Below are positions 1-64,000 of a DNA stretch of 64,000 nucleotides, piece after piece; position 1 is the first letter of the stretch, and each line of letters starts with the position of its first letter. The position numbers were made by a program, and so were the translations under genes. The stretch is taken from NCBI GenBank assembly GCA_945882415.1, contig CAMCWC010000009.1, positions 1-64,000 of the forward strand. The letters run 5' to 3'. The notes under the pieces were generated by a model, which saw only the letters and a program-made list of their open reading frames with translations, had not been told where the DNA came from and did no database searches. Origin of the DNA: Chthonomonas calidirosea (GTDB taxonomy: Bacteria; Armatimonadota; Fimbriimonadia; Fimbriimonadales; Fimbriimonadaceae).

Positions 1-3000
1 CTTGTAACCGCGTTAGGCGCGGTTGCATTGCCTGACGCATTCTTGCGAAAGACGTTCATCAGCGATCGTGCGACCGACTCAACGGGCTTGACGATCGACG
101 ACGAGGGTATTTTGCCGCGACCAATATACAGCGCTCGACGGCCCACCGACATCTTCGCGATTCGGTTCGCAAAGTCCGGCGGCATTCTGAATCCGCTTCC
201 GTCACAGGCGTTCATCTTTGGTGGCGACGGTGAGGATCGGCTTGCAGGCTTTAGTATCAAGCCGTCTGAGAGTCCTGTTGCGGGAGACCCTGTTGAGTTT
301 ATTCTCGCGGGTAACAACGAGTTCGACATCCCGAACATCACAACCACTTGGAACGGCAACTCGAGCTACTTCGCTCGTTACCAGTACAACGGAACCTCCT
401 TCACGCTTCAATCGGCAACCTCTGGCTACTTCAGCGACAGTCGATCCACCGTCATCGGTGGCGCGGTCCTGGACGCGGAAGGCAGCATGTATATTGGCGG
501 AGCCGTCAATAATTCAGGGAACATAGACACTGCAATCAACCCAGTCTTCGTGACGACGCCAAATGCGTTCGAGGGCGGCAGACTTCTGCGCAACTCGGAT
601 ATGTTTGCTCGGAAGTACAGCACATCTGGAACATTGTTGTACTCAGTTCTCGTGGGTGGAAACAACTCTGAAGCAATTGGCGGCGTTGCCACGGATTGCA
701 CCGGGGCGACGTTCCCATCGGGCTCCTCAATTGCCATTGACTTGCAAGGAAATGCATATCTCGTTGGCCTGACGAACTCGTTCAACTACCCTCGAACACG
801 AGGAGTGTATGGTGAGGTCTTCAGTAACAACACGGTGATGGTAGCGACAAAGATCAACACCGATGGTTCCGCGATTTCCTACTCTACAAATTTGAGGACC
901 TCTGGCGGCCCTCGTGGTGGTTACTTGCTTCCCGCAGGAATCGCCGTCGACTTAGCTGGAAACGCTCACATCACTGGAAACCTGTACTCGTACTCGATCT
1001 TCCCGGAAAACAACAATGCAACTCCAGGGGACCCCAACGAACCAGTAGAAAACGGTATCGGGGCGATTCCTATCACTGGAGATGCACTTGACCCAGACAT
1101 TGAAATCCCAGAGCCAGGTGAGATCGCTAGTTCTGAAGCGTTCTACATGGTTCTGAACAACACTGCCACCGACCTGCTTTACTCCAGCTATATTGGTGGA
1201 TTGTTGGATGACGTCGTGGTCGGTCCGTATGTTGACGCCTTCGGTGACTCATGGATTGCGGGATACACCGATTCTTATCGAGAGTACACAGTCCGGAGCT
1301 CGACTGGGGTTCCGACAACGTATCGGACAAACGCATCGTTGCCGGCATCGTTGATCACACCGCTTGCTTTCAAGGCAAATCCTGACCAGGTCGGTGACTT
1401 TCAGGTCAGCGGGGTTTTGTATGGGGCGAGTAACCCGGATTATCCGGATGTGAACCCAGTCGGATTTGAAGATGGACCGCCGCGTCCGACGGTTTCGGCA
1501 TTCTTCCGAAGAGACGGATTTGCAATACGACAACGTGTCGCATTCCCGTCCGCGAGTTCACTCACTCTTGGGCCGAACACTATCCCTGGCGGACTCGGTG
1601 CAAACAGCATCGCGACCTTCACCCTCAGCGCAGCAGCGCCAGCTGGTGGAGCGGACGTCACCGTCACCCTCAACAACAGCGCGGTTGCCTCGTTTGCTAA
1701 CGGCGCCGACCAGACCACGCTGCAGTTCAACATTCCAGCAGGCCAGACCACCGCTACGTTCCCCGTCTTCTCCAAGCCGGTGAACCAGAACGCTACGGTC
1801 GACATTCGTGCAACCTATCTCGGTAGCTTCAAGATTGCTCGATTGAACGTGATCCCCTGGCTCCAGCAGCTCGGACTTACGCCAACCGACGTGGTCGGTG
1901 GCAATACGGTTAGCGGCCGAGTTACTTTGGCTGCGGCGGCACCGGCAAGCGGTGTGACCGTTGACCTCTTGACGGACAGTCCAAGCCTGATCAACTTCGG
2001 CACGGGCGTTACCACGGTAACGATCCCAGCCGGACAGCAGACCGGTAACTTCACGATCAATACGCTCGGAGTTGCGCAAACGCGATTCCCGACCGTAACC
2101 GCCTCGCTCCTCGGAGTGGGTCGAACCCAGTCGATCACGGTCCGACCGATCACCTTGTCTAGCCTCACCTTCGCTCCTTCGCGAGTCGCAGGTGGTGCCA
2201 CCACAACCGGTACGGTCGTCTTTAGCGGTCGAACTGGCGAACCATTCAATCTTCGAATTCGCTTGAACGCAGGAACCGGTGGATATCGATTCCGAGCTGA
2301 TGCGGCTTCGCCACAAGTTGGAGAACTGGTTCTTCCGATCCCAGCTGACACTACTTCGGCAACGTTCCTTCTGGACACGAAGTTTGAAGCCGTGAACACG
2401 CAACGAGTAGCGACCGCTCAGGTCCTTTCGACGACCGGTACGGCAGTTGGCACCCCAGCCAGCGGCACGATCTTTGTCGACGCGATCAACCTGACCGGAT
2501 TCTCGATTAATCCAACATCGATTCTCGGTGGAGGAACGGCACAGGCAACGGTCACGATCGGTGCACCGGCACCTCAGGGCGGCGTTACGATCAACCTTGA
2601 ATCGGCTAAGCCAGCGATTGCTCCAGTCCCAGCTTCGGTCAACATCGAGCCAGGACAGACTTCGGTTGTGTTCGACATTCCAACGAGCGTTGTGTTCGGA
2701 AACAACGAAGCGGTTGGATTCAAAGCTCGACGAGGAAGTCTCGTTCGATCGGCTTCCTTGAACGTTCTTGCCGGAGAATTTGGTCTCACCCTCGATCCAG
2801 CAACGGTAACGGGTGGAACTCAGAACTCGGTCGGAACTATCGACATCGGAAGCCCAGCCCCAGCGGGTGGTCTCGTGGTCCTCACGCGATCGTCCAACAC
2901 GGCGGCCGCGGTGGTTCCTAACTCGATCACGATTCCTGCCGGAGAGCAGATCGGTACCTTCCCGATCACCACGCGATCAGTAACGGACGAAACTCCGGTT

Positions 3001-3351
3001 ACGATCTCGGCAATCCTCGGAAAGATCACGGTTACGCGAACGCTCACCGTGAACACCACGAAGCTCTTGGGCTTCACCATCTCGCCGAACCAACTCCGAC
3101 CACTGCGAAATGCATTGGCGACTGTGGAACTGGCAACGCCGGCTCCAGCAGGCGGAGTTGTGGTGGACATCCAGCTGAACACAAGCCTCTTCGCCGTCTA
3201 TCCGACGACACTGAAGGTCACCGTTCCTGCTGGCCAGACGACCACGACCTTCAACCTCCAGGCGAAGGCACTGTCGATCAACACTCGAACCACGGTTCGA
3301 GCAACCGCAGGTGGTAGCACCATCGGCGTGATCGTAGACATCCGACGATAA
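1..3351 (+). CDS. Large secreted SBBP beta-propeller / Ig-like repeat protein (5' partial)
   Basis: The frame is open to the left edge of the window and its first residues (LVTALGAVALPDA) look like the end of a signal peptide, so the true start lies outside; 1116 residues are visible. The N-terminal half contains SBBP-type beta-propeller segments (for example AIDLQGNAYLVG near 733-771 and AVDLAGNAHITG near 946-981). From about 1561 to 3348 there are six tandem repeats of roughly 95-110 residues, each with a P-A-G-Q-T-T-x-T-F type turn and an (A)PAGG turn, probably Ig-like beta-sandwiches. Likely exported to the cell surface or released. No catalytic motif is visible. A strong terminator follows directly, so this gene ends its own transcript. 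The family is inferred; the role is unknown. Confidence 0.75.
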   Translation, partial: LVTALGAVALPDAFLRKTFISDRATDSTGLTIDDEGILPRPIYSARRPTDIFAIRFAKSGGILNPLPSQAFIFGGDGEDRLAGFSIKPSESPVAGDPVEFILAGNNEFDIPNITTTWNGNSSYFARYQYNGTSFTLQSATSGYFSDSRSTVIGGAVLDAEGSMYIGGAVNNSGNIDTAINPVFVTTPNAFEGGRLLRNSDMFARKYSTSGTLLYSVLVGGNNSEAIGGVATDCTGATFPSGSSIAIDLQGNAYLVGLTNSFNYPRTRGVYGEVFSNNTVMVATKINTDGSAISYSTNLRTSGGPRGGYLLPAGIAVDLAGNAHITGNLYSYSIFPENNNATPGDPNEPVENGIGAIPITGDALDPDIEIPEPGEIASSEAFYMVLNNTATDLLYSSYIGGLLDDVVVGPYVDAFGDSWIAGYTDSYREYTVRSSTGVPTTYRTNASLPASLITPLAFKANPDQVGDFQVSGVLYGASNPDYPDVNPVGFEDGPPRPTVSAFFRRDGFAIRQRVAFPSASSLTLGPNTIPGGLGANSIATFTLSAAAPAGGADVTVTLNNSAVASFANGADQTTLQFNIPAGQTTATFPVFSKPVNQNATVDIRATYLGSFKIARLNVIPWLQQLGLTPTDVVGGNTVSGRVTLAAAAPASGVTVDLLTDSPSLINFGTGVTTVTIPAGQQTGNFTINTLGVAQTRFPTVTASLLGVGRTQSITVRPITLSSLTFAPSRVAGGATTTGTVVFSGRTGEPFNLRIRLNAGTGGYRFRADAASPQVGELVLPIPADTTSATFLLDTKFEAVNTQRVATAQVLSTTGTAVGTPASGTIFVDAINLTGFSINPTSILGGGTAQATVTIGAPAPQGGVTINLESAKPAIAPVPASVNIEPGQTSVVFDIPTSVVFGNNEAVGFKARRGSLVRSASLNVLAGEFGLTLDPATVTGGTQNSVGTIDIGSPAPAGGLVVLTRSSNTAAAVVPNSITIPAGEQIGTFPITTRSVTDETPVTISAILGKITVTRTLTVNTTKLLGFTISPNQLRPLRNALATVELATPAPAGGVVVDIQLNTSLFAVYPTTLKVTVPAGQTTTTFNLQAKALSINTRTTVRATAGGSTIGVIVDIRR

Positions 3352-3364
3352 TCGTTCGGACCTT

Positions 3365-3400
3365 AGCCCCTCTCGGTGGAACAACCGAGAGGGGCTTTTC
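3365..3400 (+). terminator. Rho-independent terminator after the repeat protein
   Basis: A perfect 13-bp stem (3365-3377 with 3384-3396) around a 6-nt loop is followed by TTTTC. It lies 13 nt after the stop codon of the repeat protein and before the next small gene, so it separates the two transcripts. Confidence 0.9.
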
Positions 3401-3417
3401 GTTTATTCAGGTACAAA

Positions 3418-3609
3418 ATGAACGTGAGTCGAGTAGCAACAGGATTGTTCATTGGTATCGCGGTAGGGGCCGTCGGAACTTTGTTAGTTCGTCGCCTGCA
3501 AGAAGTCATCGCAAATCGCGATCCCGATTTGTTGCTGGACCGATTGGCTACCCAAGTTGACACCCTAGAGCAGCGGTTCAGCCGCGTCGAAGAAGGCCGC
3601 GCAAGCTGA
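3418..3609 (+). CDS. Small membrane-anchored coiled-coil protein, 63 aa
   Basis: This is a 63-residue protein with one N-terminal hydrophobic segment (about residues 6-25, GLFIGIAVGAVGTLLV) followed by a charged, probably helical tail (DRLATQVDTLEQRFSRVEE). The ATG at 3418 was chosen over an upstream in-frame GTG at 3376 because that codon sits inside the terminator hairpin. It ends 2 nt before the CrtI-like gene, so the two are probably cotranscribed. The arrangement resembles small YtxH-like or anchor proteins, but no family can be named. Confidence 0.6.
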   Translation: MNVSRVATGLFIGIAVGAVGTLLVRRLQEVIANRDPDLLLDRLATQVDTLEQRFSRVEEGRAS

Positions 3610-3611
3610 GC

Positions 3612-5045
3612 GTGCGTAAAGCCGTCGTCGTGCTTGGAGCGGGTGTAGGTGGCCTCAGCGCCGCTATCCACGCTCGCCTAAAGGGGCACGACGTGCTCGT
3701 GTTGGAGCAAAGGGAAGTACCCGGTGGCAAAGCAGCTTCGATCTCTACTCACGGATTTCGGCTGGATCCGGGCCCAAGTATCATCATCCTCCCAGAGGTC
3801 TATGAAGCGGTCTTTAAGGCCGCGGGCAGGAAGATGTCGGACTACCTCCAGTTCGTGCGGCTAGACCCGATCACACGCGTTTTCTTCGAAGGGCAAGAAG
3901 CCATCGATCTCCCTGGAGATCGGCAAGGGTGCGAGCGTTTGGTCAGCTCGTTCGGCGCGAAAGACGGCGAGAACTTCAAAGCCATGTTCGAGCGCTTTGA
4001 CAAGATCGTTCCCCTGGTTCACGAGACGATTTTTGACCACCCGATCGATCAGTGGTGGCAGTTCGCTTCGCCCAAGTTCATCAAGATGGGCCTCGGCATG
4101 AGCCTGCAGGGTAACTATCGCCAGCAGATCGATAAGTGGTTCGAGAGCCCGTTGTTCAGGGCATTCTTCTACGGTTTTCCGTCGTACAGCGGCCAGTCGC
4201 TCGACGGCACCGGCGCTGGAGCGCTCTTTATTCCGTACTTCATGATCGCCGGCGGTGTGTTCTATCCCGTCGGTGGAGTTGGACAAATCCCATCGGCCCT
4301 TTACAAGTTAGCCACCGAACTCGGAGTCGAGTTCCGCTTCAACACCAAAGTCACGAGACTGAACGTGACGAACGGCCAAGTCAAGTCCGCGACTCTCGAA
4401 AGTGGGGAGCAGGTTGAGTTTCAAACGCTGATCTCGAACCTAGATCGGACCACCGTTCAAGGCATGCTTGGAACGCCGTCAAGCAATGCCCCGTCGTTCA
4501 GCTACTTTACGCTTCACTACGGGCTCCCGCGCACATTCCCTGACCTCAAGCATCACTCGCTCTTCATTCCGAAGAACTACGTACAAAGTTTTGAGGACCT
4601 GTACGACGCCCGGAATTTTCCTGGCGAGCCCATCGTGTACGTGAACGAAACCACGGAGCTGGATCCAGAGGGCGCTCCTCCGGGAACGAGCAATTTCTTC
4701 GCCGTCGTAACCTGTCCGGCAGAAGAGCAGCATCTCGACTGGAAGACGTTACAATCTAAAGCCAAGGGCCAAACCAGGTCCGTTCTTAAAAAGTTTGGAA
4801 TCGACCTGTCTGAACCCATCTTCGAGCGCGTACAAACGCCGATGACCTTCCGAGAGCGAGACGGAAACTATCGAGGATCGCTGTACGGGGAAGACGAAAA
4901 GCACCGGCCTTTCAAAGGGATGCTCCCCCATCCAAACCGTGATCCCAAGATCAAGAATCTGATCTATTGCGGTGGAAGCGTGCAGCCCGGAGCCGGGCTG
5001 CCGATGGTAACGCTCGGCGGCAAATTCGCCGCCAACCTCATTTAG
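3612..5045 (+). CDS. CrtI-type phytoene desaturase / FAD-dependent oxidoreductase
   Basis: The protein has 477 residues and a GTG start. The N-terminus has the dinucleotide-binding motif [10 protein letters not shown], then an acidic residue after the second strand (VLEQ) and the GGKAAS plus FRLDPGPS signatures of the CrtI/phytoene desaturase family. The C-terminus carries the second FAD signature, [20 protein letters not shown]. Family members dehydrogenate or isomerise carotenoid precursors, or act as related amine-oxidase-fold enzymes. No crtB or other carotenoid gene is adjacent, so the substrate is uncertain. Its stop overlaps that of the convergent gpmA gene (shared TTAG at 5042-5045). 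Confidence 0.75.
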
Positions 5046-5644
5046 AGGATTTCTTTTCCGAGCACTTCGCCTTCGTTGCTCAGGTCATAAACGACCGGAA
5101 CGGCGGTACCTAGATTTAGGTTCAGAACTTCTTCTTGAGTGAGGTTGTCGAGCTTCATCACGATGCTGCGATTGCTGTTTCCGTGGGCAACCACAAGAAC
5201 GTCCTTGCCCTGAGCAATGTCACCGAGGATGCATCGCTCGAAGAACGGGAGCGTTCGAGCCGCGGTCATTTCGAGGCTCTCACCGTTTGGCGGTGGAACG
5301 TTGTAGCTTCGTCGCCAAATGTGGACCTGCTCCTCGCCGTATTGCTCGGCGGTTCGCTTTTTGTTGAGGCCCTGGAGGTCTCCGTAATGGCGCTCGTTTA
5401 GCGCTTCGTCCTTGATAATCGGCACTTGCTTGCCGGTCGCTTCCAAAATCAGCGCCAACGTGTTTTGAGCTCGAGCAAGGTTGCTCGTGTATGCCACGTC
5501 AATGGAGTACTCGGCCAGCTTGACGCCTGCCTTAGAGGCTTCTTCGCGACCCTGCGCGGTCAACGGCACGTCTACCCAGCCGGTAAAGCGGTCTTCAAGA
5601 TTCCAGAGTGACTGACCGTGTCGAACGAGAATGAGCTTTGGCAT
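5042..5644 (-). CDS. gpmA: 2,3-bisphosphoglycerate-dependent phosphoglycerate mutase
   Basis: The enzyme interconverts 3- and 2-phosphoglycerate in glycolysis. The N-terminal [18 protein letters not shown] motif carries the phosphorylated His; ERHYGDLQG and the second catalytic His in [10 protein letters not shown] are also present. With the ATG at 5644 the protein is 200 aa, short but normal for small GpmA forms. An upstream in-frame ATG at 5674 would add ten residues ([10 protein letters not shown]) that do not resemble the family, so 5644 is preferred. The gene converges on the CrtI-like gene with overlapping stop codons. Confidence 0.9.
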
Positions 5645-5676
5645 CGAACAAATTTTACTCGTACCCATCTTCACCG

Positions 5677-6084
5677 CTACGCGGCGCGAAAGAAGGCGAT
5701 CATGTCGGTCTCAGGCCAGACAATGCCGTCTTCCTCGGCCAGTGCCCGCAACTGTCCTCGGTGGTACTGACCGTGAAACACGACATGGCGGAGAATCTGG
5801 TGCAGGGGTTGGCGGAAAGTGTCGCCGCGGAGGTTCCGATACTCGAGCTCGTGGGCCAGATCAGATTCCAGAACAAAGGCGATGTATCGCGCGTCAAGCT
5901 CGATCTCTCGAACATCGTGAGGTTCTCCGGTCATACGCTCAAGCCAAATGCGCTTCGCGTTGGTCATATGACCTCGCGTTTCGTTTGCCCGTGGGTTGGA
6001 CCATTCCAGGAGCGTCTTGTCCCAAAGGTCGTTCGCCCACTGATCGTATCTCAGCCCGTCGAGAATCGCATCCTTGACCGTCAT
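5677..6084 (-). CDS. DinB/YfiT-family putative metal-dependent protein
   Basis: This 135-residue helical protein opens with a DinB-like helix ([17 protein letters not shown]) and has His39 in the second helix plus His104 and His108 in [13 protein letters not shown], matching the three-His metal site of the DinB four-helix bundle. Family members include damage-inducible proteins and bacillithiol or mycothiol transferases; the actual substrate cannot be told. It lies between gpmA and the EEP nuclease gene, all on the minus strand. Confidence 0.8.
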
Positions 6085-6107
6085 AGATTCATTTAACCCA
6101 GCTAGGA

Positions 6108-6848
6108 CTATCCCAAGAACCGATACGTGGCGACTACGGGATAGTGATCGGAGTGTGGTACCCGGGGCGAATCGGCATCAAGTAACTCAAAGTGCGGCGC
6201 AGCAAAAATGTAGTCGATCTGGTCCGTCCCTTCGCCAAAGTTCCAACCGTGGAAAGTCGCCTTTCCAGCCAAATCGGCCTGCGCGAGTGCATCTTTGCCA
6301 AGCTTGAAGAGCGGCTTTAGGTTTGGATTGCTCGGAGCCATGTTGAAGTCGCCAAGAGCCAAGAAGGAAAGTTGGTAAGGCTCCAGAAACTCGGTCAGGG
6401 CGAGGACGCTCTTTCGCCGACTCTCGTCCGATTCGTGGTCCAGATGTGAGTTGGTCACCACAATCTGACCTGCCGGATGGTCGATCTTCACCCAGCTCGT
6501 AATGCGAGTGATTCGGTTGCCCCAGTGCATGCTGTTCGGCACGGTAGGGGTATCCGAAAACCAGAACGTGCCCGAGGCGGTCGCTTTGAGACTGGCGCGG
6601 ATGTAGATTGCGCAATGCTCGCCCTTAGACTTGCCGTCTTCTCGACCGACTCCATACCGTTGGTAGCCCGGGAGCGCTTTCTCCAGAGCCTCGACCTGAT
6701 CGGGCAGCGCCTCCTGAATCCCGACGATGTCGGCGTCTAACTCGGCAACGTAGTCACACAACCGTTTTGCCCGAAACGGCCAAGAATTGGGCCCATCGTT
6801 TCCGGCGGAAAGACGAATGTTGTAAGTCACGACCTTGAGTGACGGCAT
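6108..6848 (-). CDS. Endonuclease/exonuclease/phosphatase (EEP) family protein
   Basis: A 246-residue protein with the full set of EEP motifs in order: VVTYNIRLS, IQEA (Glu46, metal ligand), NSHLDHES, LGDFNMAPS and a C-terminal HSDHYPVV. This fold hydrolyses phosphodiesters in nucleic acids, inositol phosphates or sphingomyelin-like substrates. There is no signal peptide, so it probably acts in the cytoplasm. The substrate is undetermined; homologous single-domain proteins are usually annotated simply as EEP family hydrolases. Confidence 0.8.
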   Translation of the reverse strand: MPSLKVVTYNIRLSAGNDGPNSWPFRAKRLCDYVAELDADIVGIQEALPDQVEALEKALPGYQRYGVGREDGKSKGEHCAIYIRASLKATASGTFWFSDTPTVPNSMHWGNRITRITSWVKIDHPAGQIVVTNSHLDHESDESRRKSVLALTEFLEPYQLSFLALGDFNMAPSNPNLKPLFKLGKDALAQADLAGKATFHGWNFGEGTDQIDYIFAAPHFELLDADSPRVPHSDHYPVVATYRFLG

Positions 6849-6877
6849 GTTGAAGTATGGATGCGTAGAATCGCTCC

Positions 6878-7183
6878 ATGGTTCGCAAAGTTGCGCTACT
6901 CAACGGATTTCGAGAATCCACCCCGTTTACGCTGGATATTGAGCTCGACGGAGATACGGCCACGCTCCACATTGATCAAGACTTCGCTGGCAGAAAGGTA
7001 GAAGAAGAACTCCCCCTCGCCGTCTTGAACGACCTCGCCATAGGTGCACCGCAGAAGAACGATGATCTGCTGGGCTTGACGTTTGAGACCACCGAAACAG
7101 AGGTTCATGGCCTCATCGGTGTCGGCAGTGGGAACGAGCGTTTCATTCTTTCGAAGTCCGAACTGGCCGAAGCACTCAAATGA
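6878..7183 (+). CDS. Hypothetical protein, 101 aa
   Basis: A 101-residue soluble, acidic protein with no recognised family. It is predicted to be mostly beta-strand (FTLDIELDGDTATLHIDQDF) with a short C-terminal helix (SKSELAEAL). It is transcribed divergently from the EEP gene, 29 nt away. Its stop codon overlaps the poly-U tract of the terminator serving the opposite-strand prepilin operon. Continuous frame and amino-acid composition support a real gene; the function is unknown. Confidence 0.6.
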   Translation: MVRKVALLNGFRESTPFTLDIELDGDTATLHIDQDFAGRKVEEELPLAVLNDLAIGAPQKNDDLLGLTFETTETEVHGLIGVGSGNERFILSKSELAEALK

Positions 7184-7217
7184 AAAATGGCCCCCGATCC
7201 GCTGGATCGGGGGCCAT
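7183..7217 (-). terminator. Rho-independent terminator of the prepilin-like operon
   Basis: A 14-bp perfect stem (7187-7200 with 7204-7217, loop GCT) is followed on the minus strand by TTTTT (7187-7183). It lies 13 nt past the stop of the 85-aa gene. On the plus strand the stem is followed by CGACAAAAAGG with no T-run, so it is efficient mainly for leftward transcription. Confidence 0.88.
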
Positions 7218-7230
7218 CGACAAAAAGGAA

Positions 7231-7488
7231 TTACTCCTTTCCGCCGCCTGCGCCGGTCAAGTCGCCGCCGAGGTCTTTTTCACCCGCTGGTGCAGGTGTT
7301 GCCGCGCCCGCTTGCGCTTGAGATTCAAGCGCAAGCTCTTTTTCCGACTTGTGGCCTTCGGGCATTTTGGTCACGTTGTCGATGACCATTTTGTCCCCTT
7401 GGCTCATGTTATAAGCGCTGAATGCAGCCGCGCCAACCGCGAGCACGATGATCGCAACTAGTCCAGCTTTCTTCGCGTTTTCGTTCAT
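7231..7488 (-). CDS. Small membrane protein, partner of prepilin-like protein
   Basis: The protein has 85 residues with one N-terminal hydrophobic helix (about residues 9-26, GLVAIIVLAVGAAAFSAY) and a low-complexity tail rich in Gly, Ala and Glu. Its start codon overlaps the stop of the prepilin-like gene by 1 nt (TGATG), which implies translational coupling. Short single-pass proteins beside H-X9-DG prepilin-like genes recur in related genomes as far as I recall, but no function is established. Confidence 0.65.
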   Translation of the reverse strand: MNENAKKAGLVAIIVLAVGAAAFSAYNMSQGDKMVIDNVTKMPEGHKSEKELALESQAQAGAATPAPAGEKDLGGDLTGAGGGKE

Positions 7489-8381
7489 CAGTTCTTGTAG
7501 CGCTCATCCCAGTGGATGAGGTTTCGCGCGTTGTTAGCAATGGCGTCAGCTGGGTTAGATGCCCACCGAGCGTCCATGATCCCGTTTCGGTTCATCGACT
7601 TGCTGTGACCATCGGCGAATCCGAAGTTCGTGTTTCCGCCGTAGTTACCAAGGGAGATGGCATCCTGGGTGTTGCACCAAGCGCCTGGGATCGAGTTGAC
7701 CCTTGGCCAAAGTGCGTGTCCGGCAACGCCGGGCGTTCCAGGAGCAAAGGCGTACTCGCGCTGGTCGTTTCGATGCTGCATCAGACCGTTCCAGTAGGTC
7801 CAGGAAACGTAGCTTGGGATCAAAAAGATCGTGGCTCCAACGTTACCGACCGAAGTTCCAGAGCGAGAGGAGGAGGCTGAGGTGCTGGAGGTCGTTCCAG
7901 CGGCCCCGGTGCTGTCCCAGCCCGAGAGTCCAAACGCGTATGGGCGGCTTGCTAGCGTGCTGTGGTACGTGAAGACGTAGCTAACGACTCCGCCAGTGGC
8001 ATGGTTTTCGTTCGTCGAATAGCCGGTCGAATTGGCATCGCACCGACCCATCGTGTCGTTTGGTGAGCGCCACATGGCTTTGTTCTTGATATACGGATTG
8101 ACCATGATGTGGCCGCTGTTGATCTGCGGTCCGGTCACGTTGGCTGTCCAGAAGGTCTGGCCGTTTCGGAGCATCGGGTAGATGTCGTCAAAGTCGCCCA
8201 TGTACATCTGCGTTGCAAGCAGAATCTGCTTGTTGTTGCTGAGGTCTTGAGTCTTCTTCGCGGCTTCCTTAGCCTGTGCGAATACGGGGAAGAGGATTGC
8301 CGCCAAGATAGCGATGATGGCGATGACAACGAGGAGCTCGATGAGCGTAAAGCCCTTTCGATTGAGGTGAGTGCGTGCCAT
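7488..8381 (-). CDS. Prepilin-type N-terminal cleavage/methylation protein (DUF1559-like)
   Basis: The 297-residue protein begins with a short basic leader ([10 protein letters not shown]) and the type III signal [16 protein letters not shown], whose Glu5 after the cleavage Gly is typical of prepilins and pseudopilins. The body contains FADGHS near the C-terminus, as in the H-X9-DG-CTERM / DUF1559 group common in Planctomycetes and Armatimonadota. These are probably processed by a prepilin peptidase and exported as minor-pilin-like surface proteins. The ATG at 8381 fits the leader exactly. A second member of the family is at 24427-25194. Confidence 0.85.
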
Positions 8382-8429
8382 AAAAAAGTCCAGCCCCGGT
8401 AATGCGAAGACATCACTGGTTGCCTAACC

Positions 8430-8435
8430 AATATA
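8430..8435 (-). promoter_or_regulatory. Candidate -10 box of the prepilin-like operon
   Basis: On the minus strand the sequence TATATT, preceded by TTG, lies about 50 nt upstream of the ATG at 8381. No good -35 box is visible. A small inverted repeat (TGGTT-AGGC-AACCA) follows in the leader. Weak evidence. Confidence 0.35.
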
Positions 8436-8455
8436 CAACTCCTTTTGGTTTTCTG

Positions 8456-9025
8456 CTAATTTCGCTTTGGAAAGAAGGCGTTTTCGACGTCGGTGACTTC
8501 GGAAAGTTCGCCTTGCTCAAGATTTGATAGGTCAATGGGCCCAATGGCCCAGCGAAAAAGCCGAAGCGTAGGAAGTCCAACCGCCGCCGTCATCCGGCGA
8601 ACTTGCCGATTCCGGCCTTCGGTGATTCTCAACTCGATCCAACTCGTTGGAATGTTCGCGCGAAACCTAACGGGCACTGGCCGTGGAGGAATGGTTGGAG
8701 GTTCTTCAAGCAGCCGGGCTTTTGCCGGACGCGTTCGCCCGTCCTTCAGCTCGACCCCGGTCCGTAACTGTGCGAGTTGATCGGCTGATGGAATCCCCTC
8801 CACTTGAACCCAGTACGTTTTCTCGTGCGCATATTTTGGGCTTGTGAGCCAGGCATTCAAAGCACCGTCAGAAGTGAGAATCAGGAGTCCCTCGCTATCA
8901 AAGTCGAGCCGACCCGCGGCATAGACGCCCGGGACCTTCACATAATCGGCGAGCGTTGGTCGACCTTCCGGATCGGTGAATTGACAGAGAACCCCGTAGG
9001 GTTTCCAAAACCGGAAGGTCGGCAC
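8456..9025 (-). CDS. RsuA/RluE-family rRNA pseudouridine synthase
   Basis: A 189-residue protein with the pseudouridine synthase catalytic motif [18 protein letters not shown] (catalytic Asp in GRLD) and the C-terminal [10 protein letters not shown] motif. It starts with [11 protein letters not shown], lacks the N-terminal S4 domain and is short, which is the RluE architecture; E. coli RluE modifies U2457 of 23S rRNA. Assignment to RluE rather than RluF or RsuA is by length and is not certain. It sits 4 nt upstream of the acyl-CoA dehydrogenase stop, in the same orientation. Confidence 0.82.
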
Positions 9026-9029
9026 GGCG

Positions 9030-10217
9030 TTAGCTCGGCCAGGTCGGCAAGGTTCGCGCCAGCGGTTTGTCGGATCGATAGCCCAACTCGTACTCGGCCT
9101 GCATCAGGGTGTGAATTTCGTGGGTGCCTTCGTAAATCATCGCACCGCGGCTGTTTCGGAAGTACCGCTCGACCGGGAAGTCATCGATGAAACCGTAAGC
9201 ACCGTGAATCTCAACCGCTTTATTTGCGGCATCGAAGGCTCGCTCACAATTGGTCCACTTGGCCATGCTGCACTCTCGGGTGTGGCGGAGGCCTTCGTTT
9301 TTCATCCAGCCCACTTGGTAGTAAAGGAGACGTCCGATATCACGGCCCTGGACCATGCTGGCAATCATCTGCTGAACCAACTGCTTCTTAGCAATCGGTT
9401 CGCCCTGCACGGTTCGGTCCTTGGCGTATCGGGTGCAAGCATCCAGACAAGCCGTGATGATGCCGACAGCGCCAGCGGCGACGGTGTAGCGACCATGATC
9501 CAGCGCCGACATCGCGACTTTGAATCCGTCTCCCTCTTCGCCGATTCGGCAGTCCGCCGAAATTCGCATGTCTTCGAAAAAGATCTCGCCGGTGTTGCCG
9601 GCGCGGACGCCGAGCTTGCCGTGCAGCGCGCGGCTGCTAAAGCCAGGCGTATTCCGGTCAACGATGAAAGCGGCATAAGGTGCCTTCGCATCTGAACCCG
9701 AAAGCCGCGTGATCAAAAGGAACTGGTCGGCATAGTCGGCCAACGAAATCCAAGTCTTTTGGCCGTTGATCACGTAGCTATCGCCGTCTTTTACGGCAGT
9801 CGTTGAAATGTTTGCCGCGTCCGATCCTGCGTTGGGCTCGGTAAGTCCGAAGGCGCCGATCAACTTTCCGCTTGCGAGACCAGGTAGCCAGCGCTGCTTC
9901 TGCTCTTCGGTGCCCCATTGCAGCAAGGTCAGCGCATGAAGGCCACTGTGGACCGACATAACGACTCGTGCGGTGGTGTCTGCTCGCTCAAGCTCTTCGC
10001 AAACGAGTCCGAGCGAAATGTAATCGGTTCCGGAGCCACCGTATGCCTCCGGAATGGAGACGCCAAGAATGCCGGCGTCTCCCATTTTCTCAAGCATGGC
10101 GCGATCTGATTTCGCTTCTCGATCTCGGGCGGTCACGTCAGGGACAACTTCCTGCTGTCCAAACTTGTAAGCCATTTCCCGGATCAGTTCATGCTCAGCG
10201 GTGAGTCGAAAATCCAT
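9030..10217 (-). CDS. Acyl-CoA dehydrogenase
   Basis: A 395-residue FAD-dependent dehydrogenase that forms the alpha-beta double bond of acyl-CoA esters. Signatures visible are [18 protein letters not shown] (FAD/substrate loop), the FEDMRISAD middle beta domain and the C-terminal [16 protein letters not shown], with the usual catalytic Glu region. The start at 10217 ([16 protein letters not shown]) is favoured over the ATG at 10241 because it begins exactly where family members begin. Chain-length preference cannot be deduced. It is divergent from the BNR-repeat gene across a 78-nt gap. Confidence 0.88.
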
Positions 10218-10295
10218 GCTAGGAGTGTACCGGTGAGGCAAAATACATCATCTATTTACATCTGGGTCTGGTTGCGGTATGGTCCCTGCATTCCG

Positions 10296-12896
10296 ATGAA
10301 TCGAATCCGCACCTTAATCGTTGCCTCCGGCGCGTTGCTGGCGATATTCCCGGCGGCCTTGGCGCAAGCGCCCGCTGACCTATCGCCGTGGCTGCAAACC
10401 CTCTCTCCGCGCAACATCGGACCCACCACGATGGGCGGCCGAATCAGTGACATCGCGGTTTACGAGAAAGAGCCACGGATTTTCTATGTGGCCAGCGCTA
10501 GCGGTGGTCTTTTCCGCACCGATAACAGCGGCTTAACCTTCGCTCCGGTTTTTGATAAGGAAGGGACGATCTCCCTCGGCGCGGCGGCGGTCTCGCAGAA
10601 AGACCCGAACGTAGTTTGGGTTGGTACGGGTGAAGCGAGTAGCCGAAACTCAGTCGCCTGGGGTGATGGCGTCTACAAGAGCACGGACGGCGGAAAGAGC
10701 TGGAAGAACATGGGTCTCAAAGAGACCATGCATATCAGCAAGGTGCTGATCGACCCACGGAACGACAATGTGGTCTACGTTGCGGCGCTTGGCCGGCTCT
10801 GGGGAAGCAACCCGGAGCGAGGCGTTTACAAAACGACCAACGGCGGCGAAACCTGGCAGTTGATTTTGAAGGTCGATGACAAAACGGGATGCATTGACCT
10901 GATCATGAATCCGAAGAGCCCGGACAACTTGATTGCCGCGATGTGGCAACGAGAGCGAAAGGCGTACGATTTCACCAGCGGCGGCCCTGGTTCGGGGATC
11001 TACCGAACGGAGAACGGAGGCAAAGCCTGGAGCAAGATTGACCGTGGCGTTCCTCGCTCGAACCTCGGACGAGTCGGCCTGAGCTTCCACCGAAACGATC
11101 CCAACAAGGTCGTTGCGAGCATCGAATACAAGCCAAGCGCCGAAGAAATGAAGGGACGAACGCCCGAAGGTGGCGCGATTCGAATGAACGGCGGCGGCAT
11201 CTTCGTTTCCGAAGATAGCGGAAAGTCATTCAAGTTTGTGAATGCGACGAACCCGCGTCCGTTCTACTTCAGCATGCCGCGATACGACGTGGCGAACCCG
11301 GACCTGATCTATCTGCCTGGAGTTGAGCTTGCGAAGTCCGAAGATCGAGGCAAGACCTTCAAGCAGCAGAACACGAACGTCCACCCAGACTGGCACGTGC
11401 TCTGGATCAACCCAGCCGATTCGAAGCATTTGATCTCCGGAACGGACGGCGGCGCCTTCGAATCGCGCGACCAAGGCAAGACTTGGCGTCACCTGAACGG
11501 AATGGCGATCGGCCAATTTTACGCAATCGGCGTTGACATGCGACGGCCGTATTGGATCTACGGTGGACTTCAGGACAACTCGAACTGGGGAATGCCGACG
11601 CAAACGGCGTACGGCAACATCCAGTACTTCCACAGCGTTCCGCTCGGCGGAGGGGACGGCTTCTACAACTTGGTCGACCCAACCGACTGGCGCACTGTTT
11701 ATTCCGAAAGCCAAGGCGGCGCGGCCTACCGAACCGACCTCGTGACCGGAGCGAATCGCTCGATTCGGCCTCGAGGACAGGGACTCCGGTTCAACTGGAA
11801 CACCCCATTTGCGATCAGCGCGCACAACGCGAAAACGCTCTACTTCGGCGGAAACAAGCTCTTTAAGAGCGTCAACCGTGGCGACAATTGGGAAGAAATT
11901 TCCCCTGACCTAACAACCAACAATCCGGCGAAGCTTTCGCCCGGAAAGAACAGCGTCACGCCCGAGAACACGGGTGCGGAGCAACACTGCACGATCGTCA
12001 CCATCGGCGAATCGCCTCTCAAGGCAGGCACGGTTTACGTCGGCACAGACGACGGCCTAGTGCAGCTGACGCAGGATGACGGCAAGACCTGGACCAACCT
12101 GACGCCCAACATTCCTGGCCTCCCGGCAGAGGTGTGGTGCTCACGTGTAACCGCCTCAAAGTGGGTTGCAGGCCGAGCATATGCCACGTTTGACGGTCAC
12201 CGCTCGAACGACTTCAACCTGTACGTTTACGTGACGGAAGACTTCGGCAAGACCTGGAAGAAGCTGAACAACGGTCTCCCTAGCAACGATTCGACCTACG
12301 TGATTCGCGAGGGTGAGAAGAACCCAGATCTCCTGTATCTCGGTACGGAAATGTCCCTGTACGTTTCTTTGAACCGTGGTGAGAACTGGACCCGGTTCCG
12401 AAGTGGCAACTTCCCAACCGTGGCGGTGCACGACCTATTGGTTCATCCGGTTGAGTTGGATCTCGTAATCGCGACTCACGGCCGTTCGATCTGGACGGTT
12501 GACGTGAGCGGGCTTGAGCAACTTACGACCAAAGAGATGGAGAAAGAGGTTTCCGTGTTTCGTCCGCAAGACGTTCTGCTTCTCGGACGAGTGGGTGGCA
12601 CTCAATGGGCCGGAGAAAACGGCTTTGCCGTCAACAACTCCCAGCCCGGAACGCGCATCTTCTACTGGCTGAAATCGGCACCCAAGGGAACCGTGACGAT
12701 CACGATCACCGATGCGGCAGGCGTTGAATCGACCGAGCTGCGCGGAGTCACCAACAATGCAGGCCTAAACGTGGTCACTTGGAATGGCCGACTGAATCGC
12801 CTTCCGGTTGCGGGTGACTATCGGGTCGTGCTCAAGGTCGGAGACAAGGAATACACGTCGTCGGTGAAAGTGGTCGAGGCTTACTTAAACAAGTGA
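10296..12896 (+). CDS. Secreted BNR/Asp-box beta-propeller (VPS10-like) protein
   Basis: The protein has 866 residues and a signal peptide (MNRIRTLIVASGALLAIFPA...AQA). At least ten Asp-box-like segments occur, such as STDGGKSW, TTNGGETW, TENGGKAW, SRDQGKTW, TQDDGKTW and TEDFGKTW, giving one or two multi-bladed beta-propellers as in sialidase/sortilin-type proteins. The last ~80 residues (GTVTITITDAAG...WNGRLN) resemble a FlgD-type Ig domain used in some export or surface proteins. The ATG at 10296 was chosen because it opens the signal peptide; the frame extends upstream to 10191. Such proteins are often labelled glycosyl hydrolase, but no catalytic residues are evident. Confidence 0.82.
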   Translation: MNRIRTLIVASGALLAIFPAALAQAPADLSPWLQTLSPRNIGPTTMGGRISDIAVYEKEPRIFYVASASGGLFRTDNSGLTFAPVFDKEGTISLGAAAVSQKDPNVVWVGTGEASSRNSVAWGDGVYKSTDGGKSWKNMGLKETMHISKVLIDPRNDNVVYVAALGRLWGSNPERGVYKTTNGGETWQLILKVDDKTGCIDLIMNPKSPDNLIAAMWQRERKAYDFTSGGPGSGIYRTENGGKAWSKIDRGVPRSNLGRVGLSFHRNDPNKVVASIEYKPSAEEMKGRTPEGGAIRMNGGGIFVSEDSGKSFKFVNATNPRPFYFSMPRYDVANPDLIYLPGVELAKSEDRGKTFKQQNTNVHPDWHVLWINPADSKHLISGTDGGAFESRDQGKTWRHLNGMAIGQFYAIGVDMRRPYWIYGGLQDNSNWGMPTQTAYGNIQYFHSVPLGGGDGFYNLVDPTDWRTVYSESQGGAAYRTDLVTGANRSIRPRGQGLRFNWNTPFAISAHNAKTLYFGGNKLFKSVNRGDNWEEISPDLTTNNPAKLSPGKNSVTPENTGAEQHCTIVTIGESPLKAGTVYVGTDDGLVQLTQDDGKTWTNLTPNIPGLPAEVWCSRVTASKWVAGRAYATFDGHRSNDFNLYVYVTEDFGKTWKKLNNGLPSNDSTYVIREGEKNPDLLYLGTEMSLYVSLNRGENWTRFRSGNFPTVAVHDLLVHPVELDLVIATHGRSIWTVDVSGLEQLTTKEMEKEVSVFRPQDVLLLGRVGGTQWAGENGFAVNNSQPGTRIFYWLKSAPKGTVTITITDAAGVESTELRGVTNNAGLNVVTWNGRLNRLPVAGDYRVVLKVGDKEYTSSVKVVEAYLNK

Positions 12897-12909
12897 GGCT
12901 CGTCAACTT

Positions 12910-13605
12910 TTGAATCGCGAAGCGTTCGCCGCTGGTCTCGCCAGCCTCGGCCTCGAACTCTCTACGGAGCAGTTCGAGGCCTTCGAGCGGTTTGAAGAGG
13001 CACTCTACGAAACGAATGAGGTGATGAATCTCACTCGGATTACCCGGGAAGAGTGCTACATTCGGCACTTTCTCGATTCGCTTCTGTTTCACGATCTCAT
13101 TCCATCTGGCGCGGACGTGCTCGACATTGGAACAGGGCCAGGATTCCCAGCGTGGCCGCTGGCAGTAGCGCGCCCGGATTTGCAGATGACTGCCGTCGAC
13201 TCAAACGGCAAGATGCTTGGATTCTTGAAAGAGAACGCGGTGCCAAACCTCATGCCGATCCAATATCGGGCGGAAGAGTGGGGAGTTAGGGAAGCCTTTG
13301 GCGTGGTCACGGGTCGTGCGGTTGCGCCTTTGCCGATTCAACTTGAGATCAGCGCTGCGCCGTGCGAAGTCGGCGGACTGGTGCTGCCGATGCGCACAAG
13401 CACCGATTTGGAGGCGATCCAGCGTATGCCGGTGGACTTACTGGGCCTCAAGCTCGAGAAGATTGTTGACCGAGTCTTGCCGGGCACGGACATCACGCGG
13501 CTCTTCCCGGTGTACCGAAAAGTCTCAGAAGGCAGCCCGAAGTACCCCCGCCGCTGGGCAGAAATTAAACTCAATCCGATTGGTTCCAAGAAGCTTTGGA
13601 TGTGA
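12910..13605 (+). CDS. rsmG: 16S rRNA (guanine-527 N7) methyltransferase RsmG/GidB
   Basis: A 231-residue SAM-dependent methyltransferase with a TTG start. It has the GidB fold markers NEVMNLTRI, RHFLDSL, the SAM motif VLDIGTGPGFPAWPLAVARPD and VTGRAVAPL. RsmG methylates G527 of 16S rRNA; loss of the enzyme gives low-level streptomycin resistance in many bacteria. Its stop lies 38 nt from that of the convergent DUF2202 gene. It is not beside gidA/parA here, unlike the arrangement near oriC in many genomes. Confidence 0.9.
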   Translation: MNREAFAAGLASLGLELSTEQFEAFERFEEALYETNEVMNLTRITREECYIRHFLDSLLFHDLIPSGADVLDIGTGPGFPAWPLAVARPDLQMTAVDSNGKMLGFLKENAVPNLMPIQYRAEEWGVREAFGVVTGRAVAPLPIQLEISAAPCEVGGLVLPMRTSTDLEAIQRMPVDLLGLKLEKIVDRVLPGTDITRLFPVYRKVSEGSPKYPRRWAEIKLNPIGSKKLWM

Positions 13606-13626
13606 TGGCTCGGTTGAACCGAGCAT
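13606..13626 (+). terminator. Possible weak terminator hairpin between convergent genes
   Basis: GCTCGG pairs with CCGAGC around TTGA, extended by GATG/CATC with one bulged G that partly overlaps the rsmG stop codon. No T-run follows on either strand, so terminator function is doubtful. Confidence 0.3.
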
Positions 13627-13643
13627 CATATTCTCGCTGATCG

Positions 13644-14306
13644 TTAGAATCCGCGGCCTCGTTCGTTTTGGGATGAGATCACTTTGTTGAACTCTTCCTG
13701 GCTAATGTGTTTTGGCTTGTACGTAAACCCAGCATTCGATAGATTCCGCACAAATGCCCGAAGGTGATTACGGGATCCACGAGCTAGGTTTTCGTAAACC
13801 TGCTGAAGATCGGCTCGGTTCGTGGTTTTTGCCCATCGACTCAGGTCGAAAAGGTCCATTTCCTCGATTGTCGCACCGACCTTCAAAGCCTCAATCCGAG
13901 AGATGCTGCCTTTCTTTTCGAATTCGTTGTACAGCTTTTGGAGTGTTGGGTCGGCAAACTTGCCTGGCGGAAGCGAAGCCGACGGATCGGTGATTTCATA
14001 CTTTTTCAACAAAGCGGACACCCATGCCGTGTGCGCGGCTTCCGCTTGGAGGATGTTTCCAAACGGTCTCGGCCCCCACTTTTTGGCCAGGAACGAGTAC
14101 ACATTCTGGGCAAGCTTTTCTTCTTCGCGTATGAAAAGCAGACCCGCGGCCTCTTCGCGAGTTAGGGCGGTCTGCGTTTGAATCTCCGCTTGAACACCGA
14201 GACCGGACTCGGCAGGATCCAGCCGATTGAAAGATTGTCCGTATCCGCTGGCAACAAGGCTCAAAGCAAGGAAGGAAGTAGCAATTGTGACGGCAAGTGT
14301 TTTCAT
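13644..14306 (-). CDS. DUF2202 ferritin-like secreted protein
   Basis: A 220-residue protein with a signal peptide (MKTLAVTIATSFLALSLVASGYGQ). The mature part matches the DUF2202 pattern: LTREEAAGLLFIREEEKLAQNVY, then ILQAEAAHTAWVSALLKKYEI, and a third helix with RIEALKVGATIEEMDLFDL. Conserved Glu and His residues in helices suggest a ferritin-like diiron fold; archaeal and bacterial homologues are uncharacterised. Export implies a periplasmic location. It is divergent from the BMP lipoprotein gene. Confidence 0.75.
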   Translation of the reverse strand: MKTLAVTIATSFLALSLVASGYGQSFNRLDPAESGLGVQAEIQTQTALTREEAAGLLFIREEEKLAQNVYSFLAKKWGPRPFGNILQAEAAHTAWVSALLKKYEITDPSASLPPGKFADPTLQKLYNEFEKKGSISRIEALKVGATIEEMDLFDLSRWAKTTNRADLQQVYENLARGSRNHLRAFVRNLSNAGFTYKPKHISQEEFNKVISSQNERGRGF

Positions 14307-14412
14307 GTTTGCTCTTACTCACTCAGAGCTCGTGAACCGATGAAGAGATTCTTTTTGCCTGCCGGTCTCTGGCGACAATTTGCCGGTAATGAACGGAAAG
14401 TCAAGAATCTCG

Positions 14413-14418
14413 TATAGT
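14413..14418 (+). promoter_or_regulatory. Candidate -10 box of the BMP transporter operon
   Basis: TATAGT lies 9 nt upstream of the ATG at 14428, so transcription would start only about 2-4 nt before the start codon. No Shine-Dalgarno sequence precedes the ATG, consistent with a very short leader. Confidence 0.45.
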
Positions 14419-14427
14419 TCGATTGTT

Positions 14428-15429
14428 ATGAAGGCGAAAATTCTTTGGGGGCTAGCCCTTGCGGTGATCGTTGGTTGTGGCTCGACGGGCGATACGGCCA
14501 AGACGGAAACGAAGGAAGGCGCACCAGCCGCCAGTGGCGAATTCAAGGTCGCCCTGTTAACTCTTGGTTCCGTCAATGACTCCGGCTGGAACAGCATGGC
14601 TTACGAAGCCTTGAACGGCATCAAGTCCGACATGTCGGCGACGGTCGACAACCAGGAAGTGCCGCCAACGAACGCAAAGGACGCTCTTCGATCCTATGCC
14701 CAGAAAGGCTATAACTTGGTCTTCGGCCACGGCTATGAATACAACGAGCCGATGGCGGCCGTGGGACCAGACTTCAAGGACACCATCTTCATTTCCAGCT
14801 CCGGCGGAAAGACCGCCTCGAATGTAGGCGCTTTCCGGTTCTATCTGGAACAGAGCTTCTACCTCGCGGGAATGCTTGCCGCAAAGCAGAGCAAAACGGG
14901 CGTGATTGGCTCGGTTGCAGTGTTGGATATCCCAAGCATCAACTCGACCCTGAAGGCCTATGAGGCAGGGGCGAAAGCGGCGAACCCAAACATTAAGGTT
15001 CTACCGCCGGTTTACTTCGGCGTCGAAAACGATATCGCCAAAGCGAAGCAGCTCACAGAGAGCATCATTGCTCAGAAGGCAGACTTCGTGATTCACCAAG
15101 CCAATGCCGCTGCAAAGGGCGTGTTCGACGCTTGTGCGGAAAAGGGCGTGAGCGCGCTGGGATCGAACCTCAACCAGAACTCGGAGAAGGGAGTCGTCGC
15201 TTCCGCCTTCATCGTCGCGAAGCCAGCGTTCTTGCAGCTCGCGAAGTCGGTGAAGGATAAGACCTTCAAGGGCGAAATCGTGCTGGTCGGAATGGATTCT
15301 GGAACCATTGATTTCGAGATCAATCCGGAGTACAAGTCCAAGGTTCCGGCTGACTTGATCAAGCTCCTGGACGAAACGAAGGAAAATATTCGCACCGGAA
15401 AGCTCGTTGTGCCGAAAGACGAGTTCTAA
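14428..15429 (+). CDS. BMP-family ABC transporter substrate-binding lipoprotein
   Basis: A 333-residue lipoprotein: the leader MKAKILWGLALAVIVGCGS carries a lipobox ending in the acylated Cys. The mature domain is a BMP/Med/PnrA-type periplasmic-binding fold (FKVALLTLGSVNDSGWNSMAYEAL, VVFGHGYEYNEPM-like region, GVIGSVAVLDIP). Family members bind purine nucleosides (PnrA, BmpA), autoinducers or riboflavin. It is the first gene of a transporter operon (ATPase and two permeases follow). The in-frame extension to 14380 lacks a leader, so the ATG at 14428 is preferred. The ligand is not known. Confidence 0.88.
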   Translation: MKAKILWGLALAVIVGCGSTGDTAKTETKEGAPAASGEFKVALLTLGSVNDSGWNSMAYEALNGIKSDMSATVDNQEVPPTNAKDALRSYAQKGYNLVFGHGYEYNEPMAAVGPDFKDTIFISSSGGKTASNVGAFRFYLEQSFYLAGMLAAKQSKTGVIGSVAVLDIPSINSTLKAYEAGAKAANPNIKVLPPVYFGVENDIAKAKQLTESIIAQKADFVIHQANAAAKGVFDACAEKGVSALGSNLNQNSEKGVVASAFIVAKPAFLQLAKSVKDKTFKGEIVLVGMDSGTIDFEINPEYKSKVPADLIKLLDETKENIRTGKLVVPKDEF

Positions 15430-15474
15430 CCTACGTTGAAGTAAGGACGCGTCCCGCTTGCGGAGCGCAGCCAA

Positions 15475-16944
15475 GTGGACATGACTGCCAAATCAGGACT
15501 GCATGTCGAAAACATCGTCAAACGTTTCGGATCGCTGACCGCGCTCGAGAACGTCAGCGCCAGTTTCCGACCGGGAGAGATTCACGCCGTACTCGGCGAA
15601 AATGGAGCCGGAAAGTCAACCCTTATGGGGATCCTTTCCGGCTTCGTCGTGCCTGACTCGGGGACGGTCATGCTCAATGGAAATCCGGTGCCGGTAGGGC
15701 GTCCATTTGATTGCAAGCGCCTAGGGATCGAAATGATCCATCAGCACTTCACGCTGGTTTCTGAGTTCACGATTGCCGAGAACTTTGCCCTCTCGCGATT
15801 GCCAGGGCTCTTGAGTTCATCCGAAGTTTCGGCTCGAGCTGAGCCGTCATTGGCTGCGGCGACGCGACTTGGGTGGGAGTTGGAGCCTGGTCGTCGCGTG
15901 AGTTCGCTTTCCGTTGGCGCGCAACAGCGCATAGAGATTCTGAAGGCGCTCGGTGGAGACGCTCAAGTCATCATCTTCGACGAGCCAACCGCGGTGCTTT
16001 CGCCGGATGAGGTGGAAGATCTCTTCCGCGTCCTGCGCCAATTGAAGTCCGATGGACACGTGGTCATTCTTATCGCTCACAAGCTGTCGGAAGTGCTCAG
16101 CATCGCCGACCACGTGACAGTTCTGCGTCGAGGCAAGTGGATCGCTTCGGCACCCATTGCTGACGTTGATGAGCGCAAACTCGCGGAATGGATGGTCGGT
16201 GAACTCCCACCACCGCTCGCCGAACGCAAAGGTACTGAGCTGGTACCTGGCCTCGTAGGGCAAGACCTAACCGTACTCGGAGACAGAGGCGAGGCTGCCA
16301 TTAAGAATTGTTCCTTTGAAATCAAGCGGGGAGAAATTCTCGGCATCGGCGGAGTTGACGGAAACGGTCAGTTAGAACTTGCGGAAGCGCTCGTTGCCGT
16401 GCGACCAGTGGCTGGAGCCCTTAACTTCGCCGGAAAGCAGGTCAATGCCGAGGAGATGCGAATCTCTTATGTCCCGCAAGACCGGCAGCACGACGGCCTG
16501 GCGATGGGCATGACGATCGAAGAGAACTTGCTGATCACCGGGCACCGAAAGCCGATGCTACGAAAGGGGCCGTTTTTGAATTTTCGCGCCTTGAACCAGT
16601 GGGCCAACGAGCTGGTCAAGCGCTTCTCGGTCAAAGCAAACAGCCCGGCAGATCGAGTTGCCGGACTTAGCGGGGGCAACCAACAAAAGGTGGTCGTCAG
16701 CCGCGCTCTGGATGAGCAGCCAGACCTTTTGGTGGTCGTAAACCCAACGCGCGGACTCGACATCCGGGCCACCGAATACGTGCATTCCAAAATCCAGGAA
16801 GCCCGAGATGCGGGCGCGGCCGTCGCCTTGTTCTCAACCGATCTCGATGAAATTTACGCCTTGGCCGATCGAGTCATGTTTCTCTCGCGCGGCGAGTTGA
16901 TTGCTGATACCGGAGCTGAGTCGCTCTTTGGAGCCAAGGCTTGA
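15475..16944 (+). CDS. ABC transporter ATPase, two fused nucleotide-binding domains (BMP/nucleoside type)
   Basis: A 489-residue tandem ATPase with a GTG start. The first domain has Walker A GENGAGKST and LSVGAQQRIEILKAL as its signature loop, with Walker B VIIFDEPTA. The second domain has a degenerate P-loop region (GGVDGNGQLELAEAL) but a good LSGGNQQKVVVSRAL signature, the arrangement seen in sugar and nucleoside importers (RbsA, NupO/YufO). It energises uptake through the two downstream permeases. The stop overlaps the TTG start of permease 1 (TTGA). Confidence 0.9.
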   Translation: MDMTAKSGLHVENIVKRFGSLTALENVSASFRPGEIHAVLGENGAGKSTLMGILSGFVVPDSGTVMLNGNPVPVGRPFDCKRLGIEMIHQHFTLVSEFTIAENFALSRLPGLLSSSEVSARAEPSLAAATRLGWELEPGRRVSSLSVGAQQRIEILKALGGDAQVIIFDEPTAVLSPDEVEDLFRVLRQLKSDGHVVILIAHKLSEVLSIADHVTVLRRGKWIASAPIADVDERKLAEWMVGELPPPLAERKGTELVPGLVGQDLTVLGDRGEAAIKNCSFEIKRGEILGIGGVDGNGQLELAEALVAVRPVAGALNFAGKQVNAEEMRISYVPQDRQHDGLAMGMTIEENLLITGHRKPMLRKGPFLNFRALNQWANELVKRFSVKANSPADRVAGLSGGNQQKVVVSRALDEQPDLLVVVNPTRGLDIRATEYVHSKIQEARDAGAAVALFSTDLDEIYALADRVMFLSRGELIADTGAESLFGAKA

Positions 16945-17987
16945 ACGGTTTTCTGCGCTTCGGGCTATTGCTCGCTGGGTTGATCGTTGTCTTGCTCCTG
17001 ACCTTGGCGGCGTTTCAGCTTCCGATTGTCGACAGCGTGAAGCTGATTTTTGACGGAGCGTTCTCGGACAAATTCGCTTGGTCCCGCTCCGCCGTAAAGA
17101 TGACGCCCTTGCTGTTAACCGGCCTTGGCATGGTCATTGCTTGGCGAGCGGGGGTGTACAACATCGGTGGAGAAGGGCAGTTTGTTGTCGGAGCGATCTT
17201 TGGTGCGGCGGTCGGGAAGGGGCTGATTGGCGCGAACGCGGCCGCGATACCGGGTGGCTCGCTGTTGATTCTCGTGGTCTGCGCGATTGGCGGCGCGCTC
17301 TGGGCTTGGATCGCCGGTTGGCTGTACGTCCGGCGTGGCGTCGAGGTCGTGATCAGCACGATTCTTCTCAACTTCATCGCCATTCAGCTCCTCGGTTTTG
17401 CCGTGAGCGGACCTTTGCAAGAGCAGAAGCGACAAGTTCCCCAGACCGATTTGTTGCCCGACTCGCTAATGCTGGCTCGGTTTGATCGGCAGACCGATGT
17501 CCATCTCGGCACGGTGCTGGCACTTGTGATGGCGGTCGTGCTTACGATTTTCCTCTACCGAACCGTCGCCGGATATCGGCTGCGGCTCGTCGGAGACAAC
17601 CCAAAGGTCGCGCGGGTGAACTACATCGATCCGGGCCGCGTGCAGCTCTCTGCCATGGCCCTTTCGGGTGCGATGTGTGGCTTGGCAGGAGGGGTCGAGT
17701 ACTTGGGCTTGGTCGGTCAACTAGGCACGACGTTCCCGCAGCAGTGGGGTTTCCTGGGCATTCCCGTCGCCCTGCTAGGTGGCCTCAACCCGATGCTTAC
17801 CGCCGGGGCGGCGTTCTTCTTTGGTGCATTGTTCGCCGGTACCGAGAATCTGGCCCGATTTACTCCGGCCGGGACGACGATCGTTTACGTTATCCAGGCG
17901 ACGGCAGTATTGGCGTACGTCGGACTATCCGGCCTGAAGAAGGCTCGCCCCAAGCCAGAGGAGGAGACAGAATCGACCCCATCTTGA
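16941..17987 (+). CDS. BMP-type ABC transporter permease 1 (YufP-like)
   Basis: A 348-residue polytopic membrane protein of the branched-chain-amino-acid/ribose permease superfamily. GMVIAWRAGVYNIGGEGQFVVGAI is the typical YufP/RfuC loop, and about nine hydrophobic segments are visible. The TTG start at 16941 overlaps the ATPase stop by 4 nt. It pairs with the next permease to make the channel. The C-terminal tail KKARPKPEEETESTPS is cytoplasmic and low-complexity. Confidence 0.88.
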   Translation: MNGFLRFGLLLAGLIVVLLLTLAAFQLPIVDSVKLIFDGAFSDKFAWSRSAVKMTPLLLTGLGMVIAWRAGVYNIGGEGQFVVGAIFGAAVGKGLIGANAAAIPGGSLLILVVCAIGGALWAWIAGWLYVRRGVEVVISTILLNFIAIQLLGFAVSGPLQEQKRQVPQTDLLPDSLMLARFDRQTDVHLGTVLALVMAVVLTIFLYRTVAGYRLRLVGDNPKVARVNYIDPGRVQLSAMALSGAMCGLAGGVEYLGLVGQLGTTFPQQWGFLGIPVALLGGLNPMLTAGAAFFFGALFAGTENLARFTPAGTTIVYVIQATAVLAYVGLSGLKKARPKPEEETESTPS

Positions 17988-18835
17988 TCCTTCAATACGC
18001 AACGCCAGTTGCCCTTGCGGCCACCGGCGAGACCATCGGGCAGAAGTCCGGCGTCATCTACATCGGTCTTGAGGGCAGCATGCTCGCGGGAGCATTTTTC
18101 GCAATGCTGGCGGCGCAAAGTACCGGGTCTCCATGGATTGGCTTGGTCGCGGGAATTGCGGCTGGCCTACTGTTGGCGCTGCTCTTTGGTTGGTTCACGA
18201 TTCGACGAGGGATCGATCAGGTCGTAGTTGGAACGGCCATCAACCTGCTCGCCTTGGGCGTGACCGGCACGATCTACCGAACCCAGTTCGGCAAGAGTGG
18301 CACGCTACTCAGCGTCGCCAAGCTGCCACCCGTGTTCGGGAAGATTGACGCGGTTGAGATTCTTCTCTTGCTCTCCGCCATAGGGCTAACCTGGGTCCTT
18401 CAGAAGTCGGCACTCGGACTGGCGTTGCGAGCCACAGGCGAGTATCCAAAAGCCGCCGAGGCGGCAGGATTCTCAGTCGCGCGACTGCGGTTTATCGGCG
18501 TCGCGTGCAGCGGAATCTTTGCTGGTCTTGCAGGTGCGTATCTGTCGCTTGGGATCTCAGGATCGTTCGCGGAGAACATGACGGCAGGACGTGGCTTTGT
18601 CGCCATCGCAATGGTTACCTTTGGTCGCTGGAAGCCGATGTGGGTGCTGGCCGCCGCGTTGCTCATCGGCTTTGCGGAGAGCCTCCAGTTCACCTTACAA
18701 GCCGCCGGAGTTCAAGCGCCATACCAACTGCTCATCGCGCTGCCGTACCTCGTGGCTCTGACCGTGTTGGTTGTGGTTGGGCGTGGGACCGTTGCGCCGG
18801 CGGCGCTGGCCGAGCCGTACGTAAAGGGAGACTAA
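17984..18835 (+). CDS. BMP-type ABC transporter permease 2 (YufQ-like)
   Basis: A 283-residue polytopic permease: ATPVALAATGETIGQKSGVIYIGLEGSML is the N-terminal signature of YufQ/RfuD proteins, and a GLAGAYLSLG motif follows later. The start is not settled. A TTG at 17984 overlaps the permease 1 stop (TTGA), as at the previous junction. A strong Shine-Dalgarno (GGAGGAG, 17960-17966) instead sits 5 nt before an in-frame ATC at 17972. Reading frames further upstream overlap permease 1 heavily and are not credible. It completes the importer. Confidence 0.85.
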   Translation: MILQYATPVALAATGETIGQKSGVIYIGLEGSMLAGAFFAMLAAQSTGSPWIGLVAGIAAGLLLALLFGWFTIRRGIDQVVVGTAINLLALGVTGTIYRTQFGKSGTLLSVAKLPPVFGKIDAVEILLLLSAIGLTWVLQKSALGLALRATGEYPKAAEAAGFSVARLRFIGVACSGIFAGLAGAYLSLGISGSFAENMTAGRGFVAIAMVTFGRWKPMWVLAAALLIGFAESLQFTLQAAGVQAPYQLLIALPYLVALTVLVVVGRGTVAPAALAEPYVKGD

Positions 18836-18837
18836 CG

Positions 18838-19704
18838 ATGAAGCGCACCGTACGAATGACCCGCCGTATCACCTTTTCCAGCGGGCATCGCTATTGGCGC
18901 AGTGATCTGACCTCCGAACAGAACAAGGCGCTCTTCGGCCCCATTTCATCGCCATTTTCCCACGGGCACAACTACGTTCTCGACGTAGAGGTAGCCGGAC
19001 CAGTTGGGGAAGTGGACGGGATGGTCGTCAATATCAAGCGGGTTGATGACTTGCTGAAGGCAAAAGTTAAAGCGGTTTTTGACCAGCGAAGCATCAACGA
19101 CGAAGTGCCGGAGTTTGCTACCGTCGCGCCATCCGTCGAGAATCTTCTGTTGGACCTTAAGCACCGGTTGTGCGATGCTGACGGAAATCTGGCGGTCAAC
19201 CGGATGATCACCGAAGCTTCTGAAGTCGTACCGATTGCCCTCGTCGGGCTTCGACTTGAAGAAATGCCCACGCTTTACGGAGAACTGAATCTCATGAATC
19301 CTGAAATCTTGCTCACCCGGGTCTACGAGTTCGCCGCCGCGCACCGGCTGAACACGAGTCAACTCTCTACCGAAGATAACGTCGGCCTGTACGGTAAGTG
19401 CAACCACGTTCATGGTCACGGTCACAACTACGTCCTTGAAGTTACCGTCGCCGGTCAACCGGACCCGACGTCCGGGTTCATTTGCGATCTTTGTGAGCTC
19501 GATGCGGCGGTCGAAGCGGAGATTCTTGACCGGTACGACCACCGAAACCTCGACCTTGACGTACCGGAGTTGGCAGGGAAGGTGACTACATCCGAAAATG
19601 TCTCGCTGGCGATTTTCGACCGGCTGAAAACAAAAACACCCGCGCGGTTGGCGCGGGTGCGATTGTGGGAAACGGCTCGAAACTGCTTTGAAGTTTCGGC
19701 TTAG
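18838..19704 (+). CDS. Tandem 6-pyruvoyl-tetrahydropterin synthase / QueD-like fusion
   Basis: A 288-residue protein made of two PTPS/QueD domains. Half 2 (about 158-288) has zinc ligands His169, His194 and His196, catalytic Cys188 in GKCNHVHGHGHNY, Asp234-His235 and Glu278: a complete active site of the mammalian PTPS type. Half 1 (about 1-150) keeps zinc ligands His17, His42, His44 and Glu142, but has Ile34-Ser-Ser in place of the Cys segment and Gln83 in place of the catalytic His. So only half 2 is likely active. It begins 2 nt after the permease 2 stop and is probably the last gene of the importer operon. Product: dihydroneopterin triphosphate-derived pterin (biopterin or queuosine branch); which one is unclear. 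Confidence 0.82.
   Translation: MKRTVRMTRRITFSSGHRYWRSDLTSEQNKALFGPISSPFSHGHNYVLDVEVAGPVGEVDGMVVNIKRVDDLLKAKVKAVFDQRSINDEVPEFATVAPSVENLLLDLKHRLCDADGNLAVNRMITEASEVVPIALVGLRLEEMPTLYGELNLMNPEILLTRVYEFAAAHRLNTSQLSTEDNVGLYGKCNHVHGHGHNYVLEVTVAGQPDPTSGFICDLCELDAAVEAEILDRYDHRNLDLDVPELAGKVTTSENVSLAIFDRLKTKTPARLARVRLWETARNCFEVSA
19627..19659 (-). terminator. sucC terminator embedded in the PTPS coding region
   Basis: A 9-bp GC-rich stem (19637-19645 with 19651-19659, loop of 5) is followed on the minus strand by TTTTTGTTTT (19636-19627). It lies 42 nt past the sucC stop, inside the last codons of the opposite-strand PTPS gene. Confidence 0.8.
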
Positions 19705-20852
19705 GCGTTAGCCAGTTCGACGATCAGCTTGGCTGCTTCTTGAACCGTCTGCGCAGGAATGATCTGCGTGCCTTCGAGGATCTTTCGACCTTCTTCAACT
19801 GCGGTGCCTTCGATTCGGGCCACGACCGGCACCTTCACGTCGATCTGAGCGAAGGCGTCGAGAACGCCCTTTGCAACTTCGTCAACGCGAGTGATTCCAC
19901 CGAAGATGTTCAGGAAGATGCCCTTGACGTTTGGATCCATCAGGATGACTTCCATGCAGCTCTTGACTCGATCTGCCTGAGCGCCACCGCCCACGTCCAG
20001 GAAGTTTGCGGCTTTTCCGCCGGCAGCCGAAATCTCGTCGATGCTCTGCATAACCAAGCCGGCACCGTTGCCCATGATTCCGATCTCTCCGCCAAGTCGA
20101 ACGTAGGCGACGCCTCGCTTGCTGGCTTCGGCTTCAATCGGGTCTTCGGCGCTATCGTGCGAAGTCGCTCGGTAGTCGGCGTGTCGGAACAAGCTGTTGT
20201 CGTCGATGCTCACCTTGGCGTCGGCGGCAAGAAGCTTTCCTTCTGGCGTCAAGGCGCAAGGGTTGATTTCGATCATCTCTGCGTCGCTCTCTTGGTACGC
20301 CTTAACGAGCTTCTTGATCATCTGCGCCATCTGGCTGCGCGCAGGCTTCGGAATGTTGGCCTGTGCGACGGCGTTGCGAATGTCGTAGTCGCTGACGCCC
20401 CACTTAGGGTCAATCGGCATCTTGACGATGGCGTCGGGGTGCTTTTCGGCAACCTCTTCGATCTCCATTCCGCCTTCCTTCGAGATCATGACGATGCTCT
20501 TCTGGATGTTTCGGTCAAGGAGAACCGCGACGTAATACTCTTCGGCGATATCAATCAGCTCGGCAACGAGGACCTTTTCGACGACCATTCCGGCCGGGTT
20601 CTGGATGCTGATCAAACGCTTGCCAATGAGTTCGGCCGTGAATGCGCCGGCTTCCTCAGACGAGTTGAAGAGCTTAACTCCTCCTGCCTTTCCGCGGCCA
20701 CCCATAAGGACCTGGGCCTTGACGACGACCTTGCCGCCGAATTGCTCGGCGATCTCGCGAGCCTGGGTTGCATCCGAGGTGACTTCACCGCGGGGAACCG
20801 GGACGCCGTACTTGGTCAGCAGTTCTTTGGACTGGTACTCGTGGAGCTTCAT
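19701..20852 (-). CDS. sucC: Succinyl-CoA ligase (ADP/GDP-forming) beta subunit
   Basis: A 383-residue ATP-grasp protein starting MKLHEYQSKELLTKYGVPVPRG, the canonical SucC N-terminus, with VKAQVLMGGRGKAGGVKLF and the C-terminal CoA-ligase domain (GNGAGLVMQSIDEI, NIFGGITR). It forms the heterotetramer that converts succinyl-CoA to succinate with nucleotide phosphorylation. The alpha subunit gene (sucD), which carries the phosphorylated His, is not next to it, unlike the usual sucCD operon. The stop overlaps that of the PTPS gene (shared TTAG). Confidence 0.95.
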   Translation of the reverse strand: MKLHEYQSKELLTKYGVPVPRGEVTSDATQAREIAEQFGGKVVVKAQVLMGGRGKAGGVKLFNSSEEAGAFTAELIGKRLISIQNPAGMVVEKVLVAELIDIAEEYYVAVLLDRNIQKSIVMISKEGGMEIEEVAEKHPDAIVKMPIDPKWGVSDYDIRNAVAQANIPKPARSQMAQMIKKLVKAYQESDAEMIEINPCALTPEGKLLAADAKVSIDDNSLFRHADYRATSHDSAEDPIEAEASKRGVAYVRLGGEIGIMGNGAGLVMQSIDEISAAGGKAANFLDVGGGAQADRVKSCMEVILMDPNVKGIFLNIFGGITRVDEVAKGVLDAFAQIDVKVPVVARIEGTAVEEGRKILEGTQIIPAQTVQEAAKLIVELANA

Positions 20853-20884
20853 ACGCGCTTACCAGAGTACCAGTTGAAACTCCT

Positions 20885-21745
20885 TCAGGCCTTACCGCGA
20901 ATCGGAACGGCGCACTTATAAACCGACTTCTGGGCGGTGATGAACAAGGTCTTCATGTCCTTTTCGCCGAAAGCACAGTTGGTTGGATTTTCTGGCACCT
21001 TGATCAGCCCGAGCTTTTCGCCGGACGGCGAGAAGACATGGACGCCGCCGTTTGCGGTGCAGTACACGTTTCCTTCGGAGTCAACCCGCATTCCGTCTGG
21101 GTAAGGCAACTTCGCAAACTCTTTGCCGTCGTAGAAGTCACCCTTTCGATCCACGCTGAATTTCATGATGTTGCGATTTGCGGTGTCGCTAACGTATGCG
21201 ATGCTCATGTCCGCTGAAAAGGCGATGCCGTTCGGACGGTTCATGCCCTTTTCCTGTAGCGTCACTTTGCCCGAACCGGTGATTCGGTAGACGCCAGCGA
21301 AGCCGATCGCGCTGTCCTTCGGGTTGATTCCGTAGGGTGGATCGGTGAAGTACAGCGACTTTTGCGGACCATAGGCCACATCGTTCGGGCTGTTTAGCTG
21401 TTTGCCATCAAACTTCGTCGCCAGATCAACCGACTTGCCTTTTCCGTTCCAAGATACAACCGAGCGGCCCCCGTGCAAGCAAGAGACCAGCTTGCCGTTT
21501 CGGCCAATCAAGTTGCCGTTGGCGTTACCGGAAGGATCATGGAGCACCGTCGGTTCCGAACCCGGCTTCCACTCGTAAATCTTGTTGGCCGGGATATCCG
21601 AGAAAACGAGGGTTCCCTTTGGCGTCCAAACGGCCCCTTCGGTGAACTGGTATCCAGTTGCAACTCGCTCCACGACGATGCTGTCGAAGTCAGGAGCGAA
21701 CGGCGTCGGAGCGGCAACGAGCAGCAGTGCTAGAGCAGCGGTCAT
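20885..21745 (-). CDS. SMP-30/gluconolactonase/LRE-like secreted protein
   Basis: A 286-residue six-bladed beta-propeller of the SMP-30 family. The N-terminus is a short signal peptide (TAALALLLVAAP). Metal ligands are recognisable: Glu in FTEGAVW, Asn/Asp in LNSPNDVAYGP, NRPNGIAF and an Asp in YVSDTANR. Family members hydrolyse sugar lactones such as gluconolactone. Secretion suggests periplasmic action. It lies 32 nt upstream of nothing coding on its strand and 139 nt in sequence from sucC's start region; operon linkage is unclear. Confidence 0.82.
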   Translation of the reverse strand: MTAALALLLVAAPTPFAPDFDSIVVERVATGYQFTEGAVWTPKGTLVFSDIPANKIYEWKPGSEPTVLHDPSGNANGNLIGRNGKLVSCLHGGRSVVSWNGKGKSVDLATKFDGKQLNSPNDVAYGPQKSLYFTDPPYGINPKDSAIGFAGVYRITGSGKVTLQEKGMNRPNGIAFSADMSIAYVSDTANRNIMKFSVDRKGDFYDGKEFAKLPYPDGMRVDSEGNVYCTANGGVHVFSPSGEKLGLIKVPENPTNCAFGEKDMKTLFITAQKSVYKCAVPIRGKA

Positions 21746-21770
21746 GCCTTGACTATCTCATATTTTGGGA

Positions 21771-22652
21771 TCAGCGGGAAACGCCAAACTGCCGAATCAC
21801 GTAGTTTCGTCGCTCCAAAACCAGAACATATTCGTGGAAGTTAATCTGGGTGACTCCCCATGGGTCGAGGTATTGATGCCGAGCCCGGATACGGGCGGTT
21901 TCGCCGTAGAATTCCAGTCGCTCAATCCTATAGCCCTGAGTTCGAACGTTCAGGACGCCATCCATGAACAAACTCTCGAAGTTCTGTGGATTCACGGTGT
22001 AGCCGTATTGGCCGTTTAACGTGATACCAACGCCATCGCGGCGTGGCATGAGTTCTTCGATGAGATCCCTGTCCCCGGTCCGGAAAATTTCAATGAGATC
22101 ATCGACGGCCAGGTCGAGCCGCCGTTGGTCACCATATCGATACGGACTTCCGCTCCACTGGCTAAAGGCTGGGGTGCTGACTTGCACGTATCGAGCATTG
22201 ACGTACGGAGGCAGAGACGGATACAGATACCACGGCGAGGGCTGGACCGAGTAATTCACCGTTGGCGTGAATTCATAGAACGAGAAGAAGAACCAGTTGT
22301 CGTTCCAGTTGGTGTTGTAGTGGTAGTAACCGTATCGCGCGCCGTTGCCAAACAATTGCCCCCTTCCAAAGAGGTTGCCGCCAGACCCCGCCCCAAAGTT
22401 CGGGCCGAAGTTTTGGCAAGTCGGGTAGGTGGTGAAGCTGGTTCGGGTCAGCGGTCCAAATTGGAATTGGTTGAACGTTGTTCCACTTCGGAATTTGGAT
22501 TTACCAGCCCAGTTCCGCTGGTAGTTCATTTCCGTGAGGTTGACCGGATTCGTGGCGTGGAAACTCGGTGGGAGCGGAACCCCCGGAAATGCCTGTCCAT
22601 GCGCGCTCGTGGCCGCGATGAGCGGCAGGGCAACCAACATTCCTTTCTTCAT
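21771..22652 (-). CDS. Secreted protein rich in aromatic residues, function unknown
   Basis: A 293-residue protein with a signal peptide (MKKGMLVALPLIAATSAHG). The middle (about 85-165) is rich in Tyr, Phe, Asn, Trp, Gly and Pro, with runs such as GYYHYNTNWNDNWFFFSFY. The C-terminal ~110 residues (LDLAVDDLIEIFRTGDRDLIEELMPR...) look like a compact folded domain, perhaps of the NTF2/SnoaL type, but this is a guess. No family is recognised. It is divergent from icd across a 71-nt gap. Confidence 0.65.
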   Translation of the reverse strand: MKKGMLVALPLIAATSAHGQAFPGVPLPPSFHATNPVNLTEMNYQRNWAGKSKFRSGTTFNQFQFGPLTRTSFTTYPTCQNFGPNFGAGSGGNLFGRGQLFGNGARYGYYHYNTNWNDNWFFFSFYEFTPTVNYSVQPSPWYLYPSLPPYVNARYVQVSTPAFSQWSGSPYRYGDQRRLDLAVDDLIEIFRTGDRDLIEELMPRRDGVGITLNGQYGYTVNPQNFESLFMDGVLNVRTQGYRIERLEFYGETARIRARHQYLDPWGVTQINFHEYVLVLERRNYVIRQFGVSR

Positions 22653-22700
22653 CTTCTCTTCAAACGTTCATTTTTCCTTCACGTTTCCAGAATTAGGACT

Positions 22701-22720
22701 TCAGATTGTTCACAATCTGA
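22701..22720 (+). promoter_or_regulatory. 20-bp inverted repeat, possible operator, before icd
   Basis: TCAGATTGT-TC-ACAATCTGA is a perfect dyad with 9-bp arms and a 2-nt centre. It ends 3 nt before the icd ATG and lies in the divergent intergenic region. It may bind a dimeric regulator or fold as a hairpin at the very 5' end of the mRNA. Confidence 0.55.
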
Positions 22721-22723
22721 GAT

Positions 22724-23737
22724 ATGGCAAATAGACGCATCGGCATGATTTCCGGAGATGGAATTGGACCGGAGATTTCGGCCGAAGTGCGGCGAATTTT
22801 GTCCGCTGCAGGTTTCGACCCAGAGTGGGTGGAACTTGAAGCTGGGCAGCCGGCCTTGGACCGAGGATTGCCGGCAATGCCCGAGGAAACGATTCAAGCC
22901 ATTCGAGAACTGGGCATCGCCCTAAAGGGGCCAACGGCAACGCCAATTGGCAAGGGCCACGTCAGCGCCAACGTGGCGCTTCGCAAGGCACTTGATCTGT
23001 TCGCCAATGTTCGACCATCGATCACTATTCCGAACCTGAAGGGACACTTTGAAGACACGAAGATCGACCTGATCATCGTACGGGAAAACACCGAAGACCT
23101 TTACGCCGGAATCGAGTTTCAGCCGCACAAAGACATCGCGCAGGCGATCAAAGTCATCACCCGCCCGGGTTGCAAGCGAATCTTCAAATACGCGTTTGAG
23201 ATGGTGAAAGCCCAGGGACGCAAGCGAATCACCGCGGTCCATAAGGCAAACATCATGAAGCTGACGGACGGAATGTTCCTTGAAGAGTTCTATCTGATGG
23301 CGAACGAGTATCCCGACATCATTGCAGACGACATCATCGTCGACAACTGCTGCATGCAGTTGGTCACGCGACCCGAACAATTTGACGTTCTCGTTACCGA
23401 AAATCTTTATGGCGACATCGTCAGCGATCTGTGCGCCGGATTGGTCGGCGGCCTTGGACTCGCGCCGGGAGCGAACATCGGAGAGCATTACGCGGTCTTC
23501 GAAGCCGTGCATGGCTCCGCACCGGACATCGCGGGCAAGGGTATTGCGAATCCGACCGCGCTGCTTCTCAGCGCGGTATTGCTCCTACGCCATATCGGCG
23601 AGCACGAGAAGGCCACAAGCATCTCGAACGCGGTGTTGAAGGTCCTCGGAGACGGCAAGATCATGACGGGCGACCTCGGCGGCACAGCCACGACCCGTGA
23701 GTATGGCGATGCCGTCATCGCAGCGTTGGCATCATGA
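22724..23737 (+). CDS. icd: NAD-dependent isocitrate dehydrogenase
   Basis: A 337-residue isocitrate/isopropylmalate dehydrogenase family enzyme. GHVSANVALRKALDLFANVRP contains the Ser-x-Asn-x-x-x-Arg isocitrate-binding pattern. HKANIMKLTDG, VDNCCMQLV and LYGDIVSDL provide the catalytic Lys and metal Asp residues. HGSAPDIAGKGIANP has Asp-Ile where NADP enzymes carry Lys-Tyr, so NAD is the likely cofactor. The length matches the short Thermus or mitochondrial IDH3-type form rather than E. coli Icd (416 aa). Homoisocitrate dehydrogenase is the main alternative. It overlaps the next gene by ATGA. Confidence 0.82.
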   Translation: MANRRIGMISGDGIGPEISAEVRRILSAAGFDPEWVELEAGQPALDRGLPAMPEETIQAIRELGIALKGPTATPIGKGHVSANVALRKALDLFANVRPSITIPNLKGHFEDTKIDLIIVRENTEDLYAGIEFQPHKDIAQAIKVITRPGCKRIFKYAFEMVKAQGRKRITAVHKANIMKLTDGMFLEEFYLMANEYPDIIADDIIVDNCCMQLVTRPEQFDVLVTENLYGDIVSDLCAGLVGGLGLAPGANIGEHYAVFEAVHGSAPDIAGKGIANPTALLLSAVLLLRHIGEHEKATSISNAVLKVLGDGKIMTGDLGGTATTREYGDAVIAALAS

Positions 23738-24219
23738 GCCAGACCAGCTTCGACTCGTTCACTCTTCGCATCCTGATTGCCCGAACGCCCGTGGACGTGT
23801 TTCGCGCCTGGACGGTACCGGACGAGATCGGAAAGTGGTTCCTTGACGCCTTTCACACCAAGGATGGGGAAGTCCAGCCGCAAGATGTGGTGGCGGAAGT
23901 CGGTTGGAACTACGAATGGACCTGGCTTGAGGGAACCCGAGAAGAGGGCGAGTTTACGAATATTGTCGCCAACGAAGAGGTCGCCTTTACTTTCGGGCCC
24001 GATTGCGCCGTGAGGGTTCGATTCTCGGAGGAACTGACGCGGACCTGCGTGGAAGTTGTACAAACGCAGAGCCACGAAGATGAAACGAAGCGAGCCGAGT
24101 GGGCCTTCGGCTGCGTACAAGGTTGGACGTTCTATCTTACGAACTTGAAGTCGGTGCTCGAGAACGGAACCGATCTTCGCGAAACCCAATTCCTGGTTCC
24201 TAAGATTGTTAATATCTAA
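23734..24219 (+). CDS. SRPBCC/AHSA1 domain protein
   Basis: A 161-residue protein with the AHSA1-like START fold pattern: IARTPVDVFRAWTVPDEIGKWF at the N-terminus and a C-terminal helix with WAFGCVQGWTFYLTNLKSVLENG. Such proteins bind hydrophobic ligands in a helix-grip cavity; specific functions are rarely known. The ATGA overlap with icd implies coupled translation, though a metabolic link is not evident. Confidence 0.78.
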   Translation: MSQTSFDSFTLRILIARTPVDVFRAWTVPDEIGKWFLDAFHTKDGEVQPQDVVAEVGWNYEWTWLEGTREEGEFTNIVANEEVAFTFGPDCAVRVRFSEELTRTCVEVVQTQSHEDETKRAEWAFGCVQGWTFYLTNLKSVLENGTDLRETQFLVPKIVNI

Positions 24220-24225
24220 ATAGCG

Positions 24226-24231
24226 TAGAAT
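24226..24231 (+). promoter_or_regulatory. Candidate -10 box upstream of the TPP riboswitch
   Basis: TAGAAT at 24226-24231, 20 nt before the first riboswitch stem and just after the SRPBCC stop codon. A -35 box is not convincing. Confidence 0.4.
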
Positions 24232-24250
24232 CTAGGAGGACAAGATTTAC

Positions 24251-24340
24251 CTGCAAGGGGAGCCACACGGCTGAGAGTTCTGGTATTTGCCAGATGACCC
24301 TAGGAACCTGATCCGGTTAATACCGGCGGAGGGATTGCGG
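24251..24340 (+). ncRNA. TPP (THI-box) riboswitch aptamer
   Basis: All hallmarks are present in order: closing stem P1 (CTGCAA 24251-24256 with TTGCGG 24335-24340), the GGGGAGCC...GGCTGAGAG box, a P3 hairpin (TCTGG/CCAGA, 24279-24294), TGACCC, the GAACCTGATC box, a P5 hairpin CCGG-TTAATA-CCGG and GGAGGGA. This is the thiamin pyrophosphate sensor. The next gene is a prepilin-like protein, and no thiamin gene is present in the window. A GGCGG in the P5/P4 arm could pair with CCGCC at 24368-24372 as an anti-aptamer structure, which would suit a translational or folding switch; no terminator is visible downstream. Confidence 0.95.
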
Positions 24341-24426
24341 TGAACGATGGAACGACGGATGGTTTAGCCGCCCGGAGCGCCAATCGCTTTCGCAGTCAGC
24401 GGAGGTGATTCGCGTCCGGAAAAACC

Positions 24427-25194
24427 ATGAAAGCTGCGTTCACACTCATTGAGCTTCTCGTCGTCATTGCGATCATCGCCATTTTGGCGGCCATCCTTTT
24501 CCCGGTCTTCGCGCAAGCCAAAGAAGCGGCCAAGCGAACGGCTGACCTCAGCAACGCCAAGCAAATTGGAATCGCGAACAAGCTGTATCTCGCGGATTAC
24601 GACGACACGATGCCGATCTTCTACGCCTACAACTCCGAGCCATCATTTGGCCGAGTCGGCCACAAGGGAACCGAGCTTCTTCTGTTGCCTTACACAAAGA
24701 ACCAGGAAATCTTCCGAAGTCCGCTTGACGCCGGGGGGCCATATCTCGCATCCGACCCTGGTCTGATTGCCGCCGGTGGCTCATTTCCGACTTACTATTC
24801 GGCTTACGGATCTTCATACCGGTTCGGCAAATGTGTCCACACCGTAGTCGCCGGAGAATCATCGGGGAACAACTTCACCTACGATTACAACCAGATCGTT
24901 AATGAGACTTCGGTTGAGTTTCCGGCTGAGACTCGCTTCATTCGGCTTGAGATGATGCCGTTCTTTGAAGCGAAGAACGATCCCGATTGCACTCGATATG
25001 GCTACGACTGTGGCTACTTCCGGAAGTGGAGTTCGACCGGCGGCAGCGTGATTTATATGGACAGCCATGCGAAGGCAGCGAACGCGCCGGGGCAGTTCGA
25101 CGACATCCGAGTGAACGTTGCGGGTAACCGCTCCGGCGAAGCTACGGGTTCGACCGAGGCTTACGACAACACTTGGTACTGGCGCTGTGACTGA
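24427..25194 (+). CDS. Prepilin-type protein (DUF1559-like) downstream of TPP riboswitch
   Basis: A 255-residue protein starting directly with the prepilin signal: [20 protein letters not shown], followed by the ...[14 protein letters not shown] helix. The body has a C-terminal [13 protein letters not shown] segment in the position of the H-X9-DG motif of relatives. It is probably cleaved by prepilin peptidase and exported. The ATG at 24427 is fixed by the leader, because the frame has a stop at 24406-24408. A strong Shine-Dalgarno (GGAGGTGAT, 24401-24409) is about 21 nt away, unusually far; GGAAAA at 24418-24423 may serve instead. It is the only gene in the riboswitch transcript, since uppS is convergent. 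Confidence 0.85.
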
Positions 25195-25209
25195 TCTACC
25201 CGGAGAGGT

Positions 25210-25992
25210 TTATTCGACGACGGCGCCGAACTTGCGCACTCGCGCTTGGTAGGTTTTGACCGCTTCGATCAGGTGGTCCGGCTTGAAGTCGGGCCACGAC
25301 ACTTCGCTAACCACGAGTTCGGTGTAGGCGGACTGCCAGATCAGGAAGTTGCTCCAGCGCATCTCGCCGGCAGTTCGGACCATGAGGTCGGGATCGGGCT
25401 GATGCGGGTTGTAAAGGTTTTCGGAGATCATCTCTTCGGTGATCTCATCGGCAGGCGTCCCATTGCGGACGATTGCCTTGACTGCGTCGGTGATTTCCGC
25501 CCGACCACCGTAGTTCACGGCCAGGGTGAACGTGATTCCGGTGTTCGTAGAGGTCGTTTCCATCCCTTCGCGAAGGGCTCGTTGCAGAGTTTCGGGCACC
25601 TCATGAACCCTACCGGTGATGTTCACCCGCACATTGTTCTGGTGCATCAACCGAAGCTCATCGCGCGCGGCTTGTTCGATGAGCTTCATCAGCCCCATCA
25701 CCTCATCTTGCGGACGTCGCCAGTTCTCCACGGAGAAGGCATACACGGTCAGGTAGCGAACGCCAAGTTCGCTAGCCGCAAGAAGAATTCCGCGCAATGC
25801 CCGATAGCCTTCCCGGTGGCCTAACAGGCGGGCGAAGCCACGTGCTTTGGCCCAGCGTCCATTGCCATCCATGATGATGGCAATGTGCTGCGGCAGATTT
25901 TCCAAATCCACTCCAAGGGACCGCGCCCGCTCCCGCAGAGCAATTGCGGAACTCGTCATGGATAGGTGCGGGGCCGGAGCAGGAATGGACAT
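25210..25992 (-). CDS. uppS: Isoprenyl (undecaprenyl) diphosphate synthase
   Basis: A 260-residue cis-prenyltransferase that makes the lipid carrier for peptidoglycan and O-antigen. It has IIMDGNGRWAKARG (catalytic Asp42), LLGHREGYRALR, TVYAFSVENWRRP and RTAGEMRWSNFLIWQ; the last has Ala where most enzymes have Ser (RTSGE), a mild variation. The first ~30 residues are an extra N-terminal extension, and an internal ATG at residue 12 is possible. It lies downstream of frr in the pyrH-frr-uppS order common in bacteria. Confidence 0.93.
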   Translation of the reverse strand: MSIPAPAPHLSMTSSAIALRERARSLGVDLENLPQHIAIIMDGNGRWAKARGFARLLGHREGYRALRGILLAASELGVRYLTVYAFSVENWRRPQDEVMGLMKLIEQAARDELRLMHQNNVRVNITGRVHEVPETLQRALREGMETTSTNTGITFTLAVNYGGRAEITDAVKAIVRNGTPADEITEEMISENLYNPHQPDPDLMVRTAGEMRWSNFLIWQSAYTELVVSEVSWPDFKPDHLIEAVKTYQARVRKFGAVVE

Positions 25993-26033
25993 CGGAAAAT
26001 TGACTAACTAGATTGGAGAGGAAAAGGTTCGGC

Positions 26034-26600
26034 TCAGACCTGCATCAGTTCAGCTTCTTTGCGCTTTCCGAGGTCATCGGCTTGGGCAATGTAGCTGTCG
26101 GTCAGTTTCTGGACCTTGGTTTCGTTGGATTTCACTTCGTCTTCGGTGATTTCCTTCTTCTTCTCCAACGCCTTAATGCCGTCAATCGCTTCACGCCGGT
26201 TGTTTCGGATCGAAACTCGGGTGGTCTCTACTCGCGCGTGAACGGTCTTGGCCATTTCCTTTCGTCGATCTTCCGTCATCTGAGGGAAGTTAAGGCGAAT
26301 CGAACCGCCATCGTTGACCGGCGAAATGCCGAGGTCACTTTTAAGGATCGCGCGCTCGATGGCTGGGATCAGGCTCTTCTCATATGGCGTGATCAGGAGC
26401 TGTCGTGGCTCAGGAATGGATACGTTTGCGACCTGAGAAACCGGGGTTTCCGTGCCGTAGTACTCCACGCTCACGCGCTCAAGGACGGCCGGGGTTGCGC
26501 GTCCGGTGCGGTACGACGCGAAGTCGTGAACCATGGCGTCAAGCGCGCCTTTCATTTTGTGTTCAGTGTCTTTGAAGATTTGTTCGAGACTCATGTTCAT
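26034..26600 (-). CDS. frr: Ribosome recycling factor
   Basis: A 188-residue protein with canonical RRF features: HDFASYRTGRATPAVLERVSVEYYGTETPV, ANVSIPEPRQLLITPYEKSL, and the long-helix end ITEDEVKSNETKVQKLTDSYI. RRF with EF-G splits post-termination ribosomes. The ATG at 26600 overlaps the pyrH stop (ATGA), so the two are coupled. Confidence 0.97.
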   Translation of the reverse strand: MNMSLEQIFKDTEHKMKGALDAMVHDFASYRTGRATPAVLERVSVEYYGTETPVSQVANVSIPEPRQLLITPYEKSLIPAIERAILKSDLGISPVNDGGSIRLNFPQMTEDRRKEMAKTVHARVETTRVSIRNNRREAIDGIKALEKKKEITEDEVKSNETKVQKLTDSYIAQADDLGKRKEAELMQV

Positions 26601-27325
26601 TCTCCTCCGACGAGGGTTCCGGTTTCGTTGCCAGAAAGGGCAGAGGTAAGGCTGCCTGAGGCGTTAAAGTTAAGCACGATCAGCGGCAATTTGTTCTCGC
26701 GGCACATCGTGAAAGCGGTTTGGTCCATTACGCCAAGTCGTTCTTGGATGGCGGTGCTGTAATCCAAGGTGTCGTAGCGAACGGCGTCATCGTGCTTCTT
26801 GGGGTCCTTGTCGTAGACTCCGTCGACTTTGGTAGCTTTGACCAAGACATCAGCTTCAATTTCAAGCGCACGGAGAACCGACGCGGTGTCGGTGGTGAAG
26901 TAAGGGTTTCCGGTTCCGGCGGCAAAAAGGACAACGCGTCCCTTTTCAAGATGCCGAATCGCTCGACGTCGAATGAATTGCTCGGCAACCGCCGAAATCT
27001 GAACCGCGCTTTGAACTCGCACGGGAACGCCGGCCTGTTCGATTGCACCTTGCAAAGCAAGTGCGTTCATCAGAGTGCCAAGCATGCCCATCTGGTCAGC
27101 CACCGCACGGTCAATACCGCCTTCGGCTGAGAACGATTCGCCGCGAACAAAGTTTCCGCCGCCTACAACGATGCCGATTTCGTGGCCGGCCGCATGGACG
27201 CTAGCGATTTCTTGGGCAATGTACTTGAGTACATGAGGATCGAGGCCAAAACCAAGGTCTCCCGCGAGTGCCTCACCGCTAAGTTTGACGAGTGCACGCC
27301 GGAATGAACGCCTTTCGAATGCCAT
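26597..27325 (-). CDS. pyrH: UMP kinase
   Basis: A 242-residue amino-acid-kinase-fold enzyme that phosphorylates UMP to UDP. RALVKLSGEALAGD, GIVVGGGNFVRG, DQMGMLGTLMNALAL and KVDGVYDKDPKKH are diagnostic of bacterial PyrH. The start at 27325 (MAFERRSF) has a GAGG Shine-Dalgarno at suitable spacing; the frame extends to 27385 but without family similarity. It leads the pyrH-frr-uppS group. Confidence 0.95.
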   Translation of the reverse strand: MAFERRSFRRALVKLSGEALAGDLGFGLDPHVLKYIAQEIASVHAAGHEIGIVVGGGNFVRGESFSAEGGIDRAVADQMGMLGTLMNALALQGAIEQAGVPVRVQSAVQISAVAEQFIRRRAIRHLEKGRVVLFAAGTGNPYFTTDTASVLRALEIEADVLVKATKVDGVYDKDPKKHDDAVRYDTLDYSTAIQERLGVMDQTAFTMCRENKLPLIVLNFNASGSLTSALSGNETGTLVGGE

Positions 27326-27384
27326 CGTGAGTACCTCGGCTTTGCGATCAAATTTGATGCCAAACGAACTACAAAGCTCCGGCA

Positions 27385-27390
27385 AGTATA
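27385..27390 (-). promoter_or_regulatory. Candidate -10 box of pyrH-frr-uppS
   Basis: TATACT on the minus strand, about 60 nt upstream of the pyrH ATG, in the 89-nt gap before the next gene. A weak TTAAGG (27413-27408) stands 17 nt further upstream as a possible -35 box. Confidence 0.5.
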
Positions 27391-27414
27391 CCGTCGCGAG
27401 CGCCGAACCTTAAC

Positions 27415-28344
27415 CTAAGTGTTATTGCTGAACAGCCGAACGGCCTCTGGACTTCCCGGTACGAGTTGAGCTTGCTCAAACAACTTGTTGGCATGTTGTG
27501 CCTGTTCGATGAGCGATTGGGCGACCGCGGCATCAACAAAGCGTCCTTCGTCATCGGTGGCTTTGCCGCCGATTCTCTCGCAGAACGCGCGCGCGGTTCG
27601 AAGGGCACCTTCGATCGCCTTTTCTGGATTTGGGCACATTGGAATCGAGCAACCAATACTGACGCCCTCATGCTGTACTCCGGCTTGAACGTTGCCAAGC
27701 GAGAACTTTTCGACCGGCCCTAGAGGCAAAACTTCAAACAAGGCAAGTTCGCTCCCGCGTACGCGGTACACAAACGAACCATCCGGCGAAAACTGTAGCC
27801 CCAGCGCGGCGCAGGTGCGCCAAATTTCAAGTTCAGAAACCATGCGACGGGTCGGATGGAAAGTCAGGCAAAGACCGATGTCTAAGTTCGCCAAGACACG
27901 ACGAAGGTCCATGCTGAGATAGTCCACGTCCTCGATTCTGGGCAGACAAACCGCACGACGATTCACGGCTTCCGCGAAGTGGTGGGTCGTTTTTTCGAGC
28001 AAGACCGCCGCTTTAGTCTTGAGATCGCCATCGTGGCGGGCGACCGGCCAAGAGAGCGCTAGCGAATCATAGGACCCGTTCTTATCGCCCGTGAGAACGT
28101 GCCATTTGGTGTCACTGGGCCGCATTGCCCACGCTTGTGGATGCCCAAGGGCGACGTACCAATCCTGATCCAGAATTCGGGCCGCGGCGTGAGCAGGCAC
28201 CGAGTACGGCCCAACCATTTCGATGGTGAACTCAATGCGGGGAAGCGGACCGTTTTTCCATGCTGGCACCGGGATCGCTCCAGGAAGTTCAATCTTTGGA
28301 TCTGGCAGCAGCGGGCCACCAAACAAGTCGTCGGTTGTCAGCAT
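27415..28344 (-). CDS. Protein with ZipA C-terminal-like domain (tentative)
   Basis: A 309-residue soluble protein. Residues about 135-300 (IGLCLTFHPTRRMVSELEIWRTCAALGLQF, DGSFVYR, LFEVLPL, then CPNPEKAIEGALRTARAFCERIGG and DDEGRFVDAAV) follow the order of elements in the ZipA C-terminal FtsZ-binding domain: a strand with an aliphatic core, GL-F/FxYR, LF, a P...F-like strand, a helix with A..FA..LGG and a final D-x-R. Unlike ZipA there is no N-terminal membrane anchor. The first ~130 residues match nothing I know. A role in cell division is inference only. It is adjacent to pyrH and era. Confidence 0.5.
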   Translation of the reverse strand: MLTTDDLFGGPLLPDPKIELPGAIPVPAWKNGPLPRIEFTIEMVGPYSVPAHAAARILDQDWYVALGHPQAWAMRPSDTKWHVLTGDKNGSYDSLALSWPVARHDGDLKTKAAVLLEKTTHHFAEAVNRRAVCLPRIEDVDYLSMDLRRVLANLDIGLCLTFHPTRRMVSELEIWRTCAALGLQFSPDGSFVYRVRGSELALFEVLPLGPVEKFSLGNVQAGVQHEGVSIGCSIPMCPNPEKAIEGALRTARAFCERIGGKATDDEGRFVDAAVAQSLIEQAQHANKLFEQAQLVPGSPEAVRLFSNNT

Positions 28345-28365
28345 GGGATTGTGGCGAGAGGGTTC

Positions 28366-29265
28366 TTACTGGTCGTATTCCAGCTCGTGGAGAATTCGTG
28401 GCGACATGCGCCAGTCTTCCACAACCTTTACGTGTAAATCTAGGAAAAGTGGCTTTCCTAACAGCTCTTCAATCTCTTGACGGGCTGTCGTTCCAATTCG
28501 TTTGATGAACGCGCCCTGCTTTCCGATCAGGATCGCCCGTTGGCTTGGTTTTTCGACAATGATGTTCGCACGAACCCGGATGATGTGGGGCTCTTCAGAC
28601 CAGTCTTCCACCGTCACTGCCGTGGCATGCGGAATCTCTTGGCGAGTCAAATTCAGAATCTTCTCCCGAACAAACTCACCGGCCATGAACCGGCTGGATT
28701 GATCCGTAAGCTCGTCGGGTCCGTAAAGCGGATGCCGTTCGGGCAACACTTCCACGATCATCTCGGCAAGCTTGTCGATATTTCGTGCCTGCGTTGCCGT
28801 GGTCAACATGTAGTTGTCGCTACCTAGGAGTTCGCAGAAGGCGTCGACGTTCCTTTGAACGTTTTCAGCCTTGAGCTGGTCCATTTTGTTCAGACACAGG
28901 ATGAGCGGAAGCTCCCGCTCTTTGCGGTTTGCCCGAATCAGGGCGGCGATTTGGTTGTCTGGCTCACCCGGGTGGTGAGAGACATCGCCGACGAATACGA
29001 TGGCGTCGATCTCGGCAAGCGCTCGCCGAGCCTGCTCGTTCATCGCTTTCCCGAGGGCAGTGTGTGCATCGTGGATTCCCGGAGTGTCCACGAAGACGAT
29101 TTGGTAGTCCTCGGTGGTTGAGATTCCGACGATGCGGCGGCGAGTCGTTTGCGGCTTGTCGCTCACGATGGAGACCTTTTGGCCAACCATCGCGTTCATC
29201 AGCGTGCTCTTACCGACGTTCGGTTTCCCGATAAGCGCAACTTGTCCCGCGCGAAATTCGCCCAT
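28366..29265 (-). CDS. era: GTPase Era
   Basis: A 299-residue GTPase required for 30S ribosome maturation. The G domain has GKPNVGKSTLMNAM (G1), FVDTPGIHD (G3) and LCLNKMDQ (G4). The C-terminal KH domain (about 205-299) has IIVEKPSQRAILIGKQGAFIKRIG, which binds the 3' end of 16S rRNA. Its ATG overlaps the stop of the preceding large gene by 1 nt. Confidence 0.97.
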   Translation of the reverse strand: MGEFRAGQVALIGKPNVGKSTLMNAMVGQKVSIVSDKPQTTRRRIVGISTTEDYQIVFVDTPGIHDAHTALGKAMNEQARRALAEIDAIVFVGDVSHHPGEPDNQIAALIRANRKERELPLILCLNKMDQLKAENVQRNVDAFCELLGSDNYMLTTATQARNIDKLAEMIVEVLPERHPLYGPDELTDQSSRFMAGEFVREKILNLTRQEIPHATAVTVEDWSEEPHIIRVRANIIVEKPSQRAILIGKQGAFIKRIGTTARQEIEELLGKPLFLDLHVKVVEDWRMSPRILHELEYDQ

Positions 29266-32200
29266 TAGTCTCGCTTCCTGAACATGACATTCACGACTTG
29301 ATCTGCATTTGGAACCGCGGGGGCGTGGAATTCGCTTTGGCGATTTGTCGGCGCATTATTGCGGTCGTTCGTTCTACCGGTTCGGCGACGTCGTCTTCGG
29401 TGTCCAGGTTCATCTACATTGCCAACGGCAGGAGTAAGCCCTTCTTCCTCGACCTGTGGCCGAAGGAACCATTCATCCACGCTTTCCTCAGGATCGGCAC
29501 CGGTCATCCACTCACCGAGCTTCATGACTGGAACATCGAACGCTTCGATGTCGTTGCGAACGTTGGCCACGCGAGCCGGGATGTCTTCGATGTGAAGGAC
29601 GTCCGTCGGATTCGTCTTGAGCATGTGCTCGATCTCGGTCTTCTGTCCGACCAAGAACACGTGCGTGCTGCCATCAACCGCCGTGAAGCGAAGCTGCGCG
29701 GAATCTATCGATGCCCATTGATCATTGACGAGGTCGTAAGCGCTGAACTTCTCTGGCAGCGCAATGTTGCGCGATCCAGCCCCGGTGCAGTGCACCGTAA
29801 GGAACGGCGACCGAACGTGAACAACGTCGTTTTGGAAGTTCCAAACGTGCGCCCCTGCCATTTGCGCTAGGGCGCGAATGAGCTGAGGGTTGACGACCGG
29901 TTCGCCAAGGAACACGCTAGTCCAGTTGCCTTCGGCATCATCGTCGAACTTGCGGACGACAAAGCTGGCGAGGCCGGACTGGGAGTATTCGCCGAGGACG
30001 GTTGCGTCTTCGGGAATGGCAAAGTAGCTTGGCTCGAGCTGAGCGTTTCCGCTGATTGTCTTCTCAGGGAAGGCTTCGGCCAGCGGGTGGCGTCGGTTGA
30101 CCAGATTGGTTCCGGCTTTGCTGTAGAACGGCTGTGGCTTCAGCGCGATACCGGTGACTTCACGAGCTCGCTCCAAGGCATCTCGACCGCTGTCGAACAT
30201 GCCGGCGGTGTAGAGCCAGAAGAGCACCTTTCCGTCCTTCTGCAACCGCGTCTTGATCGCAGCGCGAAGGTCGGGGCGGATATCCCAAGCGTTAAGGAAC
30301 AAGTACAGCTTGCTCTCGGGGAACACCTCTCGGTGTGCCAAGTCGCTGAGCAGATAGAAGCCAACGCTGACGCCAGCCCGGAGTACGGACTCTCGAACGT
30401 TTTGGACGAGGAGCGCGAAGGCGTTTTGGTCCACCAAGTAGGCCAGCGAGCGCTCGTCAACGAAGACGGCGACTTCTGGATCGGGTGACGTGGCTTCCAT
30501 GCGAAGAATGAGCGCTTCTCGTAGCTTCGCGGCTCGAGACCACACGCTGGCGGTTCGAAGCCAGCCGTTGCCCCAAAGGTCCATCCATGCCGCACCAGCT
30601 CCGTGAGAGAGGGCGGCACCGGCACCACGCCAGTGAACGCTCTCGAGCGCCTGTGGAGTCTTCAGAAGCGGGTTGTGATCGCTATCTGGGTCAGCCAACT
30701 CGCCGAGAGAGGTGCGATAGTCCTCGAGGCTTACGTACAACTTGCCGTTCAATGCGAAGCTATCGATTGGAGCGGGGAAGGAACCCGTACCGCCTGGCTC
30801 ACGGTTTCGGTAGCTCGGCGGACCGGCGATGTAATCGACCTCTTCGGCACGGAGTAGCTTGCCAAGGGCAAGGTGTCCGTTTGAAGGGTGAGACCATTCA
30901 AACGTGTAGCCGTAGCTCACACCAACCAGGAAGTAACCGTTCGAGGCTTCCTTTGCCGCGTAGGCCAAGCTGCGAATCCGTCGCACCGTCTCATCACTCA
31001 AGAAGAGGTGGTAATCGACGTATCGTCGCTGGCGGCGCGAGGACCGGACGAATCGCTCGCCGTCGGCACCCTCAGGCAGGAACTGCGGAACGTCGATGTC
31101 GGCGAAGTTTGCGCTACCATCGAACCAGGAAGCGCGCAGAGCGACGACGTCTTGGTTGTAGCGAGTGCGAGCCCAGTCGCGGAATTTTCGTTGCGCAGCG
31201 TGGGAATCGTCGTATCCGTCGAGGTCAGACAGGAACCACTCATTTCGCTCCAAGTGAACGCCCATGGCGTGCCCCTTGAGCGGTCCAATGAGGAGGTTCC
31301 GCACAAATTGCGCGAGGTGTAGTTCGGCGTCCTGCCAGAAAGCGTCGTCGCAGATGCTTGGCTGAGCAAGAGAACCATCAAGGCCACGGAACTTTGCATC
31401 CGGGTACTTGGTGTCCCATCCACGGTCTGCGGTGAACTCCACCCGGAAGATGACTTGCGCCTCAGGGTCGACCTTGACGATGGCAACCAGCAGGTTTTCA
31501 GCCAAGGTTGTCGCTTCTTCGAGCCCGGTTTCCGAGACCTCCAGATCGATGGCGACCATGTGCAAGTGAATGCCCGAATCAGAGGCCAGCTTGACTTCTT
31601 CGAGCAAGATGTCGGTGCGCTTGCTATCCCGAGCGCGGCCGTAAAGCATCAGCGGTGGGTAGACGCGGTGGTCTCGAACCAGCGTTGGCAAGCCGTTTCG
31701 AAGCACGACCTGCGGCGCATCACTTGGAATCGCGATTTCTCGGGCTCGTGGTGCCGCGGCAGGGGCGACTGGCTCTTCCGCCGCTACGACTTCGGACGAT
31801 TCTGGAGTCGCTTCGGACCGCTCACGGAATCCGCGTCGGCCACGTCGACCGCGTCGGTCGTCATCGCGCTCGGTGTCCCGAGCTTCGCGGGCTGGCTTTA
31901 CGGTGTCGTTGCCGACCGTACGCCAGTTGATGGTTAGCACGCCGTCGGGAGTGTCTTCGTCGGCAATCGACGTTGATTCAAGTGCCACCGAAGGAGTCAG
32001 AACCTTTACTGCAGCAACTGGCTGGCTTGGTTCCTCGACCACCGGAGTTGCTACCGGCTTCGGCTCGCGGCGAGAAGTTGGTTTAGTAGTTGAGCGGGTG
32101 CGGAAGGCGACAGCAAGACCGTCGTCCGTTCGTTCAAATTCCAACTCGGCCGAAACGGCAATCGCGGGCTCGGCAAGGTTGATTTGCCGTGCTGGCTCTT

Positions 32201-32615
32201 CTTTTGGTTCGGGCTGGCGATTTCGCGCTGGCTTCTTCTCCGCAGCCGCGCGGCTTCGGAAAACGGGCAAGAGCAGGTCGTCGTCGTTCGCGGAAGACGC
32301 TTCTTCAACCGGGGCAGCCTTGGCAGCAGGACTGGGTGGCGTGACGGCAGGCTTAGTCGACTTACGCTGGATCGGGCGCAACGTGACAACAAGGCCCTCT
32401 TCAGCAGAATCTGCCGAAAAGGCTTCGATGGCAGTTGATGGCGCTTCCGCCACTTCTGGCTCGGTCGCTTTCTTAGTGGTTCGTCGAGGCTTCTTGACGG
32501 GTTCGACGGTCGGTTCTGATGCGCTGGACTTTGCCCGGGCTTTCTTAGCGGGGGTGGCGTCTACAGGTTGGTCAGAGGAGATGACAGGTTCGGTCGTTAC
32601 TTTCTTCCGGGGCAT
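29265..32615 (-). CDS. GH42-like (beta-galactosidase-fold) protein with long disordered tails
   Basis: A 1116-residue protein with no signal peptide. Residues 1-295 are disordered, rich in Pro, Ala, Lys, Glu and Thr (KKAR, KKPRRTTKK, RRGRRGRRGFR). Residues about 310-650 resemble a GH42-like TIM barrel: Asn458-Glu459 in HLERNEWF is the likely acid/base, and DYIAGPPSYRNREPGGTGSF plus LNGKLYVSLEDYRT (Glu631) are typical of the family. Residues about 710-830 resemble a beta-galactosidase trimerisation domain. The tail is Arg-rich (RRRRRRTGR). A predicted cytoplasmic glycosidase-fold protein with nucleic-acid-binding-like tails between era and a HAD gene is unusual. Four copies of a short motif occur in the N-terminal tail. 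Function unknown. Confidence 0.7.
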   Translation of the reverse strand: MPRKKVTTEPVISSDQPVDATPAKKARAKSSASEPTVEPVKKPRRTTKKATEPEVAEAPSTAIEAFSADSAEEGLVVTLRPIQRKSTKPAVTPPSPAAKAAPVEEASSANDDDLLLPVFRSRAAAEKKPARNRQPEPKEEPARQINLAEPAIAVSAELEFERTDDGLAVAFRTRSTTKPTSRREPKPVATPVVEEPSQPVAAVKVLTPSVALESTSIADEDTPDGVLTINWRTVGNDTVKPAREARDTERDDDRRGRRGRRGFRERSEATPESSEVVAAEEPVAPAAAPRAREIAIPSDAPQVVLRNGLPTLVRDHRVYPPLMLYGRARDSKRTDILLEEVKLASDSGIHLHMVAIDLEVSETGLEEATTLAENLLVAIVKVDPEAQVIFRVEFTADRGWDTKYPDAKFRGLDGSLAQPSICDDAFWQDAELHLAQFVRNLLIGPLKGHAMGVHLERNEWFLSDLDGYDDSHAAQRKFRDWARTRYNQDVVALRASWFDGSANFADIDVPQFLPEGADGERFVRSSRRQRRYVDYHLFLSDETVRRIRSLAYAAKEASNGYFLVGVSYGYTFEWSHPSNGHLALGKLLRAEEVDYIAGPPSYRNREPGGTGSFPAPIDSFALNGKLYVSLEDYRTSLGELADPDSDHNPLLKTPQALESVHWRGAGAALSHGAGAAWMDLWGNGWLRTASVWSRAAKLREALILRMEATSPDPEVAVFVDERSLAYLVDQNAFALLVQNVRESVLRAGVSVGFYLLSDLAHREVFPESKLYLFLNAWDIRPDLRAAIKTRLQKDGKVLFWLYTAGMFDSGRDALERAREVTGIALKPQPFYSKAGTNLVNRRHPLAEAFPEKTISGNAQLEPSYFAIPEDATVLGEYSQSGLASFVVRKFDDDAEGNWTSVFLGEPVVNPQLIRALAQMAGAHVWNFQNDVVHVRSPFLTVHCTGAGSRNIALPEKFSAYDLVNDQWASIDSAQLRFTAVDGSTHVFLVGQKTEIEHMLKTNPTDVLHIEDIPARVANVRNDIEAFDVPVMKLGEWMTGADPEESVDEWFLRPQVEEEGLTPAVGNVDEPGHRRRRRRTGRTNDRNNAPTNRQSEFHAPAVPNADQVVNVMFRKRD

Positions 32616-33301
32616 GAGGTTGTGTTTTCAGCGGTAAGAGCCCAACTCAACAAGGATTCGGGGGTGGGGAAATAGAGTTCGGGGTCGAAGGCCAGCAGGT
32701 CTTCAGTTCTCCCGGCACCGTATCCGACGGCAGCAGATTTCATGCCTGCGGATTTCGCGCATTGGATGTCGAAAATGGAGTCGCCGATGAAGATTGCTTC
32801 GCTCGGCTTAACCTCGAGCAATCGGCAAGCTAACCAGGCACTTTCAGGATCTGGTTTCGGCTTCTGTACGTCCGACGCAGATACGGTTGCATCTACGTGG
32901 CGAGTGGCGTCAAATCTTTTCAAAAACGGAGTCAGCTCGTTCTTTGACTTGCTGGTGACCAAAGCGATTTTCAAACCGGCAGCTCGAGCGACGCGCAATG
33001 CTTCGATCGCGTCTTGAAAAGGCGTCTCGGCGTGGGCGTGAATTTCGAACATCTCCATGGCATGCTTTGCCATATCGCTAAGGACGACTGGATCATTGGT
33101 TACGCCTTCGTAGTTCGCTAACTGTCGAGTGAGCGGAACCCCAATCTGACCGAGAATCACTTCTCGCGTTGGGCAAGGCTGTTGGAACCGATGAAACGTA
33201 TCCGTTATGCCCAGTACGATGACGTCGATGCTGTTCACCAACGTTCCGTCGACATCGAAGAGTACGGCACGAAAATCCGTGAGCTTCGGCGTCCGGGGCA
33301 T
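32597..33301 (-). CDS. HAD-family phosphatase (phosphoglycolate phosphatase-like)
   Basis: A 234-residue haloacid dehalogenase superfamily hydrolase. Motif I is VLFDVDGTLVNS, motif II VTSKSK, motif III Lys in QKPKPDPES and motif IV FIGDSIFDIQCAKSAGM. The cap is the small alpha-helical type of Gph/PpaX/beta-phosphoglucomutase relatives. The substrate is unknown. Its 3' end overlaps the start of the GH42-like gene by 19 nt. Confidence 0.85.
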   Translation of the reverse strand: MPRTPKLTDFRAVLFDVDGTLVNSIDVIVLGITDTFHRFQQPCPTREVILGQIGVPLTRQLANYEGVTNDPVVLSDMAKHAMEMFEIHAHAETPFQDAIEALRVARAAGLKIALVTSKSKNELTPFLKRFDATRHVDATVSASDVQKPKPDPESAWLACRLLEVKPSEAIFIGDSIFDIQCAKSAGMKSAAVGYGAGRTEDLLAFDPELYFPTPESLLSWALTAENTTSCPGRK

Positions 33302-33342
33302 TGGATCACAGTATGACAGATTCTGCTAGGTAACCTGCAGGC

Positions 33343-33723
33343 ATGACGCGTGATGCGATTTCGACTCCAAACGCTCCGGCCGCAATCGGCCCTTATAGCC
33401 AGGCGATCAAGGCAAGCGGGAACTTTATTTTCTTGAGCGGACAGGTCCCTCTCACCCCGGCAGGCGAACTCATTACGGGCGATATCAAACTTCAGGCCAC
33501 GCAAAGCCTTAACAATCTGAAAGCGGTACTTGAAGCCGAAGGTCTTTCGATGGACAACATCGTGAAAACCACCATCTTGCTTTCTTCAATGGAACACTTT
33601 GCCGCGGTTAACGAAGTCTATGCGACCTACTTCGGAGACGTACCTCCGGCAAGGGCGACCTACGCGGTAGCCGGACTACCTAAGGGTGCCGACATCGAAA
33701 TCGAAGCCATCGCTGTATTTTGA
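33343..33723 (+). CDS. ridA: RidA family deaminase
   Basis: A 126-residue YjgF/YER057c/UK114 protein, which hydrolyses reactive enamine/imine intermediates of PLP enzymes. Signatures: APAAIGPYSQAIKASG, FLSGQVPLTPAGELI, NLKAVLEAEGLSMDNIVKTT and PARATYAVAGLPKGADIEIEAIA, with the substrate-binding Arg in PARA. It overlaps the next gene by TTGA and is divergent from the HAD gene. Confidence 0.93.
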   Translation: MTRDAISTPNAPAAIGPYSQAIKASGNFIFLSGQVPLTPAGELITGDIKLQATQSLNNLKAVLEAEGLSMDNIVKTTILLSSMEHFAAVNEVYATYFGDVPPARATYAVAGLPKGADIEIEAIAVF

Positions 33724-34628
33724 GCAAGCGTATCGTTTCGATCAGCCTTGGAACATCTGAGCGCGATCTGACCCAAACCGTGCACCTGCTTGGCGACGCC
33801 TTCGAGCTGGTGCGGGAAGGGGTGGATGGCGACTTGTCGCGTTTTGCTCGTCGTTTCGCGGAGCTGGATGGGCAAGTAGATGCGCTGGGAATCGGTGGTG
33901 CGGACCTCTACGTGTTTAGCGGCGGCCGTCGGTACACCTTCAAGCAAATCGAGAAACTTACACGGGCGGTTCAAAAGACTCCTCTCGTCGACGGTTCCGG
34001 CTTGAAGAACACCCTCGAATACGACACGATTCAGTGGCTACAGCAGGAAGGGGTTGTGGACTTCCGGAAGGCCAAGACACTCCTTGTAGCAGGCGTGGAT
34101 CGATCCGGCATGACGCAGGCGCTCACCGAGATCGGGGCGGATGTGACTTTCGGCGACATGATGTTTGGACTCGGCTTGAACGTGCCTATTCGCTCGATTG
34201 ATCGGCTGGAACCACTTGCCCGAATCTTGCTGCCCGTCGTCACGCGATTGCCTCTGAAATGGATATATCCAACCGGGGACAAGCAGAAGGTTCGAACCCC
34301 AAAGTTCGGTCATTACTTTGCGGAAGCGGAGATCATTGCGGGAGATTGGCACTTTATTCGGCGCTTTGCTCCAGACAACTTGGCCGGAAAAACCGTGATC
34401 ACCCAGACCGTTCGAGAGGCCGACGTCAAACTGCTGCAAACCATGGGAGTAAGACAACTCGTCACCACTACTCCGCTAATCGGGAATGCAACCTTCGCGA
34501 CGAACGTCATGGAAGGGGTGGTAGTCGCTCACTTGGGCAAAAATCCCTCTGAAATCACCCAGGCAGACTATCGCACGGTGATCAGAGAAATGGGCTGGAA
34601 ACCGGGCGTCATCAACCTAGCAGACTAA
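33720..34628 (+). CDS. Quinate 5-dehydrogenase-family protein (uncharacterised)
   Basis: A 302-residue protein with a TTG start overlapping the ridA stop. RIVSISLGTSERDLTQTVHLLGDAFELVREGVDGD, ALGIGGADLYVFSGGRRYTFK and TPLVDGSGLKNTLEYDT match a family that databases label quinate 5-dehydrogenase, found in Deinococcus-Thermus and Chloroflexi-type genomes. I know of no experimental proof of that activity. No obvious nucleotide-binding GxGxxG is present, which argues against a classical dehydrogenase. It precedes the AAR-like gene and the two may act together. Confidence 0.6.
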   Translation: MSKRIVSISLGTSERDLTQTVHLLGDAFELVREGVDGDLSRFARRFAELDGQVDALGIGGADLYVFSGGRRYTFKQIEKLTRAVQKTPLVDGSGLKNTLEYDTIQWLQQEGVVDFRKAKTLLVAGVDRSGMTQALTEIGADVTFGDMMFGLGLNVPIRSIDRLEPLARILLPVVTRLPLKWIYPTGDKQKVRTPKFGHYFAEAEIIAGDWHFIRRFAPDNLAGKTVITQTVREADVKLLQTMGVRQLVTTTPLIGNATFATNVMEGVVVAHLGKNPSEITQADYRTVIREMGWKPGVINLAD

Positions 34629-34655
34629 CCGCCAACCGTGTACTTGCCCCTGTGG

Positions 34656-34661
34656 TACATT
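34656..34661 (+). promoter_or_regulatory. Candidate extended -10 box before the AAR-like gene
   Basis: TACATT preceded by TGG (extended -10, TGn) lies 24 nt before the GTG at 34685, and AAGGAG (34663-34668) follows. No -35 box seen. Confidence 0.35.
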
Positions 34662-34684
34662 CAAGGAGTTAACAGTTTCTTAAC

Positions 34685-35779
34685 GTGAACCGATTCGCAT
34701 TTATCATCCATCCGCTCCATCCTAAGGACATTGCGAAGCAGTATCCGATGGCGCGGCATATGCCGGATTGGCTCATTGAAATGTACACCGCCCGCAAAGG
34801 GCCGATCTTGGTCAGCAAAATCTCTGGAATCAAGTCCAAAACCGGTGCCGAAGCCGAAGGCTGGTTTATTGGCTGCCCCCTCACCCCGGCCCAGATGACG
34901 CAAAAGCTCCCGCTAGAACTGGTTTATGACCGGCTCGTCCAGTGCACCGACATGGCGGCCGATCTAGGGGCAGACCTCGTTGGCCTTGGTGCGTTCACAA
35001 GCGTAGTTGGGGACGGCGGAATGACAATCCGGGAGCGATCGAAGATTGCGGTCACCACGGGAAACAGCTATACCGTCGCAACTGCGATCGAAGGCACCAT
35101 CCGAGCTTGCCGGCTTCTTGAGATTGACATAAGCCAAGCGGTGCTCGCCGTCGTCGGAGCAACCGGTGCAATCGGCAAAACCTGTGCTCGGGCGTTGGCT
35201 CCGCAGTTTGGACAAGTGCTCCTGGTCGGACGAGATCAGGAACGGACGGAACAAGTCGCCAGCGAAATTCCCGGCGCGATTGCGACTACTGAGGTTTCGC
35301 GCATTCGCGAGGCAGATGCGGTCATCGCAGTAACTTCATCCGATTCAGCGATTCTTTTGCCAGAACATTTCAAGCAGGGAGCGATTGTGTGCGATGTGGC
35401 CCGACCGAGAGATGTCTCCGTTAGAGTTGCAAAAGAGCGCCCCGATGTTTTGGTCATCGAAGGCGGCGTCGTCAAAGTTCCGGGCAACGTCAACTTCAAC
35501 TTCGACTTTGGTTTCCCGCCCGAAACCGCCTATGCCTGCATGAGCGAGACGATGATGCTTTCTCTGGAAGGCAACCCTGACCTCTACAGCTTCACACTTG
35601 GTAAAGACGTGAGCCTGGAACAGGTGACGCAGATCTCCGGTTTGGCCGAGAAGCATGGCTTCGACCTTGCTGGGTTCAGGTCGTTCGAGAAAGAGGTCGA
35701 TGCCATGAGCATCGATCGCGCCAGACGAGCACGAATCCTTTCGGGAAGCGTTCCACGCCTGTCCCGATCCGGGATCTGA
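34685..35779 (+). CDS. Long-chain acyl-ACP reductase (AAR)-like NAD(P) oxidoreductase
   Basis: A 364-residue protein with a GTG start. It resembles cyanobacterial fatty acyl-ACP reductase throughout: FAFIIHPLHPKDIAKQYP at the start, LGAFTSV, TTGNSYTVATAIEG, the Rossmann motif VVGATGAIG (157-164), VIEGGVVKVPG and TAYACMSETMMLSLEG. Cys285 in YACMSE corresponds to the AAR active-site Cys that carries the acyl thioester. AAR makes fatty aldehydes for alkane synthesis with aldehyde deformylating oxygenase, but no such oxygenase is nearby. Members in non-cyanobacteria are often misnamed shikimate dehydrogenase. Substrate uncertain. Confidence 0.7.
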   Translation: MNRFAFIIHPLHPKDIAKQYPMARHMPDWLIEMYTARKGPILVSKISGIKSKTGAEAEGWFIGCPLTPAQMTQKLPLELVYDRLVQCTDMAADLGADLVGLGAFTSVVGDGGMTIRERSKIAVTTGNSYTVATAIEGTIRACRLLEIDISQAVLAVVGATGAIGKTCARALAPQFGQVLLVGRDQERTEQVASEIPGAIATTEVSRIREADAVIAVTSSDSAILLPEHFKQGAIVCDVARPRDVSVRVAKERPDVLVIEGGVVKVPGNVNFNFDFGFPPETAYACMSETMMLSLEGNPDLYSFTLGKDVSLEQVTQISGLAEKHGFDLAGFRSFEKEVDAMSIDRARRARILSGSVPRLSRSGI

Positions 35780-35788
35780 GCGAGCGAA

Positions 35789-37036
35789 TTAGGCGCCGTT
35801 TTCTCGTCGAGCAACTAACGCAGCAAGAATCGGGTCGTTTGACTTGAGAGCAGCCACCTTTGCGCGGCCGCTATCGGTCGTCAAAAGCGATCGCAATACG
35901 GCGTCGGCCAGATCGCCTTGCTCCGAAAGTTCGAGCTTCTGCAAAGTAGCCAGCAATGCGGGAACCAGCGTCGCTCGCTCGGTGCAGAGCTTCGCAACTT
36001 CGGCCGCAATGCTCGGATTGCTAAGGGCTTGCGTCAGAGCGCGATCGGCGCGAGGGCCTGTGATGCCAGACGCGACTTTTGCCGTAACCAAGTCGAACGT
36101 CGTCCTATCTGTGAGCGCAGGGTCGCCAGAGAACTGAAGTCCACTGATAGAACTGTTTGCGAGCTCGCGTTCATCGGAGTACGCGTATTGCCAGAGCAGC
36201 CTCGTTGCGGACGGAGTTCCAATTCGCCCGAGTCCCAGTGCCGACTGCGATCGCAGAGGAAGCGGCTCTTTCGCGATGGAAAGCACGTCGCGGAAAATGA
36301 ACTCATTACGTGGATCGCCGATGCTGCTGAGCGCGGTCAGGAATGCCGCCCGATCAGCGGGAATCGCCTTGTTATAAAGCTCTTGTAGTTGCGGGGAAGC
36401 TTCTTGCGCTTTCAGCTTCCCAAGGGCATCGGCTGCACTCAGGACAATATCTTTGTTCTCGCCCTTCAGCAACGGCATCAAAGCCGGCACGGAAGGTGTC
36501 CCCTGCGAGACCAGAAAGCTCACAGCATTTGTTCGGGCATCCGCGACTTCCAGAGTTTTGATCACGAAGGGAATTGCGCTGGAGCCAAGGGTTTGGATGG
36601 ACTGCGTGATCGCAAGCTGCTGGAAGCTGCCACGCTCTTTGAGCTGGTCGGCGACCGCCTGTGGCTGGGTCTTTGCGAGCTTCGTCAGCGACTTTCCGAG
36701 CTCTGCACGAGCCTCGACATCGAAGTCGGCGAGCAGTTTTGCAATCAAGGTCGCCAGCTTTGGATCATCGTAGCGGGCGATGTTCCGTGCCACGGAGATC
36801 CGTTCCTCCGGCTTGAGATTCTTGAAGAACACCGCGACGTCGGGTCGGTCAGCCGCGGCGATAAAGAACTGCTTCTGACCGTCCGACTCTGGCCCGACTG
36901 CAGTGCGGATGTCAGACTGCAGGGTGAACGTGTTGATCAGCGCGAGGGTGATTCCGATGCCCGAAATCACCAAGAGGGAACGTATCGTCCGCTGGAGCCG
37001 ACTCACCGGACGCCGTTGTGCCGCAGACGATGCCAT
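35789..37036 (-). CDS. Membrane-anchored HEAT-repeat protein
   Basis: A 415-residue protein with one N-terminal membrane segment (about 20-38, LLVISGIGITLALINTF) and then an alpha-solenoid of HEAT/PBS-lyase-like repeats (VLSAADALGKLKAQEASPQLQELY, SQSALGLGRIGTPSATRLLWQYA). Such proteins are protein-interaction scaffolds. The main domain probably faces the periplasm. It follows lemA by 41 nt on the same strand. No enzymatic motif. Confidence 0.75.
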   Translation of the reverse strand: MASSAAQRRPVSRLQRTIRSLLVISGIGITLALINTFTLQSDIRTAVGPESDGQKQFFIAAADRPDVAVFFKNLKPEERISVARNIARYDDPKLATLIAKLLADFDVEARAELGKSLTKLAKTQPQAVADQLKERGSFQQLAITQSIQTLGSSAIPFVIKTLEVADARTNAVSFLVSQGTPSVPALMPLLKGENKDIVLSAADALGKLKAQEASPQLQELYNKAIPADRAAFLTALSSIGDPRNEFIFRDVLSIAKEPLPLRSQSALGLGRIGTPSATRLLWQYAYSDERELANSSISGLQFSGDPALTDRTTFDLVTAKVASGITGPRADRALTQALSNPSIAAEVAKLCTERATLVPALLATLQKLELSEQGDLADAVLRSLLTTDSGRAKVAALKSNDPILAALVARRENGA

Positions 37037-37077
37037 TCCCTCAGTGTAACGAAACTACGCCGAAACGTGGTGACGGT

Positions 37078-37632
37078 TTAGAACGAAACTTTGACGTTCT
37101 GTCGTTCGATCGGATCTTCGATCTCGAAGAGGTCCTTTGGCTTGAAGCCGCTGGAGTTCGCGATGATGTTGCTTGGGAACGTCTCAATCTTCGTGTTGTA
37201 CGAAGTGACCGTGTTGTTGTAGTATTGGCGAGCGAAGGAAATCTTATTTTCGGTGCTCTTCAATTCTTCCTGCAGCGAGAGCATGTTCTCGTTGCTTCGG
37301 AGCTCTGGGTACGCCTCAGAGAGGGCAAAGAGACCGGTAAGAGCCGAAGCGACCTGGCCTTCGGCGGCTGCCTTTTCGCCAACGCTGTTCGCGCCGAGCG
37401 CTCGGTTTCGGGCCGAGATGACGCGCTCAAGCGTGTCCTGCTCGTGCTTCATGTATCCCTTGACCGTTTCAACGAGGTTCGGGATCACGTCGTAGCGACG
37501 CTTGAGTTGAACGTCGATCTGGCTAAATGCGTTCTCGGTTTCCCGTCGAAGGCGAACTAGGCCGTTGTAGGCCGAGATGCCAAAAATCACAAGTGCGACG
37601 ATCACCGCGAGAAACACTAATACTGCCCACAT
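37078..37632 (-). CDS. lemA: LemA family protein
   Basis: A 184-residue protein with an N-terminal membrane helix (VLVFLAVIVALVIFGISAYNGLVRLR) and the family core AFSQIDVQLKRRYDVIPNLVETVKGYMKHE followed by long antiparallel helices ending in YNNTVTSYNTKIETFPSNIIA. LemA proteins are membrane-bound helical proteins of poorly defined role, often linked to envelope or Htp-type proteases. It is upstream of the HEAT-repeat gene and probably cotranscribed. Confidence 0.93.
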   Translation of the reverse strand: MWAVLVFLAVIVALVIFGISAYNGLVRLRRETENAFSQIDVQLKRRYDVIPNLVETVKGYMKHEQDTLERVISARNRALGANSVGEKAAAEGQVASALTGLFALSEAYPELRSNENMLSLQEELKSTENKISFARQYYNNTVTSYNTKIETFPSNIIANSSGFKPKDLFEIEDPIERQNVKVSF

Positions 37633-37677
37633 AGATGATGAAGGTACGTCTGAGCGTGCGGGCAGGTTGCGCGAATT

Positions 37678-38040
37678 TCATTTCGGGCTCAATTGCCGTA
37701 ATTCAATTGATCCTTCGAACTCAAGTCGGAGCGTCTCTCCTGTACGAGAGAGCTTTGCCGGGGCCTTAACCTCGGCGGGTCGCCCGTTCATTTGTTCGAT
37801 CTTCAGTGTGCCATCGGGTTCGATTTGACCTTCGAGCGGCAAACTGCGATCCACGAGGGTAAAGCGACCATCTGGTGAGACCGTAAGTTCCACGCGAGTA
37901 GCCGTGTATTGAATCGACGGGTCCGTATTCGGCACAAAATCCAGGCTCCGTTTGCCTTCCCATTTTCCTGCGAACGGAGACACGGAGTTACAGGCGCCGA
38001 ACGCTAAGAGCAGCAGGAGCGAGACGGCTCGCCCGCCCAC
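37678..38040 (-). CDS. Small putative lipoprotein
   Basis: About 120 residues from the GTG at 38040, with a leader VSLLLLLAFGAC ending in a lipobox Cys. The mature part (FAGKWEGKRSLDF, LTVSPDGRFTLVDRS, LRLEFEGSIELRQL) looks like a small lipocalin-like or beta-barrel domain, but no family is certain. ATG codons at 38070 and 38061 would extend it into or onto the purL start; the GTG has GAGGAG at good spacing, so it is preferred. Divergent from purL. Confidence 0.6.
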   Translation of the reverse strand: MGGRAVSLLLLLAFGACNSVSPFAGKWEGKRSLDFVPNTDPSIQYTATRVELTVSPDGRFTLVDRSLPLEGQIEPDGTLKIEQMNGRPAEVKAPAKLSRTGETLRLEFEGSIELRQLSPK

Positions 38041-38046
38041 AACCGA

Positions 38047-38052
38047 TATACT
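38047..38052 (+). promoter_or_regulatory. -10 box placing purL transcription start at its ATG
   Basis: TATACT lies 7 nt upstream of the purL ATG (38060), with no Shine-Dalgarno between. The expected start site coincides with the ATG, so purL is probably leaderless. Confidence 0.55.
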
Positions 38053-38059
38053 TCTCCTC

Positions 38060-40291
38060 ATGCCCGCCATTACCCCTGAAGTCTACAAGTCGATGGGCTT
38101 GAACGACTTCGAGTACTCGCTGATTCTTGAAAAGTTGGGACGGGAACCGTCGCTCACCGAATTGGGCATGTATGCGGTGATGTGGAGTGAGCACTGCGGC
38201 TACAAGTACTCGCGCCCGGTGTTGGCTTACTTTAAAAAGTACCGTGAGGCGATGGAAGGGGCAGGGCTCGAGAACGCTGGCATCGTCGATATCGGCGACG
38301 GGCTCGGGATCACGATGAAGGTTGAATCGCACAACCACCCTAGCGCGGTCGAGCCATATCAAGGCGCGGCAACCGGCGTTGGCGGCATCATCCGCGACAT
38401 TCTCACAATGGGCGCAAGGCCCATCGCGGCATTGAATTCTTTGCGTTTCGGACCCCTTGAAGATGGCAAGGCTCCAGCGGAGGTCGTTGCTCGAAACAAG
38501 TATCTGTTTGAGCACGTGGTCTCTGGAATTGCCGGCTACGGAAACTGCGTCGGCGTACCAACGGTTGAGAACGAAATCGGCTTCCACCCCCGCTACAGTG
38601 GTAATCCGCTGGTCAATGCAATGTGCGTTGGCATCTTGCCGCTTGCCGAGATCACGACGGCCGCCGCAAGCGGAGTAGGGAATCCGGTCATCTATCTCGG
38701 CTCCGCAACCGGAAAAGACGGCATTCATGGCGCGACGTTCGCGAGCGACGCCCTGGGCGAAGACAATGAAGACAAGCGGCCAAACGTTCAAATCGGCGAT
38801 CCATTTGCCGAGAAGCAACTGATCGAAGCCACCCTTGAAGCCCTCCAGACCGGAGCGATTGTCGCTATCCAGGACATGGGCGCGGCGGGATTGACCTGCT
38901 CAACGATCGAAATGGCAGCGAAGGGTGAGGTCGGGATGACGGTTGATCTCGACAAAGTCCCGATGCGGGAGTCGGACATGACTGCCTACGAGCTAATGCT
39001 CAGCGAAAGCCAAGAGCGGATGCTGGCCGTGGCAGAACTTGGTCGAGAGCAGGAAGTGCTCGACGTGTTCCGAAAGTGGGGAGTCCATGCCGAAGTGATT
39101 GGTCATGTCACAGCTGAGCGTGTGGTCACAGTGACGCGACACGGAGTGGTTGAGGCTTCGGTCTTCCCGAATGCACTCGCCGATGAATGTCCGACCTACT
39201 CCAATGAACCCGTGGAGCCGGAGTACTTCCGAGAAGCGGCTAACTTTGATCCCGCCTCCTTGCCAGAAGTTGGCGTTGTGGAAGCACTCAAAACGCTGTT
39301 GGCCTCGCCCGAAATCGCGAGTAAGCAGTGGGTCGATCATCAGTACGACCAGCAAGTCCAAACCCAAACCGTCCTCGGATTTGCCCGTGGCGATGCTGGC
39401 GTAATCGCGCCACGAGGTACGGAGAAGGGAATTTCGCTGTCTTTGAAGGGTAACGCCCGACAGGTGTATTTGCATCCGTACATCGGAGCGATCAACGCCG
39501 TGGCGGAAACGGCAAGGAACGTCGCTTGTACCGGCGCAACGCCAACTGCGGTTACAGATGGCCTCAATTTCGGCAATCCGCAGCATCCGCACGTGTATTG
39601 GCAGTTCGATGGAGCGGTCCGGGGGATTGCTGACGCCTGCGAAGAGTTCGAAACGCCGGTCATCAGTGGCAACGTGTCGTTCTACAACGAAAGCGATCTG
39701 GGCGAGGTTCTGCCGACGCCGCTGATCGGAATGCTCGGAATCTTGGAATCGGCCAAAGACGCGGTGCCGAGTTATCCGACTGAGGCGTGTGAATTGGTTT
39801 TGGTCCACGTTCCGTTTTCCGTCTCAAGCCAGCTCGGGCTTGGGGCATCCGCTTTTCTTTCGACCGTTCACGGGCTGGAAACGGGCTATCCAGAAATGCC
39901 GAACATCGCTGGGGAGCGATCACTTCACGGCTTCCTTGTAGAAGCGGCAAGTGGGGCGATCCTGGCCTCTGCACACAACGTTTCGGTCGGGGGAATTGCC
40001 GTCGCCCTGGCCAAAATCGCCATCCGAAGTGGCCTTGGCGGAGCCTTCAATCTCAATCCGAGCGCATCCGAATTGTTTGCGGAAGTGCCAGGAACCGTGT
40101 TGATTGGAACGAACGACACAAACGTGCTACAAGCTCTCGCCGCCAAGTACGGGCTGATCACGACGGCCATCGGTAAACTGGCACCCGTAGAATTACTAGA
40201 ATTCGTCGGTGAAGTTGATCGTGTTGCCGTGCCTATCACGGATTTACGTGATCCCTTCTTCCGTCAAATTCAGGTTTTAATGCGTGGGTAG
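38060..40291 (+). CDS. purL: Phosphoribosylformylglycinamidine synthase subunit PurL
   Basis: A 743-residue FGAM synthetase (purine step 4). It has EWSEHCGYKYS-like MWSEHCGYKYSRP, MKVESHNHPSAVEPYQGAATGVGGIIRD, the ATP-binding GATFASDALGEDNEDKRPNVQ and QDMGAAGLTCS. The length matches the small PurL that needs PurS and PurQ; neither is next to it here. The ATG at 38060 was chosen because it gives the family N-terminus (MPAITPEVYKSMGLNDFEYSLI); the upstream extension overlaps the divergent lipoprotein gene. Confidence 0.96.
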   Translation: MPAITPEVYKSMGLNDFEYSLILEKLGREPSLTELGMYAVMWSEHCGYKYSRPVLAYFKKYREAMEGAGLENAGIVDIGDGLGITMKVESHNHPSAVEPYQGAATGVGGIIRDILTMGARPIAALNSLRFGPLEDGKAPAEVVARNKYLFEHVVSGIAGYGNCVGVPTVENEIGFHPRYSGNPLVNAMCVGILPLAEITTAAASGVGNPVIYLGSATGKDGIHGATFASDALGEDNEDKRPNVQIGDPFAEKQLIEATLEALQTGAIVAIQDMGAAGLTCSTIEMAAKGEVGMTVDLDKVPMRESDMTAYELMLSESQERMLAVAELGREQEVLDVFRKWGVHAEVIGHVTAERVVTVTRHGVVEASVFPNALADECPTYSNEPVEPEYFREAANFDPASLPEVGVVEALKTLLASPEIASKQWVDHQYDQQVQTQTVLGFARGDAGVIAPRGTEKGISLSLKGNARQVYLHPYIGAINAVAETARNVACTGATPTAVTDGLNFGNPQHPHVYWQFDGAVRGIADACEEFETPVISGNVSFYNESDLGEVLPTPLIGMLGILESAKDAVPSYPTEACELVLVHVPFSVSSQLGLGASAFLSTVHGLETGYPEMPNIAGERSLHGFLVEAASGAILASAHNVSVGGIAVALAKIAIRSGLGGAFNLNPSASELFAEVPGTVLIGTNDTNVLQALAAKYGLITTAIGKLAPVELLEFVGEVDRVAVPITDLRDPFFRQIQVLMRG

Positions 40292-40300
40292 GCAACGTGT

Positions 40301-41788
40301 ATGTCCTTGTTTAAAAAATCAATTATCGTAACGCTTGCGATTTCGCTCGCCACGGTGGGTCTGGCTCAGACGCCACCCCCGGTCGTGCAGGATCCGCCGG
40401 CAGCCGCTGCCACAACCCTTGAGAAGCGAGTCGCGGAGGCTGGCGACATGTATAAGGCTGGCAAGCTCAAGGAATCGATCACCGCTTTTGAAGCCCTGTA
40501 CGTGGAAGCTCCAAACGCGATCACGGTCAAGTCTTGGCTAGGCTTCTTGTACGTTCGAGACAACCAGGCCGCAAAGGCAGTGCCCATTCTCGAAGCGGCA
40601 CGCACGCAGTCGCCAAACGACATCGAAGTTCTGAACAACTTGGGCACGGCATATACCGCCACCAAGGAGAACGACAAGGCCCTTGAGGTTTACAAGATCG
40701 TTCGAGAAAAGGACGACAAGCGATTCGAGGCGTTCTACAACTCCGGAAATATCTTCCTTGAGCGACAGGACACGGCTCAAGCCGAGGCCATGTTCAAGCG
40801 GGCTAGCGAACTCAACCCAGAAGATGCTTTCGTTTGGAACAACTTCGGCATTTCTCAAGAGATGCAGAAGAACGACGTCGGCGCAAGCGAAGCGTACGCG
40901 AAAGCGGCAACCCTTCGACCAGACAACGCCACTTTCTCGAGAAATGCCGGCATGTCATTCATGCGGCAGCGAAAGTTCGATGCCGCCATTCCGTTCCTGG
41001 AGCGAGCGGTTGCCGCGAATCCGCAGGACGTCTCGGGCCGAGAAGTTTTGGTTGAGGCCTACGCCAAGGAAAAGCGATTTGCCGATGCGAGCCGAGTCAG
41101 CGCGGGCCTAGCCGATTCGAGAATCAACGATGCCCCTTATTGGTACAACGTCGGCTTCTTGAAGCAACAGCAGGGCGACGTCAAGGGCGCGAAAGCCGCC
41201 TACCAGAAGTCTCTTGCCATCAACGACAAAGACATCGACACGCTGACCAACCTCGGCATGTTGCAGTTCCGAGATACCGAGTTTGACGCCGCGCAGCGAA
41301 CATTTAGCAAGTTGGTCGGTCTCGATCCGAAGTCGATCACTCACAAGCTGAACCTTGGAGCGGCCGCGGCGCAGAACCGAGATTACGCCGTTGCCGTGAC
41401 GAACTGGAAAGAAGTCATCAAGTCCGATCCGAATCGCACTGACTTGCGACTCGAATTGGCGAACGCTCAGTGGGAAATTTCTGATTACGACGGTGCGTAC
41501 GCGAACTTCAAGCTCGTCGCGGCTAAGGACAAGAAGAACGCAAACGCTCTAAACGGCATCGGTTTGTACTTCATGCAGATGGAAAAGTACGCGCAAAGCG
41601 AAGCTGCATTCCGTGGAAGCATTGAAGCAAATCCGAAATTCATCCCTTCCTACCTGAACCTGGCGTTCACGTTGGAGCGAATGAAACAGAAGAAAAAGGC
41701 CATCGATATCCTTGAGATGGCACAAAAAATCGCGCCGCAGGACATTGAAGTGAAGCGAGCCCTCGCGCGTATGCGAAACTCTAGCTAG
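40301..41788 (+). CDS. Secreted or periplasmic TPR-repeat protein
   Basis: A 495-residue protein with a signal peptide (MSLFKKSIIVTLAISLATVGLAQ), a Pro/Ala-rich linker, then about a dozen tetratricopeptide repeats (for example YKAGKLKESITAFEALYVEAPN and YNVGFLKQQQGDVKGAKAAYQKSLAIN). TPR arrays mediate protein interactions, here outside the cytoplasm. It begins 9 nt after purL and ends 1 nt before nadK, so it sits inside a likely operon. The partner is unknown. Confidence 0.88.
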   Translation: MSLFKKSIIVTLAISLATVGLAQTPPPVVQDPPAAAATTLEKRVAEAGDMYKAGKLKESITAFEALYVEAPNAITVKSWLGFLYVRDNQAAKAVPILEAARTQSPNDIEVLNNLGTAYTATKENDKALEVYKIVREKDDKRFEAFYNSGNIFLERQDTAQAEAMFKRASELNPEDAFVWNNFGISQEMQKNDVGASEAYAKAATLRPDNATFSRNAGMSFMRQRKFDAAIPFLERAVAANPQDVSGREVLVEAYAKEKRFADASRVSAGLADSRINDAPYWYNVGFLKQQQGDVKGAKAAYQKSLAINDKDIDTLTNLGMLQFRDTEFDAAQRTFSKLVGLDPKSITHKLNLGAAAAQNRDYAVAVTNWKEVIKSDPNRTDLRLELANAQWEISDYDGAYANFKLVAAKDKKNANALNGIGLYFMQMEKYAQSEAAFRGSIEANPKFIPSYLNLAFTLERMKQKKKAIDILEMAQKIAPQDIEVKRALARMRNSS

Positions 41789-41789
41789 T

Positions 41790-42650
41790 TTGCGCATTCA
41801 CGTCGTAGCGAATATCCATCGGAAAGATGCTCTGAAAACGGCCCAGGACACCGGCGATTGGCTGGTGTCTCTGGGCCACTCTATCGGGTTTGAGACGGAG
41901 TCGGCCCGGGCGATGGGGCTGGCACCGCTACCCAACGATCAGTTTCCTCAGGCAGACCTGGTCATCGCCTTCGGCGGCGATGGCACCCTGATCCGCGCGG
42001 CGCACCTTTGCTCCCCTACGGGCACCCCGATTCTAGGCGTCTACTTCGGCCGCTTCGGCTTTGTGACTCAGTGCACCGCGCATGACCTGAAGCGCACGGT
42101 CGAAGCCTTTATCGCCGGAGAATGCGAAGTCGAGAGCCGGATGATGATCCAGGCGAACTTGATGCGCTCAGGCACTCCGGTCGCCGTGCTGCATGCCCTG
42201 AACGAAGTTTCGCTCCAGCGAGCGGTCACGGCGCGAATGATGACCTTCCGCGTTTCGGTTGACGGCCATAAGCTCACGAGCTATCCGGCGGACGGCGTCT
42301 TGGTTAGTACGCCCACGGGCTCGACGGCTTACAATCTTTCGGCGGGTGGCCCGATTCTCGACCCAAACGTGCAGGCCATGGTCCTGACCGCAATTGCGCC
42401 GCACACCCTGTCGGCAAGAACCCTTGTGATTCGGCCAGACAGTGAAATCAGTCTTCGCGTGACCAGTGAAGGGGAATCGATGTTGTCCGTCGATGCGATC
42501 ACGAGGCTGCATTTGCTGAGTGGAGACGAGGTCCGTGTCACGCAAAGCCCGCGCGTGACAAACTTGGTGACCGTGTCAGATAACGACTTTCTTCTGAAAC
42601 TCGGGCACCGGCTCTTTTGGAGCAAAGGAATGGTAGGAGACCCAAATTGA
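41790..42650 (+). CDS. nadK: NAD kinase
   Basis: A 286-residue enzyme that phosphorylates NAD to NADP. FGGDGTLIRAAHLC contains the GGDGT motif, and SYPADGVLVSTPTGSTAYNLSAGGPILDP is the second conserved block. TTG start directly after the TPR gene stop. The stop overlaps the TTG start of the next ATPase (TTGA). Confidence 0.95.
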   Translation: MRIHVVANIHRKDALKTAQDTGDWLVSLGHSIGFETESARAMGLAPLPNDQFPQADLVIAFGGDGTLIRAAHLCSPTGTPILGVYFGRFGFVTQCTAHDLKRTVEAFIAGECEVESRMMIQANLMRSGTPVAVLHALNEVSLQRAVTARMMTFRVSVDGHKLTSYPADGVLVSTPTGSTAYNLSAGGPILDPNVQAMVLTAIAPHTLSARTLVIRPDSEISLRVTSEGESMLSVDAITRLHLLSGDEVRVTQSPRVTNLVTVSDNDFLLKLGHRLFWSKGMVGDPN

Positions 42651-43573
42651 GCAAGCCGCTACTTCAAATTTCGAATGTATCCGTTGAGTTTTCGGTTGGT
42701 GGTGGCGTCGTTCGAGCGCTAGACGGTGTTTCGCTGAGCGTGAATAAAGGTGAGACGGTCGCGGTTGTCGGTGAGTCGGGCTGCGGAAAAACGACTTTGG
42801 CCCGCGCCGTATTGGGGCTTCAACCGCTATCGGCTGGAGAAATTGAACTTGACGGCCTGAATGTGAAGGGTGCGTCCCGTGCGTTGGCCGAAAAGGTTGG
42901 GATGGTTTGGCAAGACCCTTACGCCAGCTTAAACCCGAAATGGCCCGTCAGCAAGTCGGCCTTGGAGCCTCAGCGAATCGTCGGGAAGCAAGGATCAGCT
43001 GCGACGATTTTCAAGGAAGTCGGATTGGACGATCGATTCCTAGATCGATATCCGCATCAACTTTCTGGCGGTCAGCGTCAGCGCGTGGCCATTGGCCGAG
43101 CGCTTGCCCTGAAGCCGCCACTAGTGATTTGCGATGAGCCTACGGCGGCTCTTGATCTCTCGATCCGTGCTCAAATTTTGAACTTGCTGAAAGACGTTCA
43201 GCAACAGGAAGGCTGTGCTTTCCTCTACATCTCACATGACCTTACAACCGTTCGCTACCTTGCGGACCGCGTGGCCGTGATGTACTTGGGGCGAATCGTG
43301 GAGGAAGGAGTCACGGAAGAGGTCTTCAATCGGCCCAAGCATCCTTACACCCGGGCCCTACTCGAATCTGCACCGACCCTCGAAAAGCTGATGCATTTGC
43401 CGGAGGCTCCACAAGGTGAGATTCCCGACCCACGAACAAGATTCCCGGGTTGTCGCTTCGCGGGAAGATGTCCAAACGCGCAGGAGCTTTGCATTAGTTC
43501 CGATCCCGTTGAATCCCGCGATGGCGATCATAGGTACTTTTGCCATTTCCCAGTACAAAACGCAAGTTCCTAA
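42647..43573 (+). CDS. Oligopeptide/dipeptide-type ABC transporter ATPase (OppF/DppF-like)
   Basis: A 308-residue ATPase: Walker A GESGCGKTTLARAVLG, Q-loop WQDPYASLNPK, signature LSGGQRQRVAIGRALALKPPLVICDEPTAALD and the OppF/DppF C-terminal zinc-like cluster FPGCRFAGRCPNAQELC. It normally works with a second ATPase, two permeases and a binding protein, none of which are here, so it is an orphan subunit. The TTG at 42647 overlaps the nadK stop and has TAGGAG upstream; the frame also extends to 42617. Confidence 0.9.
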   Translation: MSKPLLQISNVSVEFSVGGGVVRALDGVSLSVNKGETVAVVGESGCGKTTLARAVLGLQPLSAGEIELDGLNVKGASRALAEKVGMVWQDPYASLNPKWPVSKSALEPQRIVGKQGSAATIFKEVGLDDRFLDRYPHQLSGGQRQRVAIGRALALKPPLVICDEPTAALDLSIRAQILNLLKDVQQQEGCAFLYISHDLTTVRYLADRVAVMYLGRIVEEGVTEEVFNRPKHPYTRALLESAPTLEKLMHLPEAPQGEIPDPRTRFPGCRFAGRCPNAQELCISSDPVESRDGDHRYFCHFPVQNASS

Positions 43574-43602
43574 CGTCTTAATCTCTAGGAAATTCTCCCA
43601 GA

Positions 43603-44292
43603 ATGCAAAACATTGGTTTCGTCCGCGCTGCATACACCGAAGAGCTTCGAGCTATTGAGCACGATTTGCTTGAAATGGGCGCGCGTGCGGAGCACATGGT
43701 CGAAATGGCGATCGATAGTTTGACTCGCCTCGACAACGACTTGGCCATGGAAGTTTTGCGCAAGGACGACGAGATCGATGAGCAGGATCTCAGCATCGAG
43801 TCGCGATGTTTGCGCTTCATGGCCCTTCAGCAGCCACTAGCGGGAGATTTCCGCATCATCGGCACCGCACTGAAGGTCATCACTGATATCGAGCGCATTG
43901 GCGACCTAGCCGTTGACGTCGCGAAGATCGGCATGAAGATCGAGAAGGAGTTTGGAAATGCCGACGTGGTGGACATTCCGAGGATGGGTGCGCTTGCCCG
44001 GGAAATGCTTCGACTCTCGCTTCAGGCGTATTCCCAGCACGATACGGCGCTCATTGCACGCGTCAATCAGCTTGAGGACGAAGTCGACGAGATGTACCGC
44101 GTCTTGCGCGGGCAAATCTTTGAGAACATGAAACTCAGCCAGGAGAATGTCATCACCGACGGCTGGCTCCTCATGGCAATTCATCACGTGGAGCGCATTG
44201 CCGACCACGCCCTCAACATCTCGGAGCGCGTGAAGTACATGGTTACCGGGACCTTCCGAGACTCCGTTGCGCCGCCTGAAGCAACAAGCTAA
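43603..44292 (+). CDS. phoU: Phosphate-signalling complex protein PhoU
   Basis: A 229-residue all-helical protein with two PhoU three-helix bundles: MGARAEHMVEMAIDSLTRLDNDLAMEVLRKDDEIDE and LMAIHHVERIADHALNISERVKYMVTG, with the E(x)xxD metal-binding patterns. PhoU represses the Pho regulon through the Pst transporter and PhoR. No pst or phoR gene adjoins it. Confidence 0.95.
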   Translation: MQNIGFVRAAYTEELRAIEHDLLEMGARAEHMVEMAIDSLTRLDNDLAMEVLRKDDEIDEQDLSIESRCLRFMALQQPLAGDFRIIGTALKVITDIERIGDLAVDVAKIGMKIEKEFGNADVVDIPRMGALAREMLRLSLQAYSQHDTALIARVNQLEDEVDEMYRVLRGQIFENMKLSQENVITDGWLLMAIHHVERIADHALNISERVKYMVTGTFRDSVAPPEATS

Positions 44293-44330
44293 AGCTAAAT
44301 TGCACCATCTGACCATTGCTCATCGTTTGA

Positions 44331-44819
44331 ATGGGTATGGATCTCGGTTTAGTTTTGGCAGCGTTAGTTCCAGGGGTGGTCGCGCCGATCTTTCCGTCCA
44401 TTGTCTTTAAAAGCCCAGACATCGTCGTTTTCGAAGTTAGCCGGGCGAAGCCTTCGATCCTGCCCAAGTTATCGGAAGTGAGATTTCGAGTTCTCGATCT
44501 TGCCGGGAAGATGGTCGCAGATTCCGATCGCCGAGGCTTGCCCGTGTTTGTAACCCCGACAAACTCTGACCCTATGCTGGCGATCATGACCGTAGACCTT
44601 GCACCTGGTCGTCTCCGATTGGTCTATCTGCCGGCCGAGCATCGGTTCCGAAATCATCTGGCCGTAGGCAGCGGCGCGCTGTTCGTGTGGGTGTCGGTTC
44701 GGCCAGCGAACGAAGCGGAGGTATATTCGAAGCTAGATGAAGGAGGAGTTGCGCGAACTTTGGCGCTACCGAGAGCTTCTCTTTACTATCGTCGAACGCG
44801 ATCTGCGAATTCGCTATAA
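44331..44819 (+). CDS. Hypothetical protein overlapping the ABC-2 permease gene
   Basis: A 162-residue frame with ATGs at 44331 and 44337. The N-terminus is hydrophobic (LGLVLAALVPGVVAPIFPSIVF), and the remainder is probably beta-rich (EVRFRVLDLAGKMVADS, MLAIMTVDLAPGRLRLVYLP). It looks coding until about 44735, but its last 28 codons overlap the permease start by 83 nt, which is unusual; a natural end may have been lost by a frameshift. No family recognised. Confidence 0.45.
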   Translation: MGMDLGLVLAALVPGVVAPIFPSIVFKSPDIVVFEVSRAKPSILPKLSEVRFRVLDLAGKMVADSDRRGLPVFVTPTNSDPMLAIMTVDLAPGRLRLVYLPAEHRFRNHLAVGSGALFVWVSVRPANEAEVYSKLDEGGVARTLALPRASLYYRRTRSANSL

Positions 44820-45594
44820 GAACAGCGCGCTCGGATTCCTTTGGTCGCTGATCATTCCGATCGTTACAACCGGTGTTCTGACCTTTGTGTATGGCTACCT
44901 GGCCAACAACGGCGTCAGCAACTTTAGCGCGTACGTCATGGCGGCGTACCTACCGTATCTGTTCTTCCAGCAGTCGATTCTGGACTCCGCTCAGTCGGTC
45001 TTGTCGCAAGTGCCGCTGATCAAGAAGATTTACTTCCCGCGCGAGTTACTGCCGCTGGGGATCATCATTGCCAACTTCATTCACTTGCTGTTGGGCTGGC
45101 TGGTGTTCTTTGCGTTCCTCGGGTTCATCTACCTTCGAAATCCGCAGGTGAATCCGTTCCAACTCAGCACGATCCAGCTGCCGTTGTTGATGCTGATTTC
45201 ACTCTTCCTGTCAACGGGTCTCGGTTTGATCGTGTCGGCGCTCAACACCTTCTACGAAGATGTGAAGTACCTAACGGGTGTAGCGATGTACCTGCTGTTT
45301 TTCCTGTCGCCCATTACTTACACCTCCGAGACGGTTGCGTATTCCAACATCAATCAACGCACCAATGGGATGTTGTTCAGCCTGTACCACCTGAACCCAA
45401 TCGCGGCGCTGTCGACCGGCTATCGGCAAGCCCTACTTGCGCCCGCGAGCATCACCATCGGAAACACTACGCATCCGCCGATCGGGATGAAGCCGATGTA
45501 CTTGTACATCGCGGCGGCCGTTTCCGTGGTGGTGCTGATCGGTGGCTACGCCATGTTCAACCGGATGAAGTGGCGCTTTGTGGAGCGGCCATGA
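44737..45594 (+). CDS. ABC-2 type polysaccharide export permease (Wzm/TagG-like)
   Basis: A 285-residue inner-membrane protein with about six transmembrane segments. MKEELRELWRYRELLFTIVERDLRIRYKNSALGFLWSLIIP is the classic N-terminus of Wzm/TagG/KpsM-type exporters, and RELLPLGIIIANFIHLLL and the LNPIAALSTGYRQALL loop are typical. With the next ATPase it exports O-antigen-like or teichoic-like glycans on a lipid carrier. The ATG at 44737 fits the family exactly. ATGA overlap with the ATPase gene. Confidence 0.92.
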   Translation: MKEELRELWRYRELLFTIVERDLRIRYKNSALGFLWSLIIPIVTTGVLTFVYGYLANNGVSNFSAYVMAAYLPYLFFQQSILDSAQSVLSQVPLIKKIYFPRELLPLGIIIANFIHLLLGWLVFFAFLGFIYLRNPQVNPFQLSTIQLPLLMLISLFLSTGLGLIVSALNTFYEDVKYLTGVAMYLLFFLSPITYTSETVAYSNINQRTNGMLFSLYHLNPIAALSTGYRQALLAPASITIGNTTHPPIGMKPMYLYIAAAVSVVVLIGGYAMFNRMKWRFVERP

Positions 45595-46373
45595 GCGAGG
45601 CAATGGCAACTCGCACACCAACGATTTCGGTCCGGAATCTGCGCAAGAAGTTTCGGGTCAGCAACTCCGCCATTGGCGGATTGAAAACCCTTCTGCTGTG
45701 GTGGAAGAAGCGCTCCGTCCGCGAGTTTGAGGTCCTGAAGGGGCTCGACTTTGATTGTTATCCTGGCGAATGCGTGTCCGTGATCGGGCGAAACGGAGCG
45801 GGGAAGAGCACGTTGTTGGCGATCCTGGCCCGGGTCTACCGACAAACATCGGGCGAAGTCAAAGTAAATGGCCGCATCGCTCCGTTGCTGGAACTCGGCG
45901 CTGGTTTCCACCCCGACCTGACCGGGATGGAGAACATCATTTTCAACGGCGTTGTCCTCGGCCTAACGCGAAAGCAGATTCGAGAGCGGATCCCGCAGAT
46001 CATCGAATTCTCGGAACTTGGCGACAGCATCAACTCGCCGGTTCGAAGCTACTCCAGCGGCATGCTCGCTCGGCTTGGATTTGCCGTGGCGATTCATGTT
46101 GATGCAGACATCCTTTTGGTGGACGAAGTCTTGAGCGTCGGTGATTACGCCTTCGAGCAAAAATGCTACGACCGCGTGGACCGATTCCGCAAGGAAGGTG
46201 GAACGATTCTCATGGTCTCGCACAACTTGCAGGCGGTCGAGCGATTCAGCGACCGGTGCGTTTGGCTACGTGACGGGCAGATGGTCATGAGTGGCCTTCC
46301 CGACGACGTCCTGGCCGCCTATCTCAAGGACCAAGTTTCGGCCCAAGTCGCGGAAACCGAAGCACCTGAGTAA
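45591..46373 (+). CDS. Polysaccharide export ABC ATPase (Wzt/TagH-like)
   Basis: A 260-residue ATPase: Walker A GRNGAGKSTLLAIL, LLELGAGFHPDLTGMENI (typical of Wzt/KpsT), signature YSSGMLARLGFAVAIHVDADILLVDEVLSVGD. The C-terminal carbohydrate-binding domain of Wzt is absent, so substrate recognition lies elsewhere or is not needed. The ATG at 45591 overlaps the permease stop. Its 3' end overlaps the convergent glycosyltransferase gene by 50 nt. Confidence 0.92.
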   Translation: MSEAMATRTPTISVRNLRKKFRVSNSAIGGLKTLLLWWKKRSVREFEVLKGLDFDCYPGECVSVIGRNGAGKSTLLAILARVYRQTSGEVKVNGRIAPLLELGAGFHPDLTGMENIIFNGVVLGLTRKQIRERIPQIIEFSELGDSINSPVRSYSSGMLARLGFAVAIHVDADILLVDEVLSVGDYAFEQKCYDRVDRFRKEGGTILMVSHNLQAVERFSDRCVWLRDGQMVMSGLPDDVLAAYLKDQVSAQVAETEAPE

Positions 46374-47244
46374 AGATTCGCAGCTGTTCGCGGAAGCGGG
46401 ACACTCTCCCAAGGGTCAGAAGGGTTAGAAGTCCCCAGATAAGCACCCGGTATAGCGCTCCGAGTCGGTCGAGCAGGAAGCAAACGGCAGACGCAAACTT
46501 GCCGTGATGAATCTCGAAGTAGAGCTCCTTTCCTCGGTTGTACAGGCCAACGGCTCGAGCCCGGTTCTTGCTGCTTGAGCCCAGCTCATGCGTGAACTTG
46601 GCGTACGGAACGTAGAGAATCTTCCCTTGGGTCGAGAGACGAAGGCATAGGTCGGTGTCCTCGCAGTAAAGAAAGAACCGCTCGTCCCACTTGATGTGAG
46701 ATCGGCGAGTCATCAAGCATGCTCCCATCACCTGGGGCGTCTCGGTCGGTCCATCGGTCCGAACCAGTTGGTGCGTGTTCCAGTACGGTGAAAACAACTT
46801 CACCTTCGGCAAAAGTTTCTCCAGCCAGAACTGCTCGCAGAACACCGCCCAAAGGGTCAGCTGGTTTGCCGTGCTCGTTTGGAGCGTGCCATCCAGATTC
46901 AAAAGCATTCCTCCGGCCGCGACAACCTTTTCGTCGTCAAAAACCTCAGCAAGGTCTGCGATGGCGTGGGGGAAGGCGTACGCATCGCTATTCAAGTAGA
47001 GGACCAACGACCCGGATGCGACGGCGGCCGCCTGGTTATTCGCAGCGCCGAAGCCTCGATTGACCACATTCTTGATCAGCTGAACGTGTGGGAAGTCGTT
47101 TTCGACCATCTCCGAAGATCCATCTGCCGACGCGTTATCGACAACGATGACCTCGAATTCTTGCGAAATCGCTTCCAGGCACCGCCGAAGTTTGTCCTTT
47201 GTGTTGTAGCTAACGATGGCTACGCTAACGGTCCGGGGTGGCAT
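46324..47244 (-). CDS. Glycosyltransferase family 2 (rhamnosyltransferase-like)
   Basis: A 306-residue GT-A fold transferase: VSVAIVSYNTKDKLRRCLEAI, IVVDNASADGSSEMVE, GFGAANNQAA, LYLNSDAY (the DxD-equivalent) and RRSHIKWDERFFLYCEDTDLCLRL are typical of GT2 enzymes of the WbbL type. C-terminal hydrophobic stretches (FLLDRLGALYRVLIWGLLTLLTLG) suggest membrane association. It probably builds the glycan exported by the neighbouring ABC system. Convergent with the ATPase gene. Confidence 0.88.
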   Translation of the reverse strand: MPPRTVSVAIVSYNTKDKLRRCLEAISQEFEVIVVDNASADGSSEMVENDFPHVQLIKNVVNRGFGAANNQAAAVASGSLVLYLNSDAYAFPHAIADLAEVFDDEKVVAAGGMLLNLDGTLQTSTANQLTLWAVFCEQFWLEKLLPKVKLFSPYWNTHQLVRTDGPTETPQVMGACLMTRRSHIKWDERFFLYCEDTDLCLRLSTQGKILYVPYAKFTHELGSSSKNRARAVGLYNRGKELYFEIHHGKFASAVCFLLDRLGALYRVLIWGLLTLLTLGRVSRFREQLRIFTQVLRFPRLGPKLGP

Positions 47245-47257
47245 CTGGACATGATGC

Positions 47258-47263
47258 TACAAT
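47258..47263 (+). promoter_or_regulatory. -10 box of greA (near-leaderless)
   Basis: TACAAT sits 9 nt upstream of the greA ATG, leaving a leader of about 2-3 nt and no Shine-Dalgarno. Confidence 0.5.
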
Positions 47264-47272
47264 AAATGTCCT

Positions 47273-47749
47273 ATGTCCAAGGACATCCAGGTCACAAAAG
47301 AAGGATTCGACGCTCTAAAGGCGGAGCTGGAAGAACTGAAAGGCCCGGTTCGGAACAACATCGCGGAAGCCATCCGCGAAGCCAAGAGTCACGGAGACCT
47401 TCGTGAGAACGCGGCTTACCACGAGGCCAAGCTCAACCAGACGCGACTTGAGAAGAGAATCTCCGATCTTGAGCGAGCCGTCCAGTACGCCAAGGTAGTC
47501 GAACGTCCAGCCGACGCGGGCAATGGCGCATACATAGGATCGACCGTCAAGTTGCTCGACCTAGAGTTTGATGACGAGTTCGAAGTCACTTTAGTTGGCG
47601 CCTACGAGGCCGATCCGAACAAGAGTCAAATCTCCATCGATTCTCCGCTGGGTCTCGCACTCAACGGTCGCGAAGCCGGTGAAGAAATCGACGTGGTTGC
47701 GCCGGCGGGCAAGCAGAAGTACCGCATCCTCGGCGTCGCCGCACCGTAG
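47273..47749 (+). CDS. greA: Transcription elongation factor GreA
   Basis: A 158-residue Gre factor that rescues backtracked RNA polymerase by stimulating transcript cleavage. The coiled-coil tip HGDLRENAAYHEAK keeps the acidic residues (Asp and Glu) needed for catalysis, and the C-terminal domain has DVVAPAGKQKYRILGV. It is divergent from the glycosyltransferase gene. A divergent GreA-like paralogue lies at 57932-58435. Confidence 0.95.
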   Translation: MSKDIQVTKEGFDALKAELEELKGPVRNNIAEAIREAKSHGDLRENAAYHEAKLNQTRLEKRISDLERAVQYAKVVERPADAGNGAYIGSTVKLLDLEFDDEFEVTLVGAYEADPNKSQISIDSPLGLALNGREAGEEIDVVAPAGKQKYRILGVAAP

Positions 47750-47776
47750 TTTGTTTTGCTTGATAGGGAAACAAAC

Positions 47777-48433
47777 GTGAGCAAGCCCATCCGAAGTACG
47801 CAGTGGATTTTGGCCATCGTCGCGATTGGGCTTGTCGGTTGCGCCGGCCCTGCGCCGAGTGCTGCTTCCGGCGAGACCACGGTTCCGGCCGAGGAAAAGA
47901 TCGTTCTCGCCCCAAGCTTTACTGAGAGCGAACTTTTTCTGATTCACGAGGGAAATTCTCTCAAGCTCGGTTCGTCCTACGACCAGGCCGTGAAAGTCTT
48001 CGCTCCGGAAGCCAATTCGTTCGAGTTCGCCGAATTGCCGAAGCGATTTCAGCAGCCATATCGTGGTCAAGGCTGGGAGACGGCGAGAGAATCTTTCGGC
48101 ACGATCATGTACCAGCAGCGCATCGCGGTGGCGATGTACCAGTTAGACCGGGCTACGAAAGTTCAGCTTGAAGACCTCGTGAACCTCTACACCAGCACAT
48201 TTTCTGGCGTGACTCCCGAGAAGGTTGAAGGCAAGACGGTCCAGAACTGGTTCTGGAAACAAGGCGGGCAAACCCTGATGATCTCGGCCACCCAAGCGAG
48301 CACGGGAACCCTCCACGTTGCGGTTGCGCTGGGGTTGGACGACACCATGAAAGAGATCGGCGCGACTGAGACGGCGCTCGCCGATCAGGTCAAATCGGTC
48401 GATTCGAGATTTGGCCGAGAAGTCCCAAAATAG
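47777..48433 (+). CDS. Putative lipoprotein, 218 aa
   Basis: From the GTG at 47777 (AGGGA Shine-Dalgarno 8 nt before) the protein begins VSKPIRSTQWILAIVAIGLVGCAG, a lipoprotein leader with acylated Cys. The mature domain is mixed alpha/beta with no recognised family (FTESELFLIHEGNSLKLGSS, FGTIMYQQRIAVAMYQLD). The frame extends to a start at 47756, but that would lengthen the leader. It follows greA by 27 nt. It is followed directly by the 48434-48640 unit. Confidence 0.7.
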   Translation: MSKPIRSTQWILAIVAIGLVGCAGPAPSAASGETTVPAEEKIVLAPSFTESELFLIHEGNSLKLGSSYDQAVKVFAPEANSFEFAELPKRFQQPYRGQGWETARESFGTIMYQQRIAVAMYQLDRATKVQLEDLVNLYTSTFSGVTPEKVEGKTVQNWFWKQGGQTLMISATQASTGTLHVAVALGLDDTMKEIGATETALADQVKSVDSRFGREVPK

Positions 48434-48465
48434 TTGACGCGATTTCGAACAACCTCGCGTATATT
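48434..48465 (+). promoter_or_regulatory. Candidate promoter of the small leader/RNA unit
   Basis: TTGACG (48434-48439) directly follows the previous stop codon and TATATT is at 48460-48465. The spacer is 20 bp, longer than ideal, so the -10 box may be offset. The expected start is near 48472. Confidence 0.45.
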
Positions 48466-48501
48466 TAACTATCCCAACTAAAGGAGGTGGTGCTAAACAA
48501 A

Positions 48502-48543
48502 ATGAGTTCAGATAATAGCCACCGAGAGGGTTGTGGGTTTTAA
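48502..48543 (+). CDS. Putative 13-residue leader peptide ORF
   Basis: ATG at 48502 preceded by AAAGGAGGTGGTG (48480-48492), an almost perfect complement to the 16S rRNA 3' end, with 9-12 nt spacing. It encodes MSSDNSHREGCGF and stops at TAA. The coding part runs into the first arm of the conserved-looking stem (CACCGAGA). Short, so coding status is inferred from the Shine-Dalgarno alone. Confidence 0.45.
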   Translation: MSSDNSHREGCGF

Positions 48544-48604
48544 AGACTCGCAATAGTTAGGCGGGTTCTTCATGAACCCTTCCTTCTCGGTGTACAAAAA
48601 AACT

Positions 48605-48638
48605 AAGGGTCGCCTCGGCGGCCCTTTTTCATTTTTGG
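48605..48638 (+). terminator. Rho-independent terminator upstream of kdsB
   Basis: A 9-bp stem (48605-48613 with 48618-48626, one G-U pair, loop CTCG) is followed by a T-run TTTTTCATTTTT. It lies 14 nt before the kdsB GTG. Confidence 0.85.
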
Positions 48639-48651
48639 GTTAAGTAGTCAG

Positions 48652-49380
48652 GTGAAAACGGTCATCGTGATTCCGGCCCGAATGGGAAGCACTCGTTTCC
48701 CTGGCAAGCCATTGGTTCATCTGGCAGGGAAGCCAATGGTGGAGTGGGTCTATCGCGCGGCAATCGATTCTTCCTGCGCGGATGAAGTGGTGATTGCGAC
48801 CCCAGACCAAGAGATACTTGATGCGGCGGCTCTTTTCGGCGCGCCTGCGATCTTAACACGGCAAGATCATCCAAGCGGTACCGACCGATTGGCTGAAGTG
48901 GCAGACTCGCTTGCTGCCGATGTTTTCGTAAACCTCCAGGGCGACGAGCCGCTCATCGACTCCGCCACAATTCGCGCCTGCGCAAATGCGCTTCAAGCCT
49001 CGCCAACCGCTCATGCTTCGAGCGTCTATGCAGAGTGTTCCGAGTCGGAGGTCGACGAGCCTTCGGCAGTGAAGGTAGTGCTCCGATCCGATGAAACCGC
49101 ACTCTATTTCAGCCGGTACTCGTTGCCGTATCCTCGGAATCGGCGGGAGCTTCCGGTTTGGAAGCACATCGGAATCTATGCGTACCGCCCGGGAACCCTC
49201 CGACGCTTCGTCGCGCTCGGACCAAGTCCGCTAGAGCTAACCGAAGGGCTTGAACAGCTTCGCTTGCTAGAAAACGGCATGCAGATTCAGATGGTCCAGG
49301 GAGTGGCATCGCCGATCTCGGTGGATACGCCAGAGCAGGCCGTCACGGCAAACGAGCTTCTTTTGTCACGTGGTGCGTAA
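48652..49380 (+). CDS. kdsB: 3-deoxy-manno-octulosonate cytidylyltransferase
   Basis: A 242-residue CMP-Kdo synthetase, which activates Kdo for lipopolysaccharide inner core. VIPARMGSTRFPGKPLVHLAGKPMVEWVY, VFVNLQGDEPLIDS and LPYPRNRRELPVWKHIGIYAYRPG are diagnostic. Its presence implies an outer membrane with Kdo-containing LPS. The GTG start has no clear Shine-Dalgarno, and a terminator sits just upstream, so expression depends on read-through or on the leader element. Confidence 0.95.
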   Translation: MKTVIVIPARMGSTRFPGKPLVHLAGKPMVEWVYRAAIDSSCADEVVIATPDQEILDAAALFGAPAILTRQDHPSGTDRLAEVADSLAADVFVNLQGDEPLIDSATIRACANALQASPTAHASSVYAECSESEVDEPSAVKVVLRSDETALYFSRYSLPYPRNRRELPVWKHIGIYAYRPGTLRRFVALGPSPLELTEGLEQLRLLENGMQIQMVQGVASPISVDTPEQAVTANELLLSRGA

Positions 49381-49397
49381 GAATCTCGAACGTTTGT

Positions 49398-49403
49398 TAT
49401 ACT
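49398..49403 (+). promoter_or_regulatory. Extended -10 box upstream of the rel gene
   Basis: TGTTATACT (extended -10, TGn plus TATACT) lies 52 nt before the proposed ATG (49456) and 7 nt before an in-frame TTG (49411). No -35 box seen. Confidence 0.5.
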
Positions 49404-49455
49404 GACTCCATTGTTCCGTGACCGTGGAAGGCAGCGTCGCCTCCTCCGGCCAACG

Positions 49456-51681
49456 ATGCCCATGGACTCGCTCAACAGTGACCAATCTGCCAGGGTGTCG
49501 GATGAGTTTGATGCGCTTTTGGCCCTGATTTCCGACCGGCGGCCCGAAGCAAATCTTCCTCGAATTCGACGCGCCTTCGACTATTCGCGCGATGCCCACA
49601 GCGATCAAGTGCGCTCCTCGGGCGAACCCTACATCCTGCATCCTATTGCCGTCGCGCACATCCTCGCCGACCTTGGGATGGATGACGACACGATCTGTGC
49701 CGCGCTTCTGCACGATGTTTTGGAGGATTGCCCGCAGGCAACTTATGCCGAAATCAAACGTGAGTTCGGCGAAGAAGTAGTCGAGCTGGTGGAATCCGTC
49801 ACCAAGCTTAAACTTGACGACAAGCCAGAACACACCGCCCGAGAGCGCGCCGCCGCGAAGACCGCCCGCACAGCAGAAACCCTCCGAAAAATGCTCCTCG
49901 CGATGTCGAAAGACTTTCGCGTGATGGTCATCAAGTTAGCCGACCGGCTTCATAACATGATGACGCTCGACGCGCTCGCGCCGGCAAAGCGAACCCGGAT
50001 CGCGAACGAAACGCTTGATGTCTACGCGCCCCTTGCCGCCCGACTCGGAATCTGGCAGATCAAATGGCAGCTTGAGGACCTGGCCTTCATGGCCCTCCAC
50101 CCCCGTGAGTATCAAGAGGTCAACGACCTTGTTGGCAATACGCGGAAGCAGCGCGAGCAGGAGCTTGAGAAGGTCATCGTTGTCCTTCGCGAAACGTGTC
50201 TTGAAAAAGGCGTGAGCCTGGTCGACATTCGCGGGAGGCCGAAGCACCTCTTTTCGATCTGGAACAAGATGGTGCGGCAAGGGTTGGATTTCGAAGAAAT
50301 CTACGACCTTTTGGCTTTGCGCATCATTGTCGAAACCATCCCGGATTGCTACGTCGCGCTAGGTGCGGTTAACGAAAGCTACGTCCCGATTCCGCAGCTT
50401 TTCTACGATTACATCGCTCGCCCGAAGCCGAACGGATACCAGTCGCTGCACACCAAGGTCATCGGCCCGAACGGGCAGCCGCTCGAAATCCAGATTCGAA
50501 CGAAGGAAATGCACCAGATCTCCGAGTTCGGCGTCGCAGCGCACTGGAGCTACAAAGAAGGCAAAGCCGCGGCAGACGAGCAGAAGCGCCTGCAGAATCT
50601 CCGGCAGCAGCTGTTCGACTGGTCCTCAGACTCACGAACGAGCAGCGACTTTCTTCGAACCCTATCGACTGACCTCTTCTCCGAACAAACCTTCGTCTTT
50701 ACGCCGAAGGGAGACGTCATCGACCTTCCGGCCGATTCCACGCCGGTGGACTTCGCGTTCCGAGTTCACACCGAACTAGGCATGACCCTCATTGGCGCGC
50801 GGATCAATGGCCAGATGATTCCGCTCAGCACGCGCCTCAAGAACGGGGACGTCGTCGAGATCATCAACCGATCCAACGCTTCACCGAGCATGGACTGGCT
50901 GGAGTTCGTTAAGAGCGCCCATGCTCGAAGCAAGCTCCGCACGCACTTCCGGAAGCAGACTCGAAACGAGGATGCAAGCCGCGGTCGAGAGCTGCTCGAA
51001 AAGGAACTGAAGTCCTTCGGGCTCGAGCCAAAACAGTATCTCGGCGAAGACAAATTGCGTGCAGTTGCGGATCAGCTCGATAGTTGCGATTCCGCTCAAG
51101 ACGTACTCGCAAAGCTCGGATCCGGACTCGTCTCGGTCCAGAACGTTGTCGAAAAACTTCGTGGCAACCCGAACGAGCGGACGAAAGTTGACCGTATCGA
51201 AGTCACGAAAACCAAGGAAGGCAAGCTTGCCCTTCACGGCGACGGTGTCGATGGCATTTTGGTCAGCCGTTCGAAGTGTTGCAGCCCAATTCCCGGAGAT
51301 GAAGTCGTCGGTTACGTCACACGTGGACGAGGGATCATGGTGCACCGCAAGGTTTGCCCGAACGCGATGGCGTACGTTACGAGCGAACCCGAGCGCCTGA
51401 TGCCTTACGCGTGGCCAAAAGATGGAAATCTTTATCCGGTTCCGCTTCGGATTCTTGCCGTCAACCGTCTCGGCTTGCTGATGGATGTTTCCACGATCTT
51501 CGGCGAAACGAAGACCAACGTTTCAGGTCTCAAGGCGCATCCACTGCCAAACCAGACTTACGAAATTAATGTTGCGATTGACGTTACCGACACCGATCAC
51601 TTGAACCACGTGATGACGCGCATCGCAAATCTCAGCGATATCCTCAGCATCTTGCGAATGTTTAGCCGGGTGGGCAAGTAA
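49456..51681 (+). CDS. rel: Bifunctional (p)ppGpp synthetase/hydrolase (Rel/SpoT)
   Basis: A 741-residue RSH protein with the full domain order: HD hydrolase (YILHPIAVAHILADLGM, ALLHDVLEDC), synthetase (DLLALRIIVETIPDCYVALGAVNESY, ARPKPNGYQSLHTKV), TGS (VFTPKGDVIDLPADSTPVDFAF), then a C-terminal ACT-type region. HD residues are intact, so both activities are expected. The ATG at 49456 was chosen; the frame starts at TTG 49411. It ends at dtd, with A of TAA shared as the first base of the dtd ATG. Confidence 0.94.
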   Translation: MPMDSLNSDQSARVSDEFDALLALISDRRPEANLPRIRRAFDYSRDAHSDQVRSSGEPYILHPIAVAHILADLGMDDDTICAALLHDVLEDCPQATYAEIKREFGEEVVELVESVTKLKLDDKPEHTARERAAAKTARTAETLRKMLLAMSKDFRVMVIKLADRLHNMMTLDALAPAKRTRIANETLDVYAPLAARLGIWQIKWQLEDLAFMALHPREYQEVNDLVGNTRKQREQELEKVIVVLRETCLEKGVSLVDIRGRPKHLFSIWNKMVRQGLDFEEIYDLLALRIIVETIPDCYVALGAVNESYVPIPQLFYDYIARPKPNGYQSLHTKVIGPNGQPLEIQIRTKEMHQISEFGVAAHWSYKEGKAAADEQKRLQNLRQQLFDWSSDSRTSSDFLRTLSTDLFSEQTFVFTPKGDVIDLPADSTPVDFAFRVHTELGMTLIGARINGQMIPLSTRLKNGDVVEIINRSNASPSMDWLEFVKSAHARSKLRTHFRKQTRNEDASRGRELLEKELKSFGLEPKQYLGEDKLRAVADQLDSCDSAQDVLAKLGSGLVSVQNVVEKLRGNPNERTKVDRIEVTKTKEGKLALHGDGVDGILVSRSKCCSPIPGDEVVGYVTRGRGIMVHRKVCPNAMAYVTSEPERLMPYAWPKDGNLYPVPLRILAVNRLGLLMDVSTIFGETKTNVSGLKAHPLPNQTYEINVAIDVTDTDHLNHVMTRIANLSDILSILRMFSRVGK

Positions 51682-52136
51682 TGCGCGTGATCATTCAGCG
51701 CGTATCGTCGGCGTCCGTTTCGGTCGATGGCGAAGTCGTCGGCTCATGCGGGCCAGGACTGTTGCTTTTGGTCGGCATTCATCGCGATGATGAATCTGGC
51801 GGACTAAAGAAAGTGGCCGACAAAGTTTCGAACCTGCGCATTTTTAACGATGCGGAAGGAAAAATGAATCTCTCGCTCCTCGACCTTCCGGAGGGTGAGC
51901 GTGGAATTCTGGCCGTTTCGAATTTCACTGTCTATGGAAACGCGGAAAAGAGCCGTCGCCCAAGCTTCTCGGATTCCGCCGGATTCGAAAAGGCAAGCAC
52001 CCTGTTCGAGCAATTCGTCGCTGCCCTCAAAGAAACTGGCATCCCCGTCGGAACCGGAGTCTTTGGCGCGGACATGCAGGTGTCACTTCTAAATGACGGT
52101 CCGGTCACTTTGGTGCTCGATATGCCTACCGTATGA
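51681..52136 (+). CDS. dtd: D-aminoacyl-tRNA deacylase
   Basis: A 151-residue enzyme that hydrolyses D-amino acids from tRNA. MRVIIQRVSSASVSVDGEVVG and the cross-subunit NDGPVT loop (GADMQVSLLNDGPVTLVLD) are diagnostic. In the usual SQFTLY box it has SNFTVYG, with Asn in place of Gln, a small variation. Follows rel and overlaps the sigma factor gene by ATGA. Confidence 0.93.
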   Translation: MRVIIQRVSSASVSVDGEVVGSCGPGLLLLVGIHRDDESGGLKKVADKVSNLRIFNDAEGKMNLSLLDLPEGERGILAVSNFTVYGNAEKSRRPSFSDSAGFEKASTLFEQFVAALKETGIPVGTGVFGADMQVSLLNDGPVTLVLDMPTV

Positions 52137-52807
52137 AACTCCAACCTAAAGCATTCGTCAGTACGATTGGTTCAGAAAAGGAGCCAGCGGAATTCATGGA
52201 AGGAATTGTGAGCACAATGGGAGCAACCGCCACCGGTCGGCTTGAGCTTGAGTCCGACGAGCGGCTAGTTCAGCGAGCGCGGAGCGGAGAGTACGAAGCA
52301 TTCGAACACCTGTTCGATCGCCACCGAATCTTGGTTTACCGATTCGCATACCAAATGGTCGGCCGCCGGGACGACGCCGAGGACATGGTGCAGGAAGCCT
52401 TTGTTCGGGCCTATCAGAATCTTCACCGCTACCGAGATGAAGCGAAGTTCACCACGTGGCTTCTGCGGATTGTTACCAACCTTTGCACCGACCAGGCTCG
52501 AATGAGCCAGCGCCGATCTAACCTTGAGCAAAAGGAAGCCGCAGGTGCCTTGGATTGGATGACGATCGGAATGACGAACGATCCGGTTCAGAACCTCGAG
52601 GACGAGCGCCGCAAAGCCGCACTGCGGTCCGCGCTCAACGCCCTTCCGGCCCACCACCGAACCATGATCGTTTTGAGAGATTTAGAAGAGCGAGAATATC
52701 CAGAAATCGCCAAAATTATAGGGTGTACGATCGGAGGCGCAAAGTTGCGCGTGCTCCGAGCCCGACGAGCGCTCAGGGATCGAATCGCTCCCCTGTTGGC
52801 CCAGTAA
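52133..52807 (+). CDS. ECF-type RNA polymerase sigma factor (RpoE-like)
   Basis: A sigma-70 family factor of up to 224 residues. Region 2 is FEHLFDRHRILVYRFAYQMVGRRDDAEDMVQEAFVRAYQNLHRYRDEAKFTTWLLRIVTNL and region 4 is LPAHHRTMIVLRDLEEREYPEIAKIIGCTIGGAKLRVLRARRAL. The ATG at 52133 overlaps the dtd stop; another ATG at 52196 is possible since the first ~20 residues are not conserved. The next gene encodes a membrane-anchored anti-sigma-like protein with its ATG overlapping this stop (TAATG), a classic sigma/anti-sigma pair. Confidence 0.9.
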   Translation: MKLQPKAFVSTIGSEKEPAEFMEGIVSTMGATATGRLELESDERLVQRARSGEYEAFEHLFDRHRILVYRFAYQMVGRRDDAEDMVQEAFVRAYQNLHRYRDEAKFTTWLLRIVTNLCTDQARMSQRRSNLEQKEAAGALDWMTIGMTNDPVQNLEDERRKAALRSALNALPAHHRTMIVLRDLEEREYPEIAKIIGCTIGGAKLRVLRARRALRDRIAPLLAQ

Positions 52808-53556
52808 TGATGAGAAACAAACGAGATCAAGAATTACTGCGTTATGCCTTTGGAGAGCTCGAAGAGGGCAAAACCGAAGCGTTGCGTAATCAAGCCGAGA
52901 ACGATTCTGAGTTGGCCGCCGAGCTGAAAGCACAGGAACGTTTTGCGGTGAGCCTGAACCTCCTTAAGGACGTTCCAGAAGATCAGTATTCAAAAGAGCG
53001 ACTGCGAGCGGCAATCCTTGAAAGATGCCTAGAACCCCGAGAGCCCGCAAAAGCGAAGCTCGGATGGTTATGGATGCCCGCAGTAGCGTTCGGTCTGACC
53101 TTTGCGATCATGCTGCTTCCAAACCTGCAGCCAAAGGCAGAACCGATGGTCGTTAAGGATCCGAACCCGATGCGCAATCAAATGACGCCGCCGGTGGTGC
53201 TCAACCGAACGACAGTTGTCGCAAAGAAGCCGGAGCCCCAGATGACTCAAGCCGCAAAGCCGAATGCTCTTGCGTTTGGCACCGCGCCGGTCCAGGCTAG
53301 CCAGAAGCGAAACCGCAAGTCGTATGCAACGCTGGTGGCGTCTCGAAGCGGAGAACGGACGGCTGCCCCCGCTGCGACTCAATCTGCGGATCCTGCGGTC
53401 AAGCAGCCCGTCAAGCAGACGACAAAGCCGGAATCGGACCCGGTTGTGTTGCCAGCTTCAAACGACGAACCCATTGTCATTATCGGTGCGCTGCCCGATG
53501 CCCCTGGCCGGGCAACGGAAACGGAGGCCGTAACTGGTGTCCTTGTCGGCGGTTAG
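52807..53556 (+). CDS. Membrane-anchored anti-sigma-like protein
   Basis: A 249-residue protein. The N-terminal ~75 residues are helical (LLRYAFGELEEGKTEALRNQAENDSELAAELK), typical of anti-sigma cytoplasmic domains although a zinc HxxxCxxC motif is absent. One membrane helix follows (about 85-105, GWLWMPAVAFGLTFAIMLLP), then a Pro/Ala/Lys-rich periplasmic tail. The start at 52807 overlaps the sigma stop. It overlaps the PDZ gene by 20 nt. Anti-sigma function is inferred from position. Confidence 0.7.
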   Translation: MMRNKRDQELLRYAFGELEEGKTEALRNQAENDSELAAELKAQERFAVSLNLLKDVPEDQYSKERLRAAILERCLEPREPAKAKLGWLWMPAVAFGLTFAIMLLPNLQPKAEPMVVKDPNPMRNQMTPPVVLNRTTVVAKKPEPQMTQAAKPNALAFGTAPVQASQKRNRKSYATLVASRSGERTAAPAATQSADPAVKQPVKQTTKPESDPVVLPASNDEPIVIIGALPDAPGRATETEAVTGVLVGG

Positions 53557-54574
53557 TTTAGTTGCTGGAATGTCCTTGCTTGCCCCGGGCTGGCAGGGAT
53601 TTCCGCCCCAGGCATCGCAATCCGCCGTACTCGGCAAGCCGCTGCGGGCCGAGGCGGACGCGGTAAGTGATGCCGTTGGCTGGTCAACCTTAAAGCCGTC
53701 GTTGCTGATGGTGCGAACCGATGGCGTCGTGCGCGGCGTTGCCGGCCTGATCGACGCTCGTGGTTTGTACGTCGTGAGTCGATATGCCGTCCGCGGCAAC
53801 CGCATTGACGCCCTTGATTACGATGGGCAGACGGTCAAGGTTAGCCTGCTCAAAGTCGATGAACTGAGCGACCTCGCCCTTATTCAGCGCGACACGGCGG
53901 TGACCGGGAGCCAAGCGTTTGAACCAGCAAGCGAAATCAAGGTTGGCGAATTGGTTTATGCTGTCCTCCCAGACGGCATGTTTCGGGTTGAGCTTTCCAG
54001 TAGTGAGCTCATTGGCGTCTCGACCGAGCGTCGGCGCACGGTTCCGGTGATCCGGATCGCTCTCGAACAACCGGAGCAAAACTACGAAACCGCCTTGTTT
54101 GTCCGAGGATTTCGGTTCTACGGCGGTCTAAGTTCCGTTCAGACCGAGCTTCAACAATCGGCTCCGACAATCCGTGACAAGCGCTATCAGCAAGGTTTTC
54201 TCAACCAGTCTCAGTTTGCGCCGGGGCTGCTGACCGTTGGCTATATGACCAGCCCAACGCTGTCCAGTCGCGTGGTTCGGGGCTTTAGGTCCCCAAACCG
54301 CGTCGTCGCGCATCCCTACCTGGGTTGCATCTGCCGAGACTCTCTCTCGGGTGGAGCAGAGCTGGTGGTTGTGGAGCCCGGCTCCGCGGCCGAGAGAGCC
54401 GGGCTGCGGGTTGGAGACGTGGTGGTGCGACTGGGGGATTACTCGGTGCGAAACCAGTACGAATACGCGCGAGCGATGTTTAAGCAAGTTCCCAACACGG
54501 AACTGCGCATCGACTTCTTCCGGCAAGGCGTTCGCCGTCGCGCGACGGCGATTGTCGGGACATTGGCGGATTAA
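53537..54574 (+). CDS. Degenerate HtrA-like protein with PDZ domain
   Basis: A 345-residue protein with a GTG start and an N-terminal signal-like segment. Residues about 50-200 follow the trypsin-like HtrA fold (VVRGVAGLIDARGLYVVSRYAV, DLALIQRD) but a GNSGG serine motif and catalytic His are missing, so it is probably inactive as a protease. A C-terminal PDZ domain (about 255-345: YLGCI...GAELVVVEPGSAAERAGLRVGDVVVRLGDYSV) is intact. Its position after sigma and anti-sigma genes suggests a sensor or scaffold for envelope signals. Stops overlap with recJ. Confidence 0.75.
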   Translation: MSLSAVSLVAGMSLLAPGWQGFPPQASQSAVLGKPLRAEADAVSDAVGWSTLKPSLLMVRTDGVVRGVAGLIDARGLYVVSRYAVRGNRIDALDYDGQTVKVSLLKVDELSDLALIQRDTAVTGSQAFEPASEIKVGELVYAVLPDGMFRVELSSSELIGVSTERRRTVPVIRIALEQPEQNYETALFVRGFRFYGGLSSVQTELQQSAPTIRDKRYQQGFLNQSQFAPGLLTVGYMTSPTLSSRVVRGFRSPNRVVAHPYLGCICRDSLSGGAELVVVEPGSAAERAGLRVGDVVVRLGDYSVRNQYEYARAMFKQVPNTELRIDFFRQGVRRRATAIVGTLAD

Positions 54575-56298
54575 GCGGGGCGTACGCCTTTCACTCGCCA
54601 GCGGAACGTTCGCCGACCGTTGAACTCATTAATTTCGGGTTGGACTGCCAAATCAACCTTTGCGCCGGTTCCAAGCGAAGAGAAGTACTCGCCTTGCCCG
54701 AAGCAGATTGCATCGATGTTTCCGCCGGATTCGGGTCGGAGCACGACGTTAACGTGAGCGGGATTTCGCATCGGCCGAATCGAGCCAATTGTGATACCAC
54801 GCACGAGGAAGGTTGGCTCTGGGTTGCCGATGCCAAACGGGGCCAGACCCTCAATCTCGGCAAGCACTCGCTCATTCACTTCCTCGGCTTTAGCCTCGAT
54901 ATCGGTCTTGATCGTCGGCACGAAGTCGGATTCCTGAAGCGTTTTGCGCGCAATCTCGTCCATTCGCTTTCGAATTTCGTCGAGATTTTCTTTCGGGAAG
55001 CTGCAGCCCGCGGCCATGGCATGGCCACCGCCATCCATCAAATCCTTCAGTTCGTGCATCGCATGAGCAAGGTGGAAACCTTCGATGCTCCGGGCGGAGC
55101 CTTTCAACTTGCCGGACTCGGGATCGACGGTGAGCACAAACGTCGGCCGTCGATACTCCTCCAGAACTTTGCCGGCCGCAAGGCCAACCACTCCTGGTCC
55201 CCAGCCTTCTTTTGCGACCATGATAACGAAGGAGTCGGACAGCCCTTGCTCTCGGACTTCTTCGATCGCCTCTCGCGTGGTCTTTTCCTGCTCCAACTTT
55301 CGCTGCTGGTTGTGTTCCTCCAGCACGCCGGCGAGCTCACGAGATTCAGAATCGTCGGCGCTCACGAGCAAGCGATACGCCATCTTCGCATCGTCAATTC
55401 GGCCAACGGCGTTGAGCCGCGGGGCAAGTTGAAACCCGATATGGGTGGCTTTGAGGGTTTGGTTGGTTAGGCCGGAAACGGCGAGCAACGCCCGAATCCC
55501 GGTTTTGTCCGAGTCCGCTATCCTCTCGACGCCAAACTTTGCGATCACTCGGTTTTCGTCCACCAGCGGCATCATGTCCGCGACGGTGCCAAGAGCAGCC
55601 AGGTCGACAAACCGCCGGTAAAACACGTCCTCGCTGTGTCCCAGGTCTCGGAATAGCCCCGCACACAGTTTGAGGGCCACACCGGCCCCTGAGAGCTCAT
55701 TAAAGGGGTATGTGGAATCGGAGCGGTGCGGATTTACGATGGCGTGAGCGATGGGCAGAGTCGGTTTCGGCTGGTGGTGGTCGGTGATGACCACGCGCAT
55801 TCCGAATTCTCGAGCTTTCGCAACTTGTTCGTGGGCGGAGATACCGCAGTCGCACGTGAGGAAGAGCTTTGCCCCCATCGCGTGTGCTTTATCCACAGCG
55901 TCCGGGTGAATTCCGTAGCCCTCCAGCATTCGGTGCGGGACATGAGCATGCACGTTTGCACCGAGCTTGTTGAGGAAGCGATAAAGGATCGCGGTACTGG
56001 TGACGCCATCGGCATCGTAATCACCATGAACGTAGATCAGCGATTTTTCCTGGACGGCACCGAGAATCTCTGCTTTTGCCAGCTCGTAGTCCGGCAAAAG
56101 TGACGGGTCATGAAGCCGGTGGAGAGATGGGGTGAGAAAGACCTGAGCTTCACCTGGGTCCGCGTAACCACGGTTGGCCAGCAACGCGGCGACCAGCGGC
56201 GTGATTTTAAGTTCCGAACTTAGCCGAGCCTCGGCGGCTGCGTCGCGCTCACCAGTGACCCATTTGGCAGGGTAGATGCGTGGCGCGGAATGGGACAT
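54571..56298 (-). CDS. recJ: Single-stranded-DNA-specific exonuclease RecJ
   Basis: A 575-residue 5'-3' ssDNA exonuclease of the DHH family, acting in recombination and mismatch repair. YVHGDYDADGVTSTAILYRF, LFLTCDCGISAHEQV, VVITDHHQPKP and DLAALGTVADMMPLV hold the metal-binding Asp/His set, and GGGHAMAAGCSF is the DHHA1 motif. Full length. It lies downstream of the nusG terminator. The stop overlaps that of the PDZ gene (TTAA). Confidence 0.96.
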   Translation of the reverse strand: MSHSAPRIYPAKWVTGERDAAAEARLSSELKITPLVAALLANRGYADPGEAQVFLTPSLHRLHDPSLLPDYELAKAEILGAVQEKSLIYVHGDYDADGVTSTAILYRFLNKLGANVHAHVPHRMLEGYGIHPDAVDKAHAMGAKLFLTCDCGISAHEQVAKAREFGMRVVITDHHQPKPTLPIAHAIVNPHRSDSTYPFNELSGAGVALKLCAGLFRDLGHSEDVFYRRFVDLAALGTVADMMPLVDENRVIAKFGVERIADSDKTGIRALLAVSGLTNQTLKATHIGFQLAPRLNAVGRIDDAKMAYRLLVSADDSESRELAGVLEEHNQQRKLEQEKTTREAIEEVREQGLSDSFVIMVAKEGWGPGVVGLAAGKVLEEYRRPTFVLTVDPESGKLKGSARSIEGFHLAHAMHELKDLMDGGGHAMAAGCSFPKENLDEIRKRMDEIARKTLQESDFVPTIKTDIEAKAEEVNERVLAEIEGLAPFGIGNPEPTFLVRGITIGSIRPMRNPAHVNVVLRPESGGNIDAICFGQGEYFSSLGTGAKVDLAVQPEINEFNGRRTFRWRVKGVRPA

Positions 56299-56342
56299 AG
56301 ATAGTTAAGACGGGCTCGAGAAAGCGAACTGACCACTGAAAA

Positions 56343-56386
56343 CGAAAAACGACCCCGAAGCACCACCGGTGCAGTTCGGGGTCGTT
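56343..56386 (-). terminator. Rho-independent terminator after nusG
   Basis: A 12-bp stem (56348-56359 with 56375-56386) with an inner GCACC/GGTGC hairpin is followed on the minus strand by TTTTTCGTTTTC. It lies about 15 nt past the nusG stop and isolates secE-nusG from recJ. Confidence 0.85.
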
Positions 56387-56399
56387 ACCGTGCGAAACG

Positions 56400-56927
56400 C
56401 TAGAGCTTTTCGACTTGGTTGAAGTCGAGCTCGACTGGAGTGTCTCGACCAAAGATGTTGATGAGTACCTTGAGCTTCTCCTTTTCCGGGCTGACCTCTT
56501 CGATCTTTCCGGTGAAGTCGCTGAACGGCCCTTCCACAACGCGGATGGCATCGCTCTTGTTCCAGTTGACCTTTGGAGCTTCTCGGCTCGCTTCCAGGTT
56601 TTTCTGGATTCGGCTCACTTCGTAGTCTTCAAGCGGTACAGGTTTGTTGCCGCTCTGCACGAAGCCAGTGACGCCCGTGGTGGACTTGACGAGCTTGAAA
56701 GCCTCGTCCGTCATCATCATTTGAACGAGGATGTAGCCAGGAAAAACTTTTCGGTCAAGCTCGTATCGTTTGCCGTTTCGCGTTGACATTTCGCGTTCGG
56801 TTGGGATCAGGATGTCGTAGATGTCGAGTCCCCAAATGCCTTCAACCTGAGCACGGCGAGTGAGAACGTCTCGAACTTTGTTTTCATGGCCGGCAATTGT
56901 GTGCACGGCGTACCATGATTTTGGCAT
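56400..56927 (-). CDS. nusG: Transcription termination/antitermination factor NusG
   Basis: A 175-residue protein: NGN domain (SWYAVHTIAGHENKVRDVL, FPGYILVQMMMTDEAFKLVKSTTGVTGFV) and KOW domain (VVEGPFSDFTGKIEEVSPEKEKLKVLINIFGRDTPVELDF). It links RNA polymerase to Rho or ribosomes. It starts 3 nt after secE. A terminator follows, so no ribosomal-protein genes (rplK, rplA) are in this transcript, unlike most bacteria. Confidence 0.96.
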   Translation of the reverse strand: MPKSWYAVHTIAGHENKVRDVLTRRAQVEGIWGLDIYDILIPTEREMSTRNGKRYELDRKVFPGYILVQMMMTDEAFKLVKSTTGVTGFVQSGNKPVPLEDYEVSRIQKNLEASREAPKVNWNKSDAIRVVEGPFSDFTGKIEEVSPEKEKLKVLINIFGRDTPVELDFNQVEKL

Positions 56928-56930
56928 GTG

Positions 56931-57197
56931 TTAGATGGTTCCTTTTGTGATTAGCTTGGTCAAAATTTCAAATAGTGAACTCAAGCCGGTAAGGATGGCA
57001 ACAAGAGCGAGGCAAACGGTCAGAACCACGGCGGTTAGTCGGTGGGTTTCTGGAACGGTTGGCCAGTCAACTCTTTTTAGTTCGCGCACCACGTCGTTAA
57101 AATACGCCTTTGCGCCGCGTTTGCTACGCGGTAGAGGAACGGAACCAGTAGTTCGCTGTTCCTTGCCGCCCGATACGGAGGATGAATCTTGTGCCAT
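56931..57197 (-). CDS. secE: Preprotein translocase subunit SecE
   Basis: An 88-residue single-pass SecE: cytoplasmic amphipathic helix (YFNDVVRELKRVDWPTVPETHRLTAVVL) followed by the membrane helix (VVLTVCLALVAILTGLSSLFEILTKLI). It stabilises SecY. The ATG at 57197 is used; the frame runs upstream to 57281 but without similarity. Paired with nusG in the standard order. Confidence 0.92.
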   Translation of the reverse strand: MAQDSSSVSGGKEQRTTGSVPLPRSKRGAKAYFNDVVRELKRVDWPTVPETHRLTAVVLTVCLALVAILTGLSSLFEILTKLITKGTI

Positions 57198-57357
57198 TAG
57201 AATGGGTCCAGCTCCTAGAAACTGGGGAATGTTGAATGGTACCACCAAGGGGCCAACCGTTAGGCCCAAAGCTATCTCCAATTCAAGGCTGAGTCCAGCG
57301 ATGTGCTCGGGTATAAACCTGACTGCGTTAGATTTTTGTTCTAAAACTGCGCTAATA

Positions 57358-57942
57358 ATGAAAAGTTTTCCCTACAGTGAGCTAGAGAAATTCGTTCTAG
57401 CCATGATCGGCGCAGGTGTGACGTCAGGATACGCGATGCGCAAGCTGATGCTTCGTCGTCCTGGCAGTCGCTGGAGCGCGGAGAGCGGCTCGATTTACCG
57501 GACCCTACGACGCCTGCAAGACCAAGACCTCATCACTCTTCTTGGTAAGGCAGGTAATCCAAATCGTGCTCGTAGCGAGTATCAGCTGACCATTCTCGGA
57601 ACACAAGTGGTTCAGCACTGGCTTACGAGTCCACCTGAACAAACGGAACTCGGGCACCTTGCCGACTCAATGCGCACACGCGGTTATTTTCTTGAGCTGC
57701 TAGAACCAGAAGCGCGAATTAATGTGGTTGCGACCTGGATGATTCAGAGCGACGCCTATCTGAAAGAATTGAGGAAGTCCATCCAGGAAGAGCCGATGGA
57801 CACAGAGCTCCGCAACATGGTTGTACAGAATCTGCTTTTTCTTGCAACCGCACGTCACGAGTGGCTAGTGCGGTTGCATGAGTTCGTTCGAAGTCAGTAC
57901 AAGGGAGTGCCTGACCAGAAATTTCCGCCCGTTACCGAGTGA
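57358..57942 (+). CDS. PadR-family transcriptional regulator
   Basis: A 194-residue regulator: winged-helix domain ELEKFVLAMIGAGVTSGYAMRKLMLRRPGSRWSAESGSIYRTLRRLQDQDLI, then a long helical C-terminal dimerisation region. PadR proteins repress detoxification or efflux genes, or respond to phenolics. The ATG at 57358 is preferred; the open frame extends 5' to 56935 over secE. It is divergent from secE by 160 nt and convergent with the GreA-like gene, with an 11-nt overlap. Confidence 0.85.
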   Translation: MKSFPYSELEKFVLAMIGAGVTSGYAMRKLMLRRPGSRWSAESGSIYRTLRRLQDQDLITLLGKAGNPNRARSEYQLTILGTQVVQHWLTSPPEQTELGHLADSMRTRGYFLELLEPEARINVVATWMIQSDAYLKELRKSIQEEPMDTELRNMVVQNLLFLATARHEWLVRLHEFVRSQYKGVPDQKFPPVTE

Positions 57943-58435
57943 TCGAAACGATCTTGAACTTTTTGCGACCTTCCGGTGCGTCGAAATAAACTTCTGTGTT
58001 CGGTTCGATTCCATAAATCGCCGTTCCCATCGGAGACTCGTTGCTAATCAAGTCTCGACCTGGGTCGGCTTCAATGCTTGAGACCAATCGAACTTCAAAT
58101 TGCTCGTGGTACTGCAAGTCGAGGAGCGTGACTACCGATCCAATTCCAACTCGATCCGTTGGAATACTTGCCTCGTCCAAAATTTGGGCATTGCCAAACA
58201 AGGTTTTGAGTTCGGCGATCCGGGTTTCTACCATCGCCTGCTCCAGCTTCACTTCGTCAAGTTCGCTGTTGTCTTCGCTAAATTCGCCGTGCTGTTGGCT
58301 TTCGCGAATGCGCTCGGCAATCTCACCGCGCTTTACCGTGGTGAGGGTTTCAAGTTCCTTCTGCAGAGCGGTAAAACCTTCTGCGGTGAGAAGCGTCCCC
58401 GTCTGAGGCTCGTGGTGCAGCTCCATCTCGTTCAT
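57932..58435 (-). CDS. GreA/GreB-like transcription factor paralogue
   Basis: A 167-residue Gre-fold protein: N-terminal coiled coil (LQKELETLTTVKRGEIAERIRESQQHGEFSEDNSELDEVKLEQAMVETRIAELKTLF) and C-terminal FKBP-like domain (GSVVTLLDLQYHEQFEVRLV, VYFDAPEGRKKFKIVSI). The tip sequence GEFSEDNSELDE differs from the GDLRENAAYHEA of GreA at 47273: it is more acidic and one residue longer. It may be a Gfh-like modulator rather than a cleavage factor. Divergent from the 58587 gene. Confidence 0.8.
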   Translation of the reverse strand: MNEMELHHEPQTGTLLTAEGFTALQKELETLTTVKRGEIAERIRESQQHGEFSEDNSELDEVKLEQAMVETRIAELKTLFGNAQILDEASIPTDRVGIGSVVTLLDLQYHEQFEVRLVSSIEADPGRDLISNESPMGTAIYGIEPNTEVYFDAPEGRKKFKIVSITR

Positions 58436-58586
58436 CTTTCTTTTTCCAAGCGGGTCATTATGACGCGTTACCCTTCGCGATATACGACGAATTTGAACAA
58501 TCTGTTTGTTTCATTTTTCTCTTTCGTCTGGGGCCAAAAAAAGTGAGTCTAAATGCCCGCGGAAAATGGCGGGTAACGTCAACGAA

Positions 58587-59279
58587 ATGAAGCGGGTGCT
58601 GGCATTATTACTATCGGTTGCCGCTACCGTTGCGTTCGGCCAAGAATCCTCAACGTCTATCTTCAACTCCGTTCGGACGGACATCATGATCGTTGCCCGA
58701 GAGCACACCGGTGGTGCGGATGTGCTTGAGGTGAAGGTTCTTGATCCTAACTACAAAGAAGCCGAGTTGCAACGCCAAATCAATCTGTTGGGGGAAATTT
58801 TAAAATCGCCGCCGCGCGCCCTACGGATCTATCGAAATCGATTTGGTAACCAGCCGAGCGAGCAGTTCTTGGAAGCATCGTTCGGTGTGGACGGCCTCGC
58901 GGAGCCGGGAAAGCTCCGGCTGAACGCCATCGCCCAAGCATTTGCGAGCGAGCAAGTGCAGGGTATTGGGGTGGTTTTCGAGAACCGCGCTGTTGATGCA
59001 ACGGCTATCTCGGTGTTTCGATCGGAGAGTATCGAAGTCGAGGGACAGCGCTTGCCTGGCTCGATCGGTCTGGAATACCGTATTCATCCTCTCACAACCG
59101 ATACGGCGAAATATGATGTTCCCGACGCGAAAAACTCAAGAGTCGAATCTTCTGTCGCCAAGGTTGAACCTAGCAGGGGTCTCGATCCGTCCATCTACGC
59201 GCTGATCGCGGTTGCCGCTATAGCCTTAGGAGCGTTGGTATACTCGTTCCTTCGCCGCGGAAAATCAAGTTTTCGTTAG
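58587..59279 (+). CDS. Membrane-anchored secreted protein, 230 aa
   Basis: A protein with signal peptide MKRVLALLLSVAATVAFGQ, a folded ectodomain (TDIMIVAREHTGGADVLEVKVLDPNY, ALRIYRNRFGNQPSEQFLEASF) and a C-terminal membrane helix (IYALIAVAAIALGALVYSFL) with a basic tail. No family is recognised. Starts at 58587; the upstream in-frame extension to 58506 is not leader-like. It lies just upstream of three PilT-type ATPases and may belong with a pilus or secretion system, but that is inference. Confidence 0.65.
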   Translation: MKRVLALLLSVAATVAFGQESSTSIFNSVRTDIMIVAREHTGGADVLEVKVLDPNYKEAELQRQINLLGEILKSPPRALRIYRNRFGNQPSEQFLEASFGVDGLAEPGKLRLNAIAQAFASEQVQGIGVVFENRAVDATAISVFRSESIEVEGQRLPGSIGLEYRIHPLTTDTAKYDVPDAKNSRVESSVAKVEPSRGLDPSIYALIAVAAIALGALVYSFLRRGKSSFR

Positions 59280-59312
59280 AAATTTGCATTCGCTATCAAG
59301 GAAACAGTCACC

Positions 59313-60392
59313 ATGCTAAGTCTAGATTCGATCACCATGCACCAGCTCATTGAAATGGGGCTGAACAAGGATGCGGCAGACGTAATGATCAAAGCCGGCC
59401 AAGTGCCGATGATGAAAAAGTACAACTCGGTCTCTCCGCTTGACCCTGAGTTGCCGGTTTTGGACCAGGCCACCATGCGCCGACTCATTCAGTCGGTCAT
59501 GAACCAGAAACAATTTGACTTCTTCGAAGACAACATGGACCAGGACGTCGGCTTCACCCTCGAAGGGAAGTGCCGAGTTCGATGTAACTGCTACATGCAG
59601 CGCGGCACCTATGCCTGCGTCATGCGAATTGTTCCGCTGAAGATTCGAACGCTCCAGGACCTCGGCTTGCCCGACGTTCTCCGCGAAATCACCAAGCATA
59701 AGCTCGGCCTTATCTTGGTCACCGGACCAACGGGTAGCGGTAAGACGACGACCCTCGGTGCACTCATTGACATCATCAACCAAGAGCGCGAGTGCCACAT
59801 CGTCACCGTTGAGGACCCGCTCGAAATCGTGCACCCGGACAAGAAGGGTTACGTCAGCCAGCGAGAAATTCACATCGACACGAAGGACTTCCAACCCGCG
59901 CTTCGTGCCGTTCTCCGAGAAGCCCCCGACGTCATCTTGATCGGTGAAATGCGCGACCAAACCACGATGAACGTCGCGCTGCAGGCTGGTGAAACTGGTC
60001 ACCTTGTTTTCTCGACGGTTCACACCGCGTCGGCGTATGAAACCATGGACCGTGTTATTAACATGTTCCCGCCGCACGAACGAGAGTACATGTGTAAGCG
60101 AATGGCCGGATCGCTCCGCGCGATCGTTTCGCAGAAGCTAATTCCTCGCGCAGACGGTGAAGGCCGAGTTGCCGCACTCGAAATCTTGATCTGCACGCCA
60201 ACCGCGAGCAAGAAGATCGAAGACGGTGAATTCGCCGACCTGTACCAGCTCATGAACGAGGGCGAGTACTGGGGAATGCAAACAATGAACCAATCGCTGC
60301 TTCGATATGTCAAAGCAGGCATCATCACGGAACAAGTCGCGATGGTCAATGCCGGAATTGCTTCGGAATTGAAGATGATGCTTCGCCGCTGA
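59313..60392 (+). CDS. PilT-type retraction ATPase, paralogue 1
   Basis: A 359-residue type IV pilus retraction-type ATPase. The N-terminus keeps DAADVMIKAGQVPMM, a weak form of the PilT DASDLHL pattern; Walker A GPTGSGKT (138-145), Walker B region DVILIGEMRD and STVHTASAYETMDRVINMFP follow. An AAGGA Shine-Dalgarno precedes the ATG. The most divergent of the three copies: it lacks the SDLHL motif and has a Cys-rich stretch (KCRVRCNCYMQRGTYAC). Confidence 0.88.
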   Translation: MLSLDSITMHQLIEMGLNKDAADVMIKAGQVPMMKKYNSVSPLDPELPVLDQATMRRLIQSVMNQKQFDFFEDNMDQDVGFTLEGKCRVRCNCYMQRGTYACVMRIVPLKIRTLQDLGLPDVLREITKHKLGLILVTGPTGSGKTTTLGALIDIINQERECHIVTVEDPLEIVHPDKKGYVSQREIHIDTKDFQPALRAVLREAPDVILIGEMRDQTTMNVALQAGETGHLVFSTVHTASAYETMDRVINMFPPHEREYMCKRMAGSLRAIVSQKLIPRADGEGRVAALEILICTPTASKKIEDGEFADLYQLMNEGEYWGMQTMNQSLLRYVKAGIITEQVAMVNAGIASELKMMLRR

Positions 60393-60407
60393 GGCGAATT
60401 GTGTGTC

Positions 60408-60435
60408 GGCTGGTTCGGATTCAACCGAATCAGCC
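60408..60435 (+). other. Hairpin between pilT paralogues 1 and 2
   Basis: An 11-bp stem (60408-60418 with 60425-60435, one G-U pair) around ATTCAA lies in the 62-nt gap. Only TTAG follows, so it may stabilise mRNA or partly terminate transcription rather than being a strong terminator. Confidence 0.4.
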
Positions 60436-60454
60436 TTAGAATGATGTTGCTGAA

Positions 60455-61552
60455 ATGGCGGTAACGCTTGACGAACTTTTAGGCCACCTCGTGCGGCTGG
60501 ATGCTAGCGACCTTCACCTGAAGGCCGGGCAACCTCCTGTAATGAGGATTCGAGGAGAGTTGGAACGATTTCCATCTCTAAATCTCAACATGGCCGAGCA
60601 TAACAAAATGCTCTTCAGCATCCTGAACGACGAGCGTCAGGAGCGACTACGCGACTTTAAAGAGGTCGATCTTTCCTACAACGTTCCGGGCCTGTCACGA
60701 TTTCGCGTCAACATGTTCTGGCAGCGCGGGCATGTAGGCGCCGTCTTCCGAGTGATCCCGCACAAGATCAAGTCGATCGATGAGCTGAAACTGCCGGAGA
60801 TCACAAAGAAAATCGCGCTCATGCCGCGCGGCCTTATTCTGGTCACTGGCCCCACCGGGTCGGGCAAGTCGACATCGCTTGCCGCGATGATCAACCACAT
60901 CAACTTAAACACCCGAGCGCACGTGATGACGATCGAAGATCCGATCGAATACGTTCACTCCGACAAGATTTCGATCATCAACCAACGCGAACTATCGACC
61001 GATACGCGGTCTTTCGCCGACGCCCTGAAGCACGTGATGCGGCAGAACCCGGACGTGATTCTCGTCGGAGAAATGCGAGATTTGGAGACGATCCAACTCG
61101 CGATTACGGCGGCAGAAACCGGCCACTTGGTGATGTCCACCCTTCATACGGTCGATGCGGCGCAGACAATTGACCGCGTGGTTGACGTTTTCCCTCCGGA
61201 GCAGCAACCGCAAATTCGAACTCAGCTCAGCGTTACCTTGCAAGCTGTTGTATCCCAAACCCTATTACCGGTAAAAAGTGGTGTGGGACGAGTTGCCGCG
61301 TTTGAAGTCATGACTGCGACGCCCGCGATCCGAACCCTTATTCGTGATGGCAAGACACACCAGCTTTATCTCGACATCCAAACCGGCGGCGCCCTCGGCA
61401 TGCAGTCGCTCGATAACAGCTTGTTGAACTTGCTCAAAGAAGGTCAGATCGACTATGAGCATGCACTCGCAAAGTCGAGCAATATGCAGGAGTTTTCGCG
61501 CCGAGCGCAGAACATGGGATTAGCGGAGGTGCCAGCTAGTGCAGTCCGTTGA
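60455..61552 (+). CDS. pilT: PilT-type retraction ATPase, paralogue 2
   Basis: A 365-residue ATPase with the full PilT set: DASDLHLKAGQPPVMRIRGEL, Walker A GPTGSGKS (132-139), the Asp box region TIEDPIEYVH, Walker B DVILVGEMRDLETI and the His box VMSTLHTVDAAQTIDRVVDVFP. This is the most canonical of the three and so the best candidate for the main pilus retraction motor. Its last 14 nt overlap the start of paralogue 3. Confidence 0.92.
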   Translation: MAVTLDELLGHLVRLDASDLHLKAGQPPVMRIRGELERFPSLNLNMAEHNKMLFSILNDERQERLRDFKEVDLSYNVPGLSRFRVNMFWQRGHVGAVFRVIPHKIKSIDELKLPEITKKIALMPRGLILVTGPTGSGKSTSLAAMINHINLNTRAHVMTIEDPIEYVHSDKISIINQRELSTDTRSFADALKHVMRQNPDVILVGEMRDLETIQLAITAAETGHLVMSTLHTVDAAQTIDRVVDVFPPEQQPQIRTQLSVTLQAVVSQTLLPVKSGVGRVAAFEVMTATPAIRTLIRDGKTHQLYLDIQTGGALGMQSLDNSLLNLLKEGQIDYEHALAKSSNMQEFSRRAQNMGLAEVPASAVR

Positions 61553-62723
61553 GTTCTTCCTGGAGATGTGCGTCAAAGTGGGCGGCTCCGACGTTCACTT
61601 CAAGACCGACACCGGCAAGGTTTACATCCGCGTCAACGGCGACCTTCGGCCCGTCGAAGCAAACGGATTTACGGACGCTGAGTTTCGGTCAGAACTGTAC
61701 AAAATTTTGCAAACCTCGCAGATCGCGAAGTTTGAAAACGACCTTGAGCTGGACTTTGCGATTGAGGTTCAGGGCGTCTCGCGATTCCGCGGGAACTGCT
61801 ACCAGCAGCGCGGGCACATGCAGGCCGCCTTCCGGGTGATTCCGTACGAGATTCTCACGATGGAGGACTTGAAGCTGCCTCCAGCTTGCTTGGACTTCGT
61901 TACGCGCCCCCGTGGACTTGTTCTTGTTACCGGGCCCGCTGGCTCCGGAAAGTCGACGTCGCTCGCTGCGATGTTGGACCATATCAACCGCAACCAAAAG
62001 GTCCACATCATGACCGTTGAGGACCCGGTCGAGTTTGTCCACGACGACAAGATGGCCCTGATCAATCAGCGCGAGCTTGAAGTAGACACGCTGACCTTCG
62101 CAAACGCGCTTAAGTACGTCTTGCGCCAAGACCCCGACGTCATCCTCGTCGGCGAAATGCGCGACCTGGAGACGATCCACCTCGCGATCACCGCCGCCGA
62201 AACCGGGCACCTCGTCTTTGCGACCTTGCACACCGTTGACGCCGTCCAGACGGTTGACCGAATCGTCGACGTTTTCCCAATGCACCAGCAGCAGCAGATT
62301 CGCATGCAGCTTTCGGTGAACCTGATCGGCGTCCTGTCTCAAACTCTCGTCAAGCGAAAAGACGGCCGAGGCCGAGCCGCGGCGCATGAAGTCCTCGTTG
62401 CAACTTCGGCCGTGCGAAACCTGATTCGCGAGAACAAGAGCTACCAGATCAACTCGCTCATCCAAACCGGAGCGCGAATGAAGATGACCACCCTAGACCA
62501 GTCGCTTGTGACCTTGGTCGAAAAGGGGCTTGTAACGGTCGAGGATGCGCGGGCCCGCGCAAAGGATCCTGGTGAGTTTGATCGACTCCTGGCCCTTGGG
62601 GAAGATAGTTTTGCTGCGCCCGCGATGAACAACGTTGCGACCCGCCCTACAAACGTGAATCAAACACCGATAGCAGGTGGCGTGCGCGGCCAGCCTAACC
62701 GGCCTGCTTTTCGACGAGAATAG
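61539..62723 (+). CDS. PilT/PilU-type ATPase, paralogue 3
   Basis: A 394-residue ATPase with a GTG start inside the end of paralogue 2. It has GGSDVHFKTDTGKVYIRVNGDL, Walker A GPAGSGKS (132-139), TVEDPVEFVH, Walker B DVILVGEMRDLETI and VFATLHTVDAVQTVDRIVDVFP. Its C-terminal ~55 residues (ALGEDSFAAPAMNNVATRPTNVN...) are a low-complexity extension absent from the other two, which is PilU-like. Translational coupling with paralogue 2 suggests they work as a pair. Confidence 0.9.
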   Translation: MQSVEFFLEMCVKVGGSDVHFKTDTGKVYIRVNGDLRPVEANGFTDAEFRSELYKILQTSQIAKFENDLELDFAIEVQGVSRFRGNCYQQRGHMQAAFRVIPYEILTMEDLKLPPACLDFVTRPRGLVLVTGPAGSGKSTSLAAMLDHINRNQKVHIMTVEDPVEFVHDDKMALINQRELEVDTLTFANALKYVLRQDPDVILVGEMRDLETIHLAITAAETGHLVFATLHTVDAVQTVDRIVDVFPMHQQQQIRMQLSVNLIGVLSQTLVKRKDGRGRAAAHEVLVATSAVRNLIRENKSYQINSLIQTGARMKMTTLDQSLVTLVEKGLVTVEDARARAKDPGEFDRLLALGEDSFAAPAMNNVATRPTNVNQTPIAGGVRGQPNRPAFRRE

Positions 62724-62726
62724 GCC

Positions 62727-63800
62727 CTAGCCTAAGAATTCGCGCAATCGCGACCCTTGAACCTCACCATCGAGCAAGAACGCGTCATGGCCGTATGGGA
62801 GGTCAATTAGGATGTGGTCGCTGTTGCGGCCAGAATTTTTCGCCATGAGGTGAAGGGTCTCGCTTTGGTGGGGCGGATACAGCCAGTCGGAGGTGAAACT
62901 CGCGAACAGAAACTCCGCTCTCGCCGGACTTAGATCCTTGAGCTCGAAATAGTCAAGGGCCCGCGTCAGGACGAGTAGTGAGTTCGCATCGAAGCGATTC
63001 GTGAACTTGTCGCCTTGATAGTTGAGGTAGCTTTCGACCTCGAACTCGACCCCGAAATGGTAATCAAAGGCTTCCTTTCCTTGAAGGCGCCGAGCAAACT
63101 TCTGCCCAAACGCGTCCTCGCTTAGGAAAGTGATGTGGCCGAGCATTCGGGCGACCGCGAGTCCATCGCGCGGCGGGTCGTTTAGTGGATAGTCGCCACC
63201 TCGCCACTTCGGATCGCGCATGATCGCCTGCCGACCGACCTCGTTGAACCCGATTTGCATCGCCGAGTGAGCCGCACCGCTTGCCGTGACAAAGCACTTG
63301 CGCACCCGATCCGCGTAACGGACAGACCAAGCCAGCGCCTGCATACCGCCCATACTCCCACCCGCCACGGCATGCAGCGTTTGGATCTGGAGCTGGTCCA
63401 AGAGCAGCGCTTGCGCATCCACCATATCGTTGATGCTGATGATCGGGAATCGGCTTCCGAAGGGCTGGCCGTCTTCGGCAAGGGAACTCGGGCCCGTCGA
63501 TCCTTGGCATCCGCCCAGAACGTTAGAACAGATCACGAAGTACTTTTCCGTGTCAATCGCCTTGCCGGGGCCAATGAGCCGGGACCACCAGCCGATTGCA
63601 TGCGCGTCTCCGCTCAGAGCATGGCAAACCAGAATGGCGTTGTCTCGCGCGTCATTGGGTTGCCCCCAAGTCTCGTAGGCAATCTGGATCCCAGAAAATT
63701 CGAACCCGCGCTCCGTTTGAAATGGACCCAAGTGGGCAATCTTCCGTTCGTCCGTTACGGCGGCAGTCCGCTCGTTTTCCTGGAAAAGGGCCGAATCCAC
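62727..63800 (-). CDS. metX: Homoserine O-acetyltransferase
   Basis: A 357-residue alpha/beta-hydrolase-fold enzyme that acylates homoserine in methionine synthesis. AYETWGQPNDARDNAILVCHALSGDAHAIGWWSRLIGPGKAIDTEKYFVICSNVLGGCQGSTGPSS is diagnostic; GGSMGGMQALAWSV has the nucleophile Ser and GHDAFLLD the catalytic His. Whether acetyl- or succinyl-CoA is used cannot be read safely. A GTG start at 63800; a shorter start near residue 17 is possible. Confidence 0.92.
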   Translation of the reverse strand: MDSALFQENERTAAVTDERKIAHLGPFQTERGFEFSGIQIAYETWGQPNDARDNAILVCHALSGDAHAIGWWSRLIGPGKAIDTEKYFVICSNVLGGCQGSTGPSSLAEDGQPFGSRFPIISINDMVDAQALLLDQLQIQTLHAVAGGSMGGMQALAWSVRYADRVRKCFVTASGAAHSAMQIGFNEVGRQAIMRDPKWRGGDYPLNDPPRDGLAVARMLGHITFLSEDAFGQKFARRLQGKEAFDYHFGVEFEVESYLNYQGDKFTNRFDANSLLVLTRALDYFELKDLSPARAEFLFASFTSDWLYPPHQSETLHLMAKNSGRNSDHILIDLPYGHDAFLLDGEVQGSRLREFLG

Positions 63801-63824
63801 CCCCAGAAGGTACCCCTGAGCGGC

Positions 63825-64000
63825 TTATTCGAACGGAAGGTTCGCTGGTGGCTCGGGACGCTTGTAGTTCCGGTGGGTTGGTGCTTTGGCAAGGGCAGCA
63901 CACTGGAAGATGCTGGCCAGGTGGATGCCCGCCGCCACAAAGATGGGCACCAGGACAGTCAGGTTGTCGGGCCGCTTCACATTCGTGGGTAATCCCGCCA
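63825..64000 (-). CDS. 3' end of a gene (membrane segment), partial
   Basis: The minus-strand frame is open to the right edge and ends at TAA 63827-63825. The visible 57 residues contain one hydrophobic stretch (NLTVLVPIFVAAGIHLASIF) and a basic, Pro-rich tail ending PPANLPFE. An internal GTG could also start a 51-residue protein. It is 24 nt upstream of metX. No family can be assigned. Confidence 0.45.
   Translation of the reverse strand, partial: AGLPTNVKRPDNLTVLVPIFVAAGIHLASIFQCAALAKAPTHRNYKRPEPPANLPFE

Follow-up and report, generated by a model that had tools for sequence, protein, structure and literature searches.

What is encoded in the ~170 bases immediately 5' of kdsB in the 64,000-nucleotide stretch of Fimbriimonadaceae DNA analyzed here (hereafter, the window)? 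An earlier note on this DNA described a compact RNA unit with a short reading frame, alternative hairpins, and a terminator, in the shape of either a translated attenuator or a small RNA with a leader peptide, and set beforehand a covariance check on relatives. That check found covarying pairs and a conserved open reading frame (ORF), so conservation and covariation uphold the description of the locus as a translated small RNA that ends in a terminator and can form alternative hairpins. We conclude that the locus is a free-standing RNA gene, one of a new family in the Armatimonadota, and the existence of the gene is secure. With a probability of about 0.5, we read this RNA as a free-standing, translation-gated conformational switch that would act in trans via a conserved core.

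The transcript of the window copy would span from just after position 48463 to ~48635 (Table 1). The window RNA folds at -61.9 kcal/mol, compared with -43.7 kcal/mol for dinucleotide shuffles (z -4.5, with 0 of 200 shuffles as good). The near-perfect Shine-Dalgarno sequence, the 13-codon ORF, the 8-bp outer stem (P1), the 6-bp inner hairpin, and the terminator that had been picked out from the sequence are all in place, and dozens of genomes conserve every feature of the window copy apart from the precise promoter hexamer. In the conserved core motif (GUUU[UA]GC / [NAU]GAAC), segment d is strand Y. Elsewhere in the window, a TPP riboswitch (24246-24352, plus strand) scores over the Rfam threshold.

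Table 1. Positions of the RNA gene's features within the window
Feature	Position	Strand	Detail or basis
Promoter region	48434-48463	+	-35-like TTGACG 48434-48439, -10-like CGTATA 48458-48463; sequence
Extended Shine-Dalgarno AAAGGAGGTGGTG	48480-48492	+	GGAGGTGGTG almost unchanged phylum-wide
13-codon ORF ATG..TAA, MSSDNSHREGCGF-UAA	48502-48543	+	frame conserved in homologues
P1 5' arm CACCGAGA (outer 8-bp stem)	48520-48527	+	within ORF; covariation
P1 3' arm TCTCGGTG	48585-48592	+	shortly 5' of terminator; covariation
Segment a	48530-48538	+	ORF end; partner b, or d from 48535; covariation
Segment b	48544-48554	+	immediately 3' of stop codon; partner a or c; covariation
Segment c	48561-48570	+	partner b or d; covariation, blind scan
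Segment d ATGAACCC	48572-48579	+	partner c or ORF end; conservation
Inner 6-bp hairpin	48563-48568 with 48574-48579		GGGTTC with GAACCC
GGGTT copies	48528, 48535, 48563, 48637		fourth copy 3' of terminator
AACCC	48575
Intrinsic terminator	48605-48640	+	stem 48605-48626, T-rich tail

The earlier note had recognized no family for this RNA, and a search of Rfam 15 bears this out: neither the window copy nor 20 stretches holding its relatives gave any family above the gathering threshold. A literature search likewise found no description of structured RNAs in the Armatimonadota. BLASTN against 60 relatives recovered homologues at 70-98% identity that share the Shine-Dalgarno sequence, the ORF, the stems, and the terminator. 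A covariance model built from 8 homologues then placed the RNA in 50 of 85 Fimbriimonadaceae genomes, in a single copy each; a second model, built from those 50 copies, found it in 76 of 291 Armatimonadota genomes, and a third, built from divergent members, in 83. When the model lists are combined (E below 1e-6), the RNA is present in ~112 of the 291 genomes across 12 families, 52 of them in the window's order and 60 elsewhere in the phylum; matches weaker than E 1e-6, which were read in part and include at least one stretch of coding sequence (L220), are left out of this count. The copy number is one per genome, and a single genome has a second, weak match. Named records (Fimbriimonadaceae, Chthonomonadales, and Armatimonadaceae) identify the phylum as Armatimonadota.

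A DNA pattern scan over 84,980 species returned 49 matches, of which those in Bacteroidetes, Dehalococcoidia/Dehalococcoidales, Pedobacter, Alcanivoracaceae, and Nitrososphaerota are due to chance, as they lack the arrangement of Shine-Dalgarno, ORF, and stem. Viral contigs gave no match. The phylum of G291 (the Dehalococcoidia record L127), covered by 251 genomes, gave two weak matches, L221 and L222; the former, on the strand examined, reads like ordinary coding sequence. Matches of 20 nt near the P1 arm in four genomes (G002, G003, G011, and G018) resemble tRNA genes and were discarded.

Within the Fimbriimonadaceae, the RNA is missing 3' of greA in at least 19 genomes, and neither the model at full sensitivity nor a loose pattern revealed a diverged copy behind greA in the genomes without a match. 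The RNA is thus dispensable in some lineages, and its absence from the greA locus points to repeated loss or relocation. The greA gene itself is conserved where the RNA is missing from this locus (G001 to G003, G006, G010 to G012, G015, G018, and others).

In the Fimbriimonadaceae, the order of elements is promoter, often a 5' UTR hairpin, GGAGGTGGTG, an ATG-initiated ORF, a hairpin, AUGAAC, the P1 3' arm, and the terminator. The ORF mostly ends in GGxGF, its stop codon lies within GUUUUAR, and both GUUUUAR and AUGAAC are close to invariant among homologues. The ORF of the other families (hereafter, the second group) takes the form M..SQRGD..G-stop and ends right before GUUUUAGCC; the core here reads GUUUUAGCC-hairpin-GGUCAUGAAC, and the start codon often lies within a hairpin. 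Relatives in families f24, f26, and f27 (L214, L217, L218, and L219) are missing the GUUUUAG/AUGAAC core and keep the Shine-Dalgarno sequence and the short ORF, with the stop codon in a hairpin loop in most of them. The RNAs of f19 (L106, L108, and L126) each carry both core strands twice, the second pair in swapped order, and this duplication points to the core as a structural module and not a product of chance sequence conservation.

Four segments, a (where the ORF ends), b (following the stop codon), c, and d (AUGAACCC), can pair either as a:b plus c:d, in which the loop of the a:b hairpin contains the stop codon, or as a:d plus b:c. The three GGGTT copies that had been proposed to compete for one AACCC are indeed present in the window, but across the family the competition takes the form of these two alternative pairings. 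A permutation test of cognate against non-cognate pairing in the Fimbriimonadaceae, uncorrected for relatedness, yielded z scores of -11.6 for P1, -7.4 for a:b, -6.6 for b:c, -4.1 for a:d, and -3.3 for c:d, whereas the control segment pairs were flat (a:c, +0.7; b:d, -1.2). These flat pairs, together with slid-column controls, argue against relatedness as the cause of the covariation signal. On the alignment, 95.5% of P1 cells are paired and 7 of 9 P1 pairs have changed on both sides, as have 5 of 7 pairs of b:c and 5 of 8 of a:b; fitting to the a:d/b:c fold tilts the counts from this alignment toward that fold, while the permutation test is independent of the alignment. Because pairs exclusive to one fold (60-80, 61-79, and 62-78 for a:b; 73-112 for b:c) have changed on both sides, each of the two predicted folds has covariation support of its own in the Fimbriimonadaceae. 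A blind scan of 666 segment pairs recovered the same helices, the terminator, and the 5' UTR hairpin, as well as an outer extension of c:d in competition with P1. The second group supports P1 (z -5.7), the core helix (-6.1), and a start hairpin (-3.5); its a:b signal is moderate (-2.6), and its b:c varies too little to be informative (-0.8).

The TTGACG noted upstream is present, but it is probably not a sigma-70 box, given a Fimbriimonadaceae consensus of GAAC(T/C)-N16/17-CGT, of which the window copy has a slightly longer spacing. AAC-N17-CGT lies upstream in 29 of 50 Fimbriimonadaceae homologues, against a shuffled mean of 1.7, and other spacings are at or near background. GAAAC/GAAC...CGT is the shape of ECF-sigma promoters, such as those of Bacillus SigW and SigM. 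The second group has TTGACA...TATAAT-like boxes, identified by eye. Judged by these motifs, the promoter is ECF-sigma-like in the Fimbriimonadaceae and sigma-70-like in other families. A search for a regulon sharing the ECF-type promoter gave too few matches over control to define one.

An ECF-type promoter, a terminator, and a free-standing gene also fit a classical base-pairing trans sRNA with a translated small ORF, controlled by an ECF sigma factor in the Fimbriimonadaceae much as RybB and MicA are by sigma-E. We consider this explanation unlikely, as the most conserved segments are held in helices and the promoters of the second group are sigma-70-like. Dual-function sRNAs such as SgrS/SgrT, RNAIII, and PhrS combine an independent promoter and terminator with a small ORF. 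The Armatimonadota RNA resembles them in these respects, its sequence being that of a free-standing gene that has a promoter and terminator of its own; its ORF, however, has just 10-14 codons, and the interior of that ORF forms one arm of the main stem.

Could the peptide itself be the product? The in-frame ORF is intact in all 50 Fimbriimonadaceae homologues, starts with ATG in 49, and is 12, 13, or 14 codons long, while stops interrupt the remaining two frames in most of these sequences. The second group contributes 24 intact ORFs, in which the stop may be UAG, UAA, or UGA yet is always present, and ORF length over the whole family is 10-14 codons. This strict frame, the strong Shine-Dalgarno sequence, and the C-terminal (Q)GGxGF of one group and SQRGDxxG of the other would suit a functional peptide of 10-14 residues (a signal, toxin, or regulator) with an RNA structure that serves just its expression. 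The conserved residues sit where the RNA pairs, however, and the SQRGD stretch is conserved at the nucleotide level (AGTCAACGAGGTGA). The unpaired part of the ORF, moreover, diverges equally at codon positions 1, 2, and 3 (133, 147, and 128), and no purifying selection is seen there. Equal divergence under a strict frame suggests that translatability is kept and the peptide is not; selection thus appears to act on translation, the peptide is probably not the product, and a functional peptide strikes us as quite unlikely.

The interpretation of the locus as a translated attenuator fares worse. A cis-acting attenuator, in which the position of the ribosome on a leader ORF sets terminator formation and so controls kdsB or whichever gene comes next, would accommodate the ORF, the alternative pairings, the terminator, and, in the window, a kdsB gene that starts ~12 nt after 48640 (GTG at 48652) and has no good Shine-Dalgarno sequence of its own. 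A simple scan found a terminator 25-40 nt past AUGAAC in 42 of 45 distinct homologues, but in the blind scan its arms covary with each other only and have no conserved alternative partner. The position of kdsB directly downstream stands as an observation, but a link to kdsB is not supported: of the 50 Fimbriimonadaceae loci, only 14 have kdsB as the next gene, and elsewhere the downstream genes (lysS, an RND transporter, an ETF subunit, D-Tyr-tRNA deacylase, and others) are unrelated and lie on the opposite strand, often convergent. Nor is there a run of regulatory codons. The conserved neighbor is instead greA, which precedes the RNA on the same strand at 44 of the 50 Fimbriimonadaceae loci, sometimes separated from it by a lipoprotein gene; families f32 and f35 have a greA homologue a few hundred bases 3' of the RNA, with a gene of the lysS cluster behind it. 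The lipoprotein gene (window 47777-48433, plus strand) is conserved between greA and the RNA in ~32 genomes. A terminator that covaries only with itself, before a downstream gene that varies and is often convergent, argues that the RNA is not a kdsB attenuator, a role that we now hold to be highly improbable. With a terminator in nearly every copy and differing genes downstream, comparative sequence marks the RNA as a gene that stands alone, under a promoter of its own.

The closest comparison among known systems is with trp-type attenuators, including rnTrpL of Sinorhizobium meliloti, a trans-acting attenuator RNA that encodes the 14-residue peptide peTrpL (PMC10117765). Both have a short translated ORF (in our case by conservation), mutually exclusive hairpins or foldings, and an intrinsic terminator, and both are small RNAs. 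The Armatimonadota RNA differs in being free-standing under its own promoter, with no biosynthetic gene or conserved regulated gene directly behind it, in having no regulatory codons, and in encoding a peptide that is unconserved outside the paired stretches. Its terminator is not among the alternatives, and since it lies outside the switch, the RNA differs from attenuators.

Like tmRNA, the RNA is structured, contains a short ORF, and occurs once per genome. A normal tmRNA is encoded elsewhere in the genome, however, so that slot is not filled by the Armatimonadota RNA, and no tRNA-like part was found in the window RNA. It shares with 6S RNA a structured, free-standing gene in one copy per genome, but it is translated, smaller, and without a match to the 6S model; a separate 6S RNA exists in the sister-family genome G038, which has the Armatimonadota RNA too, and in G037, which has a weak match to it. 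An Rfam 6S RNA match occurs in 0 of 19 genomes of the window's genus (G000-G018), while such a match is present in some sister families. A search of the window's genome for the exact 16S 3' end pattern found none. A ribosome sponge or decoy, in which the extended Shine-Dalgarno sequence and minimal ORF capture 30S subunits, is barely tenable: it would explain a Shine-Dalgarno far in excess of need and a second, Shine-Dalgarno-like stretch (GGGAGGT / CGAGGTGA) within the ORF, but it leaves the core motif, the alternative folds, and the narrow ORF length unexplained.

We therefore return to the translation-gated switch. The comparison of genomes supplies the promoter type, the Shine-Dalgarno sequence, the ORF frame, P1, the exclusive pairings, and the terminator, and from these we infer the mechanism, including the direction of the switch, its drive by the ribosome, and its action in trans. 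Because the ORF contains both the P1 5' arm and segment a, P1 and a:b must open when a ribosome translates it. Without ribosomes, the nascent RNA would fold into P1 and a:b, the hairpin around the stop codon. Once loaded at the Shine-Dalgarno sequence, a ribosome that reaches the stop codon would melt P1 and a, freeing b for c; upon its departure, the end of the ORF would pair with d, and the core GUUU[UA]GC / [NAU]GAAC would be assembled. The RNA would thus report whether translation initiation works, with its output delivered in trans through the core, which probably binds a protein or another RNA. More tentatively, it may be a phylum-wide sensor of translation initiation capacity, in which passage of the ribosome resets a bistable RNA and displays the core motif to a trans target.

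These data describe a hitherto undescribed RNA gene that is conserved over much of a little-studied bacterial phylum and whose ORF is seemingly kept for translation and not for its peptide. If the RNA is indeed a translation-gated switch, it would carry attenuator logic beyond cis leaders to an RNA that stands alone and would provide a concrete system for testing RNA-based sensing of ribosome supply.
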